64,000 nucleotides of DNA, from IMG/VR virus record IMGVR_UViG_3300036770_005983, positions 1 to 64,000 of that record. One strand, 5' to 3'. The translations under genes and the position numbers were made by a program. Position 1 is the first letter of the stretch. The number at the start of each line of letters is the position of its first letter. Shown here piece by piece: positions 1 to 64,000 of this stretch. Below the pieces are notes generated by a model that was not told the origin of the DNA, did not search any database, and worked only from the letters and a program-made list of their open reading frames with translations. This stretch comes from a virus.

Positions 1-8
1 AGTAAATA

Positions 9-1955
9 ATGGCTAGATACTCACCAGAACAATTATACAAACTTTATAAGGATGGATTTCAAGGGTGCTTGTGGGAACAGCATATTTTTGATCATTTATT
101 AGAAGTTTCTAAATATGCTTATTTTGGTGATGGAGCAAAAAGAATAGTTGGGACAGGCAAGGGTAAACTATCTACTCCATACAAAAGTGTTTTGAAGTTT
201 GATAAGAATCCATATAATGAGCGTCAGGTGACGAGTGACTGTGTTAGCCACTCTACCCGTAATGCGGTAGATGTTACTCGTGCTGTAGAAATAGATGTTA
301 AGAGAAATAGAGAAGCATGGATAGCAAGAGGAGCAACAGAAGCTATTTATGGAGCAAGAGGACATGGTGGTCAGGGTATGAGTTGTGCTAGAGCAGCAGA
401 ATTTGTAAGTAAGTATGGTGGGGTTTTAGTCAGAAAAAATTATAAGGGTGTTATAGATTTAACAAAATATCAAGGTATGCTAGGTGCTGGTTGGGGAGGA
501 CGAGGACTACCAGATAAAGTTATAGATTTAGCCAATGACCATCAAGTTAAAACTGTTAGTTTAGTTAGAACAGTAGAAGAAGCAAGAGATGCTTTAGCTA
601 ATGGTTATGGTATTAGTGTTTGTAGTATGTATGGCTTTAGCAATAAAAGAGATAGTAAGGGTTTTGCTAAACCACAAGGTTCTTGGGCTCACGCTATGGC
701 CTGGATTGCTTGTGATGATACTGGTAGTGAACCAGCGTTTTTAGTACAAAATAGTTGGGGTTGTTATTCAGACGATACTGAAGTGCTTACTAAAACAGGA
801 TGGAAATTATTTAAAAACTTAACAGACACTGACATATTAGCAACATTAAATCCCAATAATCATTATTTAGAGTGGCAACAAATTCAACAAAAATTTGAGT
901 ATGATTATAATGGCTATTTAAATCATTATCATTTTAGAGGAGTAGATTTATTGGTTACAGATAATCATAATATGTATATTGGTAAGTTAAATTCTGATTT
1001 AGATAGAATTGATTCTTGGCAATTAATAGAATCACAAAATTGCCCTAAATATATTCATATTAAAAAAAATGCAAAATGGAAAGGAGAAGAAGTCGAGAAT
1101 ATAAAAATAGGCTCAAATATTATATCTATGGACTTATGGTTAGAATTTTTAGGATATTTTATTTCTGAAGGACATACTTGTAATCATAAAAAAGTAATGT
1201 CTAATGGAGATATTAAATATTATGGATTAGTTGGTATAAGTCAGAATAAAAAAGAATCAAGAGAAATAATACAAAATTGTATAAATAAGCTACCATTTAG
1301 ATTTTCTTCGAATATGGTGTCTTATGACAAAAGCTTATATAATAAATTGAAAATTTATGGTAAAGCTCATCAAAAATATATCCCAGACTATATAAAAAAT
1401 TTATCATCAAGACAACAAAAAATATTTTTTGATGCTATGATGCTAGGAGATGGTTCTAGGTCTAATGGGAAAATTAATTATTATACATCCTCAAAAAAAC
1501 TAGCAGATGATATGCAAGAACTAATACTAAAAATAGGATTAGCCGCAGATATAATAGAGATTAATCGTATTGGTAGAGATAATGAAAAAAATGGTCATAA
1601 AAATATAACTAGACATAAAGAATATAGACTTAATATAAAAGAAATTTCACTAACACCAAGAGAACATAACGGAACAAAACCAATATTATTACCTTATAAT
1701 GGTAAAATATATTGTGCTACTATTCCTAATCATATTATGTATGTTAGAAGAAACGGAAGGGCTGTTTGGTGTGGGAATAGTTGGAACTCTGGAGGGCATC
1801 CTGAATGGGACACTATTCCAAACGGGTCATTTTTAATAAAAGCAGATGTAGCAGCTGGTATGTTAAAAGGCAACGGAGCATATGCTTTTAGCGACTTTGA
1901 TGGATTTCCATTACAAAAATTACCAGACTATGGTTTTGATTATTTAGAAAGCTGA
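9..1955 (+). CDS. Papain-like (C1) cysteine protease precursor interrupted by an intein
   Basis: The 648-residue precursor holds a 309-residue papain-like protease and a 339-residue intein. Protease signs: Q73 and C78 in QVTSDCVSHS (oxyanion Gln and nucleophile Cys), a Gly-rich stretch near residues 119-127 like the papain GCNGG loop, H228 in SWAHAMAW, and N248 in QNSWG, in the order expected for the Cys-His-Asn triad. After removal of residues 252-590 the extein reads NSWG-SWNSGGHPEW, and the paralogue at 5009-6802 has GEWNSGGHPEW at the same place, which confirms both splice junctions. No signal peptide is visible. Its place just before membrane and fibre genes suggests a virion, maturation or lysis role, but the substrate is unknown. 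The ATG lies 8 bases from the window edge, so upstream context is missing. Confidence 0.85.
   Translation: MARYSPEQLYKLYKDGFQGCLWEQHIFDHLLEVSKYAYFGDGAKRIVGTGKGKLSTPYKSVLKFDKNPYNERQVTSDCVSHSTRNAVDVTRAVEIDVKRNREAWIARGATEAIYGARGHGGQGMSCARAAEFVSKYGGVLVRKNYKGVIDLTKYQGMLGAGWGGRGLPDKVIDLANDHQVKTVSLVRTVEEARDALANGYGISVCSMYGFSNKRDSKGFAKPQGSWAHAMAWIACDDTGSEPAFLVQNSWGCYSDDTEVLTKTGWKLFKNLTDTDILATLNPNNHYLEWQQIQQKFEYDYNGYLNHYHFRGVDLLVTDNHNMYIGKLNSDLDRIDSWQLIESQNCPKYIHIKKNAKWKGEEVENIKIGSNIISMDLWLEFLGYFISEGHTCNHKKVMSNGDIKYYGLVGISQNKKESREIIQNCINKLPFRFSSNMVSYDKSLYNKLKIYGKAHQKYIPDYIKNLSSRQQKIFFDAMMLGDGSRSNGKINYYTSSKKLADDMQELILKIGLAADIIEINRIGRDNEKNGHKNITRHKEYRLNIKEISLTPREHNGTKPILLPYNGKIYCATIPNHIMYVRRNGRAVWCGNSWNSGGHPEWDTIPNGSFLIKADVAAGMLKGNGAYAFSDFDGFPLQKLPDYGFDYLES
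762..1778 (+). other. Intein with LAGLIDADG homing endonuclease domain
   Basis: Residues 252-590 of the protease precursor. The N-terminal splice block begins with Cys252 (CYSDDTEVLTKTGWKLF), typical of class 1 inteins. The C-terminal block is HIMYVRRNGRAVWCGN followed by Ser as first C-extein residue. The penultimate residue is Gly rather than the usual His, which some active inteins tolerate. Two dodecapeptide motifs, LGYFISEGHT and MLGDGSRS, mark a LAGLIDADG endonuclease, so the element is probably mobile. It sits at the most conserved part of the host protein, as inteins usually do. The frame is fully open, so nothing indicates decay. Confidence 0.93.
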
Positions 1956-1962
1956 GAACAAT

Positions 1963-2130
1963 ATGAGATTTCTGGATAAATTAGCGCTAAATAGATTAAT
2001 ATCTATTATTTTAAGCTTTATATTATCTGTTATAAAATTAGTAGTACCAAAAACAGAATCAGATGATTCTATCGTTCCCAAACCACCAACAAAACGCAAA
2101 CGACTATTTCCAAGAGGTAGAAATGAATAA
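1963..2130 (+). CDS. Small one-helix membrane protein (55 aa)
   Basis: Too short for a usual ORF cut-off, but it fills the gap after the protease. An ATG lies 8 bases after the protease stop, and the stop overlaps the next gene's ATG by 8 bases. The protein has a basic N-terminus (MRFLDKLALNR), a hydrophobic helix (about residues 12-28) and a basic, Pro-rich tail ending KRKRLFPRGRNE. This shape fits a small inner-membrane protein with a cytoplasmic positive tail, such as a holin or anti-holin accessory, but I recognise no family. It belongs to a run of four small membrane proteins. Confidence 0.55.
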   Translation: MRFLDKLALNRLISIILSFILSVIKLVVPKTESDDSIVPKPPTKRKRLFPRGRNE

Positions 2131-2353
2131 ACTAATACTACCACTATTATTTATTGCTATAATATTTGGATCATCCAGATACAGTGGTAATTCGTCTGCT
2201 CCTGTTGTTTTATCCGGAGCTATAATAAAAAATATTGGCAATGAACCAGTTAAAAAATACAAAAGAAAAGAATGTCCGGTGTGCAAAGGAAGTGGTAAAT
2301 ATTTGAGTGGCGATGGAATCAAAATGGTTGATTGTGGTTATTGCCTACCCTAA
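2123..2353 (+). CDS. Exported or membrane-anchored protein with DnaJ-type zinc finger
   Basis: 76 residues from the ATG at 2123, chosen because a purine-rich AAGAGG lies just upstream; a longer in-frame ATG at 2063 would lie well inside the previous gene. Residues 1-17 (MNKLILPLLFIAIIFG) form a signal peptide or anchor. The C-terminus has CPVCKGSGKYLSG then DCGYC, a single CxxCxGxG...CxxC zinc finger as in DnaJ repeats. Function unknown. In similar phage proteins this layout gives a small membrane-tethered zinc protein. It could equally be a lipoprotein-free secreted peptide. Confidence 0.6.
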   Translation: MNKLILPLLFIAIIFGSSRYSGNSSAPVVLSGAIIKNIGNEPVKKYKRKECPVCKGSGKYLSGDGIKMVDCGYCLP

Positions 2354-2365
2354 GAGAGATATAAT

Positions 2366-2755
2366 ATGCAAATAGATCCTAATTTAGAACATATTGCTCA
2401 AAAAGTAATAGATAAAGCAAATATTAAAAATAATAACTATGGTTTTGATCCAATAACAATAATTATTGTGATTGGCGTTATACTTAGTTTAATAAGAGTT
2501 ATTCAAGAATGTAGAAGCAAAAGACGCAAAAATGATAAAATGAGCGAAGCTTTGGATCTTAGACATACCATAGTAAATTTAACTATTAAAGATAATTGGC
2601 TAAATAATTATAGATTAAATAAAATAATCAAACAACACTTGAGTAAACAACAGTATAAACAATATGGAGTTAGTTTAAAAAATGCCATCATGGAAGTTGG
2701 TAAGAATCTCAATGATAGTGAATCTTTAACGCTTCTGGAGGCAACAAATGTTTAA
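2366..2755 (+). CDS. Hypothetical single-span membrane protein (129 aa)
   Basis: AGAGAG lies before the ATG. The N-terminal 28 residues are polar, then a hydrophobic segment DPITIIIVIGVILSLIRVI (about residues 29-47) is followed by a strongly basic stretch CRSKRRKNDK and a soluble, probably helical C-terminal half. By the positive-inside rule the C-terminus should be cytoplasmic. No family recognised. The stop overlaps the next ATG by 8 bases, so translation is probably coupled to the following membrane protein. Confidence 0.6.
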   Translation: MQIDPNLEHIAQKVIDKANIKNNNYGFDPITIIIVIGVILSLIRVIQECRSKRRKNDKMSEALDLRHTIVNLTIKDNWLNNYRLNKIIKQHLSKQQYKQYGVSLKNAIMEVGKNLNDSESLTLLEATNV

Positions 2756-2996
2756 TCTTTTAATCTGGATAGTGTATGGTTTATTTGTGGGGTCATTGGC
2801 TAAAGCTATTGTACCAATAAATTTAAGACTTGGATTTTTTCAAACAATAGCTCTTGGTGTTGCTGGTTCTTACATGGGTGGAGCTATACTATATATCTTA
2901 GGCACTTATGATAGTCTAAGTCCTTCGGGTATATTTATGGGTGTTGCTGGTGGTATTATAAGCTTAATATTATATAACAAATTTTTAAATAAGTGA
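2748..2996 (+). CDS. GlsB/YeaQ/YmgE-like three-span membrane protein
   Basis: 82 residues with three hydrophobic segments and the Gly-rich pattern of the transglycosylase-associated GlsB/YeaQ/YmgE family: GLFVGSLAKAI near the N-terminus, then GVAGSYMGGAILY, then GVAGGIISLILY. Family members are small bacterial inner-membrane proteins of uncertain role, often stress induced. In a phage it may be a holin-like protein or a captured host gene. A GGAGG Shine-Dalgarno lies just upstream (TCTGGAGGCAACAAATG). Confidence 0.65.
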   Translation: MFNLLIWIVYGLFVGSLAKAIVPINLRLGFFQTIALGVAGSYMGGAILYILGTYDSLSPSGIFMGVAGGIISLILYNKFLNK

Positions 2997-3007
2997 AAGG
3001 ATAAAAT

Positions 3008-3802
3008 ATGGCCGATAAAAAAATATCTGAATTAACAGCAACACAAAGTGTAGCTAGCGGAGATTTGATGGTTGTTGTTACCGGAGTAGGCACCCCCGGA
3101 GCAACACTAGTCACACATAAATTTCCATTATCTGGATTAGTAAATAATATTGTTAATATAGATGAACTTATTACTAATGGCACCGGTATACATCTAGTAC
3201 CAACTATCAGCGCAACACTACCGAATAAAGTCAATATTAATGTTAGTGGCTATGCATACACATCCCATACTCATACAGCATCAAATATTACAGATTTTGC
3301 TAGTACTGTAAGTGGACAAATACAACAAATAATTAAATTTCAAAGTTCCGATTTACCAGCCACCGGATCTTTATGGGTTCAAAGTTCAGATCTAAGTATA
3401 CCTTTATCCGGTAACAGTAAATACTTATGTGAACTTGGCGCAATATTTGTTGGTAACGAAGTAGATATGAACATATCAGGCTCTATTGCTGTAACAGGTA
3501 CTATGGAAGTTAATTATCCTACACAAATATATGGAAATTGGAATCATTATCATTTGGATAATGAAGGAGTCTTACTTTTAAGAGGATCAACATCATCAAT
3601 TAGTGGCTATGGTTTAGCAGTAGAAACTATTCATTCATCCGCCACTGGCCTGCCTATTTCCTTGGTCAATAAATTTATTGTAGAAACAAATAGTTCAGAA
3701 GCTGATACAATACGGTTCGATTTTACTACCGATAGTAACGACCAAGCTACAAGCGGAGTACTAAAGAAAGGTAGTTGGCTTAAAGCGGAAAAAATAATCT
3801 AA
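3008..3802 (+). CDS. Putative tail-fibre or virion appendage protein A
   Basis: 264 residues. The N-terminus MADKKISELTA...SGDLMVVVTG is a motif I associate with phage fibre-type proteins and is shared with the next gene (MADSKISDLP...KDLMVVVTG), suggesting a common attachment module. The middle has Gly/Ser/Thr-rich beta sequence with YTSHTHTASNITDF, a short His-containing motif frequent in phage fibres. The C-terminal part is beta-rich and probably holds the variable or receptor region. The preceding gene ends 12 bases upstream, and AAAGGATAAAAT supplies a ribosome site. Structural role inferred from composition and neighbours. Confidence 0.6.
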   Translation: MADKKISELTATQSVASGDLMVVVTGVGTPGATLVTHKFPLSGLVNNIVNIDELITNGTGIHLVPTISATLPNKVNINVSGYAYTSHTHTASNITDFASTVSGQIQQIIKFQSSDLPATGSLWVQSSDLSIPLSGNSKYLCELGAIFVGNEVDMNISGSIAVTGTMEVNYPTQIYGNWNHYHLDNEGVLLLRGSTSSISGYGLAVETIHSSATGLPISLVNKFIVETNSSEADTIRFDFTTDSNDQATSGVLKKGSWLKAEKII

Positions 3803-3822
3803 TAATAAAAATAGGATAAAAA

Positions 3823-5004
3823 ATGGCAGATAGTAAAATTTCTGATCTACCACTATCTCCATACATCTTGGATAAAGATCTAATGGTTGTGGTTACTGGT
3901 CATTTAGAGGAAGGATCTTTTCCAGAAAATATCAAAGTACCATTAGGTTTAATCAGAAGATATATAGTTAGACTAAATCTATTAACTAGTCCACAGTCTG
4001 GAATTAGTACATATTATAATAGTGGCGCAAATATTTTAACTATTAATCATTCGCCGCTCACCGGTAATCTAATGAGATATGATTATGCTACAGATTTTCC
4101 TTATAATCAAACTATTAGCACCACAGGTTTAAATTGTGTAGCTGGAAATAATATAGAATTAAATTTTGCCTCCAACACTGCATCGTCGCTTGTTTACGGC
4201 AAAACAGGACCACCATTCCATAGCGGAATAATATCTACTACTGGTCTAAATATGTTAGACGGTAATGGTATAGCATACACGATAGAGTCCGCATGGCCAC
4301 ACAAATATACTATTCTGAATTCTGAAAAAACCAAAACCAAGACCACTGCTGAAATAATATCTAATCTAGATAATAATTTTGCTCCATCGACTAGCGGATA
4401 TAATTTATTATCAATTAACTATAGTGATTTTTATCAATCAAAGACTAATGAAAGTTTGAAACTGTTGTGTACCATTGGATTAAAGGTATCAAATATAACG
4501 TTCGATCCTATTCCATTCGTTCCAGCCTCTGGCCTTACGAATGAGAGAAAACAACTAGAACTATCTAATCAAAATTCTCAGGATTTTGCAGAAACTAGCT
4601 CGTCTTTTGTTGTTGATACATTCGAACTTAAAGTTGGTATTAGTGGAGGAGGTAATAATTTTATTAATACTATACATACTTATCCTATAACTATAAAAAA
4701 TACCAATGGTCCTAATGATACTGATTGTTCAGAAATCTACAGAAACGGAATTCCTGGCTTTGCTTTGAATGGTATAGATCCAATTATTATTAGAGAACCT
4801 ATAACATTGACATTAAATTCTAATAGTCCAAATAATTCTAATACTATATGTATATATGCAAGTATTAGTAATGTACAATATACTAGAACATACGTAGGAC
4901 CAGATTTTATTAATGGTATAAAATACGTATCCGCTAATGCGTACTCCTCTACGTCCGCTACTATATATCCATTATTTATCAAAACAGAAAACATTATCTC
5001 TTAA
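3823..5004 (+). CDS. Putative tail-fibre or virion appendage protein B
   Basis: 393 residues. Its first 25 residues parallel the protein encoded just upstream (KISxL...DLMVVVTG), followed by a different body with repeated phrases such as ISTTGLN (SGIISTTGLNMLDG; TISTTGLNCVAG), typical of beta-structured fibres. The C-terminal half looks like a globular beta domain with few charged residues. The shared N-terminus with a new C-terminus is what is seen when fibre subunits share a docking site but bind different targets. AGGATAAAAAATG gives a ribosome site. Confidence 0.6.
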   Translation: MADSKISDLPLSPYILDKDLMVVVTGHLEEGSFPENIKVPLGLIRRYIVRLNLLTSPQSGISTYYNSGANILTINHSPLTGNLMRYDYATDFPYNQTISTTGLNCVAGNNIELNFASNTASSLVYGKTGPPFHSGIISTTGLNMLDGNGIAYTIESAWPHKYTILNSEKTKTKTTAEIISNLDNNFAPSTSGYNLLSINYSDFYQSKTNESLKLLCTIGLKVSNITFDPIPFVPASGLTNERKQLELSNQNSQDFAETSSSFVVDTFELKVGISGGGNNFINTIHTYPITIKNTNGPNDTDCSEIYRNGIPGFALNGIDPIIIREPITLTLNSNSPNNSNTICIYASISNVQYTRTYVGPDFINGIKYVSANAYSSTSATIYPLFIKTENIIS

Positions 5005-5008
5005 TCTT

Positions 5009-6802
5009 ATGCTAACTCCAAAAGAATTATACGAAAAATATTCCAACGATCCTTGCACAAGATATTTAGGATCTCCGTACAGTCAGTTAAGTTTTGATGA
5101 TGTATACGATCCTCTTGGACCATTTTATGATGTCGGAGCTGGGACCCCTATTAATTGGCTTAGAATAACCAAATTTTTTAAACATGTAAAATATCCTTGT
5201 TTCGAAAGTGCTCCACATATAGACGAAATACTAGATACTGGGCAGTATAAATTATGTTTATCTTTTAGATTTTTACAATCTATGGATATAGAAGCATACA
5301 AAGAGAGACAACCCAATGTTAGGGCGGGAACATCTCATTCTGTAAGAAATACATGTGATTTATCAAGAGCTTGTTATTTAATAGCAAATAATTTGCAAAA
5401 TCACTGGTATGCTAGAATGGCTACAGAATATTTAGAATATTTTGCTCATAATTCTTTACCAGATTGTTTAATGATGTGCGGTCCAGATCTAGTAGATCCT
5501 GTAGTAGCAGAATTTTATAGAGCCCCAGGATATAAGGTAAAAAGTAATGAGCCATATGATATATCTGGAGCATCATCCGATGATCAGGACGGATCCATTC
5601 TAGAGGAAGCTGCCGAAAATGATGTGGGTATGTTATGTTTTCCAACTACTCCAAAAGGAGTTGCGGGAGCAAGTCATACTTGTATTCCTCCTAATGCCGA
5701 AAATCCACAATGTGCCAGTTGTTCAGAATGTCCAAAAAAAGAAAATGGAGAACCAATAGATCCAAATCATCCATGTTGCAAAGAAGGGACTATATATTAT
5801 GCTAATGAATGTTGTAATACCACCGTAATGATAACATTATCAGAAAAATCCGGCTTATTTGATGTAATAGAAAAAGGTGTTTTAAAAGCCGAGGGAGTAA
5901 CCGGATCGGCAGCTAGATCCTTAAGCACAACACTCAAAAATAAAAGTAAAGCACTAAGTAATAGATTAATAGATTTTTCTTTATGGGTAAAATCTGATGA
6001 TGGAATTTTTGATGGTACCTTTGCTAATGGTAGAGTTGGAGATAGATTAAAACAAGTCGGACTCTTAGAAAGAGCTTGTTATGATGGATATGCCGATTTT
6101 ACAAGTCAATGTTCTGCATATAATTTACCAATAATGTTTGAAGATACATTTCTAAAAAATCGAGTTCTCGAATTACAAGAATTTCCTTATTTGTTCATTT
6201 ATAAAGCTAAAACTATTTCTCTGATTCTTAAAGCAAGTGTAGATAGTTATGCTAATGTAACAACAGACTCCGAATGGATGTTAAAAAGAGTAAAAGATCT
6301 ATTGTGGAATGGATATGGAGTATTATTATTGACTAATGTAGGATTCCCAGATACTAGAGATTCTACGGGCGTATCGTATCCGGATCGTATTTTTTATCAA
6401 ACCTATAGTATTATAGGTTACGACGACACAAAAACATTATATAATGAGTGTGTATATGTGTTACAATGTCCTTTTGGAGAGTGGAATAGTGGCGGTCATC
6501 CGGAATGGGGAGAATTACCCACAGGAGCTTTTTTAGTTACAGAAAGCCATCTTAGATGTATGATTTCTTATTTTCCTACTCATGACTTTGCTGGATGTAG
6601 TAATTGTGGAGCGGATTCTGTTGGAAGGTGCGATCCCTATGATTGTAGAAAATATCAATCTGCATTTGGATTTCTATTCGCTATCTCTTTGTCTGAGGGA
6701 TTTCCAAAACAAGATCTAGATCATGAAAAATATTATCCTGTAGAATCTATTAAAGATATTTTAAAAGAGCAAAAACTTTATTATAGGCCACCACCAACAT
6801 GA
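5009..6802 (+). CDS. Papain-fold protease paralogue lacking catalytic residues
   Basis: 597 residues from the ATG at 5009, four bases after the previous stop; an in-frame ATG at 4937 lies inside the upstream gene. Homology to the protease at 9-1955: LTPKELYEKYSND against YSPEQLYKLYKDG, SHSVRN-DLSRA against SHSTRN-DVTRA, and GEWNSGGHPEW-LPTGAFLV against SWNSGGHPEW-IPNGSFLI. The nucleophile Cys is replaced by Gly107, the His region reads YQTYSIIGYDD with no His, and NSWG reads CPFG. A Cys-rich insert (about residues 226-270: CASCSECPK, PCCKEG, ECCNTT) probably binds metal or forms disulfides. A structural or adaptor role is likelier than proteolysis. Confidence 0.72.
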   Translation: MLTPKELYEKYSNDPCTRYLGSPYSQLSFDDVYDPLGPFYDVGAGTPINWLRITKFFKHVKYPCFESAPHIDEILDTGQYKLCLSFRFLQSMDIEAYKERQPNVRAGTSHSVRNTCDLSRACYLIANNLQNHWYARMATEYLEYFAHNSLPDCLMMCGPDLVDPVVAEFYRAPGYKVKSNEPYDISGASSDDQDGSILEEAAENDVGMLCFPTTPKGVAGASHTCIPPNAENPQCASCSECPKKENGEPIDPNHPCCKEGTIYYANECCNTTVMITLSEKSGLFDVIEKGVLKAEGVTGSAARSLSTTLKNKSKALSNRLIDFSLWVKSDDGIFDGTFANGRVGDRLKQVGLLERACYDGYADFTSQCSAYNLPIMFEDTFLKNRVLELQEFPYLFIYKAKTISLILKASVDSYANVTTDSEWMLKRVKDLLWNGYGVLLLTNVGFPDTRDSTGVSYPDRIFYQTYSIIGYDDTKTLYNECVYVLQCPFGEWNSGGHPEWGELPTGAFLVTESHLRCMISYFPTHDFAGCSNCGADSVGRCDPYDCRKYQSAFGFLFAISLSEGFPKQDLDHEKYYPVESIKDILKEQKLYYRPPPT

Positions 6803-7908
6803 ATTTATCTTTATGCGATATTTCTAATCTCTGGACAGATGTTATTACCACAAAACCAGCTAAAATTATATCAAGAAGAAACCAAGATTTTGTTTGTTTA
6901 CTAGCAGATTTACCAAGCGCCAATAATCTTACTCTAAATATGAATTCTTTAAACTGTTTGGATGAGATAGCTTCTTTAACTGTTAATCAACCCCCTAATG
7001 GTACTTTTACCATAAATTTAAAGTCTGGATCATCAAACCGAATAGCTCAACTTATATGTAATACATCCACAACACTAAATATAGTATCTCCAGCTGATGA
7101 AACTCGTTTTTCTACAGCCTTAATATCTTGTGATACACTCACCATAAGTGGACCATGCTATATTAAACCATTTAGTATTAGCGTTAATAAAAATACAACA
7201 CTAACAAATATTAGTGGAAGTATTAATAGTCTTAATCAATCTAAAAAAGATATAAATAATACATCATTATTTAATACTGTAAACTTATCCGATACAAATA
7301 TTTTTGTTGGCAATATAGAAATTAATAATTCTGTTTTTTTAAATTCATCTATAAGATCTACAAAGACTATCACCCTAAACGACGGAGATAACGATGATTT
7401 TAAGAATACCTTGATTTCTGGTAATATAGTTAACATTAATAATTTTAACTTATTTGATTTATCAGTAATAGCTGATAAAACAGCCAATATTTCTAATTCA
7501 CAAAATATTATAGGATTAATTGATAGTCCAGAAATAAATATAGTTAACGCATACGTTATTAATGGATTACAAGCAACAAAAACACAAAGAATGGTTATTG
7601 AGATGCAGGGATCGTTATCTAATGATCAAAATAATTTACCTTATGACGGTAGATCCAGAATAAATCAATATCTTGGACCATCAGACTCTATACGAATAGA
7701 AGGAGCTGATAACGAAGATAATAGCACAGTACTTACTCCTTCTTGTAGCATTGTTAGTCCTAATATTCTCTTAGATAATTTTATTAATTATGGTACTGTT
7801 GTTGGAGAAAGAATTACTTTAAAAAATGGAATCAACTACGGTTCTATTAGAGGAAGATTTATAGCAAATGAAAATACTATTAATAATGGAACTATAACAA
7901 ATATATGA
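6799..7908 (+). CDS. Repetitive beta-rich protein, possible beta-solenoid
   Basis: 369 residues, starting by ATGA overlap with the previous stop. No family recognised. The sequence is rich in Asn, Ser, Thr and Ile with short irregular repeats of the type (I/L)xNxxxI(N/S)xxx(I/L), e.g. NYGTVVGERITLKNG then NYGSIRGRFIANEN then NNGTITNI at the C-terminus. Such ladders favour a parallel beta-helix as in tailspikes or polymer-forming proteins. There is no signal peptide, membrane segment or catalytic motif. It is the last gene before the first sugar cluster and is probably part of the appendage set. Confidence 0.5.
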   Translation: MNLSLCDISNLWTDVITTKPAKIISRRNQDFVCLLADLPSANNLTLNMNSLNCLDEIASLTVNQPPNGTFTINLKSGSSNRIAQLICNTSTTLNIVSPADETRFSTALISCDTLTISGPCYIKPFSISVNKNTTLTNISGSINSLNQSKKDINNTSLFNTVNLSDTNIFVGNIEINNSVFLNSSIRSTKTITLNDGDNDDFKNTLISGNIVNINNFNLFDLSVIADKTANISNSQNIIGLIDSPEINIVNAYVINGLQATKTQRMVIEMQGSLSNDQNNLPYDGRSRINQYLGPSDSIRIEGADNEDNSTVLTPSCSIVSPNILLDNFINYGTVVGERITLKNGINYGSIRGRFIANENTINNGTITNI

Positions 7909-8537
7909 ACATATCTTATACTATTAGTGTTTATAATGAAATATTAGAAATAGAAAAACTTTTATCTTTTTTATTTAAAGAGATAACAATTGAAGATGAA
8001 ATAATTGTACTTCATACATATAGAAATCCAGAAGAACAATACGAACAATGGTTCTTAGACATACAAAATATTTGTAAAAAATATAGTCATATATATAAAA
8101 ATTTTCATTTTCAAAATAATTTTTCTAGTATGAAAAACACTTTAAATAATTTAGCAACAAAAAATTTTATTATAAATCTAGATGCAGATGAGATGATCTA
8201 TAGTCAAACACTACAATTATGGAAAACTATTATACAACAAAATAATAATAATGATTTATTTTTTGTACCTAGAATTAATACTGTTGATAATTATACTATC
8301 GAGGATATTAAAAAATATAATTGGTCAATAAATCAACACGGGTGGGTAAATTGGCCCGACTATCAACCAAGAATATACAAAAACAACTGTGGAATAGAAT
8401 GGCGCGGAGATGTACATGAACAACTTGTAAATCATAGAAGTTCCGCGATCTTGCCGAGTGAGCCGAATCTATCTATTATACATCATAAAACTATAGAAAA
8501 ACAAAGACAACAAAACGAATTTTATAAACATATATAA
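7905..8537 (+). CDS. GT-A fold glycosyltransferase, family 2 type
   Basis: 210 residues, ATGA overlap with the upstream gene. Signs: ISVYNEILEIEKLLSFL at the N-terminus (nucleotide-binding strand and helix of GT2 enzymes), NLDADE around residue 98 as the metal-binding DxD, and a later WRGDVHEQL segment of the kind found in SunS/WaaE-like GT2 proteins. It would transfer a sugar from a nucleotide-sugar donor in the cytoplasm; donor and acceptor are unknown. It is shorter than most GT2 enzymes (about 250-300 residues) and has no membrane segment. Confidence 0.75.
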   Translation: MNISYTISVYNEILEIEKLLSFLFKEITIEDEIIVLHTYRNPEEQYEQWFLDIQNICKKYSHIYKNFHFQNNFSSMKNTLNNLATKNFIINLDADEMIYSQTLQLWKTIIQQNNNNDLFFVPRINTVDNYTIEDIKKYNWSINQHGWVNWPDYQPRIYKNNCGIEWRGDVHEQLVNHRSSAILPSEPNLSIIHHKTIEKQRQQNEFYKHI

Positions 8538-8548
8538 TCATTTTTGAT

Positions 8549-9154
8549 ATGGAAAAACACATAATACAAATAGGTGCTTGTGGTGGAAAAGATCATGTTA
8601 CTGAATCTCTCACCAGACCATTAGCGAATACTACAATTCATCTGATAGAACCTCTAGATAATAATTTTGCCAAGTTACAAATAAACTATAAAAATATCGC
8701 CGCTATTAATCAAGTTATTTTTTATAAATGTGCTATTTCAACATTTACTGGTAAAATACCTCTATACTGTCAAAAAAATATACGCAATCCCAATAATTTA
8801 GATGAACATTGCTCTATTAGTTATGATCACTTATTAGCCCACGGACACCAGAACAATATAGAGAAAATCGAGGCCGACTGCTATACCTTAAATGATTTTA
8901 TAGATAAGTTTAATATAAAAGGCATTATAGATTATCTATATATAGACACAGAAGGACATGATTGCGATATATTATTGTCTATAAATTTTGACAATTTAGA
9001 TATTAATAATATATTCTTTGAACAGGTTCATAGCGACGGCCCTTTTTCTAAAGGTAGAAAACTTGAACAAACAATATCTTATTTAACATCACACAACTAT
9101 ACAATAAAACAAAATAGTGGTTTTGATATTCTTTTTACAAAACAAATTCTATAG
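8549..9154 (+). CDS. FkbM-type SAM-dependent methyltransferase
   Basis: 201 residues. The SAM motif is IIQIGACGGKDHV near the N-terminus followed by IHLIEPLDNNFAKL (acidic residue after strand 2), then YLYIDTEGHDCDIL, the FkbM signature D-x-E-G-x-D. A LNDFIDKF segment precedes it, as is typical. FkbM enzymes O-methylate sugars or polyketides; beside glycosyltransferases a sugar methylation role is the natural inference. Eleven bases separate it from the upstream gene. Confidence 0.82.
   Translation: MEKHIIQIGACGGKDHVTESLTRPLANTTIHLIEPLDNNFAKLQINYKNIAAINQVIFYKCAISTFTGKIPLYCQKNIRNPNNLDEHCSISYDHLLAHGHQNNIEKIEADCYTLNDFIDKFNIKGIIDYLYIDTEGHDCDILLSINFDNLDINNIFFEQVHSDGPFSKGRKLEQTISYLTSHNYTIKQNSGFDILFTKQIL
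8988..9015 (+). promoter_or_regulatory. Candidate sigma70-type promoter inside the FkbM gene
   Basis: TTGACA at 8988-8993 and TATATT at 9010-9015 with a 16-base spacer. It lies about 170 bases before the TylF-type gene. It matches 11 of 12 hexamer bases but sits in AT-rich coding sequence, so chance is possible. It is one of a set of similar sites in this arm. Confidence 0.3.
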
Positions 9155-9184
9155 ATAAATATAAACAATATAGTCGAGTAAAAT

Positions 9185-9883
9185 ATGAAAACAATTAAAG
9201 AATACGAAGATCTAGCTAAGGATCTGATCAATAAAAAAATTACTATGGTTCGTCCAGATGAATTTAAAACAATATTCAAACATTATTCCAAAATATCCGA
9301 AGTTGAAGGAGACATAGTTGAATGCGGCGTCTGGAGGGGCGGATTTTCCATATTTCTAAGTCGTGTATTTGAAAACAAAACTATTTGGGTATGTGATTCA
9401 TACGAAGGATTCCAGCCCTTAGCAACAGCAAAACATAAGTATGACAAAGAAAGACATACTCCTAACTTTACACATAATGCTGTGGGTCCATTGGCTATTA
9501 GTTTAGAGCAAGTTAAAACTAATTTTGAAAATTATGGTTTGGGCAATCAAGATCGAATCAAATTTTTAAAAGGATTTGTTAAAGACACTTTACCCACCTC
9601 CGGAATCAAAAAGATAGCTTTACTAAGAATAGATGTAGACGCCTATTCTGCCACATTAGAAACCTTAGAAGAATTATATGATAAAGTTCAATGTGGAGGA
9701 TATATTATATTTGATGATTCGTGTCTATATGAAACTTTGGACGCTATTAAAACATTCTTCGGGCAAAGAAATATTCCTGAATTCATTAACCATCCGGTAA
9801 CCGATCAGCCTTTAGACATTAATAAAAAACACACCAATGATAACTCAGGCTTACCGGCAGGATGCTATATTATAAAAGAATAA
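9185..9883 (+). CDS. TylF/MycF-family O-methyltransferase
   Basis: 232 residues. The family signature is clear: GDIVECGVWRGGFSIFL (motif I), IWVCDSYEGFQ (strand 2 with acidic residue, D-S-x-x-G), LRIDVDAYSATLETLE and GGYIIFDDSCLYET (metal-binding Asp pair). These Mg-dependent enzymes O-methylate sugars such as those of macrolides. Next to FkbM- and glycosyltransferase genes it probably methylates a phage-made glycan. About 30 bases separate it from the FkbM gene, with a possible internal promoter there. Confidence 0.85.
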   Translation: MKTIKEYEDLAKDLINKKITMVRPDEFKTIFKHYSKISEVEGDIVECGVWRGGFSIFLSRVFENKTIWVCDSYEGFQPLATAKHKYDKERHTPNFTHNAVGPLAISLEQVKTNFENYGLGNQDRIKFLKGFVKDTLPTSGIKKIALLRIDVDAYSATLETLEELYDKVQCGGYIIFDDSCLYETLDAIKTFFGQRNIPEFINHPVTDQPLDINKKHTNDNSGLPAGCYIIKE

Positions 9884-9923
9884 TCACCTATACATACCTT
9901 AAACTGAAAAATAAAAATTTAAT

Positions 9924-10502
9924 ATGGCTCACTATGCTCAACAAGAATTTTTAATTAATGTTAGAAGGCATTTCTTATCTTATTTTATAGGAAAATCTCT
10001 ATCTGATAAAATTAATGTCATAGACTTTGGATCTCAAGATATCAATGGAAATAATCGTTTTTTATTCTTTAATTATAACTATACTGGTGTTGATATTGGT
10101 CCAGGAAATAATGTTGATATAGTATCAAAAACTCATGAGTTTCAAAGCGACCAAACTTATGATATTGTTATAAGCACAGAGGCTCTTGAGCACGATATGT
10201 TTTGGGAAAAATCTATACAACGTATGGTAGATTTACTGAAACCAGGTAAATTAATGCTTATTACATGCGCTTCCACAGGCAGGCCCGAACACGGCACAGT
10301 TAGGTCCGAAGGCAAAGATGCCTTCTCTTCTCCCTTAACAGCGAATATAGAAGAGGGAGACTGGATGAACTATTACAGAAATATAACAGAATATGATATT
10401 AGATCTGTTCTAGACATAGATAAAATCTTTGCTTCTTACCAATTCTTCTATAATCCCGAGCCTCATTGCGACTTATATTTTTATGGACTAAAAGCTTTAT
10501 GA
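9924..10502 (+). CDS. Class I SAM-dependent methyltransferase
   Basis: 192 residues. Motif I is degenerate but readable (INVIDFGSQDINGNN), followed by YTGVDIGPGNNVDIV (strand 2 acidic residue), YDIVISTEALEHDMFW (motif II, typical EALEH of Methyltransf_11 proteins) and LLKPGKLMLITCAS (motif III). The target is unknown. The sequence after motif III (GRPEHGT to NIEEGDWMNYY) may be the acceptor lid. Its stop overlaps the next ATG (ATGA), tying it to the following transferase. Confidence 0.8.
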   Translation: MAHYAQQEFLINVRRHFLSYFIGKSLSDKINVIDFGSQDINGNNRFLFFNYNYTGVDIGPGNNVDIVSKTHEFQSDQTYDIVISTEALEHDMFWEKSIQRMVDLLKPGKLMLITCASTGRPEHGTVRSEGKDAFSSPLTANIEEGDWMNYYRNITEYDIRSVLDIDKIFASYQFFYNPEPHCDLYFYGLKAL

Positions 10503-11191
10503 AAATTTTCTATAGGATTAGTGATACTGGATATCCAAAAAACAAACCATCTTATATCAATAATAAAAATTGTTTACATAATTTTTGTCAACATTTTGAT
10601 CCATCTGACATCAACATCATTGCAGACAATGTAAGCGATAATACATATAAAATGATTAATGAATATGTTAAAAAAGATCAAATCGAAAAAGTTGCAGTGG
10701 GTCATGGAGCAGGAACATTTAATTTAGCTCTAGATAGAGCATTATTATTAGATGACGAAGAATATATCTATTTTGTTGAAAACGATTATCTTCATAGAAC
10801 TAGAAGTTCTAATATTTTATTAGAAGGATTTACAATAGGATTTCCTTATATTACACTATATGACCATCCAGATAAATATATAGATCCTTCTAATGGAGGC
10901 AATCCTTTTTGTAGTGGTGGGGCGGAAAACACCAGAGTCTATTTATCTCAATCGTGTCATTGGAAAATTACCAATTCTACTACCATGACCTTTGCAACCA
11001 CCGTTAAAACGCTAAAGCAAGATGAATATATTTTGAGAAAATGGACAAGTGGTACGCATCCTAATGACTTTCAAATGTTTTTAGAACTAGCAAAAAACCA
11101 AAAATTTTTAATTTCGCCTATCCCGGGATATTCTACGCACGGAGAAACACAATACTTATCACCATTAATTAACTGGAACAATTATGTATAA
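10499..11191 (+). CDS. Putative GT-A glycosyltransferase-like protein
   Basis: 230 residues from the ATG that overlaps the previous stop; an earlier in-frame ATG at 10466 lies inside the upstream gene. It has MKIFYRISDTGYPKNKPSYI at the start, then NIIADNVSDNT, GTFNLALDRALLL and YIYFVENDYLHR around residues 88-99, where END could take the place of the DxD metal site. The fold is inferred from this order of strands. HGETQYLSPLINW near the end may be part of the acceptor site. Function inferred also from its place in the sugar cluster. Confidence 0.6.
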   Translation: MKIFYRISDTGYPKNKPSYINNKNCLHNFCQHFDPSDINIIADNVSDNTYKMINEYVKKDQIEKVAVGHGAGTFNLALDRALLLDDEEYIYFVENDYLHRTRSSNILLEGFTIGFPYITLYDHPDKYIDPSNGGNPFCSGGAENTRVYLSQSCHWKITNSTTMTFATTVKTLKQDEYILRKWTSGTHPNDFQMFLELAKNQKFLISPIPGYSTHGETQYLSPLINWNNYV

Positions 11192-11822
11192 ATATATGTA
11201 TAATACAAATGAATTTAACTTTGCTTCAAGTCTAGCTAAAATTTTCAATGTTGCTGATTTAGCAACTATCAATAGCGATATTGATCTGCTGAAAAGAGAA
11301 AATGATCAAAGTACACCTCATCATAAATTATTTTATGAATGGAGCAGGACTGGTGATTTTACCTCTATGTATGATTTATTTATTAAGCAATATATTAGGC
11401 CACTATATGAGAACTCAATTGTTATTCAAAAAATCCCCACTTTTCGCATTTGTTATCCTAATAATATAGCTGTTGGAGAATTCCATAAAGATAAGTGGTA
11501 TAGAAATGGCGATTGGGCAGCAAAAGTTAAAGAATTAAATTTTTTCCTGCCTTTTACAGATGCTTTTGATACTAATACCATATGGGTAGAATCTTCTGAA
11601 GATAAAAATGATTTTAGTCCAATGATTTGTAAATATGGTGAATTTATACAGTGGGACGGGCCAAATCTTTTACATGGAAACAAAATAAATACAACTGGTA
11701 AAACAAGAGTTAGTATCGATTTTAGAGTAATAGAATATAAGAATTATATTCCTAGTGAACACGGATCTATCAACATGAAATCCAAATTTAAAATAGGAGA
11801 ATATTATAATTTCTATGATTAG
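11184..11822 (+). CDS. Fe(II)/2-oxoglutarate oxygenase-like, StrG-type protein
   Basis: 212 residues. A HxD pair (GEFHKDKWY), a distal His (NLLHGNK) and an Arg in TRVSIDFRVI make the facial triad and co-substrate site of cupin-fold Fe(II)/2-oxoglutarate enzymes. The body (WAAKVKELNFFLPFTDAF) reminds me of the StrG-like proteins of aminoglycoside gene clusters. It may hydroxylate or oxidise a sugar. It overlaps both neighbours by 8 bases. A second in-frame ATG four codons in is an alternative start. Family assignment is from motif memory only. Confidence 0.6.
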   Translation: MYKYMYNTNEFNFASSLAKIFNVADLATINSDIDLLKRENDQSTPHHKLFYEWSRTGDFTSMYDLFIKQYIRPLYENSIVIQKIPTFRICYPNNIAVGEFHKDKWYRNGDWAAKVKELNFFLPFTDAFDTNTIWVESSEDKNDFSPMICKYGEFIQWDGPNLLHGNKINTTGKTRVSIDFRVIEYKNYIPSEHGSINMKSKFKIGEYYNFYD

Positions 11823-12594
11823 TGTTATTATACCTACATATAATACTCCAACGGCTCTTGATTTATGTATAAAATCTGCTATAGAATCACAAAATAATAT
11901 AAATAATATTGTTGTTGTAGTTGACGGAACATTTGAAATTAATAAAGATATACTACTCAAATATAAAAAATATATTAATCCTATTATTCTTGACAAGAAT
12001 GTAGGAACATGCAAAGCAACTAATATTGGGGTTTATGAATCTCAATATGATTCTATCTTAATTGTTAATGATGATAATGTTTTTCCTAAAAAATGGGATA
12101 TTATTTTATCTGATATAGACATATCCCAAAGCGTTATTAGTCCGAATCAAATAGAACCATATAATAGCATATTTAGTCAGTTTCACATCAAAGACTTAGG
12201 TAGAGATCCTAAAAGTTTTGATCTTAATAGTTTTCTTGAGTATTCTGATAGAATCAGTAAAAATATTATAGAAGATTCCGGTTCAACATTTCCTATTTTT
12301 ATGAATAAAATAAATTTTCTAAGATGTGGAGGTTTCGATCAAGATTATCCTTCTCCTAGCGGTTTTGTAGCAGACTGGGAATTTTTTATGAAATGTAAAA
12401 TGAATGGTCTTAAAATGCAAAGAATATATAGCCTTCACTTTTATCATTTTGTATCAGTATCAGCAAAATCGCCTGATCAAATTGAAAAATCTAAAATATA
12501 TGAATATAATAGTCATTTATATTTTAAGTATAAATGGGGAAGACTAGCACAACACAACCCAATAGATAACTCTAAGTGTCTCAATGCAAATTAA
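11815..12594 (+). CDS. Family 2 glycosyltransferase
   Basis: 259 residues. It begins with the classic GT2 strand MISVIIPTYNTPTALDLCI, then NNIVVVVDGTF, LDKNVGTCKATNIGV (N-x-G-x-x-x-A-x-N) and ILIVNDDNVFPKKWD with the DDN metal site. CGGFDQDYP and FVADWEFFMK match the later GT2 acceptor region. It has no membrane anchor, so it acts in the cytoplasm. The ATG overlaps the previous stop by 8 bases. Confidence 0.88.
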   Translation: MISVIIPTYNTPTALDLCIKSAIESQNNINNIVVVVDGTFEINKDILLKYKKYINPIILDKNVGTCKATNIGVYESQYDSILIVNDDNVFPKKWDIILSDIDISQSVISPNQIEPYNSIFSQFHIKDLGRDPKSFDLNSFLEYSDRISKNIIEDSGSTFPIFMNKINFLRCGGFDQDYPSPSGFVADWEFFMKCKMNGLKMQRIYSLHFYHFVSVSAKSPDQIEKSKIYEYNSHLYFKYKWGRLAQHNPIDNSKCLNAN

Positions 12595-13414
12595 ATTAAG
12601 TAATATAATATCTGATTCGTCGGTTGGTTTTGTTGGAAATATCAGTGACAAAGAATCTTTAGTAAAATTTATACAATATTTTATTTTCAATGAAACATGG
12701 CTTAATAAATTTAATAAAATTGTATTAAGTATTAATGGATCAGATGAATCACTAGCAAACGATTGCAATAAACAATTAAATAATATATATAATCAAAATA
12801 AAATACAAATCCTATATAATAAAAACATAGGACCTATTTTTGGTGCTATGCATCTAGATTTTATTCTATTTGAATATTTTAAACAAACAAATACTAAATA
12901 TGTTTGGAAATTTTCAAATGATATTATTTCGGATATGAGTATTTTTGATGTGATTATAGATAATAACTATGATTTTTTCTATATTAATAATATAGGATAT
13001 GCTGCTTTTAATAATGTTAGCAAAAAACAATTATTTGATAATATAAAAAACCAATCTTATTTTTATCCACAAACTAACTACTATATATATAAAAACAAAA
13101 TTACTAACTGGTATCCGGATTATTCTGAAATTATTAGATTAAAAACTCTTTATGAAGAAATAAAAAAGAAACACCCACATTATTATCCTTGGGATGCTAT
13201 ACAGGGATGTGATTGCGAGAGTATGTTAGCAAAAACAATTATAGATAATAATCTCAAAGCATATCATCTACTGTCTGATAACGATACAGCAAAAATTATA
13301 GAAGCTGTTTATGCTTATAAAATAGGAGACGGTAGTCATAAAAATATACAATATTCTAATATTGGTAATCTTTGTCATTATCATTTCATGAACCAACCAA
13401 TTTTAAAAATATAA
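12584..13414 (+). CDS. Putative GT-A glycosyltransferase-like protein
   Basis: 276 residues, overlapping the GT2 stop by 11 bases. The order VGFVGNISDKESLVKFI, NKIVLSINGSDE, ILYNKNIGPIFGAMHLDF and YVWKFSNDIISDM resembles a GT-A nucleotide-binding half with SND in place of the usual DxD. The C-terminal half has PWDAIQGCDCESMLA and ends in a His-rich stretch. No exact family is recognised. It closes the first sugar cluster. Confidence 0.55.
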   Translation: MQIKLSNIISDSSVGFVGNISDKESLVKFIQYFIFNETWLNKFNKIVLSINGSDESLANDCNKQLNNIYNQNKIQILYNKNIGPIFGAMHLDFILFEYFKQTNTKYVWKFSNDIISDMSIFDVIIDNNYDFFYINNIGYAAFNNVSKKQLFDNIKNQSYFYPQTNYYIYKNKITNWYPDYSEIIRLKTLYEEIKKKHPHYYPWDAIQGCDCESMLAKTIIDNNLKAYHLLSDNDTAKIIEAVYAYKIGDGSHKNIQYSNIGNLCHYHFMNQPILKI

Positions 13415-13423
13415 ATGATCCTA

Positions 13424-13451
13424 TTGACATAGTTGTGATCTGCGGTATCAT
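13424..13451 (+). promoter_or_regulatory. Candidate sigma70-type promoter before dCMP deaminase
   Basis: TTGACA at 13424-13429 and TATCAT at 13446-13451 with a 16-base spacer. The deaminase ATG is at 13459, so a start site about seven bases after the -10 box would fall on or next to the ATG, giving a leaderless or nearly leaderless message. No Shine-Dalgarno is visible before that ATG, which fits. Placed at the boundary between the sugar cluster and nucleotide metabolism. Confidence 0.55.
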
Positions 13452-13458
13452 ATGTTAT

Positions 13459-13932
13459 ATGAAAAACAGACCAAACTGGACAGATTATTTTCTTGGACTA
13501 TCCAAAGTAGTTTCTCAAAGAAGCCACGATATACACACCCAACACGGATGTGTGATTACAGATAAGCAAAATAGAATTTTAGGCGTGGGATATAATGGTT
13601 TTCCTCGTGGTCTGGATGATTCCCAGTTACCAACCGAAAGACCAGACAAATACGATTGGATGGTACATAGCGAAAGAAATGCTCTTAGTAATTGCGTAGT
13701 AAGACCAGATGGCGGAACAGCATATGTTACCGGTCAATGTTGCAATGATTGTATTATAGCATTATGGCAAGAAGGCATCGACACCGTCTATATGATAGAT
13801 AATCACGGGACGGTTCTGTTTGATAACAAAGCAAAGGAAAGATTCGATAAATTTGTGAAAATGAGTGGTATAAAAATTTTTTACATACAACCAAATCTTG
13901 ATTGGATGAAACAAAGTATTGGTGTATTATGA
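13459..13932 (+). CDS. dCMP deaminase
   Basis: 157 residues from the ATG at 13459, chosen because MKNRPNWTDYFLGL matches the usual start of phage and bacterial dCMP deaminases; a longer frame runs back into the previous gene without similarity. The zinc site is HSERNAL (H70, catalytic E72) with QCCNDC (C95, C98). GVGYNGFPRG is the conserved substrate loop. It converts dCMP to dUMP for dTTP synthesis. No thymidylate synthase lies in this window. Its stop overlaps the ATG of a small protein. Confidence 0.92.
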   Translation: MKNRPNWTDYFLGLSKVVSQRSHDIHTQHGCVITDKQNRILGVGYNGFPRGLDDSQLPTERPDKYDWMVHSERNALSNCVVRPDGGTAYVTGQCCNDCIIALWQEGIDTVYMIDNHGTVLFDNKAKERFDKFVKMSGIKIFYIQPNLDWMKQSIGVL

Positions 13933-14066
13933 TAGTTACCCTATTTTATATTGTGTCTATAATACATACGATAAGAATATATTTTGACCCAACTTTTAAT
14001 CCTGTCGATAAAGAATTTGCTAGTTTGGTCATGTTGGGGTTTATGTCTTTACTACTAAAAAAATAA
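13929..14066 (+). CDS. Small hydrophobic protein (45 aa)
   Basis: The ATG overlaps the deaminase stop (ATGA), and the frame fills the gap up to the reductase gene. It encodes MIVTLFYIVSIIHTIRIYF, a central polar patch DPTFNPVDKEF, then a second hydrophobic run LVMLGFMSLLLKK. Two short membrane segments are possible. No family recognised. The tight coupling and filled gap argue that it is real, but its short length leaves doubt. Confidence 0.5.
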   Translation: MIVTLFYIVSIIHTIRIYFDPTFNPVDKEFASLVMLGFMSLLLKK

Positions 14067-14078
14067 CGGAGTCTTATT

Positions 14079-15050
14079 ATGATTTTTGATGAGCAAATTA
14101 GTCGCAAGCCGGATAATTATCCATGGACACAAGACTTCATAGAGGCTATGCATAATGGCTTTTGGACACACAGAGAATTTAATTTTAGTAGTGATACTCA
14201 AGATTTCAGGGTTAATTTAACTGAACAACAAAAACAAATAATAATTCGAGCACTATCAACTATAGGCCAACTAGAAATCAGTGTGAAGAAATTTTGGGCC
14301 AAACTAGGAGACAATCTGCCACATCCATCTCTGAATGATTTAGGATATACAATGGCTCATGTGGAAGTTATTCATGGCGATGCTTATGAAAGACTTTTAG
14401 AAGTTTTGGGCATAGATGATAATTTCGAAAAAATCTTAGAATTAGATATTATCAAAGGCAGGGTTAATTATCTTCGTAAGCATTTACATAAATTCCATCA
14501 AGATAACAAAAAACAATTTATTTACTCTCTTATTCTATTTACTCTATTCGTTGAGAATATAGCATTGTTTTCTCAATTTTATACTATTAGTTATTTTGGT
14601 AGATTTCTGAATTTACTTAAAGATACAAATAAGCAAGTTGAATATACCAGTAGAGAAGAAAATCTTCATGCTATGATAGGTATTAAAATAATCAACACCA
14701 TTAAACAAGAATATCCAGAACTGTTTGATAAAGAACTAGAAGATAAAATTATTCACGAATCCAAGGAAGCGGTCAAATACGAATGCGAAATTATTGACTG
14801 GATTGTTAATGGTTATGTAGAAGAAAATCTAAATTCTGATCTTCTTAAAGAGTTCATCAAAAATAGACTAAATGAATCGTTGAGCCAAATAGGATACGAA
14901 CCTGTATTTGATATTGATCAAAAATTGTTGTCAAAAACATTATGGTTCGACGAACAGATTCTTGGTAACAATATGACCGATTTCTTCCATTCTCGCCCCG
15001 TAGAATACTCTAAGAAAGCTCTGTCGTTCGACATAGAGGCTTTGTTTTAA
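14079..15050 (+). CDS. nrdB: Ribonucleotide reductase class I, beta (small) subunit
   Basis: 323 residues. The di-metal ligands are visible: E66 (in GQLEISVKKFW; Glu where E. coli has Asp84), E96 and H99 (EVIHGDAY), E159 (FVENIALF), E194 and H197 (EENLHAM). Tyr103, four residues after H99, is at the radical Tyr position. It would hold the radical used by the alpha subunit. ACGGAG before the ATG is a fair ribosome site. The beta gene comes before alpha, the reverse of the E. coli order. Confidence 0.93.
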   Translation: MIFDEQISRKPDNYPWTQDFIEAMHNGFWTHREFNFSSDTQDFRVNLTEQQKQIIIRALSTIGQLEISVKKFWAKLGDNLPHPSLNDLGYTMAHVEVIHGDAYERLLEVLGIDDNFEKILELDIIKGRVNYLRKHLHKFHQDNKKQFIYSLILFTLFVENIALFSQFYTISYFGRFLNLLKDTNKQVEYTSREENLHAMIGIKIINTIKQEYPELFDKELEDKIIHESKEAVKYECEIIDWIVNGYVEENLNSDLLKEFIKNRLNESLSQIGYEPVFDIDQKLLSKTLWFDEQILGNNMTDFFHSRPVEYSKKALSFDIEALF

Positions 15051-15079
15051 TCACTGCTACAGGTTTTATAGGACTTTAA

Positions 15080-16732
15080 ATGACGACCCAACCATACTAT
15101 TGGCTTAATTCACATAGTCGCCTATTCTTAGAAAGAGGATATCTTCAACAAGATGTTTCTCCAGAAGATAGAATAAAAAATATATCTCAAAATGCTGAAA
15201 AATTATTAGGTATTCCAAATTTTGCAGAAAAATTTGAAAAGTATATGAGTTTAGGATTTTACTCATTATCCACACCAGTTTGGACTAATTATGGTAATTC
15301 CCGAGGATTGCCAGTTAGTTGCTTTAATTCCCATATCAGCGACAGAATGGACAGCATTCTGTATAAAGTGGCCGAAGTTGGTATGATGAGCAAATTAGGC
15401 GGTGGTACTAGTGGTTATTTCGGAGAATTAAGATCACGAGGAGCGAGTATTAGTGTTGGAGGAGAAAGTAGCGGCCCTGTTCACTTTATGGAATTGTTCG
15501 ATAAAGTAGCAGATGTTATTAGTCAAGGATCGGCACGAAGAGGAAGCTTTGCGGCCTACTTGCCGGTGGAGCATCCTGATATAGAGGAATTTTTACAAAT
15601 TCGTAATGAAGGTCATCCTATTCAAAATATGAGTATTGGTGTTACAATAACCGATGAGTGGATGCATAGTATGGTAGAAGGAGATAAGCACAAAAGAAAA
15701 ATTTGGGCTAAAATTATTCAAAAACGATTTGAGAGTGGATATCCATATATATTCTTTTATGATACTGTAAACAATAATGCTCCGCAAGCTTATAAAGACA
15801 AAAATATAAAAATAAATAGTAGCAATCTATGTTCAGAAATTAATCTAGCATCAGATGAAAATAATAGTTTTGTTTGTGTTCTAAGTTCTCTTAATCTACT
15901 TCATTGGGATGAAATTATACAAACCGACGCGATAGAAACTCTTATCTACTTCTTAGATAGCGTTAACCAAGAGTTTGTAAATAAAACAGAGAATATTCGT
16001 TTTATGAAGAGCGCAAGAAACTTTGCCTTAAATCATAGGGCATTAGGTATGGGAGTATTGGGATGGCATTCATATCTTCAAAGCAAAATGATAAGCTTTG
16101 AAAGTATGCAAGCTAAACTAATTAATACTAATATGTGGCAAACTATTAGAGAACGATCAGATAAAGCATCAAGAGAATTAGCAGAAAAATTCGGAGAGGC
16201 TCCTATTCTAGAAGGATATGGCCGTAGAAATGTAACAACGCTAGCAATTGCTCCAACAACTAGCAGTAGTTTTATATTGGGACAAGTAAGTCCTAGCATA
16301 GAACCATTGAATAGTAATTATTTTGTTAAGAATTTAGCAAAAGGAAAATTCACATATAAGAACCCTCATCTAAAAGAAATTCTTAAAAAATACAATAAAA
16401 ATGACGAAACTGTCTGGAAGAGTATTCTCGTTAAGGGAGGTTCTGTTCAACATCTAAAGTTCTTATCCGATAATGAAAAAGAAGTATTTAAAACATTTGG
16501 AGAAATTAGTCAGAAAGAAATTATTATTCAAGCGTCTCAGAGACAAAAATATATAGATCAGTCTCAGTCTTTAAATCTAATGATAGGTCCAGATATACCA
16601 CCAAAACAAGTTAGTGATCTTCTTATAGAAGGGTGGAAATTAGGCATTAAAACCTTTTATTATCAACGAAGCGCCAACCCCGCTCAAGAATTAGCAAGAA
16701 ATATTTTGTCATGTAGTAATTGCGAATCTTAA
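15080..16732 (+). CDS. nrdA: Ribonucleotide reductase class I, alpha (large) subunit
   Basis: 550 residues. Catalytic N249-C251-E253 (NLCSE), the redox pair C81 (PVSCFNS) and C266 (FVCVLSS), the radical-transfer tyrosines in KTFYYQRS, and a C-terminal CSNC pair are all present, as are GGGTSGYFG and RRGSFAAYL of the barrel. It is shorter than E. coli NrdA (about 760) because it starts right at the catalytic domain: the N-terminal ATP-cone is missing, so dATP feedback through the cone is absent. It reduces ribonucleotides to feed phage DNA synthesis. Confidence 0.95.
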   Translation: MTTQPYYWLNSHSRLFLERGYLQQDVSPEDRIKNISQNAEKLLGIPNFAEKFEKYMSLGFYSLSTPVWTNYGNSRGLPVSCFNSHISDRMDSILYKVAEVGMMSKLGGGTSGYFGELRSRGASISVGGESSGPVHFMELFDKVADVISQGSARRGSFAAYLPVEHPDIEEFLQIRNEGHPIQNMSIGVTITDEWMHSMVEGDKHKRKIWAKIIQKRFESGYPYIFFYDTVNNNAPQAYKDKNIKINSSNLCSEINLASDENNSFVCVLSSLNLLHWDEIIQTDAIETLIYFLDSVNQEFVNKTENIRFMKSARNFALNHRALGMGVLGWHSYLQSKMISFESMQAKLINTNMWQTIRERSDKASRELAEKFGEAPILEGYGRRNVTTLAIAPTTSSSFILGQVSPSIEPLNSNYFVKNLAKGKFTYKNPHLKEILKKYNKNDETVWKSILVKGGSVQHLKFLSDNEKEVFKTFGEISQKEIIIQASQRQKYIDQSQSLNLMIGPDIPPKQVSDLLIEGWKLGIKTFYYQRSANPAQELARNILSCSNCES

Positions 16733-16745
16733 AGGAGAATATATA

Positions 16746-17111
16746 ATGGGAAATGTATTTGAAGATCAAACAAAATTTATGGTTGCTTGTGACCAAACAG
16801 TTTGCGAATGGAATCAATCTCAACTAGATATGTATTATACTCTTATCAAAGAAGAAGTATCGGAATTACAAGAGGCTCTACATAATAAAGATAAAGTAGA
16901 AATACTAGATGCTTTAATAGATATCATTGTGGTTACAGCAGGAGCTATAAACAGCACAGGCAGCAATGCTCAAGGGGCATGGGATGAAGTGATGAAAACC
17001 AATTTCGCTAAAGTAGATCCTGTTACAGGAAAAGTAAAAAAGAGAGAAGATGGTAAAGTACTAAAACCAGACGGATGGAAAGCTCCTGACCTTAACTCAT
17101 TTGTAATATGA
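16746..17111 (+). CDS. MazG-like nucleotide pyrophosphohydrolase
   Basis: 121 residues. The all-alpha NTP pyrophosphohydrolase signature is readable: EEVSELQEAL (E36, E37, E40) and EILDALIDIIVV (E52, D55, D59), which together bind Mg. Phage MazG-like enzymes clear non-canonical nucleotides or alter alarmone levels; the substrate here is unknown. The C-terminal tail (KPDGWKAPDLNSFVI) is typical of phage versions. AAGGAGA before the ATG is a strong ribosome site. Confidence 0.82.
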   Translation: MGNVFEDQTKFMVACDQTVCEWNQSQLDMYYTLIKEEVSELQEALHNKDKVEILDALIDIIVVTAGAINSTGSNAQGAWDEVMKTNFAKVDPVTGKVKKREDGKVLKPDGWKAPDLNSFVI

Positions 17112-17117
17112 TATATG

Positions 17118-17150
17118 GTGTATATTAATATGTTATTATTAATATATCAC
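17118..17150 (+). terminator. AT-rich inverted repeat between MazG-like and PhoH genes
   Basis: GTG-T-ATATTAATA, a 6-base loop TGTTAT, then TATTAATATATCAC: twelve pairs with a one-base bulge. It follows the MazG-like stop by 6 bases in a 58-base gap. No run of T follows, so it could be a weak terminator, a processing site or an operator. Stem is almost all A-T. Confidence 0.3.
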
Positions 17151-17169
17151 TTATTATAAAGGGCATAAC

Positions 17170-17907
17170 TTGAGAAAGAAAAAAAATGGTAGCACTAGAA
17201 AAGAAAAAATTATTGATCTCACAAATTCGCCCCTTAATCAAGACAATACAAGATTATCATCCAGGAATAGATTAAAACCAAGAACAGAAAATCAAAAAGA
17301 ATATATACGATCTATAGTAGAAAATACTATTACTTTTTGTCAAGGTAGTGCTGGTAGCGGTAAAACACATTGTGCTGTTGGTTTAGCGTTAGAATATTTG
17401 CTAGAAGACAAAATCAAAAAAATTATCATAACAAGACCCGTTGTTGAAGCAGGAGAAAAAATAGGATATCTACCAGGTAAATACGAAGAAAAATTATTTC
17501 CCTATCTATTGCCAATAGAAGACGAAATCAATTATTTTATTGGACAAGCTCTAAATACAACGCTAAAACTCAACAATAAAATTGAGATTGTTCCTCTTGG
17601 TTTTATGAGAGGCCGTAATTTTCATGATAGTTTTATAGTTGCTGACGAGTGTCAAAATGCATCGTACGAACAATTAAAAATGTTGTTGACAAGGATTGGA
17701 CAAAACAGTAAAATGGTATTGACCGGAGATGTTTCACAATCCGATCTAGCCAGACATTTACAGGGTGGTTTTTATGAGATGATAACCAATCTTGCTAATG
17801 TTGAGGGTATTGGTATTTCTACTTTAACAGACAATGATATTATTCGCAATCCTATAATAGCAAAAATCTTAGCTAAGTTAGATATTTATGAAGAAAGCAG
17901 AAAATAG
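17170..17907 (+). CDS. phoH: PhoH-family ATPase
   Basis: 245 residues. Walker A GSAGSGKT (residues 59-66), IIITRPVVEAGEKIGYLPG (the PhoH signature), VADECQNAS (Walker B region) and LTGDVSQSDL are typical. The start is TTG at 17170: AAAGGG lies 7 bases upstream and no in-frame ATG follows nearby. PhoH proteins are RNA/NTP-binding ATPases common in phages; their role in infection is unclear. The 3' end overlaps the HNH gene by 20 bases. Confidence 0.9.
   Translation: MRKKKNGSTRKEKIIDLTNSPLNQDNTRLSSRNRLKPRTENQKEYIRSIVENTITFCQGSAGSGKTHCAVGLALEYLLEDKIKKIIITRPVVEAGEKIGYLPGKYEEKLFPYLLPIEDEINYFIGQALNTTLKLNNKIEIVPLGFMRGRNFHDSFIVADECQNASYEQLKMLLTRIGQNSKMVLTGDVSQSDLARHLQGGFYEMITNLANVEGIGISTLTDNDIIRNPIIAKILAKLDIYEESRK
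17686..17714 (+). promoter_or_regulatory. Candidate internal sigma70-type promoter in phoH
   Basis: TTGACA at 17686-17691, 17-base spacer, TAAAAT at 17709-17714: 11 of 12 bases match. It would drive the HNH gene and the small genes after it, about 170 bases downstream. It is coding sequence, so chance remains possible. Confidence 0.4.
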
Positions 17908-18487
17908 TAAATGTTTACTACTTAATGCAGACTATTCGCCATTGAGAATTATTGGATGGCAAAAAGCTATAGTATGGTCTATTAAGTACGAAAATAATCC
18001 TACTTTTAAAATCGAAATCATAGAGTACTATAAAGATAAATATATACAAGGAACAAATGGAAGAACATTCTCTGTACCAATGGTGGCAAAAACATCAAAA
18101 TACTTTGATATATATAGTCGATCTCTAAAATTTTCTAGAAAAAATCTATTTATTAGAGATAATTATACTTGTCAGTATTGTGGAAAAAAATTTTCATATA
18201 ATGAATTAACATATGATCATGTTGTGCCAAAAAGTAAGTTCTATTCTAATAAAAGTTCTGCTACAAATTGGTCTAATATAACTACTGCTTGCATTAATTG
18301 CAATCGTAAAAAATCTAATAAAACACCCGAACAAGCTAATATGCAGATACTTACCGCGCCTACAAAACCTTTTTATGAATTAAGATACTTGCCTCTAGCA
18401 AAGGAGTTAACTACTATATACAGTAGTACAGACTATGAGGAATGGAAGAAATATATTGATTCTTATCTTGATTTACTGAAACCATAA
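17888..18487 (+). CDS. HNH endonuclease
   Basis: 199 residues. The core is RDNYTCQYCGKKFS (first zinc CxxC), TYDHVVPKSK (DH of the HNH catalytic site) and ACINCNRKKSNKTPEQA (second zinc CxxC and the N-K-x-x-x-T-P tail common in stand-alone HNH proteins). The first 80 residues (CLLLNADYSPLRIIGWQKAI) match the N-terminal region common in bacterial HNH proteins. It may be a homing or DNA-processing nuclease. Embedded between phoH and a zinc-ribbon gene with overlaps on both sides. Confidence 0.88.
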   Translation: MKKAENSKCLLLNADYSPLRIIGWQKAIVWSIKYENNPTFKIEIIEYYKDKYIQGTNGRTFSVPMVAKTSKYFDIYSRSLKFSRKNLFIRDNYTCQYCGKKFSYNELTYDHVVPKSKFYSNKSSATNWSNITTACINCNRKKSNKTPEQANMQILTAPTKPFYELRYLPLAKELTTIYSSTDYEEWKKYIDSYLDLLKP

Positions 18488-18831
18488 TGCCCACATATAC
18501 ATATTATTGTAATAAATGTAGTAAAAAATTTGAATTATTTTTTCATATATCCGATTATACCGATTGCCCATTATGCGTATTTTGTGATTCGTCAAAAACA
18601 GAACGAAGCTATCACGACGACATATGTTCTGTATCCTCGTCAATTAAAAAACATGACTCGGAATTACGCACTGTTGGAGACTTAGCAAATCGTAATAGAG
18701 ATAGACTGACCGATGATCATAAACAATATCTAGCTCATAAACATAATGAATATAAACAAACGGTAAGTGATAAACCATTACCTAAAGGTATGTCTAGAGT
18801 AAAAAAACCTCCAAAACCGAAATGGACATAA
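18487..18831 (+). CDS. FmdB-like zinc-ribbon protein
   Basis: 114 residues. MPTYTYYCNKCSKKFELFF is the classic FmdB-type start, followed by CPLCVFC and ERSYH, giving two Cys pairs for one zinc. The second half is charged (VGDLANRNRDRLTDDHKQY) and ends in a basic Pro/Lys tail (VKKPPKPKWT), which suggests nucleic-acid contact. Phage members are common and functionally uncharacterised. Start overlaps the previous stop (TAATG). Confidence 0.72.
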   Translation: MPTYTYYCNKCSKKFELFFHISDYTDCPLCVFCDSSKTERSYHDDICSVSSSIKKHDSELRTVGDLANRNRDRLTDDHKQYLAHKHNEYKQTVSDKPLPKGMSRVKKPPKPKWT

Positions 18832-18833
18832 TT

Positions 18834-19223
18834 ATGGATTTTTTTCGATCAAACAATAGTATTTTTGATAAACAAAACACTGCCGGGGCTCATCAAACCC
18901 TTTTTTATACCCTTGATGGGTCTCAAGAAGCATATCTCGATAATATTCCATTAAGGAACCAGGATGATAATCTGGTATATGCCAAAAAATATAGAAAAAT
19001 TGATGGATCATATAAGTATATGATCAAACTTGCCAATAATGGTAAACTATATAATCCTATCTCTATATACGGAGAAGAAAAAACTAATACTTTTTTAGAT
19101 AGTGTATGCAAATCATCTACTAAATTTAAGACAGTCAATGAAAAAGCTTTTAATTTTTATATACAATTTTTAACTTCAAAAAATATAGCTTATTATCATA
19201 ATGCAGAAAGAGAGGTTGATTGA
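18834..19223 (+). CDS. Hypothetical protein (129 aa)
   Basis: I chose the ATG two bases after the previous stop; another in-frame ATG at 18822 would add four residues and overlap by 10 bases. No Shine-Dalgarno separates them. No family recognised. The protein is mixed alpha/beta in appearance, with AYLDNIPLRNQDDNLVYAKKY and YMIKLANNGKLYNP resembling a small beta domain. It ends immediately before the next ATG, so it belongs to the same operon of small replication-region genes. Confidence 0.6.
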   Translation: MDFFRSNNSIFDKQNTAGAHQTLFYTLDGSQEAYLDNIPLRNQDDNLVYAKKYRKIDGSYKYMIKLANNGKLYNPISIYGEEKTNTFLDSVCKSSTKFKTVNEKAFNFYIQFLTSKNIAYYHNAEREVD

Positions 19224-19559
19224 ATGGCAAGGATTACTAAAACGCAAAAATATGCTATATTATGGTTACAGTCGCAGAATCTAACCATAGAAGATATACA
19301 AAAAGAACTTAAATTAGACTCTAAGCAAATAATTAGCGTAATTAAGAATACAACCACAAAGTCAACTACAGAAGCCCCTGTTAAAGAAAACAAAATTACA
19401 TCAAAGGATCTTATGATCAGAAATAGTCAGTCTGGTACTAGAAATGTAGCTATTATGACAAAAGCTGCTTCAGAGATGAATGATGAAAATAAAAAACTAA
19501 ACTATTCGAATAATAGTATCAAACCCTCTACCCATATATATAGGCCACATGGATCATAA
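19224..19559 (+). CDS. Small protein with helix-turn-helix-like N-terminus
   Basis: 111 residues. Residues 8-40 (KYAILWLQSQNLTIEDIQKE to QIISVIKN) look like a helix-turn-helix of the kind that senses sequential helices (short polar turn after LQSQNLT). The rest is low-complexity, polar and basic, ending HIYRPHGS. A DNA-binding role is inferred only from this. It starts directly after the previous stop and overlaps the next gene by 11 bases. Confidence 0.55.
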   Translation: MARITKTQKYAILWLQSQNLTIEDIQKELKLDSKQIISVIKNTTTKSTTEAPVKENKITSKDLMIRNSQSGTRNVAIMTKAASEMNDENKKLNYSNNSIKPSTHIYRPHGS

Positions 19560-19977
19560 AAATATAAAACTAGATTTGTCTCCGGAAGAACAAAAGGTTT
19601 TTGAGAAAGTTAGAGAACAAATCAAAGATAAGCTAAAAGATAATCTTAAAAACAAACCACTAGATCCTAATATAGATCTATCTGGACTTCTCCATGATCC
19701 CAATATTCTTGTTGACGATCCTATACATCCAAGACATATTAGTACTTATCCAAGAGAAATCTATGTGGAGCTAAGGATGGAAATGTCGGCAGTAAATGAT
19801 ATGGGACAATTTACAGAGATATCTCAAATACTCGAAAGCTTTTATCATATACCAGTACCCTCCGGTGTCGATTATCTATGTCAAATATCTGGATTCATCG
19901 ATAAATTTGATAGTAGCCTATTAGATTGCGCAAAGAAAATACATAAAAAAGATGGTATCAAAGAAGTACATATCTAA
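19549..19977 (+). CDS. Hypothetical protein (142 aa)
   Basis: An N-terminal charged helix (SPEEQKVFEKVREQIKDKLK) is followed by DPIHPRHISTYPREIYVELR and a Cys/His-containing C-terminal part. No family recognised. Overlaps of 11 and 26 bases with its neighbours show tight packing. Its place directly before a small unknown gene and the RecA-like gene suggests a recombination or replication accessory. Confidence 0.55.
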   Translation: MDHKNIKLDLSPEEQKVFEKVREQIKDKLKDNLKNKPLDPNIDLSGLLHDPNILVDDPIHPRHISTYPREIYVELRMEMSAVNDMGQFTEISQILESFYHIPVPSGVDYLCQISGFIDKFDSSLLDCAKKIHKKDGIKEVHI

Positions 19978-20377
19978 ATACTCCAACGATAAGCTAGTCT
20001 CTGCTGCACAATACATTACAGAAATAATATGTGAAAGAAAAGCAGTAAAAGATAAGCAAGACCTACATTATAGGTTTTGGATTAGTAAAGAATGGAGCAA
20101 GTTTTTTAGAAACCAAATAGGTTCTGCTAATAAACTACTTAAACAATATTCAGATAAAGCTATCATAGCTGCTCTTTTGAGTAGAGACGGACAAAAAATT
20201 TATTCTTTGCGAGCGCCGCATCTACCAGATATGATAGTAAAGGAACAAGCAAAACTAGATCAACAAAATCAGACCATGACTAAGCATGTTGATAGAAAAG
20301 AAGATATAATTTTTGGTATCAAAAATATACAATCAAATAAAAATATTATTTCCAGAATTAAGGACCTAGACGAATGA
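19952..20377 (+). CDS. Hypothetical protein (141 aa)
   Basis: A Lys-rich, helical protein with HYRFWISKEWSKFFRNQIGSA as a central aromatic stretch and a long charged C-terminal helix. No family recognised. Its size, charge and position immediately before the RecA-like gene (ATGA overlap) would suit a helicase-loader or recombination-mediator type accessory, but no motif proves this. Confidence 0.55.
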   Translation: MVSKKYISKYSNDKLVSAAQYITEIICERKAVKDKQDLHYRFWISKEWSKFFRNQIGSANKLLKQYSDKAIIAALLSRDGQKIYSLRAPHLPDMIVKEQAKLDQQNQTMTKHVDRKEDIIFGIKNIQSNKNIISRIKDLDE

Positions 20378-21399
20378 GCATTAAAGAAGATGTTAAAAAG
20401 GATTTCGGCTCAGATATACTATTATCTGCTAATTCAATCATAGACAGAGAATTGGTCACCATACCGGTTAGTCCTGCTCTAGATATTATACTAAATGGTG
20501 GAATACCAGAAGGTAGTTTTGTTATATTGACTGGACATCCTAAGTGTGGAAAAACAGTAACATCATTAGACTTTGCGGCTACTGCTCAGAAAGAAGAATA
20601 TCAAGGAACCTTAAAAAATCCTAGGGAAGTGTTCTATCTAAACATAGAAGGTAGAATCAAGAAAAGAGACTTGGAAGGAATAAAAAATTTAGATTGTAAT
20701 AGACTAAATATTATAGGTAGTCAACAGGGTAAAATATTACATGCAGAAGAGTATCTTCAAATAGCAGAAAGAATTATTAATGAAGAACCAGGATCTGTTA
20801 TGATAATCGACTCCTATTCTGCTTTATGCACAGAAGCTGAGATAACTAGCGAAATGGATAAAATGCAAAGAGCAGACGGTGCAAAATTACTAGCAAAATT
20901 TTGTCGTAAAGTAGCGAATGTAATACCTGTGAATAAAAACATAGTTATAGGCATTACTCATTTAATGGGTAATCCTGGATACGGTAATGTTGAGTGGAAA
21001 GAAAAAAGTGGTCAAGCTATAGCATATCAAACAGATATCAAAATTAAAGCTAAGATGTTCAAGCCATGGTTGAGCGGTGCCGATGGTCCTCAAATAGGTC
21101 AGGAAGTAGATTGGCAAACCATATGCTCTGCTTTAGGCCCTCCTGGCGGCTCTATTAAAAGTTTCATAAGGTATGGAGAGGGTATAGATAAACCAATGGA
21201 GCTGGCAACTTTGTGTATAGATTTTGGACTAATTAATAAAAGCGGAGCATGGTATACAATTAGTTGCTTAGGAGATAAGCAAAAATATCAAGGAACAGAA
21301 AAACTTAGACAATATATAGCAGAGAATGAAACGGTTTATAACGAACTATACGAAAAACTAAATGAGACTATTGGTACACCATGCAAGTCAAAGACCTAG
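20374..21399 (+). CDS. RecA/UvsX-like recombinase
   Basis: 341 residues. Walker A GHPKCGKT (residues 54-61), PALDIILNGGIPEGSFVIL before it, VFYLNIEG (strand with catalytic Glu region), SVMIIDSYSALCTEAE (Walker B and following helix) and NKNIVIGITHLMGNPG fit the RecA core. The C-terminal part (KLRQYIAENETVYNEL) resembles the end of phage UvsX proteins. It would form filaments on single-stranded DNA for strand exchange and recombination-dependent replication. Confidence 0.88.
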   Translation: MSIKEDVKKDFGSDILLSANSIIDRELVTIPVSPALDIILNGGIPEGSFVILTGHPKCGKTVTSLDFAATAQKEEYQGTLKNPREVFYLNIEGRIKKRDLEGIKNLDCNRLNIIGSQQGKILHAEEYLQIAERIINEEPGSVMIIDSYSALCTEAEITSEMDKMQRADGAKLLAKFCRKVANVIPVNKNIVIGITHLMGNPGYGNVEWKEKSGQAIAYQTDIKIKAKMFKPWLSGADGPQIGQEVDWQTICSALGPPGGSIKSFIRYGEGIDKPMELATLCIDFGLINKSGAWYTISCLGDKQKYQGTEKLRQYIAENETVYNELYEKLNETIGTPCKSKT

Positions 21400-21791
21400 A
21401 CGGAAATATATATCACTGGAAATTAATTGGAGGTATTTCTAATAGCTACGATGAACAAAAATCTTCTTATCATTTACTAGCAAGACAGTTAATTAGAGAT
21501 TGTTTTCCAACACTACAAGTATTAGAAGAAATACCTGTTCATATCAGAAAAACAGAAATTTTATTCTTAGATTTTTATCTGCCATTAAATAAAAAATGTA
21601 TAGAGGTTCACGGAGAACAACATTATGCATTCTCTAGATTTTATCATAAAGACAAGATGGGATTTTTAAGACATAAAAAAAGAGATAAAGATAAGCAAGA
21701 ATGGTGCGGTATTAATAAAATAGAATATATAGAGTTACCATATAATGAATCATTACCAGAATGGAAAAAGAGAATACTAAATGAATACTAG
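21381..21791 (+). CDS. Small PD-(D/E)XK-type nuclease, putative
   Basis: 136 residues. The core LFLDFYLPLNKKCIEVHGEQHY matches the D-(x)n-E-x-x pattern of Vsr/DUF559-like nucleases (Asp before strand, then E-V-H-G-E-x-H), followed by DKQEWCGINKIEYIELPYNE, the strand and Glu/Asn of the fold. It overlaps the recombinase stop by 19 bases and the next gene by 11. It could resolve recombination intermediates or be a homing nuclease. Substrate unknown. Confidence 0.6.
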   Translation: MQVKDLDGNIYHWKLIGGISNSYDEQKSSYHLLARQLIRDCFPTLQVLEEIPVHIRKTEILFLDFYLPLNKKCIEVHGEQHYAFSRFYHKDKMGFLRHKKRDKDKQEWCGINKIEYIELPYNESLPEWKKRILNEY

Positions 21792-22275
21792 TAGAACAGC
21801 AAAAGAAGAAATAGAACATTGGGATTCTATTTTAGATGAATATGAAAATAATATTGGATTACCAGCGTATTTATCGAATGCTTTACCTGAACAAGAGTTA
21901 CAATCATACTTAACAATGAATAGAGATGTCCTAGAAAAACTTACTCCGGAACAATGCGGTGAAATCAGTTATAGATTAGGACAGTTTTCTTTTCATATAC
22001 AAAGAACATTAAATAGAGAAATAGCTAGATATAATTGGTCCGAAGAAACAATTAAAGATATTATAGCAGATGATATTAATTCATATAAGGGCTACGGATA
22101 TATAGAAAAATCCGCACAAGCTATCAAGCATAATGATAGGGCATCGGCATTAAATAAAATTAAAAAATATGCTAAACAAAGATCAGACAGACTAACATAT
22201 ATAGCAACATCTATTAAAAATCTATCGGATATACTTATTTCTATTCAAAAAACTAAGGCGTCAAAACATGGATAA
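21781..22275 (+). CDS. Hypothetical helical protein (164 aa)
   Basis: Nearly all predicted helix with charged heptads (EISYRLGQFSFHIQRTLNRE, KIKKYAKQRSDRLTYIATSI). No family recognised. Its place between the recombinase/nuclease pair and the helicase suggests a replisome accessory. Coupled by overlaps to both neighbours. Confidence 0.55.
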   Translation: MNTSRTAKEEIEHWDSILDEYENNIGLPAYLSNALPEQELQSYLTMNRDVLEKLTPEQCGEISYRLGQFSFHIQRTLNREIARYNWSEETIKDIIADDINSYKGYGYIEKSAQAIKHNDRASALNKIKKYAKQRSDRLTYIATSIKNLSDILISIQKTKASKHG

Positions 22276-22648
22276 TCTATCACAAGAACAAATTAAAGAA
22301 ATGATCTCTTTGTTGCAAAGCATGTTGACAAAGGACGTGCCAAGCGGTATAACTGATGATGAACCCAAAATCGCAGAGTCAAATTATTCTATAAAAACTC
22401 GTGATAAAAAACCAAGAGTATCGTCTATTAATAAGTTTGATAGTATGACAGAAGCTAATTTACATAAAGACGATGTAGAAATTGATAAAAAATTAGCTAA
22501 ATATGCTCCCACACCAAGGGTTAGAAAATTTCAGCCAATATCTGTTGTGTGTAGAATTTGTGGTAAAAAAGAAAGCATAAGTCCAACATTGATACATGAT
22601 AATGTTGAGAGATATAAGTGCAATAAATGTTCACAGGGAGCAGGCTGA
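22268..22648 (+). CDS. Small protein with C-terminal zinc ribbon
   Basis: 126 residues. A helical N-terminus (LSQEQIKEMISLLQSML), a basic linker (TRDKKPRVSS) and a C-terminal zinc ribbon VVCRICGKKE...YKCNKCSQ with two CxxC pairs. DNA or RNA binding is likely. The stop lies one base before the helicase ATG, so the two are probably co-translated. Confidence 0.6.
   Translation: MDNLSQEQIKEMISLLQSMLTKDVPSGITDDEPKIAESNYSIKTRDKKPRVSSINKFDSMTEANLHKDDVEIDKKLAKYAPTPRVRKFQPISVVCRICGKKESISPTLIHDNVERYKCNKCSQGAG
22325..22353 (+). promoter_or_regulatory. Candidate internal sigma70-type promoter before helicase
   Basis: TTGACA at 22325-22330, 17-base spacer, TATAAC at 22348-22353 (11 of 12). It lies about 300 bases upstream of the DnaB-like helicase and could drive helicase, primase and later genes. 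Confidence 0.45.
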
Positions 22649-22649
22649 T

Positions 22650-24113
22650 ATGATCCTATGCGATACTTCTGCCGAAAGAGCTGTTTTGGCAGGAATATGT
22701 AAATATACTGAAGATGCGTATCTAGATATTTCTGATATTATTCAGGAATCTTCTTTTACAGTAGATAGTAATAAGTTTATATTTAAATGTCTTAAAACAT
22801 TATTGGATAGAGATATAAAAATATCTATCGATGTAGCGTCGATATTTTCTGTAGCAGAGGAACTTGGATTATCTCATATTCTATCGAAAAAAGAGGAAAT
22901 ACAACATCTTAAAGCCATACTAGATTTTCCTGTTAATATTTCTAATATTAGAAAATTTGCTTCAAAAATTCGTAAGCTAGAAATAGCTAGACTATTAAGA
23001 CAACAGTTAGAACAAGCACAAGACAAAATATTAGACGTTACTGGCAACGAAAGCATAGGTTCTATATTAGGTATAGCTGAGGATAGTATTTTTGATTTCT
23101 CTAATCTTCTAAATGATGTTGATAATAATGCGGAACGTATTGGCTCAAATCTTGATGATTATATAAATAACTTACTAGAGAACAAAATAGATCAAGTCGG
23201 TATACCAACAGGATTTCCTGTTTATGATCAGGCTATAGGCGGAGGTCTTAGGAAAGGCACTATCAATGTTATAGCAGCCAGACCAAAAGTTGGTAAAACT
23301 CTTTTGTCCGATAATATGGGATTTTACATAGCAAATAAGCTTAAAATTCCTGTACTAAATATGGACACCGAAATGTCCAAAGAAGATCATTTGAACAGAG
23401 TTTTGGCTATGATGACAGAAATAGAAATTAATCATATCGAAACCGGCAAGTTTTCTGATACACCAAACAAACTATCAAAAATAAAAGCAGCTGTAGAAGA
23501 TCTAAAAGAAACAAAATTATTTTATAAATCGATAGCCGGTAAGCCATTCGAAGATCAACTTTCGATTATGAGACGATGGCTTATTAAAGATGTTGGCTTA
23601 AATGATGACGGAACAGCTAAAGATTGTGTAATTTTTTATGATTATCTGAAACTAATGGACTCTGCTGGGATATCTCAGGATATGAAAGAATACCAAGTAT
23701 TGGGTTTTATGATGACATCGCTACATAATTTTGCTACCAAATATAAAATTCCAATAGTGGCATTTATACAATTAAATAGGGACGGCATAACAAAAGAGAG
23801 CACCGACACAGCCAGTGGTTCAGATAGAATTATATGGCTGTGTAGTAATTTCAGCATCTTTAAAAGAAAAACTCCAGAAGAGATATCTGAGGACGGTCCA
23901 GAAAATGGTAATAGAAAACTTGTGCCGCTTATTAGTCGTCATGGTGGAGGACTAGACGATAATGACTATATCAATTGTCATATGAAAGGCTGGTGCGCTA
24001 AAATTACAGAAGGTAAAACCAGATTAGAGCTAGTAACAAATACAAAAAATAATAGTGATGGATTTATAATGGAGGATATTCATGCAAATGATGAAGAAAT
24101 CCCGTTCCAATGA
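22650..24113 (+). CDS. DnaB-like replicative DNA helicase
   Basis: 487 residues from the ATG at 22650, one base after the previous stop; an in-frame ATG at 22596 lies inside the upstream gene. The N-terminal helical domain (TSAERAVLAGICKY) and the RecA-like domain are both present: GIPTGFPVYDQAIGGGLRKG, Walker A ARPKVGKT (210-217), VLNMDTEMSKEDHLNR and VIFYDYLKLMDSAG (Walker B region). It would unwind the fork and partner the primase encoded next. Confidence 0.92.
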   Translation: MILCDTSAERAVLAGICKYTEDAYLDISDIIQESSFTVDSNKFIFKCLKTLLDRDIKISIDVASIFSVAEELGLSHILSKKEEIQHLKAILDFPVNISNIRKFASKIRKLEIARLLRQQLEQAQDKILDVTGNESIGSILGIAEDSIFDFSNLLNDVDNNAERIGSNLDDYINNLLENKIDQVGIPTGFPVYDQAIGGGLRKGTINVIAARPKVGKTLLSDNMGFYIANKLKIPVLNMDTEMSKEDHLNRVLAMMTEIEINHIETGKFSDTPNKLSKIKAAVEDLKETKLFYKSIAGKPFEDQLSIMRRWLIKDVGLNDDGTAKDCVIFYDYLKLMDSAGISQDMKEYQVLGFMMTSLHNFATKYKIPIVAFIQLNRDGITKESTDTASGSDRIIWLCSNFSIFKRKTPEEISEDGPENGNRKLVPLISRHGGGLDDNDYINCHMKGWCAKITEGKTRLELVTNTKNNSDGFIMEDIHANDEEIPFQ

Positions 24114-25242
24114 TCAAGATAAATATAAAATATTATGTGACTTATTATGTGATAATATAGATGACCTATTATCTTATTTTGATATAAAGTATAAACATGC
24201 CGGTAAAATGGTATCAATGGCGTGTCCAATACATCAAGGAGACAATAGTAGTGCATTAAATCTATATATAGAAGGCGATTCTTATAGAGGAAATTGGAAG
24301 TGTCGAACACATCAGTGTGAAAAAACGTTTAAAGGATCTATTCTAGGATTTACCAGAGGATTATTATCCTATCAAAAATATAATTGGTCAAAAGATGGTG
24401 ATAAAATGGTATCTTTTGAAGATACTATACAATTTGTATCAAAATTTCTAAATAAAGACTTAAGTAATATCAAAATATGTAAAGTATCTAAAAATAAAAA
24501 TACTTTTACAAATGCTGTTAGTCAAATAGCTATACAAAATCACATATCCAATACAGAAAAAACAATCAATAGAGATAAAGCTCGATCTTTACTTAATATT
24601 CCATCTGAATATTATCTTAACAGAGGATTCAGCAGAGCTATACTAGATAAATATGATGTTGGTTTATGCTCTAACCCAAACAGAGAAATGTATAATAGAA
24701 CGGTAGTTCCTATTTATGATTTAGATCATGAGTACGTTATAGGTTGTTCCGGAAGAAGTATTTTCGAAAAATGTCAAAAATGTTCGTGTTTTCATAACCA
24801 GCTAGATAATTGTCCATCTGAGGACAAGCTATATTTATATCCAAAATGGAAACACAGCCTAAACTTTAAAAGTCAAAACTCTCTATACAATATATGGTTT
24901 GCTAAAAAACATATTCAGGAAACCGGTATTGTGATTCTCGTAGAGAGTCCTGGTAATGTATGGAAATTAGAAGAAAATAATATCCATAACAGCGTTGGCA
25001 TTTTTGGTTGTTCGCTCAGTGATAAGCAAAAAATGATTCTGGATTCAACCGGAGCTATGACTATAATACTTCTAATGGACAACGATGAAGCCGGTAAAAA
25101 AGCATCGTCACAGATCAAAGAAAAATGCGAAAATACTTATAAGGTATATTGTCCAGAAATTTCAAAAGGTGACGTTGCAGAGATGACTTCTGTTGAGATA
25201 GAACAGCAAATCAAAACTTTTATTAGGAATATTGTACTATGA
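24082..25242 (+). CDS. DnaG-type DNA primase
   Basis: 386 residues. The start at 24082 is fixed by a strong GGAGGA five bases upstream, inside the helicase 3' end (32-base overlap). A zinc site of the CHC2 type is formed by C48, H51 and C74/C79 (MACPIH and KCRTHQC). The Toprim domain in the last 100 residues has VESPGN (catalytic Glu) and LLMDNDEAGKKA (D-x-D-x-A-G). EYYLNRGFSRAILDKYDVG is the typical linking region. It makes primers for the split polymerase. Confidence 0.9.
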   Translation: MQMMKKSRSNDQDKYKILCDLLCDNIDDLLSYFDIKYKHAGKMVSMACPIHQGDNSSALNLYIEGDSYRGNWKCRTHQCEKTFKGSILGFTRGLLSYQKYNWSKDGDKMVSFEDTIQFVSKFLNKDLSNIKICKVSKNKNTFTNAVSQIAIQNHISNTEKTINRDKARSLLNIPSEYYLNRGFSRAILDKYDVGLCSNPNREMYNRTVVPIYDLDHEYVIGCSGRSIFEKCQKCSCFHNQLDNCPSEDKLYLYPKWKHSLNFKSQNSLYNIWFAKKHIQETGIVILVESPGNVWKLEENNIHNSVGIFGCSLSDKQKMILDSTGAMTIILLMDNDEAGKKASSQIKEKCENTYKVYCPEISKGDVAEMTSVEIEQQIKTFIRNIVL

Positions 25243-25832
25243 TCATAGGACTATCTGGACGTAAACAATCCGGCAAAACTATTTGTTCAGATTTTTTAAA
25301 AGGATTATTATTGGCCAATGGATACTCAGATGTTGCAATATATAATTTTGCAGACCCATTGAAAGAAGACATCTGTATGAATATGTTTGGATTATCCTAT
25401 GTTCAATGTTATGGTGAAGATCATAATAAAAATGAACTAGTTGATGCCTATTGGGATAATAAACAATTGACCGCTAGAGATCTGATGCAATTAATAGGCA
25501 CTGATTTATTTAGAAAATTAAATAATAATGTTTGGGTTAATGCTTTGATGAATAAAATAAAGAAAAATAAACATGAGGTTGTCATAGTATCTGATTGTAG
25601 ATTTCCAAATGAAATAGAAGCTATTAAAAATCAAAACGGTATTATTATACGTCTGAATAGAAATCCACACAACTCTGATCACAGTAGTGAAACAATATTA
25701 GATGCAATAAATTATAATTGGAATAAATTTGATTTTATCATTAATAATGCTCATATGACCGTAAGAGAACAATTTGAGACCATAAAAAAAATTATTATTC
25801 AGAAAAATATTCTACCAAAAGAAACTATATGA
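25239..25832 (+). CDS. Deoxynucleoside monophosphate kinase
   Basis: 197 residues, ATGA overlap with the primase. It has P-loop GLSGRKQSGKT at residues 4-14, FADPLKEDI, LMQLIGTDLFRK and VVIVSDCRFPNEIEAI, the pattern of T4 gp1-type dNMP kinases. It phosphorylates dNMPs to dNDPs. It links the deaminase and reductase products to the polymerase. Size is usual for the family. Confidence 0.85.
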   Translation: MIIGLSGRKQSGKTICSDFLKGLLLANGYSDVAIYNFADPLKEDICMNMFGLSYVQCYGEDHNKNELVDAYWDNKQLTARDLMQLIGTDLFRKLNNNVWVNALMNKIKKNKHEVVIVSDCRFPNEIEAIKNQNGIIIRLNRNPHNSDHSSETILDAINYNWNKFDFIINNAHMTVREQFETIKKIIIQKNILPKETI

Positions 25833-26875
25833 TTATCACATATCTAAGAAGTTCCAGTTACGGAACACACTCCATGTGTCCTATGCAATATATGTTCGAA
25901 TATGTTCTTGGGATAAAATCTAAATCCAACAAAAAAGCAGATAAAGGTACTATATGTCACAAAGTTTTCGAAATTCTTGCACATATAAAATTGTGTGATC
26001 AAAATAATCAACAGTACTATAATGATACAGAAATATTGGGTATAATAGATATTAATAATTATGATATTAATCTAATTATAGAAAAAGTATACGATTATTA
26101 CATATCAAAATTTAATCATCATGAGTGGTCGGCAGCCGACTATAATGAATGCAAAAAATGGATTTTTAAAGCCCTTAATTATTCTGATGGCATATTTGAT
26201 CCTAGGAATAAAAATATTGTACAACCAGAACAGCATTTTGATATAGAAATAAAAAAAGAATGGGCTAAATATAATTATCAAACTAAAACGGGACAAATTA
26301 ATGGGTACTTAGCTATTAAAGGAACTATGGATCTAATAGCGCGCGTCAATGACGATACACTAGAAATTATAGACTATAAAACCGGCAAGAGATTAGATTG
26401 GGCAACCGGTCAGGAAAAAACCTTGGCAAAACTACATGAAGATCCACAACTAATGCTCTACTACTATGCTGTACATAAATTATACCCAGATGCTAAATAT
26501 GTTATAGTGTCTATATATTTTATTAATGATGGTGGTATGTTTTCGATCTGTTTTGACAAGTCTCATATATCTAAAATTGAAAATATGTTAAAGAATAAAT
26601 TTGAAACCATAAAAAATACTACTAATCCAGAACTAAACAAAAGCTGGAAATGTACAAAATTATGTCATTTTGGCAAAAATACATTTAATAATACCAATCA
26701 TCTTCCCATAATAGAATATAGAGAAAATCAGATTACACCACTTGGTGAACATATGACAATGTGCGAACAAGTTCATCACGACATATCGGTTAAGGGCATA
26801 GATGTGGTGGTTGACGAATACCAAGCTCCGGGGTATAATGTAGGACAGTACAAAGCTCCGGGTAGTGCCGAATAG
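25829..26875 (+). CDS. RecB/Cas4-like PD-(D/E)XK nuclease
   Basis: 348 residues. It begins SSSYGTHSMCPMQYMFEY (RecB-family N-terminal motif), then GTICHKVFE, then GTMDLIARV...LEIIDYKTGK, with Asp and E-x-D-Y-K as the catalytic set, and DPQLMLYYYAVHKLYP (QxxxY motif). A Cys in the first motif and later Cys residues (KCTKLC, TMCEQ) could bind an iron-sulfur cluster as in Cas4/AddB. The tail repeats YQAPGYNVGQYKAPG. It would process DNA ends for recombination or replication. Confidence 0.85.
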   Translation: MIITYLRSSSYGTHSMCPMQYMFEYVLGIKSKSNKKADKGTICHKVFEILAHIKLCDQNNQQYYNDTEILGIIDINNYDINLIIEKVYDYYISKFNHHEWSAADYNECKKWIFKALNYSDGIFDPRNKNIVQPEQHFDIEIKKEWAKYNYQTKTGQINGYLAIKGTMDLIARVNDDTLEIIDYKTGKRLDWATGQEKTLAKLHEDPQLMLYYYAVHKLYPDAKYVIVSIYFINDGGMFSICFDKSHISKIENMLKNKFETIKNTTNPELNKSWKCTKLCHFGKNTFNNTNHLPIIEYRENQITPLGEHMTMCEQVHHDISVKGIDVVVDEYQAPGYNVGQYKAPGSAE

Positions 26876-26927
26876 TTTTGTTATAAATAGTTGACAGATC
26901 TTTAGAAAAGGAAAGGATAAAAATATA

Positions 26928-26972
26928 ATGGATATGAGAAGAACGTATGTTCCTCTTCATGTCCATTCCTAG
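26928..26972 (+). CDS. Frame-broken start of DNA polymerase III alpha (PHP HxH motif)
   Basis: A GGAAAGGA ribosome site precedes ATG 26928, which opens MDMRRTYVPLHVHS and then meets TAG TGA. YVPLHVHS is the first strand of a PHP domain, normally fused to H/EYSLLDG of DnaE, and that continuation is found in the -1 frame immediately downstream. So the 14 residues are the natural N-terminus of the next gene, cut off by eight bases that look extra (26970-26977). It may be a remnant, the zero frame of a recoding site, or a leader for coupled re-initiation. Confidence 0.6.
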   Translation: MDMRRTYVPLHVHS

Positions 26973-26994
26973 TGACTCATTACTCACTATTGGA
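26967..26994 (+). other. Hairpin at the frame break in the polymerase gene
   Basis: TAGTGA (26970-26975), loop CTCATTAC, TCACTA (26984-26989) form a perfect six-pair stem, extended by TCC pairing with GGA after a two-base TT bulge. The two in-frame stops lie in the left arm. GTG 26972 overlaps TAG as TAGTG. The position exactly at the broken motif is notable. Confidence 0.5.
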
Positions 26995-28819
26995 TGGACT
27001 TTCTCAACCTCATCAAATCGCCGATAGATGTTTGGAAATTAATGCAAAATCATGCGCACTAACAGATCATGGAAATATTTCTGGAGCTATTAAGTTTTAT
27101 ACAGAAATGAAGAAGAATAGCATCAAGCCTATTATTGGCTGTGAGCTATATATCGCTTCCGACGATGCTTCTGTTCAAACTAAGGAAAATAAAAAACTAA
27201 GCCATTTACTGGTTTTGGCCAAAAATTACAGAGGATGGAAGAATTTAATAGAAATTGTTTCTTTATCTAACAGACCCAATTTTTACTATCATAAACCAAG
27301 ATTAGATTTGTCCTTATTAAAAGAATACGTTAGAGGTGATCTAGTCTGTATCTGTGGACATTTAGGATCTTTTATTGCCGACAAGCTTGTTATTGCCGAC
27401 AAGATTGTATCAGATTGGAAAAATATTGGAATCGAACATATTAACTCTTTTAAGGACATCTTTGGAAAAGATAATTTTTTTCTAGAATCCCAACTAATGG
27501 ATCAAGAAAACTTACCCATACAAAAGACCCTAACAGACTGCATTAGAGAACTAGGCGTAATAACCGATACCAAGGTTGTCTGCACACCAGATGCCCATTA
27601 CTGTAGAAAAACAGACGCGGTAGATCAAAGAATTTTACTATGTAATAATCTAAAAACAACTTTCGGAGAAATTAGTAAAAAAATTCATAATCACGAAGAT
27701 ATTCCTCTCTCTGCTTTTTTTACATCAGACAATTTTCATATATTATCTCAAGAAGAAATGCATAGTATACATACTGAGGAGGAAATAGAAAATACAAACT
27801 TAATAGATAGTATGTGTGAAGAATATAATATATTAGATAAGCCTAATTTACCTCCTTTTAGTTGTCCGGCAGGGTATACAGATGCTGAATATCTTAGGGA
27901 ATTATGTAGAAAGGGCTGGAAACAAAAAATAGCAAAAACAGTACCAGAAAATGATCAGGGTATTTATGTTGATCGTATCAAATACGAACTAGATGTTTTG
28001 CAAGGTGCCAATCTTTCTAGTTATTTTCTACTTGTACAAGATATTGTGAATTATGTAAAAACTAATAATTGGTTACCAGGACCGGGTAGAGGCAGTGCTG
28101 CTGGTTGTCTGGTGTCTTATTTGATCGGCATTACAAATATTGATCCTATTAAATATAATCTAATGTTTGATAGATTTTATAATTCTGGAAGAAATACTAA
28201 AGATAGAATATCAATGCCAGATATAGATGTGGATGTACCAATTAATAAAAGAGAAAATATCATACAATATATTAAAAATAAGTATGGAGAAGATAAGGTT
28301 TCTCAAATGATAACTTTTAACACTATCAAAGGTAGGGGTGCTCTTAAAGATGTTCTTAGAGTATATGGCAATATATCTTTTGACGAAATGAATAAAATTA
28401 CTAAGAATATCCCGGATGAAGCAAAAATTGCCGATGAGCTTCAAGAAATGAAAGAAGAAACAGGAGAAGCATCTATTATAAGATGGGCTTTAGAAAATAA
28501 TGCAGACGGCTTAAAAGATTATTGTTATATAGATTCTAATAATACTTTAAATGGTCCACTTGCAAAAAGATTCGAGCAGGCTATTAGACTAGAAGGAACA
28601 AAATCGAATCAATCTAAACATGCGGCCGGAATAGCCATAAGCGCTAGTCCACTCAAAGATATTTGTCCTATGATTTATGATTCTAAAAATGAACAAATGA
28701 TAGCTGGAATGGAGATGCAAGATCTAGAATCATTAGGAATAATAAAATTTGATATTCTCGGTGTAGCAATGCTAGATAAAATTATGACGATTCAAGATCT
28801 ATTAAAAGAAGGAGAATAA
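26972..28819 (+). CDS. DNA polymerase III alpha, N-terminal half (PHP and palm)
   Basis: 615 residues from GTG 26972. It starts THYSLLDGLSQPHQIA (second part of PHP motif 1), then ALTDHGNISGAI, GCELY and CTPDAHYC (further PHP motifs). The polymerase palm has PGPGRGSAAGCLVSYLIG, PDIDVD with D419 and D421, and KFDILG with D594, which match E. coli DnaE D401, D403 and D555. It stops 21 residues after D594, so all three catalytic Asp are here but the fingers are encoded separately at 29687-31303. No intein sequence is seen at the break. Confidence 0.9.
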   Translation: MTHYSLLDGLSQPHQIADRCLEINAKSCALTDHGNISGAIKFYTEMKKNSIKPIIGCELYIASDDASVQTKENKKLSHLLVLAKNYRGWKNLIEIVSLSNRPNFYYHKPRLDLSLLKEYVRGDLVCICGHLGSFIADKLVIADKIVSDWKNIGIEHINSFKDIFGKDNFFLESQLMDQENLPIQKTLTDCIRELGVITDTKVVCTPDAHYCRKTDAVDQRILLCNNLKTTFGEISKKIHNHEDIPLSAFFTSDNFHILSQEEMHSIHTEEEIENTNLIDSMCEEYNILDKPNLPPFSCPAGYTDAEYLRELCRKGWKQKIAKTVPENDQGIYVDRIKYELDVLQGANLSSYFLLVQDIVNYVKTNNWLPGPGRGSAAGCLVSYLIGITNIDPIKYNLMFDRFYNSGRNTKDRISMPDIDVDVPINKRENIIQYIKNKYGEDKVSQMITFNTIKGRGALKDVLRVYGNISFDEMNKITKNIPDEAKIADELQEMKEETGEASIIRWALENNADGLKDYCYIDSNNTLNGPLAKRFEQAIRLEGTKSNQSKHAAGIAISASPLKDICPMIYDSKNEQMIAGMEMQDLESLGIIKFDILGVAMLDKIMTIQDLLKEGE

Positions 28820-28821
28820 TT

Positions 28822-29007
28822 ATGTCACTACAAAAATTTGCAGATATTTCGGTTGGCACCAAGTTTAAAACAGATAATAAAGAATTTATTAAAATTCAAG
28901 ACGAAAGAATATCTTGCTGTAAACTCTTCAATGCTGTTCTTGCCACAGATTCAACAAAAAAACATTTCATAATTCCTATTACAGAGGTAGAAGTTGTAAC
29001 AGAATGA
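28822..29007 (+). CDS. Small conserved-looking protein between polymerase halves (61 aa)
   Basis: The start follows the polymerase stop by two bases; GGAGAA gives a ribosome site. MSLQKFADISVGTKFKTDNKEFIKIQ and later CKLFNAVL and ITEVEVVTE form a small all-beta pattern, F-x-D-x-x-V-G-x-x-F-x-(x)-K, which I have seen in small phage proteins of unknown role. It overlaps the exonuclease ATG by four bases. No catalytic motif. Confidence 0.6.
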   Translation: MSLQKFADISVGTKFKTDNKEFIKIQDERISCCKLFNAVLATDSTKKHFIIPITEVEVVTE

Positions 29008-29690
29008 TCAATTATAACAAAATTTGTGTTTTTGATTTTGAAACGGACGGCGTAGATGCAGAGTCTTGCAGTCCTGTCCAATTGGCTGCTGTGATAATCG
29101 ATCCCATTAATCTAGAAATTATACCCAATTCAGAATTTAATATTTATTTTAAGCCAGAAACTCTTGAAAAAGATTCCGACTACGTATATACCACAGATGT
29201 TGTAGATTTTCATGCCAAGGTTTATGGTTGCTCAAAAGAAGATATTATAAGTAAATGGAAAGCAAATCCTGCTCAAGAACATTCTTGGAAAATGTTTACA
29301 GACTATCTCGATAAATACCATACAAGATCGTCTAAAAAAAGTCAGTTTACAGCACCAATAGCTGCTGGATATAATATATATAGATTTGATTTACCCATAA
29401 TCAATAGACTTAGTAGCAAATATAAAAACATAAATAAAGAAGGAAAAACAGATCTTTTTTATCCTAGAGATGTTATAGATGTAATTAATCTTATATTTTA
29501 TTGGTTTGAACAGAATAGTGATATTAAGAGTTATACTTTAGATTCACTAAGAGAATATTTCGGAATATCAAAGGAAGGTGCTCACGATGCTTCCAAAGAT
29601 GTCATAGACACAGCGAATATAATGATTAGATTTATGAAACTACACAGAAGACTCTCTAAGAACATTAAATTTAAGGATTCTTTTAGATGA
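29004..29690 (+). CDS. DnaQ-like 3'-5' exonuclease (proofreading)
   Basis: 228 residues. DEDDh motifs: VFDFETDGV (Asp, Glu), GYNIYRFDLPII (Asp) and GAHDASKDVID (His, Asp). That matches the epsilon subunit of DNA polymerase III. It sits between the two polymerase genes, joined by ATGA overlaps on both sides, which supports a role in one holoenzyme. It lacks a long C-terminal tail for binding the alpha PHP domain, although the end KLHRRLSKNIKFKDSFR could contact it. Confidence 0.88.
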   Translation: MINYNKICVFDFETDGVDAESCSPVQLAAVIIDPINLEIIPNSEFNIYFKPETLEKDSDYVYTTDVVDFHAKVYGCSKEDIISKWKANPAQEHSWKMFTDYLDKYHTRSSKKSQFTAPIAAGYNIYRFDLPIINRLSSKYKNINKEGKTDLFYPRDVIDVINLIFYWFEQNSDIKSYTLDSLREYFGISKEGAHDASKDVIDTANIMIRFMKLHRRLSKNIKFKDSFR

Positions 29691-31303
29691 AGAAATTTGC
29701 ATACTCATGTGGTTGTTCATTTGATTTATTGGATCAAAATAAAACAAATATTGCTTTTAATCCGATAAACAATCAAATAAATCTAGATTGTCCTAAAACA
29801 TGGAATCTTATTTCTGATGGTAACACAAAAGGTTGTTTTCAATTAGAGTCTCGTTTAGGGCGATCAATGGCGAAAAAGTTAAAACCACAGAACATAGAAC
29901 AGCTATCCGCATTAATCAGCATTCTAAGACCAGGATGCTTAGAAGCGGTAAGAGACGGTAAAACTGTTAGTAGTCATTATATAGATAAAAAGAATGGCAA
30001 AGAATCTGTAGATTATTATCATCCAGCACTAGAATCCATACTTAAAAAGACCTATGGTGAAATGATTTATCAGGAACAGGCTATGGAAATAGCTAAAGAA
30101 ATAGCCGGATTTGACCTACAAGAAGCAGATAATCTTAGAAAAGCTATTGGTAAGAAAAAACCAGAAGAAATGTCCAAACTAAAAAATAAATTTATAGATG
30201 GGGCCAAACACAAAAAAATAGTTTCGGTATCAGAAGCTGAGGAAATTTTTGGATGGATAGAAAAAAGCCAAAGATATTCTTTTAATAAAAGTCATGCAGT
30301 ATCGTATGCGATTAATGCCTATTTATCCGCATATTGTAAGGCTCATTTTCCTAAAGTTTTCTTTGCTTCGTATCTTAGATTCGCTAAAGATAAAATAGAT
30401 CCTAAAGCAGAAATCAAATCTTTAGTTCAAAATGCTACAGAAATGGATATATTGGTTAGTGTTCCAGACTTACGTCTTATGAATGAACTATTTATACTAA
30501 AAGATAAAAATATATATTTTGGTTTAACAGATATTAAAGGTTTTGGATCTTCTGTATATAAAAAATTATCTACTATAGTAGAAGATAATAAGATTGATCT
30601 ATACCAATCTAGTTGGTACGATATTCTATTTCGTATATTACTTAATATTAATTCTACAGCAGCTAAAGCTCTAATAAAATCGGGATCTCTTGACTTTACA
30701 AAAAAAACTAGAACAAGTATGTTATTTGAATTTAGTTTAGTTAGCGAGCTTACCAACAAAGAAATATTATATCTAATAAATCAAATATCTTCATGTAGTA
30801 CTATATATGAGTATATATATAAACTATGTCATGAACATAAATTAACACAAAAAAGAAAAACTACTATTAATAGTATGTTAGACACAATTAAAAAACCACC
30901 ATATTCTCTGGATGATAATCCTGAATGGATTGCTGATTCCGAAGATGAGGTTTTAGGATGTCCTATTACTTGTTCAAAAGTGGATATGTATGATGTTAGC
31001 ATGACTAATTGTAACTGCAAAGATTTTAAAACTATTTTACTAAAAGATAATCTTATTGTGTGCGGAGAAATTTCTAGCTTAAATATAACAAAAACAAAGT
31101 CTGGAAAATCTCCTGGTGCAGAGATGGCTTTTGTATGCTTAACGGACGGCTATGGATCTATAGATAGTGTTATCTTTTTCCCCGAAGCATATAGAACATA
31201 TAAACATATTCTATTTGACAATAACATAATTATTATTAAGGGTAAAAAAGGACAGGGTGATGATTCATTTATAGTAGAAAAGTGTTTTATACCGAAAACT
31301 TGA
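29687..31303 (+). CDS. DNA polymerase III alpha, C-terminal half (fingers to OB)
   Basis: 538 residues. After a unique start (MKKFAYSCGCSFDLLDQ) come CPKTWNLISDGNTKGCFQLES and LSALISILRPGCLEAVRDG, the fingers entry of DnaE, then YGEMIYQEQAMEIA, SFNKSHAVSYA and the HhH region (FGLTDIKGFGSSVYKKL). An OB fold (NLIVCGEISSLNITKTKSGK) closes it. It lacks the palm Asp, so it must pair with the product of 26972-28819. The stop overlaps the SSB promoter -35 box. Confidence 0.9.
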   Translation: MKKFAYSCGCSFDLLDQNKTNIAFNPINNQINLDCPKTWNLISDGNTKGCFQLESRLGRSMAKKLKPQNIEQLSALISILRPGCLEAVRDGKTVSSHYIDKKNGKESVDYYHPALESILKKTYGEMIYQEQAMEIAKEIAGFDLQEADNLRKAIGKKKPEEMSKLKNKFIDGAKHKKIVSVSEAEEIFGWIEKSQRYSFNKSHAVSYAINAYLSAYCKAHFPKVFFASYLRFAKDKIDPKAEIKSLVQNATEMDILVSVPDLRLMNELFILKDKNIYFGLTDIKGFGSSVYKKLSTIVEDNKIDLYQSSWYDILFRILLNINSTAAKALIKSGSLDFTKKTRTSMLFEFSLVSELTNKEILYLINQISSCSTIYEYIYKLCHEHKLTQKRKTTINSMLDTIKKPPYSLDDNPEWIADSEDEVLGCPITCSKVDMYDVSMTNCNCKDFKTILLKDNLIVCGEISSLNITKTKSGKSPGAEMAFVCLTDGYGSIDSVIFFPEAYRTYKHILFDNNIIIIKGKKGQGDDSFIVEKCFIPKT

Positions 31304-31328
31304 CATCTGTGTGTCTTTTTGGTATAAT
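31300..31328 (+). promoter_or_regulatory. Perfect-consensus sigma70 promoter for ssb
   Basis: TTGACA at 31300-31305, 17-base spacer, TATAAT at 31323-31328: all 12 bases match the consensus. A start near 31335 would give a short leader with GGAG at 31357-31360 before ATG 31371. It overlaps the polymerase stop codon. Confidence 0.88.
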
Positions 31329-31370
31329 ACTGTCGTAGGCTTGGTTATTTAACTTAGGAGATAATTAATA

Positions 31371-31739
31371 ATGAACATTAATATATTACGTGGTAATTTG
31401 GCTCGTGATCCAGAAGTTAGAACTGTCACAACAGGAGATAAACAAACATCTGTTGTAAACTTCACCATTGCTGTTTCACGAGACTACACAAAGGCAAACG
31501 GAGAAAAGGATAAGATCACAACGTTTGTTCCTTGCGAAGCTTGGGATACTGGGGCTGAAATCATAGGAGAATCCTTTAAAAAGGGTGATTTGGTTTTGGT
31601 TGAAGGCTCATTGAGAAATGATAGCTGGGAAAAAGATGGCGTTAAGCATAATTCTTTGAAGGTAAGAGTTAATAATTTTTCTAAGATTACTAAGCTATCT
31701 AGGAATCACAAAGAAGATAAGGAAAAGGTAGCTTTTTAA
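31371..31739 (+). CDS. ssb: Single-stranded DNA-binding protein
   Basis: 122 residues. The OB fold of bacterial SSB is clear: MNINILRGNLARDPEVRTV, VVNFTIAVSRDYTK, ITTFVPCEAWDTGAEII, FKKGDLVLVEGSLRNDSW. It ends in a charged tail (HKEDKEKVAF) with a final Phe but without the DIPF acidic tip of host SSBs. It coats single-stranded DNA at the fork. It has its own promoter and a downstream hairpin, so it is a separate, likely strongly expressed unit. Confidence 0.93.
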   Translation: MNINILRGNLARDPEVRTVTTGDKQTSVVNFTIAVSRDYTKANGEKDKITTFVPCEAWDTGAEIIGESFKKGDLVLVEGSLRNDSWEKDGVKHNSLKVRVNNFSKITKLSRNHKEDKEKVAF

Positions 31740-31765
31740 TTATTTCGTATAATAAGTAATTTTCG

Positions 31766-31795
31766 ATTTGGCGTAAGACTTATTTTACGCCAGAT
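31766..31795 (+). terminator. Hairpin after ssb
   Basis: ATTTGGCGTAA, 8-base loop, TTACGCCAGAT: eleven pairs with one wobble, GC-rich core GGCG/CGCC, 26 bases after the ssb stop. It is followed by CGTTAATT rather than a T run, so it is an imperfect intrinsic terminator or a transcript-stabilising end. Confidence 0.6.
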
Positions 31796-31818
31796 CGTTA
31801 ATTACAATAAATATCATT

Positions 31819-33480
31819 ATGAGTTCTAAACTAAAAATACTAATGGTTTCTGAGGCCAGTTTTCTTAATTCTGGTTTTGGAACATACACCAAAGAGTTGT
31901 TATCAAGACTTCACTCGACTGGAAAATACGATATAGCAGAATTTGCTTGCTATGGAAAAGTGAATGATCCAAAAGATAGTTCCATAACATGGAGATACTA
32001 CGCTAATGCCGTGGATCATTCTGATCCCAGACATTCACAATACAATAGTTCTATGGAGAACCAGTTCGGAAGATGGAGATTTGAAAGAGTCTTACTAGAT
32101 TTTAAACCAGATGTCGTTATTGACATACGTGACTATTGGATGAATTCATATCAGCAAGTATCTCCATTAAGACCATTTTTCCACTGGATTTTGATGCCAA
32201 CAGTAGACTCCGCCCCACAGCAAGAAGAATGGATAGATACTTTTTTACATGCTGATGCTATTTTTACATACTCAGATTTTGGTAGAGATACTCTTCGTAT
32301 ACAAAGCAACAATAAAATAAACTACATTGACACAACATCGCCGGGTATAAATCTAGAAATCTTTCGTCCATTAGTCAATAGGGATGAGATCAGAAAAGTA
32401 ATGGGTTTAGAAAATGCTTTTGTTGTTGGAAGCATAATGAGAAACCAAAAAAGAAAACTAATTCCAGAACTATTCGTTGTTTTCAAAAAATTACTCGGCC
32501 ATTATCAAGAGTCAAATAATCCAGCAGGAGAAAATATATATCTATATCTACATACTAGCTATCCTGATGCTGGTTGGGATATTCCTCAACTATTAAAAGA
32601 ATATGAAATAGGCAATAGAGTTTTATTTACTTACAGTTGTAAAGCATGTAATTTTCTAAGACCGTGTTTATACCAACATCCTGTAACATTTTGTCCTAAG
32701 TGTGGAAATTACTCATTTTCTATGCCGAATGTTAGCAATGGATTATCTCAAGAGGATTTGAATACAATTATCAATACTTTTGACCTATATGTTCAATATG
32801 CTATATGCGAAGGATTCGGTATGCCCCAAGTCGAAGCCGCTGCTTGCGGCGTCCCTGTGGCATCAGTAGATTATAGTGCCATGTCTGACGTTGTACAAAA
32901 ACTTAATGGGTTTCCGGTAAAAGTAAAGCACTTTTTTAAAGAACTAGAAACCAAAGCTATCCGAGTGTATCCAGATAACGATCATCTAGTAGAAATCATT
33001 AAAAACTATATTTCTTCTCCCGATATTCTTAAAAATCAAAAAAGACACGAAACCAGAACATTGGTAGAAAAACACTATGATTGGAATATTATAGCTAAAA
33101 AATGGGAAAATTATTTAGATAATATTATCTTAACTAATTATCAAGGTAAATGGGACACTCAATTACCACAAATAACATCACTCACTGAACTAGAAAAAAA
33201 TAAAAATCCATACGACATGATAGTAGACTGGGCATCTAAAAATGTTCCCGATAATCAAATAACAACATCTATGATTCTATTGAATATGATAAGAGATCTT
33301 GATTATGGTTTTGCTATAAATGGTATGAATACCCAACCTTACAATGTTGATAATGTAAAACAAACATTCGAGTCACTAATCAACAATCATAATATTACCA
33401 TGCAGGCGAAAGATAATCCAGAACTATTATCTCAAGAAGATTTTATTATCTATGCCAATATGAAGGATCAAACCAAATGA
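31819..33480 (+). CDS. GT4-family glycosyltransferase with zinc-ribbon-like insert
   Basis: 553 residues. GT-B fold: ILMVSEASFLNSGFGTYTKELL at the N-terminus (donor-domain Gly loop), FKPDVVIDIRDYW, SPGINLEIFRPL, GSIMRNQKRKLIPELF, and YAICEGFGMPQVEAAACGVP (the E-x7-E of GT4). Between strands lies CKACNFLRPCLY...FCPKCG (nt about 32638-32706), probably a zinc ribbon, unusual in this family. It transfers sugar from a nucleotide donor. It opens the second sugar cluster and is longer than typical GT4 enzymes (about 370-400). Confidence 0.87.
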   Translation: MSSKLKILMVSEASFLNSGFGTYTKELLSRLHSTGKYDIAEFACYGKVNDPKDSSITWRYYANAVDHSDPRHSQYNSSMENQFGRWRFERVLLDFKPDVVIDIRDYWMNSYQQVSPLRPFFHWILMPTVDSAPQQEEWIDTFLHADAIFTYSDFGRDTLRIQSNNKINYIDTTSPGINLEIFRPLVNRDEIRKVMGLENAFVVGSIMRNQKRKLIPELFVVFKKLLGHYQESNNPAGENIYLYLHTSYPDAGWDIPQLLKEYEIGNRVLFTYSCKACNFLRPCLYQHPVTFCPKCGNYSFSMPNVSNGLSQEDLNTIINTFDLYVQYAICEGFGMPQVEAAACGVPVASVDYSAMSDVVQKLNGFPVKVKHFFKELETKAIRVYPDNDHLVEIIKNYISSPDILKNQKRHETRTLVEKHYDWNIIAKKWENYLDNIILTNYQGKWDTQLPQITSLTELEKNKNPYDMIVDWASKNVPDNQITTSMILLNMIRDLDYGFAINGMNTQPYNVDNVKQTFESLINNHNITMQAKDNPELLSQEDFIIYANMKDQTK

Positions 33481-34598
33481 ATGCTTTATTTATAGGTCCG
33501 TATAGGCAAACAGATGGGTGGGGTATGGCGTCCAAAGACTATATTAAAGCCATAGCCACCAAGATACCCAATATAACCGCCAGACCGATATTCTTTATCA
33601 ATAATTCTTCTGAACCGGATCAACAAATTATACAGTATGAAAACTCTATATATTCGTCATACGATATTATTTTTCAGAAAACTCTTCCGCATTGCATAGC
33701 TCCTATCAAAAATGGACCAAAAAATGTAGGATTGTTTGTATTAGAAACTAATAATATATCCAAATCTATTTGTATTCACAATCTTAATAATATAGACGAA
33801 ATCTGCGTACCCTCCAAACAAGAAGAACTATGTTTAAAAAAGTCTGGAGTAAAAACAAAAATCAAAGTCGTATCAGAACCTATAGATATTGACATGTATA
33901 AAAATAATGCAAACTATAAATTGTCTATTTCAGGATTACCAGAAAAAGCTTTTAAGTTTTATTGTATAGGTGAGTATGTGGAGAGAAAAAATTTTGCAGA
34001 TTTGATTATAGCTTTTCATCTAGCTTTTAAAGATACAGACAATGTGGTACTAGTAATTAAGTCTAGCGTACCTGGAGCTTCTCAGTCTCAATCTGTGTCT
34101 ATTATCAAAGATGACATAGCAGAGATCAAAAAGAAAATGAATATTAAACAGTATTACAAAAAAGAGTTTATAATCTCTGATAGACTCTCCGATATAGATA
34201 TAATAGGTCTACATAATACTTGCGATTGTCTAGTAATGCCTTCATACGGAGAAGCATTTTGTCGTCCAGCAGCAGAAGGTTTAATTCTCGGCAAAACCCC
34301 TATAGTAACCGATCACACAGGTATGGCTGATTTTATAGATAATAATAATGGATTTCTAATTAATAGTCATAAACAACCAGTTATGCTAAAGCAAAGAACT
34401 CTTTCTAATGATTTTGATATTTATAATGCTTATGAATATTGGTATAAGCCAAATGTTTATAGTCTAATAGAAAATATGCAAAAAATTTATACTATGTACA
34501 AAAACGATAGAAAAGCATATGAAGCAAAAAGAGAGATAGGTATTTCTTCTATAAATCAATTTAGTTATGAAACAATAGGTAAAAAAATATGCGACTAA
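33477..34598 (+). CDS. GT4-family glycosyltransferase
   Basis: 373 residues, ATGA overlap with the upstream GT4. NALFIGPYRQTDGWGMASKDY (N-terminal Gly loop), VSEPIDIDMYK, FKFYCIGEYVERKNFADLI (donor loop) and CLVMPSYGEAFCRPAAEGLI with DHTGMADFI give the GT-B fold and the E-x7-E motif. Soluble. Sugar and acceptor unknown. Confidence 0.85.
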   Translation: MNALFIGPYRQTDGWGMASKDYIKAIATKIPNITARPIFFINNSSEPDQQIIQYENSIYSSYDIIFQKTLPHCIAPIKNGPKNVGLFVLETNNISKSICIHNLNNIDEICVPSKQEELCLKKSGVKTKIKVVSEPIDIDMYKNNANYKLSISGLPEKAFKFYCIGEYVERKNFADLIIAFHLAFKDTDNVVLVIKSSVPGASQSQSVSIIKDDIAEIKKKMNIKQYYKKEFIISDRLSDIDIIGLHNTCDCLVMPSYGEAFCRPAAEGLILGKTPIVTDHTGMADFIDNNNGFLINSHKQPVMLKQRTLSNDFDIYNAYEYWYKPNVYSLIENMQKIYTMYKNDRKAYEAKREIGISSINQFSYETIGKKICD

Positions 34599-35497
34599 AT
34601 ATTATTAATAGTAATATTATACATCAAATTATAGAATCCGAAAGAAATATTATATATAGACCAGCGAATACTGTATTTGATAAAATTCTATTTTATGTAG
34701 GTTATAACTTTTACATTTTCGATAATAACTATATATCGAACTCAGAAAATGCATTGGGTTTGCCAGAATCTCATATTGATCTATATTCGTATGATCTATT
34801 TATTTGCAACTCTCTGTTACAATCGGCTCAAGATGTTTTACCAAAACAGTTACATCTAAATTCTCTTGTTTTTGAACATGGTCCTAAACAAAATCAAATC
34901 AAAAAAGAAGATCTGTCTATTATCAATCAAAAATTAAAATATACCAAAAAAATCTTTTTTGACGAGAACTATGCATTAAGCTGGAATCAGCATAATAGTA
35001 TTATACTAAATTACGGAATTCCGTTGGAAATTTTTAATACTACTATAGAGTACGACAAAAGAGAAAAAGATATACTAATACTAAATATACCCAATAACAT
35101 GGTTGGACATCAATTAAAACACCATCTCGAAAACGAACATATTAAGTGTGATATTATAGATCAGATACCATCTATGTCATTGTCGGAACTGTGTGAGTAT
35201 CTAAATGGGTTTAAGAGCATAATTAATTTACAATCAGATAAATTACTCTCGTTAATTTCTATAGCTTGCGGGTGCTTATCTATCGTACCATCATCGGACA
35301 CCACATCTATACCATCACTGATATATAGATCATCAATAGATAATATAGCTAGAAATATCAATAGCGATCTTAAAAATCCCCCCGTAAAGCAATCTGTCGT
35401 AGAATACCTCACACGTTTCCATAATTTCGATCTGTTCAAGATTAAATTATCCGATATAATAGAACACGATTCAAAAAGAAAGGCTTTCATATTATGA
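34589..35497 (+). CDS. Glycosyltransferase-like protein, GT-B type (putative)
   Basis: 302 residues, overlapping the GT4 by 10 bases. HIDLYSYDLFICNSLLQSAQ, SLVFEHGPKQNQI, KIFFDENYALSW and NYGIPLEIFNT follow the strand order of GT-B enzymes. A region SELCEYLNGFKSIINLQSDK and SIACGCLSIVPSSD resembles the donor domain, but the E-x7-E motif is absent, so it may be inactive or a distant family. Assignment rests on context too. Confidence 0.5.
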   Translation: MRLNIINSNIIHQIIESERNIIYRPANTVFDKILFYVGYNFYIFDNNYISNSENALGLPESHIDLYSYDLFICNSLLQSAQDVLPKQLHLNSLVFEHGPKQNQIKKEDLSIINQKLKYTKKIFFDENYALSWNQHNSIILNYGIPLEIFNTTIEYDKREKDILILNIPNNMVGHQLKHHLENEHIKCDIIDQIPSMSLSELCEYLNGFKSIINLQSDKLLSLISIACGCLSIVPSSDTTSIPSLIYRSSIDNIARNINSDLKNPPVKQSVVEYLTRFHNFDLFKIKLSDIIEHDSKRKAFIL

Positions 35498-35907
35498 TAG
35501 CGAATCTCAACATTGTTAAACATATTGATGATACATGTCCAAAAGGATTAAATAATATTGATGTTGAAAATCTCAATAATATTACAAATAATTATGTGAA
35601 CCACATCGACTGTTTATGTTTAGATAATTTTACTTTTGACGAAAGAAATAATTTATTTGTGACTATAATAAATAAGTTATGTTTAGGTGGTACTGTATCT
35701 ATTAAGTTTATTAATTTGAGCTTATTAGCATCTAAAATAGAAAAACTAGAAATAACAGGAGAAAAATTTTCTGGTATATTTCAACACATTCTTTCGGCAT
35801 GGTCTGAACCAGAATTTTTAGATATTATTAATCAGATGAAACTAAAAACCAATAATATATATTTTGATCAAATTTATACTATTTCTACTCTAGAAAAAAC
35901 AATATGA
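35494..35907 (+). CDS. Degenerate methyltransferase-like protein (137 aa)
   Basis: CPKGLNNIDVEN at the N-terminus, then HIDCLCLDNFTFDERNNLFV and LCLGGTVSIKFINLSLLASK, which look like the last half of a class I SAM methyltransferase (motif II-III: C-L-D-x-L, GG-T-V-x-I), but no SAM motif I precedes them. The protein may be an accessory subunit or an eroded enzyme. ATGA overlaps on both sides. No certain family. Confidence 0.45.
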   Translation: MIANLNIVKHIDDTCPKGLNNIDVENLNNITNNYVNHIDCLCLDNFTFDERNNLFVTIINKLCLGGTVSIKFINLSLLASKIEKLEITGEKFSGIFQHILSAWSEPEFLDIINQMKLKTNNIYFDQIYTISTLEKTI

Positions 35908-36599
35908 AAACCGCCTGTTGTATATTATCATATAACATTACTAAGGGCATGAAATCATATGGTCCAATAGGCACTCTGAAAAAGAATAAAGCATCGAAAG
36001 AACTTATTAGTTATCAAATAGAGTATTTACGTAAAATATTCGGCCCTGTGGACATATTTCTAGTACTTGGATTTGGACAAGACAAAATCATAAAATCTCT
36101 TGATAAAAAAAAACATGTGCATATAATTAATAATTCTCAATATGAAAATACAAATGATTCTTATGCTATCAAGCTATTTCTAAATCATATTAAGCCAACA
36201 ATAAATAATTATTATGGTATTTTTTTTCTAGATTCTAATACTCTAATTAAAAATATCTCTACAAAAAAGAAAAATATATCATGGATATTAACAAAAAAAC
36301 ATCACAAAAGAAATCGTATAAAAACTGATTATCTCGGAATAAATACAATCGATTCGGAATTGATTAGTTCTATATTTTATAATATGGGAGATTATCTGTG
36401 GAATAAAAGTTTTTATTTGACAAAGAGGGATGCTCAGAGTATCATATGTGATATAGACAACTGTTACGATAATATGTTTGATTTCGAGATTATTAATTTT
36501 CTAATAGAAAAATTCGGATACAAATTTTATATTAATGAAATTAATACTACCGATAGCATAGAGATCAAAGGACTCAGAGACAAATATAAGATATCATAA
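35904..36599 (+). CDS. Putative sugar nucleotidyltransferase-like (GT-A) protein
   Basis: 231 residues. MKTACCILSYNITKGMKSYG, KASKELISYQIEYLRKIFG and VDIFLVLGFGQDKIIK match the order seen in sugar nucleotidyltransferases (lysine-containing start, dimer of strands, V-x-G-Y/F). YYGIFFLDSNTLI provides a DSN at the usual Asp site. Activation of a sugar would fit the cluster, but the signature GxGxR loop is replaced. Also possible: a GT-A transferase. Confidence 0.5.
   Translation: MKTACCILSYNITKGMKSYGPIGTLKKNKASKELISYQIEYLRKIFGPVDIFLVLGFGQDKIIKSLDKKKHVHIINNSQYENTNDSYAIKLFLNHIKPTINNYYGIFFLDSNTLIKNISTKKKNISWILTKKHHKRNRIKTDYLGINTIDSELISSIFYNMGDYLWNKSFYLTKRDAQSIICDIDNCYDNMFDFEIINFLIEKFGYKFYINEINTTDSIEIKGLRDKYKIS
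36417..36445 (+). promoter_or_regulatory. Candidate internal sigma70-type promoter
   Basis: TTGACA at 36417-36422, 17-base spacer, TATCAT at 36440-36445 (11 of 12; same -10 as the dCMP deaminase site). It lies about 155 bases before the gene at 36599. In coding sequence, so chance cannot be excluded. Confidence 0.4.
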
Positions 36600-37384
36600 T
36601 GAAACAAACAACACTATTGCACGACGCTCAGAATAATTGCAGCAAAGGAATGAATAAGTTCTTGATCGACGGCATAAATAGTATGTCTAATACCGATGTT
36701 TTATTTGGCAAATTTCACGGCAAGTTATTCAGCACATATCAAAAACACAGATTTTCTAATCTGGTCTGGCATATATCGGAATACACCCAAGAATTTCATG
36801 ACTTTGTCAGAGACCACGACGACTCTGTAAAAATTTATCTTGTTGTAGATGGTCTTGTGGATGATAAATTTGTTGAACATATCAATAATACCAATATAAA
36901 TGTTGTGCTGAAAAAGAATATAGATAGTAAATATAAAAATACAGTATGTTTATTTGATAATTTATATGACCATACTATTTTCTTTGATACCGGCCCGGAA
37001 AGAAATAATAAGATCGTTGTTTTGCTCTCAAAAAATAATGAAAAAAATATAGAGTTATTGTCAGATATTATTTATCCAAAAACAAATAGACAAATAGTAG
37101 TTATGAATAATCCAGAATACGAATCAGAAGTTAATGTCGGCGTTTTTAATTATCCTGATTTGGCAAATATTCTTTCTCTTTATAGTGGAGTTATTGATCT
37201 TGACCAAAACTATCTACTAGAAAGTCAAGCTTCTGGAATCAATCATTATGATATAGTAAACTATTCTATTATTGATGCTATAGATAATATCAGATTAACA
37301 GAAAAAATTTCAAACATAGAAACAAAAACATACAAATACTTTATTGATAAGTATTTAATACCACATATTATGGGTGATAGATGA
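36599..37384 (+). CDS. Hypothetical protein of the second sugar cluster (261 aa)
   Basis: CSKGMNKFLIDGIN at the N-terminus echoes CPKGLNNIDVEN of the gene at 35494. SNLVWHISEYTQEFHDF, KIYLVVDGLVD, NNKIVVLLSKNNE and NYPDLANILSLYSGVIDL suggest two Rossmann-like halves as in GT-B proteins, but no catalytic motif is seen. No family recognised. It is joined to its neighbours by overlaps. Confidence 0.5.
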   Translation: MKQTTLLHDAQNNCSKGMNKFLIDGINSMSNTDVLFGKFHGKLFSTYQKHRFSNLVWHISEYTQEFHDFVRDHDDSVKIYLVVDGLVDDKFVEHINNTNINVVLKKNIDSKYKNTVCLFDNLYDHTIFFDTGPERNNKIVVLLSKNNEKNIELLSDIIYPKTNRQIVVMNNPEYESEVNVGVFNYPDLANILSLYSGVIDLDQNYLLESQASGINHYDIVNYSIIDAIDNIRLTEKISNIETKTYKYFIDKYLIPHIMGDR

Positions 37385-37848
37385 ATATAGGATTCTACCT
37401 ACTGGATATCAATTCTAAAAATCAACAACATGCAAAAATTTTAGAATCCATTAATAGTCTGTGCAAACTAAGACCCTATGATAATATAGTATTGTTCAAT
37501 AGTAAATATAATAATGTTGACTTAGATCATAAATACTACATATTACATATCAATCAGGCCAAATATTTTGATGGTATACTATTTGTATTCGATATTAAAA
37601 GTGCTTTATTAACAAGAACTTTTCCGTGTCCTAAAAAACAAGTATTATATCTAACCTCAAATGATTGGTCTACTAATACAAAAGCTCCTTATGTATTTTG
37701 GAAAGACATATTTATGAATAAAGACTTTGAGTTAATAGTTTCTAATCCAAAATTATATGCGGAATATAACATATGTTGGAAAACACCAATAGCTATTATA
37801 GACGAATACAACCCAACGGATATGCATAATGTTATACAAAAATTATGA
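37381..37848 (+). CDS. Hypothetical protein, GT-B N-domain-like (155 aa)
   Basis: The protein begins with a hydrophobic strand MNIGFYLLDIN and continues DNIVLFNSKYN, YYILHINQAKYFDG, KKQVLYLTSNDWS, a Rossmann-like pattern seen in N-terminal halves of GT-B proteins. At 155 residues it cannot form a full enzyme and may be a truncated or partner subunit. ATGA overlap upstream; its last 20 bases overlap the nuclease gene. Confidence 0.45.
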   Translation: MNIGFYLLDINSKNQQHAKILESINSLCKLRPYDNIVLFNSKYNNVDLDHKYYILHINQAKYFDGILFVFDIKSALLTRTFPCPKKQVLYLTSNDWSTNTKAPYVFWKDIFMNKDFELIVSNPKLYAEYNICWKTPIAIIDEYNPTDMHNVIQKL

Positions 37849-38620
37849 GAACTATTCTGATATAGATAAAAAACAAATCTTAAATACTTTATATGTAAAA
37901 GAGAAAAAAAGCTTCTCTGATATTGCTGAATTACTCCACACATATTCGAATAAAATTAGAAGAGATGCTATAAAATATAAAATTCCGATCAGGAACAAGA
38001 GCGAAGCACAATCCAATGCTATAAAAACAGGTGCTCATAAACATCCCACAAAAGGAACATCTAGATCAGACGACACAAAAAGTAAAATAGGATTATCTGT
38101 GATGAAATCTTGGGAAGGATTAAGTGCTCAAGAAATACAAAAAAGAAAACAAACCGCCAAAGAACTTTGGGACAATTTAACAGATGACGAAAAACAATAT
38201 CGTCTGAATTTGGCGAATAAAGCTGTTAGAGATAGTAGTAAAACAGGATCTAAATTAGAACTATATTTACTAGATAGATTATTAGCTGATGGATTCAAAG
38301 TAGATTTTCACAAAGAACAAATGTTATTAACAACAAAATTGCAAATAGATCTGTTCTTACCAACAATGAACATTGCTATAGAAATAGATGGACCTTCTCA
38401 TTTTTTACCAGTATGGGGGGACGACACCCTAAAAAGAAATCAAAAATATGATAATAAAAAATCAGGACTCATCTTGGGCAAAGGCTTGAAATTGATACGA
38501 ATCAAACAACTGAAAGACTTTTCCAAAAGTCGAGCAGATAAATTATATGATCTTTTAATATCAGTACTTAATGACCAAAAGGCATTTGACAATACCAAAA
38601 TTATAGAAATAGAGGACTAA
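37829..38620 (+). CDS. Vsr-like homing endonuclease with NUMOD3-like motif
   Basis: 263 residues. An N-terminal helix-turn-helix (SFSDIAELLHTYSNKIRRDA, KIPIRNKSEA) is followed by GTSRSDDTKSKIGLSVMKSW, a NUMOD3-type DNA-binding helix. The C-terminal nuclease core has KLELYLLDRLLADGFKVDF, LQIDLFLPTMNIAIEIDGPSH (D, then E-x-D-G-x-x-H) and LIRIKQLKDF, the EDxHD/Vsr fold. DNA-binding plus nuclease modules in this order point to a free-standing homing endonuclease, sited between the sugar cluster and the recombination genes. Confidence 0.72.
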   Translation: MLYKNYENYSDIDKKQILNTLYVKEKKSFSDIAELLHTYSNKIRRDAIKYKIPIRNKSEAQSNAIKTGAHKHPTKGTSRSDDTKSKIGLSVMKSWEGLSAQEIQKRKQTAKELWDNLTDDEKQYRLNLANKAVRDSSKTGSKLELYLLDRLLADGFKVDFHKEQMLLTTKLQIDLFLPTMNIAIEIDGPSHFLPVWGDDTLKRNQKYDNKKSGLILGKGLKLIRIKQLKDFSKSRADKLYDLLISVLNDQKAFDNTKIIEIED

Positions 38621-38621
38621 A

Positions 38622-39338
38622 ATGGTAAAGGAAACCAAAGAAACTAAAGACACGAAAGATAGTAAAGAAATCACACTAAAACCAACAGATTTGGGATGGA
38701 CAGATTATGTATTAGGATTGTTATCTGATGACGAAAAAATTTCAGGTAATCCCACTACAGATGGATTGCGTCGTATTTTTGAGATTGCTCTAAATTGTAG
38801 ATTAATGTCGTCAACATCGTCTGTGGCTCAGTCTCCCAGCCCGGACAATGAAAAAAGAGCAACGGTTATTCATTCGTTGACGTATCGTTTAAATCCGGGT
38901 ACTCCAGACCCAGACGGAATTAATATTCAGACTGTGGATGGCTCTGCGGACGTTTATTGGGGCAATTGCGACAAAGTATATCGTAATCATCCCGTGGCCG
39001 TGGCCGAAACAAGAGCAGAAGGAAGAGCCTTAAGAAGAGCATTAAAATTACGCAAAGTAGTAGCGGCAGAAGAAATATCATCAAATATCGAAGATGATCC
39101 GAATGGAGATAGTGTGTCTAAAATTAGCGTTAATCAAATCAATTTTATAGATGTACTAGCACAAAGACTAAACGTTAATGTCGTAAAACTATTGAAGCAT
39201 CTTGACATATCCTGCGATTCTGTATATAATATAAAACACCACGAGGCGGTTTCTATAATACAAAATCTGAATAGTCTACAACAGAATGCTGCTTCGATTT
39301 CAGAAAACATTAAAGGCTACGAAACAGAATGGAAGTGA
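38622..39338 (+). CDS. Putative Rad52-like single-strand annealing protein
   Basis: 238 residues. NPTTDGLRRIFEIALNC and VAVAETRAEGRALRRALKLR with VVAAEE are motifs I associate with phage Rad52/Sak-type annealing proteins. The first 20 residues are a Lys/Thr-Glu tract. The C-terminal 70 residues are a separate helical part (NQINFIDVLAQRLN). It would anneal complementary strands for recombination. GAGGA is the ribosome site. A perfect promoter lies inside its 3' end. Confidence 0.6.
   Translation: MVKETKETKDTKDSKEITLKPTDLGWTDYVLGLLSDDEKISGNPTTDGLRRIFEIALNCRLMSSTSSVAQSPSPDNEKRATVIHSLTYRLNPGTPDPDGINIQTVDGSADVYWGNCDKVYRNHPVAVAETRAEGRALRRALKLRKVVAAEEISSNIEDDPNGDSVSKISVNQINFIDVLAQRLNVNVVKLLKHLDISCDSVYNIKHHEAVSIIQNLNSLQQNAASISENIKGYETEWK
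39202..39230 (+). promoter_or_regulatory. Perfect-consensus sigma70 promoter inside the Rad52-like gene
   Basis: TTGACA at 39202-39207, 17-base spacer, TATAAT at 39225-39230, and a TG-like extension (TGTATATAAT). All 12 consensus bases match. It lies about 110 bases before the zinc-ribbon gene at 39342 and would drive it and the YfaP-like gene. Confidence 0.7.
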
Positions 39339-39341
39339 TAT

Positions 39342-39665
39342 ATGAAAGTACTATATAAGGCTAATGATAAATTGCAGTTTGAATTAGAGGGTAGTGGTCA
39401 AAAGGAAGTTTTTAAGGAGATAGCTCTTATACAGGAAATTTTTGGAGAAACAAAATGTGGGTTGTGCGGAAGTACTAATCTCAGATTTATTGTACGAAAT
39501 GTAGAGGGTAATGATTATTATGAATTGAGATGTATGGATTGCGGAGCTATTTTAGCTTTCGGTCAACATAAAAAAGGCGGCACATTATTTCCTAAAAGAA
39601 AAGATGATGAAGGCAATTGGTTACCAAATAACGGTTGGCACAAATGGAAAAAAGAACAAGAATAA
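39342..39665 (+). CDS. Zinc-ribbon DNA-binding-type protein (107 aa)
   Basis: CGLCGSTNLRFIVRNVEGN and RCMDCGAILAFGQHKKGG give a four-Cys zinc ribbon; the C-terminus is GTLFPKRKDDEGNWLPNNGW. In my memory such small proteins sit beside phage annealing or recombinase genes and may help load them on single-stranded DNA. Start four bases after the previous stop. Function inferred from neighbours. Confidence 0.65.
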   Translation: MKVLYKANDKLQFELEGSGQKEVFKEIALIQEIFGETKCGLCGSTNLRFIVRNVEGNDYYELRCMDCGAILAFGQHKKGGTLFPKRKDDEGNWLPNNGWHKWKKEQE

Positions 39666-40627
39666 TTGATAATATTGTATTTTATGGTTATGAACATGGT
39701 TTTTGGCAAAGCTTAATAATACATTGCGTTGTATTATTAACACTGTCATTTGTGTTTATAGTTGCAGAAAAACAAAAGCCTCCTATAGTTATTGAACTAT
39801 CTTCATTGTCTGAGGTGGTTGAGTACGACAATACCAATACAGTAAACTTGGAACTAGAAGTAACAACATCGCATTTTGTTACAGACACCAATAATACCGA
39901 ACTGATTACGGAACCAGAGTCCAGTATCAATCCGGTATTCGAGGAAGAATCAATACCGGAATCATCTGACACCTCGGATATTGTTTCGATGGAGGAATCT
40001 ACCCTATTGGAATCGATGGTAAATCACAAGCCTAATATCGACAGAATGTTTGATGATGTAGAATCTCCTGTAAAAGTTAAAAGCGAGAATTCAACAAGTC
40101 AAACGAGTGCCGACAATACCTTAAAACAACTTGTGTCTAAAGGAACTTCCATTGGCAAAGGTATTCCTAAACGAACCATTACTCCTAGCGTCTCTACAGG
40201 TGCTCCTAATGCTACAAATTCTATAGAAGAAAAAATACAAATGTATGGGGCCGGAACAGGAGATGTTCAAATATCTTTATCATGGTCTACTCCCGATGAT
40301 ATAGACTTACATGTTCAATATATTGGATCCGGAATTAATGAGATTATTTTTTGGAGAAAAAGAGCCGGTGTATCCGGAGCGATTTTGGATATTGATATGA
40401 ATGCTGGAGGACCTAGAAATAATAATCCTATAGAAAATGTTTTTTGGCCCTACAACAGCTCTCCGCACGGAAGATTTGTTGTGGGTGTGCATTTCTTTAG
40501 AAGTTGGACGAGCAATACTAGAGTTCCTGTGACTGTGCGTATCAAAACTCTAAAGGGTGTATATACTAGAAATTCAGTTGTTGTTTTGGGACAAGATATT
40601 CAAGTTATAGAAACTTTTACTAACTAA
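39644..40627 (+). CDS. Membrane-anchored YfaP/DUF2135-like protein
   Basis: 327 residues from ATG 39644 (a TTG at 39635 is less likely). FWQSLIIHCVVLLTLSFVFIV (about residues 17-37) is one membrane span; a long acidic, Ser/Thr-rich linker follows. The C-terminal domain YGAGTGDVQISLSWSTPDDIDLHVQ, then GAILDIDMNAGG, ENVFWP and GRFVVGVHFF is the YfaP/DUF2135 pattern (W-x-x-x-D-x-D-L-H-V). Topology suggests a periplasmic beta domain held by the inner membrane. Role unknown; overlaps the zinc ribbon by 22 bases. Confidence 0.65.
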   Translation: MEKRTRIIDNIVFYGYEHGFWQSLIIHCVVLLTLSFVFIVAEKQKPPIVIELSSLSEVVEYDNTNTVNLELEVTTSHFVTDTNNTELITEPESSINPVFEEESIPESSDTSDIVSMEESTLLESMVNHKPNIDRMFDDVESPVKVKSENSTSQTSADNTLKQLVSKGTSIGKGIPKRTITPSVSTGAPNATNSIEEKIQMYGAGTGDVQISLSWSTPDDIDLHVQYIGSGINEIIFWRKRAGVSGAILDIDMNAGGPRNNNPIENVFWPYNSSPHGRFVVGVHFFRSWTSNTRVPVTVRIKTLKGVYTRNSVVVLGQDIQVIETFTN

Positions 40628-41084
40628 TAGGTCCCCATTTTTTAGCTGGACAACTAGCTTGTTTATTAGCTAGTTTATTATGATAGTTTTTATCTCTAGT
40701 AATAGAACAACCACATAAATTACACGAATTATTTTGAAAATATTCGCATGTTTTACAAATATTCATTCTGTCTTTGATCTGGTCCTCTGAACATAATAAA
40801 TCTTTTGGATCATACGTTGGAGTAGCAGGATCTTTGCCCATTTTTACTAGATGATTTTCTGCCTGCTGTCTTATAAAAGATGTTGGATCATCTATATGAC
40901 CATAATTTACTGATGGTTGAAAATCAGCCGCTAATAAAGAAGCATCTATATCTTGCCTGGTAAAATGAAAACAAATAATTTTGGTTTGTGGATTTTCTAA
41001 AGCAACTTCCAATTTGCAATTTTTACATTTATAGATTTTTTTATTATTATAGATTTTTTTTGTATCTTCAAATTCACAAAACAT
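40620..41084 (-). CDS. Cys-rich zinc-binding protein (154 aa)
   Basis: The ATG at 41084 is preceded by AGGTGGG at a good distance; a GTG at 41096 is possible. KCKNCKLEV near the start and CKTCEYFQNNSCNLCGCSIT...CPAKKW at the end form the CxxC/CxxCGC/CPxxKW pattern of small phage zinc proteins. The middle (HIDDPTSFIRQQAENHLVKM) is helical. The 3' end overlaps the rightward YfaP-like gene by 8 bases. Function unknown. Confidence 0.65.
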   Translation of the reverse strand: MFCEFEDTKKIYNNKKIYKCKNCKLEVALENPQTKIICFHFTRQDIDASLLAADFQPSVNYGHIDDPTSFIRQQAENHLVKMGKDPATPTYDPKDLLCSEDQIKDRMNICKTCEYFQNNSCNLCGCSITRDKNYHNKLANKQASCPAKKWGPIS

Positions 41085-41086
41085 AA

Positions 41087-44000
41087 TTATACCCACCTAT
41101 TATTTCCTGTAGGATCTTTGAATATTCTATTTAAAAACGAGGCTCTATTAGCAGAACCGACGGTTGACCAACATATCCAATCTCCATAATTGCAAGGACT
41201 TTGTTTATCGTCTAGTTTAGTATCATAATAACAAGTAGGAGCAGTATCGCAAGATGTTCTTCTATAAATCGGTGAAGTTAATTTAAAGGTATTATATAAT
41301 GCGCCTGTAATCGAATCTGTGTCTGCTAGAAATCTCGGTGGGAAACCTAACTCTTTACAAGAGCCAATACCGTTTACTGTTCTCACGTAAGGTATATAAG
41401 AATTTTTCTCATATTCTATTACAATACTATTATTAATATTTCCATTATTAGTTCCAGATATTAAATGATCTTGTATAGTTTTAGCTTTTCTATAGGTATA
41501 TGTAATATAGGCAATAGATGTAGTTACAGTCCATGAAGATGAAGCAAATTCATCATAACTAACATCTTTATATTTTGGTTGTTCAAGACTAATATCTTGA
41601 AAATTTAAAGAGCATGAACCAGGAATAATGCCTTCTATTATATCTTCTGTTGGTATTGCGGGACTAACCTTGCATGGTAATTGAGCATTATTATATATAT
41701 TTTCCATTTTTTGTCTCCATCCAGCAGCCATATCGCTAGCTGTCCATCCTCCATAAGTTAGATTTCTTTCGGAGAATGGTCCACAATTATACCATAACGG
41801 CCCTCCTCCGCACAGCGAGATTATCCATCCGGCCCTATCTCCGCACGGAGGAAATTCGCCCGGTGGTACGCTTGATGAACCATCGGGCCACCTGTAACCA
41901 TTTGTTACAACAGCATCTCCCTGTAAATCGCCATAAGATATACGACCTAGTTCGCATACCACAGTATAATCCTGATAAGCAAAATCAAAATCGTTATTTT
42001 CTTCTTGAATTTCTATAGAAACAGGATCTCCACAATTGCTCACACACTCACTAGTAATATTTTCTGTTACAGTATATTTTTTGGGCATATCAATATTAAT
42101 AATTGGACAATTACTATTAGAATTAATCGCTAAACAGTAAGTTTTGCCGATAGATGGTATGCTTACAGTTACTTTATTTTTGGTATATGAGATATTTACA
42201 AAAGGAACGGCACAGCTTGGTGGAGTATATGGACCATAATCAATCTGTTTGGTTTTTTTGAAAACTTTTCTAGTTGTTGTGGTTGTGCTACTTGTTGATA
42301 CTTTAGTACATTGATAAGGATCTCCGAAAGTTGGAATACAAAGAAAATATGGTGCATAAGGATCGCTGTAGCAATCTGCTACTCTAGACAGATGCCAAAA
42401 GTTCGGACTTTTTGGCCCAGGAGTACAACCCGCCCAACATCCTACTACATTTCCTAAAATTGCAGTACATGCATTATTTTTTGCTGGGAGGAAAGGACTA
42501 TAAAGTTCCGGATTACATCTAAATGATGGTCTTTCATTTTGTGGTGTGAATTTAAGTCTATACAAGTGTCCTTTGAGTCTAAATGTGGTAGAACATTTTT
42601 GAAATTCATAATCAAATTCTGGACCTCCTTCTATTCCATCGTAATTATCAATATAATTAGTAAAATATGAATTACAATTTGCACATTTTGGTTTAAATTC
42701 TGGATTATTTTTAATAGCCTCAGTATCTATGTGTCTACAATAACCATATTTAAAAGGATCGTACCAATTAGATTTCCCACATGTTGTTGGAGCATACTCT
42801 ATTGAACCTCTCCATCTTCGGATATCTGTCATCATTGTTGGACCATCTACGAGCCCGGCTCCACCAGCATATGGACAAGGATCTTTACATCCTGGTGGTT
42901 CTTCTACGGGTCCACCAATAGGAAGATTAGTGACTGGATCAATCTCGGATCCCCCTTGTTCCGGACAATCTGGTGGTCTTACGAATGGTTCTCTCCACGG
43001 ATCACAAGATCCCTCTTTTATGCTTATATCAACGTAAACACCAATACTAGTATCAGTAGTAGTACGAGTAGCTATTAGTGTTATACTTTCGCTATCGTCG
43101 GTTGGTTCCGGATCAGCAGGAATAATATTTGGTTCTGTGTCGGGTGGTACCAAAATTCCGTCAGATCCTGTTCCCGGACGATATCCCGCCGATATCGCCG
43201 CTGCTGCCGCAGAAGATGTCGAAGTTGAATATTCAACCACTATCAAACTATTTTGCGTTTCTGTTCTTCTATATAAAAGCTCATTAACATTATTATTACC
43301 AATATTACCCACTAATACAACATTGTTTCCGTCAACTTGTACAATACTTAGCTGTATATTTACATTATAAATATCTATACTAATAAAATCACCAATATTT
43401 TTTGTACCATTAATATTTAATGAACCACTAATATTAGCTCCTGGATTAATTCTACTATCATAGTTATATAAAATTTGATTATAAATTTCTTTAGCTGTAA
43501 TTTCTGGTTCTACAAAATTTATTAATTCATTTTGTGTTAGTATATAATTTTTCTTAAATAATTGTTTTCTGTTGATTTTTTGATTTTCACCATTTAGTAA
43601 TCTAAAAAGCATTTCATTAGCATTATCATCTAAAATGTCTAATTCTGGAGATATACTATTTCCATTATCTGCATATTGGTTATTCAAATAGTCTTGTGCG
43701 TCTATATCATTAAGCAATCTATAAAATGGCATTTTAGGTTTTGGAGTAGTAGTTAAACAAGTATTATCATAAAAAATAGGATTATCTGGATCCAACATTG
43801 TTCTAACTATTTTTTTAGACATATTACGACGCAAACCAACAAGATTAACTGTTCCAGCATCATATGTGAGCTCAAAATTTGTACCGCGTAGTAACTGTTC
43901 ATATGTAGCATATCTACTTAAAAATGTAGTATAGTTAGCTCTTAAATTAATATCGCCAGCAGTTGTTATTTCGCATTTTTCTGATCCACAGCCAACAGTA

Positions 44001-47000
44001 TTATCCATTGGTTTGTCTATATCGGCATATATCGTTCTAGAAATAAAAGGAGTGTCTCGTTCTACCGAACCGAAAATAAAAGCATCAGTATTCATGCTAT
44101 TATTAATTAATGCTTGATTATCTATAATATTAAGATTAATAGGTCTAAATATTTGTCTAACATCATCTCGCGATACTTGATTATCTTCTAATATAGTTTT
44201 GGCTAAAACATATCTTGGCGTTTGAACTTTCAAAGTTTCTATCCAATCTCCTCTGGGATTAGAAAAACCAATAGTACTTTTAAAAATATTCGGTATCTTA
44301 ATAAAAAAAACATTATGTTGTGGGGGGCGATAATCATTACGAAGACTATATGCATTATCAGATATTTGTTCTCTTTTAATTTTTTCTATTTCACTTATTC
44401 TTTTTGATCTTCTTAATCTTTCTTCTTCATTATTAATAGCATTAAATAGAAAATCATCTTCTGTGCCCAAAGCTGGTATATGATAAAATGGTGCAAAATC
44501 TAATACTGTGTTTTTTCTATATAACGCAGAAGATAGTATCGTACCGCTAATCATAGCATCGGGTATTTTTTCTGAAAAATTAACTTCCATCATAGGAATA
44601 TAATTTTGATACTGGTCTAGTCCTATATTCCATGGTTTGGTATGATCCAAATCATATTTTTGATATATACAATAGTATGGTTTGTTTTCTGATGTATAAT
44701 ATCGTAAGTCTAACGGTAAAGATATGTTTCCTAAACACTCTATTCTATCTAATTCATTAGTGTTGTCTCTATTAATATCTAATTTAAAAATACCACTAGA
44801 TAAATTATCATTAACAATTTGTTTTAAAAATAGATTATTATATATGCTCGTAGGTATTTGTGCGTAAGAAAACAAATGAGGATTATTAAATAGCTCATTA
44901 TCATATTTTATTAAATCTCCCCATTTTGTCATATATTTTTTATTAGACAATAAAATATCTTTATCTGTTGATATCATTCTACCGTCGTAAACTACTACGG
45001 ATGATCTATTCGGTTCGGTTGGCCACACCAAATCAAAATCAGTATCTAATATCTTGTCTCTAAATCTAAATTCTGTATAAATTTTAATATATGTATTATC
45101 TTCTGATCCTGATCCTCCTAAAATTGGTTGTCCTTCTTTGTTGGTGATTTGTACAACAATTTTTTTACCGACTATAACATTAGAACCTACAACTCTGAGC
45201 AGTCTATTACCATTATCGTCGGTTGGCATTAAAAACGGACCAGATAAAGATGATACTCTATATAACTCTACAGCAGTATCGCATTCTGTTTCTGTGTTAT
45301 AAACATAACCTGTAGAAGAAAAATTTTTATAATCTATATTTAAATTACTATAATTAGTTAATATGCTGATATCTCTACCAACAAAAATATAGCTAGTAGC
45401 AACTGTTCGTGTGGGTCCAGCATAAAAATAATAACCACTTTTGAATAATAAAATAGTATTAGATACTAATTCTGGCAAAATGTCTGTTTGCGACATAAAG
45501 TCATCTAACGAATCGATAGTATCAGAAAGGTCTTCTACTGTTCGTTTTTCTGGAATCCTAAAGTATGGTCTAGACCCATAAAATCTAACTACTCTAGGAT
45601 CAGAAGTAAAAATAGGATTCCAAAATCTATTCTTGTCTGGCCAATTTTTAATATTTTGTCCCCATAAATTAGCAATATTTATAGGAAATCCATCAACACC
45701 ACCAACCGGTAAGTCGGAATTTTCGCATTGTTCCAAACCTGGTTGAGTCTGTAAAATATAGTCTAAAGACAGATTTGTTTTTGGTCTTGCTGGCACTAGT
45801 ATGGGAGCATTGGCTTGTCTATTTAGATCATTAATAAAGTTCAAATAACTTGTTAAAGCATCACCACTTCGTTCTTGTATAATGTAAGGATCAGGTTGGT
45901 GTGTGATCGACGGATCCCCGTAAAGAAAAAACTTAGGAGATCCTATATAATCAATATTATTTAATCTATATCCACCCCTATTACTATAAAAGGGTTCCAT
46001 ATTATAGTACCTCTTGCCGGTGTTCGGTCCGACGCCCGATAATCCTCGAATAAGTAATAATCTAGGTTTTCTATGAATATCGAAATTACTAATTTGTTCC
46101 AATATAGTTGCTGTATCGTTATATAAATCAAATATATATGTTTTTTCTCCATCTCCTTGTAAACCACCATTAAGATTAGTGTCGTATTGTATTCTTCCGT
46201 CTTCGTCTATAACTGGACCAGCAAACGATGGGTTACTTTCGTAAGTTATACCAAAATTAGGATGATATGCGCCTTTCATACCAATTCCAACTATATTCTG
46301 ATCTCTTTCGTAAAGTTTAGGTCCATCAGGACTGGCCGGTATATTGTACACTCTATATGCTAAAAATTGTTTTCTGGGCTTTTGTTTAATAGTGATATAT
46401 GTTTCTGATATCTCATCTCCTCTGTTTCTTCCTGTTCTAATAGTTGTTTCTGGAGGAATATATCCTCTGAAAGGATCACAAGGATCTGAAAAAGCTAAAA
46501 CTTGGTTTGTTATAGAATCAGTTATCACTGTGGGAATAGACAATCTTTCATTAGAATTTCCTAATAGAGCATTAATAAAAGGATTGGTAATACTAATAAG
46601 TAAAGGATCTGTTATATTAGAGCCTTTTTGAAATAAGATTTTTTCTTGCTGATCATAAACTGTAACATTATTGGCCGTGACCTTATTTAAAAATCTTTTC
46701 CAAGATGTATTCTCCACAAACACATCTTGATCACCATCGGTTTGTACATATATCCATTGTTGTCCTAATAAGTCTGATGGTTCATAAATAGAAATATAGA
46801 TGTCACTATATCTTGTGCTAAAATTTTTCAGCGTAGTATAATAATTTGTAGTAGAGTAATTAGTAAGTTTTATTGTGGCCGATTGTTCACACTCATAAGG
46901 ATATTCTGGATCTAATTTTTTATCTATAATTGGCAAAAACTGTGAATTTTCTTGTGGAGTACCATCAGCATACAAAGCACCGATACCAAATAATCTTATA

Positions 47001-49279
47001 ACTTCTTCAATAGAATATCCACCATATCTTTTAAGTCTTGGACTATATTTAGTAGATAATCCTGGTACAAAAAATGGAGAAGAACTTAATCTAATACGAG
47101 ATGTATCACAACTTATGGGATGATTATTATAATGACTAATATTTAATCCATAACATTTACATTTAGATTCGTCTGCCGGAAATCTTAAACAAGATTCTGT
47201 TCCTGGTGTATCCGACTGTAATTTTGCAGCATATACTTTATATAATTTTATACCCACATCTTTGGTAGTAAAAGTAATAGAAATTCCATTCGATCTAGCT
47301 GATGTAATATTTGTATTGAATACTACTGTTTCATTTTCGCCAAAAGAGCCAGCATTAAAATATATTCCTCCATTAGGATGAGTTGCCAATAAGTCTAAAT
47401 GTGGATTAAAAGCTATCGCCTTATATGATCTGTTAAATGTATTATTAGTATATTTGTTAGTAAAACTAGTTACTCCACTAAATATTGGCTTACTTTTTAA
47501 AACCACATCATTATATACTATGTTCCCATAAATTGAATAACTAGAATTTTCTGGGTCACATGGATTACTAAATCTTAAATTGGTATCAACACTTGTTTTT
47601 ACGTTTAAATTTCCAAATTCTAGATGTTGATCATAGTAAAACTTTTTACTAATTCTCTCGTCATCCATAGGAGACGATTCGCATACACGATACGGTTTAG
47701 AGTTAATATTTCTAAATTTAACTTTATCTATATCCATTACCATATCAAAATCTAAATCTATATATACAGAATTACTTCTATTATCAATAGGTAAATTTTT
47801 TATTACGGTTGATCTAGGAGGAATCCATTCGTATCCTCCATATTTAGCATATAAAGTTTTTACCAATTCTTCTCTATTAGAAATATAATTTAAATTATTA
47901 GCAGAATCATATTTTGTGCCTCTTAACATATTTTTATTTAATAGATCTATTTGTTCAAAATCATTAAATTCAGAATATAAATTTCTTGCTTCTTTATCTA
48001 ATAAATTTGTTGTTATACCATCGTATAGTGGAGATGTACACATTAATGCGGATAAGTTGAAGGCTTTATTATGATTTAAACCTATCTCAGTATATGTAGA
48101 ATATAGATTATAAAATCTTTCATATAAATTTTGAGATATATAAATAAAATTAGAACTCGGTGGAATAATTCCTAAAAATGTTGTACCGTCAACTACTTTA
48201 AGTCCTGATGGACACTTTGGTAATTCTCCCTCGCTAGGATGGGATGGGCCGGGCGGTTCATCGAAATCAAAATTTGTATTAGCTGGTTCTGGCCCTTCAT
48301 TCTTAGCAAAAAAAACATCGCCGGGACTAATATAAAAATCTACTCCGGGAATCGGCCTTTGATCATTTACTCTGCCTATATCAAAATATCTGTACCAACC
48401 CATAATACCACTAGTATATTGCCATTTCCAATGAGAAGCTCTTTTTTGTCTATTTAAGAAAATATTTTTGTAATTATTTTCAGAAAAACCATATGGTTTT
48501 GTAAAACTTTCGACTGTGGGTATAATAGCGGATGTTCCTAGAGCACCAAACATACCAGAGTATTGTACTCTATAATTATTATATTCAGGATCTAAAGACA
48601 ATAATATAAAGTTACCACATGTACTACTTAATAATTCAGATTTTTCATACGACTTATTGTGTGTATACTCATTGATGTGATAGGATGTTGTAGAATCATA
48701 TGGAATTTCGGATATTGTCTCTTTTAGCTTCCAATCTATAGCAAAGCCGCTAAAACTAATAAATTGTTCTATTCCTAAACCAGGATTATTACATGCTGGA
48801 AATTGTTTAAGGTGTTTCCAATCATAAAAACCAGAAATATAAGACTGATTAAGAACAGGAACTTTTGCTAAAAAATCATCCGAATGAAACTGAACATCAC
48901 AAGAGGTTGTTAGTGGCTCATTTTCTGGATCTTCCGGATCATTATCCAAAATTCCTGTACACGGATTGCAGCAATAATTACAATTAAAATCTGTTTCATT
49001 ATAAATGTCATAATAATTATTTGTCAAATCTCTAATCTGATTGTTACTACAATTACATGGATTAAGAGCATTGTTAAAATCTTTTTTAACTTGTATTAGG
49101 GGTTCGCAATATATAGCAGATGATTGTGATTCCTCTATCACAATAGGTTGCCATAAACCCGAAATATTATCACTATATAATTGAAAAGATGTAATTAATC
49201 TAAGTGCATCTATATTAATAGAAGCTGTATTAATATTAATATCATCTATAAAACTTTTTGTATATATTCCGCATCCCAT
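41087..49279 (-). CDS. Giant Cys-rich structural protein (2730 aa)
   Basis: No family recognised. It is the largest gene here, unbroken, with a start two bases after the upstream stop. Sequence is Asn/Tyr/Pro rich and beta-like. Cys pairs occur at the start (CNC, CNYCCNPC) and are dense in the last third, after a low-complexity bridge EYSTSTSSAAAAAISAG and before Thr-rich TSSTTTTTRKVFKK. There is no signal peptide or membrane span. Its size, position at the end of the tail operon and composition suggest a host-recognition or baseplate fibre. It overlaps the window's convergence region. Confidence 0.6.
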   Translation of the reverse strand: MGCGIYTKSFIDDININTASINIDALRLITSFQLYSDNISGLWQPIVIEESQSSAIYCEPLIQVKKDFNNALNPCNCSNNQIRDLTNNYYDIYNETDFNCNYCCNPCTGILDNDPEDPENEPLTTSCDVQFHSDDFLAKVPVLNQSYISGFYDWKHLKQFPACNNPGLGIEQFISFSGFAIDWKLKETISEIPYDSTTSYHINEYTHNKSYEKSELLSSTCGNFILLSLDPEYNNYRVQYSGMFGALGTSAIIPTVESFTKPYGFSENNYKNIFLNRQKRASHWKWQYTSGIMGWYRYFDIGRVNDQRPIPGVDFYISPGDVFFAKNEGPEPANTNFDFDEPPGPSHPSEGELPKCPSGLKVVDGTTFLGIIPPSSNFIYISQNLYERFYNLYSTYTEIGLNHNKAFNLSALMCTSPLYDGITTNLLDKEARNLYSEFNDFEQIDLLNKNMLRGTKYDSANNLNYISNREELVKTLYAKYGGYEWIPPRSTVIKNLPIDNRSNSVYIDLDFDMVMDIDKVKFRNINSKPYRVCESSPMDDERISKKFYYDQHLEFGNLNVKTSVDTNLRFSNPCDPENSSYSIYGNIVYNDVVLKSKPIFSGVTSFTNKYTNNTFNRSYKAIAFNPHLDLLATHPNGGIYFNAGSFGENETVVFNTNITSARSNGISITFTTKDVGIKLYKVYAAKLQSDTPGTESCLRFPADESKCKCYGLNISHYNNHPISCDTSRIRLSSSPFFVPGLSTKYSPRLKRYGGYSIEEVIRLFGIGALYADGTPQENSQFLPIIDKKLDPEYPYECEQSATIKLTNYSTTNYYTTLKNFSTRYSDIYISIYEPSDLLGQQWIYVQTDGDQDVFVENTSWKRFLNKVTANNVTVYDQQEKILFQKGSNITDPLLISITNPFINALLGNSNERLSIPTVITDSITNQVLAFSDPCDPFRGYIPPETTIRTGRNRGDEISETYITIKQKPRKQFLAYRVYNIPASPDGPKLYERDQNIVGIGMKGAYHPNFGITYESNPSFAGPVIDEDGRIQYDTNLNGGLQGDGEKTYIFDLYNDTATILEQISNFDIHRKPRLLLIRGLSGVGPNTGKRYYNMEPFYSNRGGYRLNNIDYIGSPKFFLYGDPSITHQPDPYIIQERSGDALTSYLNFINDLNRQANAPILVPARPKTNLSLDYILQTQPGLEQCENSDLPVGGVDGFPINIANLWGQNIKNWPDKNRFWNPIFTSDPRVVRFYGSRPYFRIPEKRTVEDLSDTIDSLDDFMSQTDILPELVSNTILLFKSGYYFYAGPTRTVATSYIFVGRDISILTNYSNLNIDYKNFSSTGYVYNTETECDTAVELYRVSSLSGPFLMPTDDNGNRLLRVVGSNVIVGKKIVVQITNKEGQPILGGSGSEDNTYIKIYTEFRFRDKILDTDFDLVWPTEPNRSSVVVYDGRMISTDKDILLSNKKYMTKWGDLIKYDNELFNNPHLFSYAQIPTSIYNNLFLKQIVNDNLSSGIFKLDINRDNTNELDRIECLGNISLPLDLRYYTSENKPYYCIYQKYDLDHTKPWNIGLDQYQNYIPMMEVNFSEKIPDAMISGTILSSALYRKNTVLDFAPFYHIPALGTEDDFLFNAINNEEERLRRSKRISEIEKIKREQISDNAYSLRNDYRPPQHNVFFIKIPNIFKSTIGFSNPRGDWIETLKVQTPRYVLAKTILEDNQVSRDDVRQIFRPINLNIIDNQALINNSMNTDAFIFGSVERDTPFISRTIYADIDKPMDNTVGCGSEKCEITTAGDINLRANYTTFLSRYATYEQLLRGTNFELTYDAGTVNLVGLRRNMSKKIVRTMLDPDNPIFYDNTCLTTTPKPKMPFYRLLNDIDAQDYLNNQYADNGNSISPELDILDDNANEMLFRLLNGENQKINRKQLFKKNYILTQNELINFVEPEITAKEIYNQILYNYDSRINPGANISGSLNINGTKNIGDFISIDIYNVNIQLSIVQVDGNNVVLVGNIGNNNVNELLYRRTETQNSLIVVEYSTSTSSAAAAAISAGYRPGTGSDGILVPPDTEPNIIPADPEPTDDSESITLIATRTTTDTSIGVYVDISIKEGSCDPWREPFVRPPDCPEQGGSEIDPVTNLPIGGPVEEPPGCKDPCPYAGGAGLVDGPTMMTDIRRWRGSIEYAPTTCGKSNWYDPFKYGYCRHIDTEAIKNNPEFKPKCANCNSYFTNYIDNYDGIEGGPEFDYEFQKCSTTFRLKGHLYRLKFTPQNERPSFRCNPELYSPFLPAKNNACTAILGNVVGCWAGCTPGPKSPNFWHLSRVADCYSDPYAPYFLCIPTFGDPYQCTKVSTSSTTTTTRKVFKKTKQIDYGPYTPPSCAVPFVNISYTKNKVTVSIPSIGKTYCLAINSNSNCPIINIDMPKKYTVTENITSECVSNCGDPVSIEIQEENNDFDFAYQDYTVVCELGRISYGDLQGDAVVTNGYRWPDGSSSVPPGEFPPCGDRAGWIISLCGGGPLWYNCGPFSERNLTYGGWTASDMAAGWRQKMENIYNNAQLPCKVSPAIPTEDIIEGIIPGSCSLNFQDISLEQPKYKDVSYDEFASSSWTVTTSIAYITYTYRKAKTIQDHLISGTNNGNINNSIVIEYEKNSYIPYVRTVNGIGSCKELGFPPRFLADTDSITGALYNTFKLTSPIYRRTSCDTAPTCYYDTKLDDKQSPCNYGDWICWSTVGSANRASFLNRIFKDPTGNNRWV

Positions 49280-49281
49280 TT

Positions 49282-50883
49282 TTAATCATTTATACTTGTT
49301 AGAGTCCACTTACCATTCATAAAATTAAAGATTCCTACGATATTACTACGAACAGAAAATCCTAAAGGATTATCGTATAGGGTCACATAGCTTTCCACCG
49401 TTGTAATTCCAGCAGAAGAATTTCTAGCTGCTTTAACAGTATATGCTTTGTCTATTAATGCCTGTTGACTATTTGTTATTCTTCCAGTAGTAACAAACGG
49501 ACGATTATAAATTGGTTCATAAAATCCATTATCCGGATTGTATTTACAATATAAAGCAGCTTCTCTTGGAGACTTGAATAACAAAGAGGAGTCTTTAACA
49601 AAGACCACTTTTCTCAGACCATTAGGTAATGGTGTAGAGTCTGTCATGCCATCTTCTATAACACCTCTAACAGGATTTTCATCTACTAGATCATGTTCGA
49701 TAGTAATCCATACTGGCTTATACATTGCTCCTATTGTCCAAACTTCAGCATCTTCGTCCCATCTTAAATCTATCGGACCAACTGGCCATGTATTCGGCAA
49801 TGAAGCCCATCCTTTGTAAAATGTTTTTTCTTTATATGGAGCAGAATATTCTCCATTCTCTTGTAGCTGCTGATTTTTAAAAACTGGATTATTATCAGCA
49901 TCTCTAACAATCTCTCCTTCGTTATTATATTTAAATTCTCCTGAAGAATTTGGTACCGGATAACCTTCTCTGTCGTATCCCCAACCATGAACTATTATTG
50001 GACCCCTTAAGCCAAAAAATCTTTGATTACTTTGTCTTAAACCATCTGCATAGTCTATATCATTTTCAGAAAAATTCTTATTCATTTCTAATGAATGAGT
50101 ACTACATATGGAACCTTTTTCGTTAGGAACGCCCATACCAAATCCGACAATATTAACATTATGTGTACAATTATCGTCTATTTGTTTGGATCCAGAGTTG
50201 GCAAATTCTCCATTTGACATAATCAAAGGATTTAAAGTGAATTTATTAATAACATTATTAGTACCAGCAAATAAATTAGATCTATTATCTATAATTTCTA
50301 AATCATTTCCACTTCCTATAAGGTATGGTGGCATAGTTTCCGAAGGAGTAGCACTTTTATTTCTTTTTATAGCTTTGTCTGTATCTGGAACACAAAACTT
50401 ACATTCTCTATTATTTAAGGTTCTTCCGGGAAATATGCTATTTAACCAAGCATTCTTAAAATTAATAAAAGTATCTTTATTAGGATTATCCATTTGTGGC
50501 AAAGCTGAAAAATCAGTTATAAAAGTAGTATATCTTTCGGTACCATTACAATAAGGACATTTACTTCTAGAATACGGAATCATACTATAGGTTGTGTTAT
50601 ATGGTGTTGGATAAAAAGATACAGGAGAAAAAATGCCATCTAAACTCATTATAGAAACTTTATTATATGTTGATCCATGAAATAGCGGTGTTAAGCTACT
50701 ATCTGGTAAAACAGATACATGAGAAATTGTTCTAACTCCGTTTAGTAAATGTGGTCCATTAGTATTCGGTCTGATCATACTATCCGGAAGTTTGATATTT
50801 TCCGGAATATTCCTAATATCCACAATAGGATTAGAGGCCGGTGTGATATTGGCATTATTACCAACTAATACAAAATTTATCAT
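49282..50883 (-). CDS. Structural protein with zinc-like Cys pairs (533 aa)
   Basis: AAGGAAAA lies before the ATG. SKCPYCNGTERYTTF and RECKFCVPDTDK give two CxxC pairs, about 65 residues apart, likely metal binding. Later GLRGPIIVHGWGYDREGYPV and WPVGPIDLRWDEDAEVWTIG look like repeated Trp/Asp beta elements, as in phage baseplate or fibre proteins. No family recognised. Adjacent to the giant protein with only two bases between. Confidence 0.55.
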   Translation of the reverse strand: MINFVLVGNNANITPASNPIVDIRNIPENIKLPDSMIRPNTNGPHLLNGVRTISHVSVLPDSSLTPLFHGSTYNKVSIMSLDGIFSPVSFYPTPYNTTYSMIPYSRSKCPYCNGTERYTTFITDFSALPQMDNPNKDTFINFKNAWLNSIFPGRTLNNRECKFCVPDTDKAIKRNKSATPSETMPPYLIGSGNDLEIIDNRSNLFAGTNNVINKFTLNPLIMSNGEFANSGSKQIDDNCTHNVNIVGFGMGVPNEKGSICSTHSLEMNKNFSENDIDYADGLRQSNQRFFGLRGPIIVHGWGYDREGYPVPNSSGEFKYNNEGEIVRDADNNPVFKNQQLQENGEYSAPYKEKTFYKGWASLPNTWPVGPIDLRWDEDAEVWTIGAMYKPVWITIEHDLVDENPVRGVIEDGMTDSTPLPNGLRKVVFVKDSSLLFKSPREAALYCKYNPDNGFYEPIYNRPFVTTGRITNSQQALIDKAYTVKAARNSSAGITTVESYVTLYDNPLGFSVRSNIVGIFNFMNGKWTLTSIND

Positions 50884-50903
50884 AATATAAGTTTTCCTTG
50901 AAT

Positions 50904-53900
50904 TTAGTACGGTCTTGTTCCCATAGGCTTCGACGCAAACTGAATAAGTCTTGTTTGCATATTTTTGATTGATTCAGAAAATCTACGATTTTGCAATAGC
51001 ATCGCTTGATTTATATTTTTAATATTATCTGCTTGTTCTTTATTGTAAAAACCAATTTTTCTACTAAAAGTTCTTAAACTATACTGTGTTGTTATACCAT
51101 TATCTCCTATAGTTATTTTTATACTACTAACAATAGGGCCTAAAACATCATTTAGATAACTACCCAGAGTCCAATTTTTTAACATAATACCAGCAAGTGT
51201 GATATCTCCTGTTTCTAGTACTTGTTGATATCCATTATTAATACCAACCAAGGATAATGCAGCAGCATCTAAAGCATTCATTCCTCCATATTCCCAAGGT
51301 ACCAAGCTAGGATCAATTTTTACATCTACTCCACCGACCAAATTATTAACCAATGCTACCAAACCGAATTGTGTAGAACCCTGACCGGGAAAAATAGTAT
51401 TAGCTATTAGTCCCGGGTGAGATACCCATGGACCATATGTTACTAAATTATTTCTTAAAGGGATAGCCGCAAAAATAGGTTTTGCTGCTCTAGGAAATGT
51501 GTTTGATGATAACTGCGTATCGGTTATGCCGATATATTCTCCGTCGTGAAATAACGAAGGTCCCTGATTTAACAAAACCGAATCAGCCCGAAAAAATTGA
51601 TTCAGATCTGGTGCTGCTATAATATCAACTTCATCCGGTTCTTCATCACCCAAAACCAGAGCTGCTATTCCGGTAGTTATTCCGTTATCGTACGGACCAG
51701 ATCGTACCAGCATAGGACTGGGTAATGCCAAAACAGCCCGCGGAGTACCTCTACAAAAAGTAATTTGTGGATTATCAGTACCTTCTTCAACAGATAATAT
51801 TTGAGCTTTAGCATATATTTTATACAAATGACTATTTGCATTTCTAGGCATATTATGCGCTGTGGTGCCTGGCACAATCGGACTAAAAGTTAATCTACCA
51901 CCTGGTATCACAATGTCACTGTATAAAACCGTATATGGTAACATAATATAACTATCTTGTGGTAAATTATGAATTAAAGGATGATAATATCTATTAGCAA
52001 GTGCCGGACCAATACCTATTGTTTGTAATGGATTTTTTAAACTCATTCCTATTATTGTTCTATTATACAAAGCAAATGGAGTTAATGAACTACTATGCAT
52101 AAGATTATTGTCTGTTAAATGTCTATGAGTACCCAACATTATTGGAGGAAAGTCATATTCTGCACCATTATCAAAACCTAATAGTGGTGGCATTTTACGG
52201 TTATCAGATGTCAAAGATTGTGCCGCTAAACTACTAATATCCATAGTATCATCAATCATATTTCCTGGTTCTTCCCAGGCATCAGCTACTATACTATAGT
52301 TATAAATAGTATCTCCATTACTATTATTAGTATATCTACTTAATTGTGGTAATCTTACAGCAAAATGTTTTCCGTAGTGTGCTTCGCCGACGCTCCTAAT
52401 AAATAGTCTAACATTTTCAAATAAGTTATTAATACTATCCATACTTTGTTGAAATTGTCTATCGTTGAGTTCGGGATGTGTTAGAGCAAAAGCGCTGGCA
52501 AACATATTTAATCCCATGTCATGCACTATCCCGTTAAGACCTATGTATCGCTCCCTAAAAGCACTATAAAAATTTTCCACAGTTTGAACATATTGCAAGT
52601 AGTTTCCTTTATTTTTTAAATCTAAACTATTTTGAAAATAAGATTTTGCAAACAAATCTGATACTGTTCTACTTATGTAATTAAATAATATTTTAGATGT
52701 TGCAGTAGGTTTGCCAACATTTAGCATAACGTTCAAATGATAATACCAATCACCAGGATTGCTCATTGCTGCTCTAATCTCGTCTTCTTCTACAACAAAT
52801 TTACCAGAAGTTACCGCCCCTCCTGTTACATCTCCAGCCAGACCACCGGGTTGTACAACGATGCCCGGAAAAAGATTTCTAACAACTTGTCCAGCAGCAC
52901 TCCAATTGCCGTCAGTTATGTCGTATTGTGTGGGAAAAAATGGTTGAATATCTCTAAAATCAAATATTATTTGTAAGTTACCGGTTTTTCTATCAAGATA
53001 AACTCGTCTATATTCACCATTATTACTTTTTCCAAAATACGGAGAAATAATATCTAAATATATAGGATAACTGTTACTAGGACCAATAAATGTACTATTT
53101 AATGCGGGTTTTTTAAGAGGCAGATAAGATCCTTGAACAATGTTATTACCATAAGCATTAGTTTCTAAAGTATAAAAACTATTATTTTCTTGAGCAGTAG
53201 CGGCTCCTCCAAGTTGTCTCCATGGTTCAGCCCCATTCGGTATTACTCTTTGATTAGCATGATCAGGCATTTTGTATGTGTTATATAAACTATTTTGTTG
53301 TGTCGAATTGTTTGCAAAACTGGTTATGGGAACAAAACTATCTATCAATGGCTCATATATTCTGTACCATCCCATTGGTCCGCCAGTATTGGTGGTAAAC
53401 TGATGTAATCTTTCTTGAGGTCCGCCGATGAGTACTGATCTAGTTTTTACGTCTTGATACTCTTCTCCAAAATTATAACTAACAACATTTTGCTGAAAGG
53501 TGCTATCGAGTATAAAACTTCTGATGGTGTTGGGTTTTGCTTGTACATCTCTGGTTACGGTACGAATTTTTATAGTTCCAGTGTAATATTCTGTTCTGGG
53601 ATTAAATCGGTCCGGAAGTTCCATAGGAATAAAATCTATTATAAAATCTTTTCCAGCATTTGTACAACAATATTCTATAAAAGAGATTATAGACATTGTA
53701 TCTTCTGATATATATACGCCTTGAGGCGGAGCGGGTACTTCGCTTATGTCTAGTGCAAGCAACGATCTGGATAAGCCATCAACAGCTGTAGGAGCATATA
53801 ATAAACCCATTTCGCTAAGAAGTGCCGATGCTCCGTCCATATTAAATGTCGTATTATGAGGATTAATAAAAGTTTGTGTTCCGCGATCAAATGGAGTTCT

Positions 53901-54902
53901 AGCTACTATAGCTCCATACGGATTAAATACATTTTCTCCAAACTGTACCCTATTAATTTTCGGTTCTAACATATCTTTTAGAGCAAAGTAGACGCTACGC
54001 GCTGAAACTCCTCGCCCCTCCACAAAACCACTGCTACCGTTAATATTATTTTCTAAGTAACCAAAAACATTAAAAATATTAGGTATATTACCTTGATAAA
54101 CTGATCCATTATATAATCCATTATATTGTGGCCAAGTAGCTGTACATCCCGGATTATTTCCGCAAGGATAATATAGGTCATTATATGGTACGGCCAAGTT
54201 TTGTCCGGTTAATCCTAATGCGGAACTTGTGTTGCCTATCATGGTGCTAATACTACCATAATATTTTTGTAAAATCAGTTGACATCCACCAAGCAAAGAT
54301 GCAAAACTATTGATTTCTACATCATATTTTCCACTATTAAATCCCCATTTTTTTATCATACCTCCAAACCAAATATCCATAAACCTAAAAAATACTGGAC
54401 ATCCTATAAGATCTATATCAATTCCAGCTTCATTATTACTATAATCTCCCAAAAAACCAGGATCTCTTGTGGTCCAAAATCCTAAACTAGGATTAGCGAT
54501 ATTATACTGGTTAGGTATGTTTGATCTGTATGTTTTCCAGTAGTGTTTGCCCGTATCTTGTAGTGGTGATGGTAAATTATTATTCTCGTTATTCAGTTGT
54601 TGCCATTTGTCTTTTTCTTTCTGAAGTATGGTTTGGTGAAATGGTAAATCCCTAGTCTCATTAACATTAGGATTTTCTCTATTAAGATTAGTAGAACTAG
54701 ATCTAGTATAAATAGTAGCTTTATAGCTTTGTATAGCCGGATGATTATTATGTCTATATAAATCTTTAATTAAATTTACTCTACAAGACGAAACTTCTGC
54801 TCCCCAACCCATATTCATATCTATATTAGTAACACTACATCCTAAAAATAATGTTTGATTAAACGGCCCGGCTAGTTGATAAGCATTACTTCGACAACTC
54901 AT
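50904..54902 (-). CDS. Large structural protein (1332 aa)
   Basis: AAGGAAAA precedes the ATG. No family recognised. The protein is rich in Asn, Pro, Gly and Tyr with a beta-like pattern (NPSLGFWTTRDPGFLGDYSN, GPMGWYRIYEPLIDSFVPI). The C-terminal 80 residues are helical and basic (RRFSESIKNMQTRLIQF), perhaps an assembly contact. Size and context fit a tail, baseplate or hub component. Confidence 0.55.
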   Translation of the reverse strand: MSCRSNAYQLAGPFNQTLFLGCSVTNIDMNMGWGAEVSSCRVNLIKDLYRHNNHPAIQSYKATIYTRSSSTNLNRENPNVNETRDLPFHQTILQKEKDKWQQLNNENNNLPSPLQDTGKHYWKTYRSNIPNQYNIANPSLGFWTTRDPGFLGDYSNNEAGIDIDLIGCPVFFRFMDIWFGGMIKKWGFNSGKYDVEINSFASLLGGCQLILQKYYGSISTMIGNTSSALGLTGQNLAVPYNDLYYPCGNNPGCTATWPQYNGLYNGSVYQGNIPNIFNVFGYLENNINGSSGFVEGRGVSARSVYFALKDMLEPKINRVQFGENVFNPYGAIVARTPFDRGTQTFINPHNTTFNMDGASALLSEMGLLYAPTAVDGLSRSLLALDISEVPAPPQGVYISEDTMSIISFIEYCCTNAGKDFIIDFIPMELPDRFNPRTEYYTGTIKIRTVTRDVQAKPNTIRSFILDSTFQQNVVSYNFGEEYQDVKTRSVLIGGPQERLHQFTTNTGGPMGWYRIYEPLIDSFVPITSFANNSTQQNSLYNTYKMPDHANQRVIPNGAEPWRQLGGAATAQENNSFYTLETNAYGNNIVQGSYLPLKKPALNSTFIGPSNSYPIYLDIISPYFGKSNNGEYRRVYLDRKTGNLQIIFDFRDIQPFFPTQYDITDGNWSAAGQVVRNLFPGIVVQPGGLAGDVTGGAVTSGKFVVEEDEIRAAMSNPGDWYYHLNVMLNVGKPTATSKILFNYISRTVSDLFAKSYFQNSLDLKNKGNYLQYVQTVENFYSAFRERYIGLNGIVHDMGLNMFASAFALTHPELNDRQFQQSMDSINNLFENVRLFIRSVGEAHYGKHFAVRLPQLSRYTNNSNGDTIYNYSIVADAWEEPGNMIDDTMDISSLAAQSLTSDNRKMPPLLGFDNGAEYDFPPIMLGTHRHLTDNNLMHSSSLTPFALYNRTIIGMSLKNPLQTIGIGPALANRYYHPLIHNLPQDSYIMLPYTVLYSDIVIPGGRLTFSPIVPGTTAHNMPRNANSHLYKIYAKAQILSVEEGTDNPQITFCRGTPRAVLALPSPMLVRSGPYDNGITTGIAALVLGDEEPDEVDIIAAPDLNQFFRADSVLLNQGPSLFHDGEYIGITDTQLSSNTFPRAAKPIFAAIPLRNNLVTYGPWVSHPGLIANTIFPGQGSTQFGLVALVNNLVGGVDVKIDPSLVPWEYGGMNALDAAALSLVGINNGYQQVLETGDITLAGIMLKNWTLGSYLNDVLGPIVSSIKITIGDNGITTQYSLRTFSRKIGFYNKEQADNIKNINQAMLLQNRRFSESIKNMQTRLIQFASKPMGTRPY

Positions 54903-54918
54903 AATTTTTCCTTATATA

Positions 54919-56553
54919 TTAACATGTCGAATACTCCCAAGTTATATTATATGTAAAAGTATTTGTATTAATATCTATATCTTGATTTTCTGATTTAATA
55001 TATGTATTATACTCGACATTAGGAAGGCCTAATTTTGTAGGATCCGGTTTGTAGCCGCTAATTTTACTATTAATATCTTTTAATATAGTATTAGGAAAAG
55101 AATATTTAGCAAGACCGGTGGGCGTAGGAAATGTGCCTTGGTAATTTAATGTTCTACTACCAACACTATAACTATTAATAAAGCCATATACTACTGGTCC
55201 TAGTCTACGGCCTATAACCTTAGTTTCTTGATATCTGATCACAGGTAATGTATCCTCTATCGATAATGTTTCTGATAATGTTCCAGTAATTAGTGGCGAT
55301 GGTCTATTGTCGAATCTTCTATTATATGTGATTTTACCATCAAAAGGAAATAGTTGTTCTGATGTAGATATCGGTATATTATTTAATGGTATTGAGCTAA
55401 TACCATTTCTAAATCGTAATGGAATCATACTAATAGCTTGTGTCAAATATCCACTAGCTCTACCCATTAATAATGGTTCTATTATTTTCCATCCACTAAC
55501 AGCATTTCTATATTTAGTTGTAGCAATAGCAGTATTATTAATTTTAAGCCCATTATTGGAACTGTATCCCTCTGGGTTATATCCTGAAACAGGATTTTTA
55601 ATACTATATTGTCCGCTTGGATGAAGAGGATTGGTTCTATGATCTACAAATCCAGCATATACACCAGTAGCAGGTTCTAAACCCTGTACTGAACCATCTA
55701 TTTCTATAGATATTTTATATTGCCTATCTAAAGATACAGTAGCTTTAAAAGTATCAATCCAAGGATCCTCTCCACTCTTTGCTATAAAAGTATCAGTTAT
55801 TTGATAAGATCCGTTACTCTCACTAACATCGACGGATCTTTCCTGATTATACAACGTAAAATGACTTTCTGGAAACATATCGATTAATCCAGAATAATTA
55901 TCTCTATCACGAACCCACTTTTTAGCCCAATGCAACGACCCCGATGGCGATCCAACATTTTTACCAACTGCTCCTATCGTATGAGATACTTTATATGTAG
56001 GAATTGGAATATTAAATGTTCTATCCCAAAACTGATTATCATACAAAGATTCTAAAGTATAGTTATCTGTAACAGATGTAACAAAAGATCCTTCTGTTCT
56101 AGTTATAAGATGACTTCCGCTACCAGAAGTTGGTACTGTAAATACTATTGTATAATTAATAGAATCTGCCCAGTTATTTTCATTTTCAGAAAAAACAATA
56201 CTATCCACAATAGCATAATTACCAGATATTAATGGCTGTGATCCGATAGCTCTCACAGTTAATGATTTATAATTATTTTCTAGTATTTGTGTTTTTAGAC
56301 TATCAGCAGCCTCAAAAAGACCACCAACCGAATAGTCTACCTTGGGGCTTGTCTCACTATACTCTAAAGGATCATAATGGTCTGTTTTTCTTTTAACATA
56401 ACATATTCCTTCCAAAGTAACGGTTTTATCCGACATTAAAAAATCGCCAGCAGATGTCCGAGATTTTGATATATCGAATGAAACTTTTGGGCACGGATAT
56501 CCCTTATTAGAATCGAATTCAAAATCGCCGTATTTAATTATTATTTCTGACAT
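54919..56553 (-). CDS. Tail-region structural protein, paralogue 1 (544 aa)
   Basis: Homologous to the next gene upstream on this strand. Shared phrases: NGSYQITDTF against NGSYSITDTF, DGSVQGL against NGTIQGL, IGAVGKN against ISAVGKA, RFDNRP against GYDSRP, SRTLNYQGTFP against TRTVNYTAILP, and a final aromatic ITWEYS against VIWSYE. Equal lengths and tandem order show a gene duplication. It probably forms part of the tail tip or fibre. No catalytic motif is seen. Confidence 0.6.
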   Translation of the reverse strand: MSEIIIKYGDFEFDSNKGYPCPKVSFDISKSRTSAGDFLMSDKTVTLEGICYVKRKTDHYDPLEYSETSPKVDYSVGGLFEAADSLKTQILENNYKSLTVRAIGSQPLISGNYAIVDSIVFSENENNWADSINYTIVFTVPTSGSGSHLITRTEGSFVTSVTDNYTLESLYDNQFWDRTFNIPIPTYKVSHTIGAVGKNVGSPSGSLHWAKKWVRDRDNYSGLIDMFPESHFTLYNQERSVDVSESNGSYQITDTFIAKSGEDPWIDTFKATVSLDRQYKISIEIDGSVQGLEPATGVYAGFVDHRTNPLHPSGQYSIKNPVSGYNPEGYSSNNGLKINNTAIATTKYRNAVSGWKIIEPLLMGRASGYLTQAISMIPLRFRNGISSIPLNNIPISTSEQLFPFDGKITYNRRFDNRPSPLITGTLSETLSIEDTLPVIRYQETKVIGRRLGPVVYGFINSYSVGSRTLNYQGTFPTPTGLAKYSFPNTILKDINSKISGYKPDPTKLGLPNVEYNTYIKSENQDIDINTNTFTYNITWEYSTC

Positions 56554-56562
56554 ATAAAATAA

Positions 56563-58188
56563 TTATCTAGATTGTATTTCATAAGACCATATTACACTTT
56601 TTTTAAACGTTCCAGAAAACGGATCATGAGTTTCTTTATCCGAAGTTCGCCAACTAGCCACGCTCACTGTAGTAAGAGACGGAGATAATAATTTATTTGG
56701 ATTAAATTTTTCAATGATATTATTTAGACTATCTCGAATAGTAGTAGGTATATGAGAAACCGCAGAACCACTCACAGGTAATATTGCTGTATAATTTACT
56801 GTTCTGGTTGGTAAGGTATATGTGGATATATCCTGTATTATCGGAAACCGTCTGAAAACTGTTTGAGCCACTTTTTCTCTAATACCATAGCTATCGCTAA
56901 TGGTAATTTGTTCTTCAATAGAATTAGTAAATAGGTTTAGTGGTCTAGAATCATATCCAAATGTATAAGTGATACTACCTTCTGTTTTATTATGTTCCAC
57001 ACTAACACTTATCGGATCTGGGTTAATCCAGGATATTCTTCCGTTAAGATTATTTGAAGGACTATTATTAAAATTTTCAAAAATTGGTCCTTGTGGTGGT
57101 AAAAAATTACCACTAGAAAATACTGAAGTTAAAGCTCTTTGATAAAAAGTATTATCTACTAAAAAGGTGTTGAATTGTCCAGAAGCATTGGAGTATGCTA
57201 TATTTCCAGTATGATTATTTGTATCAAAAAAAACTGCTGTTGATGTAGTGTCGATATTCCAATACAAATTGCTATTATTAGTAGGTAAATTCTTTAAGCC
57301 TTGTATTGTACCATTTATAGTAATATTTCTATTAAATTTATCGTCTAATGAGCTAGAAACAGTGAATATTTCTGTAAAAGTAGGAGCAGTTGTTCCGCTG
57401 TACGACTTGAATGTATCGGTTATAGAGTAAGAACCATTAATATCATCTGCTTCTATTGTAGTAGATCTATCTGTTATAGATAAATTAGATAATATATTAA
57501 AAAAGCCAATATCTTTACCTACTAATCCCGTAACACAACTTTTAGCATTATTTAATGCTCCCGCTTCTGTTGCTTTACCAACCGCACTTATTTTGCGCGT
57601 AATAGTATATGGTGTTCTTGATACACCTGTGGGAAAAAATCCTGTAGTTGTTGGATCTTGAATATATTCGCTAGTGTCCGATGATCTTATCGTATACGAA
57701 TTTTCTATATTAGAAACATAAATACCTGATAGGTCTATATATCTCTCATCGCCTATTATGGATTTTTCAATTTGTAAATCAATACTATAATCTAATATTT
57801 GAAGTAAGTATTCGTCTGTTCTATTACTGAATTCTATTTTATTTACTTTAGTTTGTTTTTCAATATCCTTATCAAGTATATTAGTAAATAATTGATTACT
57901 ATTGCAAAGAATTTCTAGCTTCTTATAATCTTCACTAAAAGCTTTTTCCATACCACTAACTAGATTCGAGATGCCGACCCAATTAGTGGGCCCACTACTC
58001 CAATTACCACTATCATTCATTGGTCTATTAAAAGGATCTCTAATTTGTCCTCTAAGAGATATATTAATAGTTTCCCCAATTAGTGATCCGCCTTCTGTTA
58101 AATTAAATGTACTATTAATGGATAGTGTAGGAATAGATAGTCCACTACCCTGAAAATCAAAATTATTATATATGATATTAGTTCCCAT
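56563..58188 (-). CDS. Tail-region structural protein, paralogue 2 (541 aa)
   Basis: The ATG at 58188 follows AGGAATAT at a suitable distance; a GTG at 58194 would add two residues. It is the partner of the gene at 54919-56553 with similar length and shared motifs but different loops, as in subunits that occupy equivalent sites. Beta-rich, no membrane segment, no enzyme motif. Nine bases separate the pair. Confidence 0.6.
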   Translation of the reverse strand: MGTNIIYNNFDFQGSGLSIPTLSINSTFNLTEGGSLIGETINISLRGQIRDPFNRPMNDSGNWSSGPTNWVGISNLVSGMEKAFSEDYKKLEILCNSNQLFTNILDKDIEKQTKVNKIEFSNRTDEYLLQILDYSIDLQIEKSIIGDERYIDLSGIYVSNIENSYTIRSSDTSEYIQDPTTTGFFPTGVSRTPYTITRKISAVGKATEAGALNNAKSCVTGLVGKDIGFFNILSNLSITDRSTTIEADDINGSYSITDTFKSYSGTTAPTFTEIFTVSSSLDDKFNRNITINGTIQGLKNLPTNNSNLYWNIDTTSTAVFFDTNNHTGNIAYSNASGQFNTFLVDNTFYQRALTSVFSSGNFLPPQGPIFENFNNSPSNNLNGRISWINPDPISVSVEHNKTEGSITYTFGYDSRPLNLFTNSIEEQITISDSYGIREKVAQTVFRRFPIIQDISTYTLPTRTVNYTAILPVSGSAVSHIPTTIRDSLNNIIEKFNPNKLLSPSLTTVSVASWRTSDKETHDPFSGTFKKSVIWSYEIQSR

Positions 58189-58213
58189 GTCCACATATTC
58201 CTACTATATATAA

Positions 58214-61200
58214 TTATACTATATCACTATTACCAAAATTAATGCCAGAAGGAACGAACACTTGATTAATATCTACCATAACAGACCACAAACCATTATA
58301 ATCGGAAACGCCACTTGCGAAAATTCCTAGTCTCTGAACATTAATATTATCTCCATCATTTAAAACTGATACTCCAATTGGGGCTTTCGCGCTATAATCC
58401 ACAGTATTGTATCTTTTTTCTGTCACAGTATCGCTACCTAGTTTAACAGTTGTGCGAGTACCGTTAGTGTTTCTATAACTTAAAATAGCTCCTTTTAATT
58501 CGCCAGCAACAGCGCCGTATCCATTCGCGGTATTATTACTAAATACTGCACTATAATTAACAGTATAGTTCCAAACAAAAGTTCTATTATGATCTATCGG
58601 CACGTTAGGATTAGTATCTGATAAGTATTGCAAACTAATAGTGTTATTAATATTAGCGGTGCTACTTGTGTTTTTATGCCAATCGGCCAGTAATTCGCTA
58701 CTCACATCTCCAAGAGTTCTTCCTCTAAGATAAAATCGACTATTTTGGGAAGATCCTTTCCAGTTACTGGTATTTCTTACTAATGCCCCTCCGGCGCTCA
58801 CATGATTATTTCTACATGAGTTAAGAGATACATCATTACCTAATTCTATGCCAACAGTATTATCGGTATTGTCTACTGATTGAGGAAAACGAAATCCTTT
58901 ATTATGAATCCATTTGGCTCCATCCCACACTATCATCAAACCATTGTCTGATGATCCTAGGTTTACATTATTACTATTTGTGGTTGCTAACCTAATAGTT
59001 ACTATTTCGTCAGCAGGATTCGTTACTATATTAAGTGGATGTATACCACTAAATTGATAATCTAGATCAATAGTGTCCAATCCAACATTACCAGCATTAT
59101 CTATAATTTTTAGATATTTATTTATGCTATTAGAACCAGGTAAGGTTTTACCATTGGGTGTTAATTGTAGCTCTTTGGCTCTAATTTTCCCGTCGATAAC
59201 CAATTTACCAGCTTCGTGCCAATACTTTGCATCTGATACAGAAGAAACTTGCCAGTCACTTATTGTTGTATCCACACCAACTCCTAATGCTCCATTATCA
59301 ACAAAATATTGCATACCCTTTTTACTTGATCCTTGACCACTTTCTGCAACGATAAAATAATGACCAGCAGCACCAGCATTATTAAATACAGTATTTATAC
59401 TCTGTGTTGAACCTAAAATAATATTATTAAATGTATTATTAGTACCTTGTTGTAACGTTGTTTCCGCTTGAGACGGAGGTTCTCCTGTTGTGCCGATTGT
59501 CATCGCTTGAACACTAGGATAATATCTCAAACTATTATTACCTGTGGAAGCATAGGTCGAATGAGTAAATAACAAACTATGTCTATCAAAACTCTGACTT
59601 TGTGCAATACCATTATTATTAACTTTTAGAACTGTTCCGGTTAAACTTACTGGTAAAATTAATCCACTAGACACAGTTAATCTATTTAAAAACCCGGAAA
59701 TACCGGTAATATTATAAACTCTAATAGCATTCTGATCTATAATTGTTTTAATCAAATATACAGATTCGTCTCCATCTACTGGAGCTTGTACACCGCTACC
59801 TTTAACCACAAAATCATAACCATAATCACTACCAGGATTATTTAAAAACATTCCACTAGGACTAATAATTAGAATGCGTTCTTCTATGGATTCTGAATCT
59901 AGTAAAAATGTTTCTTGAGAATCTTTGTCTGCTCTTAAATATGTAATTTCTCTAGTACCAGTATTGAATATAATATCTCTGATACCACTACCGATTTGAT
60001 CTGTTACTTTAAATAATAATCCACTATTTTGTCCAGACAAATTAACAGGAAATTGCCAAGTTGCTTCTCCGGAAGCATCTGCTATCAAAGCATATCCCGG
60101 AACTGTTGATAATTTTACTCGTAATCTATCTGTTGTTAGAACACCGCTAACATCTAGTGTGGATCTTGGAGTTGTGGTATTAACGCCTACTCTATTAGTT
60201 GATAGATTTATCATTAAGACTCTATCATTATTAACTCCACCAGCATTACTACTATTAAAATATACGCCCTGTTGATATGTTCCGGTATTAAATACTATTT
60301 TTTCATTATCAAAAAATAATTTATTAAGATTACTACTACCAATTTGTACAGAATTATTGTAATTGCCTTTGATTCCATGTCCTATAGCGATGTGATTAAT
60401 ACCCGAAATATTATTACTGTATCCCAAAACTAAACCACTACCATGAGTACATCTATTATTATTCCCTATAACAGTATTATAATTACCATACAAAGGATTA
60501 TTTATTAGATCTGTTTCATCATTACCATCTTGAAACGCTAAAACATATCCTGTATCATAACCTGCGTATAAATCAGCAAAACACTCTTCGCACGGATCTC
60601 CGCCACCATGTACAACATCATCAAAAGTTGTTTTAACATAATAATCTACAGTATCAGATTGTGTTATAGTGCTATTTACTACTAAGGTAGTAACATAACT
60701 AGAACCGGTATTTTGTTTAATAATACCTAATGGTTCTTCTGTTGTTGGATTAACACCATCTAAAATTGTACGAATATGACAGGCTGTATTTTTTGATGCA
60801 GGAGAGTATAGGCATGTTAGTACTCTGTCTCCGGGGCCGAAATCGTTTATATTTCCGATTATTACAATATTAGTTCCGGATACTCTGCATGGATATCTAA
60901 CTAGTCCAACAGTATTATGATTACCATAAACAATATTCAGTGGTCCATAAACTTCATTATTAGAACCTATAGTAATACCACTAATTATAACTTCGTTCGG
61001 ACCTATAACAATATTACCACTACCGAATATTTGATTTCTTTCGCTTGATGTATTAACTGATAATGAATGACTACCTATAATATCATTATATGATCCTAAA
61101 GTAGAAATATTATTTCCAATAATAAAATTACTATTTCCCAAGTTCTGTATATTATTGCCATCTAAATTAGTATACGAACCCAGAGTATTAGCATTAAGTC

Positions 61201-62767
61201 CTATTACTCTTGATTTGTTACCAACAACTAAAGCTCCACTAGCATTAGAAATCCAGTTATTAATACCGAAAACATTAGTATTAGACATGGCGTTTCCGGC
61301 GGTTCTAGTATCCGTACCAGTAACCGATCCGTCTGTACTAATAACTATTCCGCTGGTATTATTTAAAACTCCAAAAACTAAGTTATTATTACTATCAATA
61401 GGCACATGATTTCTTGGACCTATAATAATATTATTAGCTAGATTACCAGATAAATTATTATTATTTCCAACAATTAAAGATTGTCTAATATTAGATACAA
61501 TATTATTTTGTCCTATAACAACCAGACCAGTTGGAGAAGCATCAAGTGTGCTATTGTTTATGCCGAGTAGTATGCTATCTTGTAGACCGCTAGTGGTTGA
61601 TGTTCCTAATCCTACTATTACAGATTTGAAACTATTTTCTAAATTAATATTACTACCAATATAAATACCACTATTAATACTTCTTGTATTATTAGCTCTA
61701 CCTATATTAATAATATCATTACCACTAACGGATGAACTATTTCCATATACAATGTTGTTAGAACCAGAAATATTAGTATTTGAACCCAATATAATATCAT
61801 TATTTCCACTTAAATTAATATTATTACCTATATAAATATTATTATTTCCAATATTATCTATATTTGTACCAAAACCTATACCAGAATTTCCGACCAACAT
61901 AGATTCTGATACTAGAACTACTAAATTATTTCCGCTAATATTATTATTACTACCTAGAAAAATATTATAGTTACCAGTTGCTTTACACGATGATCCTATA
62001 CCTATGTTTGATAAGCCTGAAATAAAACTATCAACAGAAAATGCTATATTACTTAATCCTGAAACAGAACTATTATTTGATACTATAAGGACTTTATCTC
62101 CACGACCATAATTATTATTACCTATAACTATACCAGTATTATTGACAATATTATTACTATTGCCTAATAAAATATAAGATAATCCACTGGTAATATTATT
62201 GTATCCTATAACATCATAAAAATGTCCAGTAACATTGTTCATTCCACCTAAAACAGTATTAACAAGACTGGATCTAAAAACCTCTTTACTAATTCCCGTA
62301 TGATCTACAGAAAATATTATTTCTCCACTAGTTTGCAAACTAGCTGGATCTAAAATTCTAGATTTAATTTGAGCATAATTAATTGTATTATAGTTGTTAT
62401 CTCTGCCAGCTAAATCTATGGTAACGGGATAACTTCCTGTTTCTGGCGGAGTTTGACTATTATGTATAAATAGTATTCTAACACCAGTAGCACAATTTGT
62501 TTCGTTCTCTATTTTTAATCCGTCGTATGCGCAATCCGTAACAATATGTAGTGCCGCGTCCGGGTTGGTGTTATTAATACCTAAACGACCTTTTGACGCA
62601 TCAAAGTATAGAGCATCTCCCGCTGTTGTACCAGAAACCGCAAAGTCTATATTTAGTCTATTTTGATTAAATACTGTAGGACTACCAGATGTATCAGATA
62701 AAATAATGTCATAAACTTGTCCAGAGCCTATATTTAGTGTTCCAGAAATAACATTAAGATTTGACAT
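58214..62767 (-). CDS. Tail fibre with YadA-like beta-roll repeats (1517 aa)
   Basis: GGAGAAA before the ATG. Residues 58-76 (SKGRLGINNTNPDAALHIV) and again about residues 830-860 (RVGVNTTTPRSTLDVSG) match the motif that starts many phage fibre heads. Residues about 170-640 carry degenerate 13-17-residue repeats around NNxISGxNNIxxGxN, as in trimeric autotransporter heads. The rest is a long beta stalk and a C-terminal region without identified chaperone motif. It is probably a trimeric fibre involved in host binding. Confidence 0.8.
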   Translation of the reverse strand: MSNLNVISGTLNIGSGQVYDIILSDTSGSPTVFNQNRLNIDFAVSGTTAGDALYFDASKGRLGINNTNPDAALHIVTDCAYDGLKIENETNCATGVRILFIHNSQTPPETGSYPVTIDLAGRDNNYNTINYAQIKSRILDPASLQTSGEIIFSVDHTGISKEVFRSSLVNTVLGGMNNVTGHFYDVIGYNNITSGLSYILLGNSNNIVNNTGIVIGNNNYGRGDKVLIVSNNSSVSGLSNIAFSVDSFISGLSNIGIGSSCKATGNYNIFLGSNNNISGNNLVVLVSESMLVGNSGIGFGTNIDNIGNNNIYIGNNINLSGNNDIILGSNTNISGSNNIVYGNSSSVSGNDIINIGRANNTRSINSGIYIGSNINLENSFKSVIVGLGTSTTSGLQDSILLGINNSTLDASPTGLVVIGQNNIVSNIRQSLIVGNNNNLSGNLANNIIIGPRNHVPIDSNNNLVFGVLNNTSGIVISTDGSVTGTDTRTAGNAMSNTNVFGINNWISNASGALVVGNKSRVIGLNANTLGSYTNLDGNNIQNLGNSNFIIGNNISTLGSYNDIIGSHSLSVNTSSERNQIFGSGNIVIGPNEVIISGITIGSNNEVYGPLNIVYGNHNTVGLVRYPCRVSGTNIVIIGNINDFGPGDRVLTCLYSPASKNTACHIRTILDGVNPTTEEPLGIIKQNTGSSYVTTLVVNSTITQSDTVDYYVKTTFDDVVHGGGDPCEECFADLYAGYDTGYVLAFQDGNDETDLINNPLYGNYNTVIGNNNRCTHGSGLVLGYSNNISGINHIAIGHGIKGNYNNSVQIGSSNLNKLFFDNEKIVFNTGTYQQGVYFNSSNAGGVNNDRVLMINLSTNRVGVNTTTPRSTLDVSGVLTTDRLRVKLSTVPGYALIADASGEATWQFPVNLSGQNSGLLFKVTDQIGSGIRDIIFNTGTREITYLRADKDSQETFLLDSESIEERILIISPSGMFLNNPGSDYGYDFVVKGSGVQAPVDGDESVYLIKTIIDQNAIRVYNITGISGFLNRLTVSSGLILPVSLTGTVLKVNNNGIAQSQSFDRHSLLFTHSTYASTGNNSLRYYPSVQAMTIGTTGEPPSQAETTLQQGTNNTFNNIILGSTQSINTVFNNAGAAGHYFIVAESGQGSSKKGMQYFVDNGALGVGVDTTISDWQVSSVSDAKYWHEAGKLVIDGKIRAKELQLTPNGKTLPGSNSINKYLKIIDNAGNVGLDTIDLDYQFSGIHPLNIVTNPADEIVTIRLATTNSNNVNLGSSDNGLMIVWDGAKWIHNKGFRFPQSVDNTDNTVGIELGNDVSLNSCRNNHVSAGGALVRNTSNWKGSSQNSRFYLRGRTLGDVSSELLADWHKNTSSTANINNTISLQYLSDTNPNVPIDHNRTFVWNYTVNYSAVFSNNTANGYGAVAGELKGAILSYRNTNGTRTTVKLGSDTVTEKRYNTVDYSAKAPIGVSVLNDGDNINVQRLGIFASGVSDYNGLWSVMVDINQVFVPSGINFGNSDIV
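60848..62260 (-). repeat. Coding repeats of the beta-roll fibre region
   Basis: Degenerate in-frame repeats, each with an (I/V)-x-x-G-x-N and N-x-x-S-G pattern, e.g. NIYIGNNINLSG, DIILGSNTNISG, NIVYGNSSSVSG. They encode stacked strands and turns. They are not a nucleotide-level tandem repeat of fixed unit and not a CRISPR array. Confidence 0.75.
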
Positions 62768-62781
62768 TAAATTTCTCCATA

Positions 62782-64000
62782 TTATGATTGTTGAATATCT
62801 ATTCCATCAAAATTATTAGCAAAAGAAGACAATGCTTCATTTATACGACTACTAATTGTTCTTTGTAGTCCTGGTTCTATAGCAGCAAGAGCTTCGGCTC
62901 CTGTAATAACTACCTGAATTGGTGGTAATGGTGCTAGTTGCATAGTTATAATTTCTGGAATCCTAATAGAAGACAATTGGGTAATAAAAGTATTAAAAGC
63001 TGATGTAAATCTTGATAATCCATCAATATTATTTACACCGCCGCCAATATTCTGATTATTTCTTTGTAAATTGACTCCAATTTGTTGTAATGTATTTCCA
63101 AATTGATTTAGTGTCTGATTAGCGCCCATTAATATACCATTAAATACTTGTAGTTGCCTAGAAATATTGTCAAATTGCTGAGCATATCCATAAGATTGCG
63201 ACAGGTTACTAGTTTGGCCGCCTCGTCTTAGATAAGCAATTCCACCATTGCTATATGGTATTGCGCTATCTCCATTATTTATAGCTCTCAACAAGGGCAG
63301 ATTTTGTTGTGTTGCTTGGCGATTAATAACAAACTCGCCGGGAGTAAGCATAGCAGGAACAGTATCCGTACCCTTTGGTTTATAATCGATTAACATACCA
63401 TTATTAGCATAAACCATTCCTCCTTTATTAAATCCATAAATTTTCATAGCAGCACGAAGAGCATCAGACCCGCCCAAATTATGAAATAAGTTACTACCTA
63501 TCAATTGAACGAGCGTAGCGAATACCTCCTGAGGATTTTTTAATAACTGCTCTTTGTTATAAATTCCTATAGTATTGGTTTTTTCTGATGGTTGTTGTGT
63601 TTTTTTATCCTCAACTTCTCCACCATCCTCATAGTTATGTGGAGTAACCCTGATGCGAGCATTAGCTTTTTCTAAACTGTTGATAAATTGACTTATAGGA
63701 GCAACCCCAGAGATATTCTGCATAAATTGTCTAGGAGTTGTTGCTGCTATGAGAGCATGGCCATATTCGTGCCTTAATAATGGTGTATCAACCATTTTTC
63801 CAGGAACATATATTGTTCCAGGATCTGTTCCTAGACCAGATGTCTCAAATTCCGCGCCAGCTCCCTTTTGTTTAAGTCTACTCTGATTAATATTGATTCT
63901 TACAGATTTCAATGCTGTAAAACCCATAGCTAATTTTTGTTGTCCAGCTTCTCCCGTAGTATAAGGAATTAAGCTTCTATACATTCCACCAAGTGCTTGT
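62782..64000 (-). CDS. Tape-measure protein, C-terminal part (cut at window edge)
   Basis: The frame stays open to the window end, so the protein continues upstream. KGTDTVPAMLTPGEFVINRQA is the motif commonly seen near the C-terminus of phage tape-measure proteins, and GFNKGGMVYANNG and GGIAYLRRGG are its Gly-rich companions. Residues RHEYGHALIA (nt 63757-63771 for HEYGH) form a zincin-type HExxH motif, so this part may carry a metalloprotease or a decayed one. A helical C-terminus follows. It is the most upstream tail gene seen in this arm. Confidence 0.82.
   Translation of the reverse strand, partial: QALGGMYRSLIPYTTGEAGQQKLAMGFTALKSVRININQSRLKQKGAGAEFETSGLGTDPGTIYVPGKMVDTPLLRHEYGHALIAATTPRQFMQNISGVAPISQFINSLEKANARIRVTPHNYEDGGEVEDKKTQQPSEKTNTIGIYNKEQLLKNPQEVFATLVQLIGSNLFHNLGGSDALRAAMKIYGFNKGGMVYANNGMLIDYKPKGTDTVPAMLTPGEFVINRQATQQNLPLLRAINNGDSAIPYSNGGIAYLRRGGQTSNLSQSYGYAQQFDNISRQLQVFNGILMGANQTLNQFGNTLQQIGVNLQRNNQNIGGGVNNIDGLSRFTSAFNTFITQLSSIRIPEIITMQLAPLPPIQVVITGAEALAAIEPGLQRTISSRINEALSSFANNFDGIDIQQS

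Follow-up and report, generated by a model that had tools for sequence, protein, structure and literature searches.

How is a replicative DNA polymerase made when its gene is divided in two, and when the first of the two genes opens in a frame that ends at a stop codon after 14 residues? This question is raised by the alpha subunit of DNA polymerase III (DnaE) in the window, that is, the whole stretch of 64,000 nucleotides that was analysed (positions 1 to 64,000 of IMG/VR virus record IMGVR_UViG_3300036770_005983). The features concerned are listed below with the evidence for each.

25829..26875 (+): PD-(D/E)XK exonuclease gene, upstream context (Pfam PDDEXK_1, 3e-18)
26910..26917 (+): likely Shine-Dalgarno stretch GGAAAGGA for the proposed dnaE-N start (sequence and relatives)
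26928..26972 (+): mini-ORF, MDMRRTYVPLHVHS and then TAG (26970-26972), with the proposed dnaE-N start at ATG 26928 (48 distinct relatives)
26928..26966 (+): 5' stem-loop, ATGGATATG pairing with CATGTCCAT (coding for HVH), plus an upper stem (pairing and swap tests)
26961..26999 (+): take-off stem-loop, outer GTCCATTC/GGATGGAC and inner TAGTGA/TCACTA with the stop codon (folds and swap tests)
26967..26969 (+): proposed take-off codon TCC, Ser14 (TCY then TAA/TAG in 20/20 interrupted sequences)
26970..26974 (+): proposed skipped gap TAGTG, 5 nt (3, 5, 6, 7 or 8 nt in relatives)
26975..26977 (+): proposed landing codon ACT, decoding resuming at CAT 26978 (restores the uninterrupted length, HVHS-HYSLLDG)
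26978..28819 (+): body of the dnaE N half, PHP domain and palm (Pfam PHP 6e-36, DNA_pol3_alpha 1e-73; 2hpi 14-637)
28822..29007 (+): 61-aa protein between the halves (64-row alignment; predicted SH3-like barrel)
29004..29690 (+): DEDDh 3'-5' exonuclease, probable proofreading subunit (RNase_T 5e-10, phrog_192 1.5e-21, PDB exonuclease match)
29687..31303 (+): dnaE C half, with fingers, HhH and OB fold (DNA_pol3_finger 7e-49, HHH_6 8e-8; 2hpi 647-946)

The separation of palm and fingers

The original prediction placed the motifs PDIDVD and KFDILG in the first gene and GCFQLES in the last, and this was confirmed, with Pfam and an alignment to Taq alpha (2hpi) in agreement. The N half (open frame 26972-28819), which has PDIDVD and KFDILG, aligned to Taq residues 14-637, and the C half with GCFQLES aligned from residue 647 on, so that little or nothing of the polymerase core is lost at the break. 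As had been stated, 21 residues separate the third catalytic Asp from the break, and a 61-residue protein and a DEDDh exonuclease stand between the halves. There are 2 nt between the N-half stop and the 61-aa gene, and the other junctions are 4-nt overlaps. The DnaE domain set was complete (PHP, palm with three Asp, fingers, HhH and OB), with OB scoring below the Pfam cut-off.

We looked for the same split point in viral sequences. The order N half, exonuclease, C half was found in 110/110 distinct IMG/VR loci having all three genes, and an open frame joining N to C was absent (0/110 distinct related IMG/VR loci). Outside the clade, nearly all of the closest sequences (about 30-35% identity) carry both halves in one ORF. 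A split throughout the clade with fused genes outside it marks the break as an ancient feature of a single virus clade. An independent contig of 177,880 nt (L002) was identical, and the N half of another locus (L082) was 93% identical; with the 110 loci, these exclude the assembly artefact that had been named as a possible refutation.

Searches with Pfam and PHROGs showed no intein families or motifs at the break, where the halves end and start with polymerase sequence. The cyanobacterial DnaE intein site, which we take to be ..Y/CFNKSHS, corresponds to RYSFNKSHA inside the C half of the window, and the predicted distinction from that site stands. Among 12 large records no family A or B polymerase was found and there was one PolIII alpha per record, that of G019 being in two pieces due to an intein. 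DnaE is thus the sole replicative polymerase found in the records tested. A two-piece polymerase without covalent joining, as originally proposed, is supported by a split that is clade-wide, by halves that are intact and conserved and by the lack of an intein at the break in these searches. Judged from this conservation, DnaE would consist of a PHP-palm chain and a fingers-HhH-OB chain that come together unspliced, and the exonuclease would be co-translated between them for proofreading.

The 61-aa protein has a conserved position in the gene order and a diverged sequence (64-row alignment). Its AlphaFold model was a small SH3-like barrel (pLDDT 93.7), on which an intein origin was rejected. 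With Foldseek, EF-P/eIF5A domain I was matched weakly in the PDB, and small phage proteins were matched better (6e-4 in BFVD).

Other interruptions were seen in the course of these searches. A second N-half break at GPGRG/SAAG (L041 and L054, both 3100-4480; also L166, L176 and L192) has an apparent split intein (CFIPETRV... / ...GIGVHN) with a separate endonuclease-like ORF between its parts, in the manner of 'fractured genes'. In L074 (3330-4600; also L230 and L252) an ORF with the LAGLIDADG-like motif GDGNIDD interrupts the N half ahead of ISMPDID, near residue 412-420. In the window itself, 9-1955 encodes a protein with NSWG/SWNSGG motifs and an in-frame intein-like insert (LAGLIDADG_3, 5e-8). 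A Phycisphaerales MAG contig (L254, 4293-6584) has a C-half relative (47%) with an in-frame insertion of ~160 aa; the N half and exonuclease were not detected on this 10.8-kb contig. In Bacillus phage vB_BpsS-140 (MH884512.1) the polymerase parts are unannotated and lie in overlapping open frames (2022-3122 and 3077-5638), and on this sequence its dnaE may also be broken. Some clade members carry DUF1559/DUF1501 genes, presumably planctomycete-typical families, which hints at Planctomycetota hosts. DUF1559 genes were present in L053, L062, L156 (also DUF1501) and G011 (117140-117910), some of them between the exonuclease and the C half.

The frame break at the start of the first gene

The first gene had been given a start at 26972. 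This was wrong or incomplete, as the HxH strand is encoded upstream, in another frame and behind a stop. GTG 26972 is simply where the open frame has its first possible start, and it overlaps TAG 26970-26972 of the other frame. Translation would have to begin 44 nt upstream at ATG 26928, which opens MDMRRTYVPLHVHS-TAG, and the 26972 frame continues with THYSLLDGL. In uninterrupted relatives a single frame gives M..YIPLHVHSHYSLLDGL; in the interrupted gene, the first PHP strand with its HxH metal ligands is parted from the rest by TAG and a few bases.

The protein-search loci comprised 20 distinct sequences with the break and 78 without. A DNA scan gave 72 contigs with 48 distinct elements, every one at this dnaE site, and the break is present in about a third of the clade's phages, the window included. 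All 48 leaders were 13-14 aa long, began with ATG or GTG and ended in Ser TCY with a stop directly behind it; TCY and the stop are fixed by the search pattern in these 48, and 20/20 of the protein-search sequences show TCY-TAA/TAG unforced. Most interrupted relatives have AAGGAG as the counterpart of the Shine-Dalgarno stretch. The element is single-copy per genome and confined to dnaE, and a dispersed mobile RNA element was rejected on the same count, the model finding one copy per genome. No element was found in cultured phages by blastn.

In the 48 distinct elements, YxPLHVHS of the leader plus xYSLLDG of the downstream frame equals the uninterrupted N-terminus, and a hop from TCY to the landing codon yields the exact length of the uninterrupted protein. 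Measured from TCY to the NCY/TCA codon that precedes [HM][YFD]SL, the gap was 3, 5, 6, 7 or 8 nt, with values of 0, 1 and 2 modulo 3 in 10, 17 and 21 elements, respectively. Two otherwise similar elements, L074 (7-nt gap) and L194 (6-nt gap), differ by 1 base in the gap. A single programmed frameshift was rejected on both grounds, since a fixed shift cannot serve all three classes and a hop can. The landing codon was UCN in 29/48 elements, so a full match to the Ser anticodon is available in at most 29/48, and ACU or GCY in 19/48, including the ACT of the window, which needs two-of-three pairing. A His-to-His hop (CAT to CAT) was also rejected, as ATG stands at many landing sites.

The Y, P and L codons of the mini-ORF showed synonymous variation only (31 distinct leader ends, with five codons for Leu), with position 2 invariant, and they sit outside the conserved 9-bp and take-off stems. 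The H/M-Y/F-S residues are also kept in the elements. By these codon patterns, selection acts on the mini-ORF at the level of its protein; some of the conservation seen in the codons could come from constraint on the RNA and from recent recombination with alleles that lack the break. The PHP motifs TDHG and DxHY were intact in 40/40 interrupted genes, from which it follows that the HxH strand should still be made, and the bodies of the interrupted genes are constrained (codon-position differences 0.26/0.14/0.51).

Across the aligned elements, two hairpins covary strongly. In the 5' stem-loop ATGGACGTG pairs with CACGTCCAT over 9 bp, with 99% of cells paired, two pairs changed on both sides and far lower values for slid controls. 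Swapping its 5' arms between elements gave weaker pairing in 1000/1000 trials, and the upper stem alone behaved likewise. For the take-off stem-loop, native combinations of gap and arm beat 500/500 gap swaps and 500/500 same-length swaps; the register was picked by the fold, which favours pairing, and the swap tests correct for this in part only. In this pairing the Ser third position and its gap partner were A-T in 24, G-C in 3 and T-A in 3 cases, and the Leu third position and its partner T-A in 26 and A-T in 9. Fold energy at the site was -4.7 kcal/mol for uninterrupted and -17.6 kcal/mol for interrupted sequences. The two stem-loops share GTCCAT and are mutually exclusive.

The shortest element (L155, 3757-3828) reads TCT TAA TCT, its gap being one in-frame stop codon, and its take-off hairpin is almost absent. 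From its sequence it is a candidate natural stop-hop, and simple readthrough is possible there too.

Probable bypassing, its alternatives and a proposed mobile cassette

The sequence comparisons make it most likely that the first gene needs translational bypassing. A ribosome would initiate at ATG 26928, read MDMRRTYVPLHVHS and stall with TCC in the P site, occupied by peptidyl-tRNA-Ser, and TAG, held within the hairpin, in the A site. The peptidyl-tRNA would then release, pass over 5 nt (TAGTG) and re-pair at ACT, and decoding would restart at CAT to give HVHS-HYSLLDG. The 5' stem-loop would refold behind the ribosome, competing for GTCCAT, and would probably assist.

The 14-aa ORF and the hairpins might instead regulate dnaE as a leader peptide, with re-initiation at GTG 26972 or at the TTG of LLDG and loss of the first PHP strand. 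GTG 26972 does lie in the gap and in the right frame in the window, an in-frame ATG or GTG precedes the conserved Ser in 23/48 elements, and TTG is found at LLDG in 45/48. However, an in-frame start ahead of the conserved Ser is lacking in 25/48 elements, and re-initiation therefore fails as a general account; two have none at all up to LLDG. The leader also keeps the YxPLHVHS of the polymerase at the protein level, and the other PHP metal motifs are intact. We regard such control as unlikely overall, with re-initiation possible in single cases.

Removal of the 3-8 nt from the RNA, by skipping in transcription or by an unknown, tiny splicing process, would account for any gap length and for the hairpins, but it is highly improbable. 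No group I or II intron or other Rfam intron family was matched in the window region and the 10 loci scanned, and an invariant stop directly behind the take-off codon is characteristic of bypassing and not of splicing. To our knowledge, no splicing takes out 3-8 nt.

The break is scattered in patches over the polymerase tree. With 121 N halves in that tree, 16 changes are required to place it, and well-supported branches force at least 8 of them. The dnaE-N start overlaps the preceding stop by 4 nt in 58/81 uninterrupted relatives and in no interrupted one; most interrupted alleles come with a spacer and a ribosome-binding site of their own. An HNH gene or its remnant lies directly upstream in 9/48 interrupted and 0/81 uninterrupted alleles. 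Six of the nine are distinct alleles with a complete endonuclease gene of ~240 aa in the spacer, and three have a C-terminal remnant. PHROGs matched the endonuclease to phrog_3322 (2e-20) and HNH phrog_374 (8e-17), and a Pfam search of the spacer endonuclease named no family. The window spacer upstream of dnaE-N is 52 nt and has no endonuclease gene. The elements are 83% identical to each other, against 73% for their downstream DNA, which is consistent with RNA constraint or with spread.

The break is probably the scar of a mobile cassette made of an HNH homing endonuclease and a hop element, with the 5' end of dnaE as its target. The hop element would restore reading and destroy the endonuclease target, and the endonuclease gene would often be lost afterwards, as in the window. 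The association with selfish endonucleases could also mean that the alleles are damaged, with the phages using a shortened DnaE or the host polymerase. Against this, many lineages keep the remainder of the gene intact and under constraint, the break element is conserved with covariation, and a second polymerase was not found; damage is even less probable than removal from the RNA. Metagenomic contigs could in principle contain errors of sequencing or assembly at either the frame break or the palm/fingers split; 48 distinct break variants and 110 distinct split loci from many independent assemblies already refute this reading.

The hop, its codons, the two-chain assembly and the homing are what we infer from these data. 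We hold with good confidence the account as a whole, in which a sole DnaE is made as two chains and the first is bypassed at the scar of a mobile cassette.

Relation to known systems

The probable bypassing of the first gene is a more important result than the split. T4 gene 60 has been described as apparently unique (PMC3014915), and a 2016 review noted a long-standing presumption that counterparts exist elsewhere, perhaps with shorter distances (PMC5009743). Efficient programmed bypassing has so far rested on this one bacterial example. We found no report of bypassing in dnaE in the literature, most subscription-only papers being outside our reach. We are reasonably confident that the elements form an independent, widespread and structurally variable bypassing family of large uncultured phages, borne within their sole replicative polymerase gene by a homing-endonuclease cassette, with hops of 3-8 nt, leaders of 13-14 residues, no long nascent-peptide signal and a natural stop-hop among its members. 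With 48 variants, covarying hairpins and 3-8-nt gaps, the rules for take-off and landing and the need for a nascent-peptide signal become directly testable. If the account is true, a homing endonuclease with a hop element is a recurrent route into replication genes, and gene finders miscall such starts, GTG 26972 being an example. The two-chain DnaE raises the question why palm and fingers can be separate.

The split of PolIII alpha has precedents in phages, namely group 2.2 jumbo phages (PMC7824862) and Bacillus phage KLEB27-3. In the jumbo phages PolIII alpha is also in two proteins (PMC7824862), but it is minimal, its genes are far apart and it occurs beside a family B polymerase, whereas here it is full-length, with PHP, encoded by adjacent genes with the exonuclease between them, and is the sole polymerase. 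The dnaE of KLEB27-3 is likewise broken, by an HNH gene, but at a different site and without an exonuclease or small protein between the parts. Cyanobacterial split DnaE also has two genes, but with another break site and joining by an intein.

The bypass gene of T4, gene 60, belongs to a split topoisomerase gene and is immediately preceded by the HNH gene mobA (PMC3014915, PMC5009743), and its 5' and take-off stem-loops share sequence (PMC5009743). The elements described here resemble gene 60/mobA in the stop after the take-off codon, the take-off and competing 5' stem-loops, the HNH gene upstream and the split replication gene (PMC5009743, PMC3014915, PMC11194080). They differ in the gap (50 nt in T4, 3-8 nt here) and in the leader (46 aa in T4, 13-14 aa here), which has no room for the KKYK signal and cannot hold a nascent-peptide signal ~25-30 residues before take-off of the kind on which gene 60 depends. 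Gene 60 uses Gly codons in a topoisomerase and is known as one variant, whereas Ser codons, a polymerase and dozens of natural variants are found here. The bypass elements of Magnusiomyces mitochondria are alike in their short bypassed inserts and imperfect take-off/landing matches (PMC5009743), but they are mitochondrial, occupy 81 sites and are seemingly independent of mRNA context, whereas the phage elements are at a single site and conserve their RNA structure. Synthetic stop-hops, with matched codons around a stop, have the same layout as TCT TAA TCT of L155 (PMC5009743), whereas the elements here are natural and mostly have longer gaps and hairpins.
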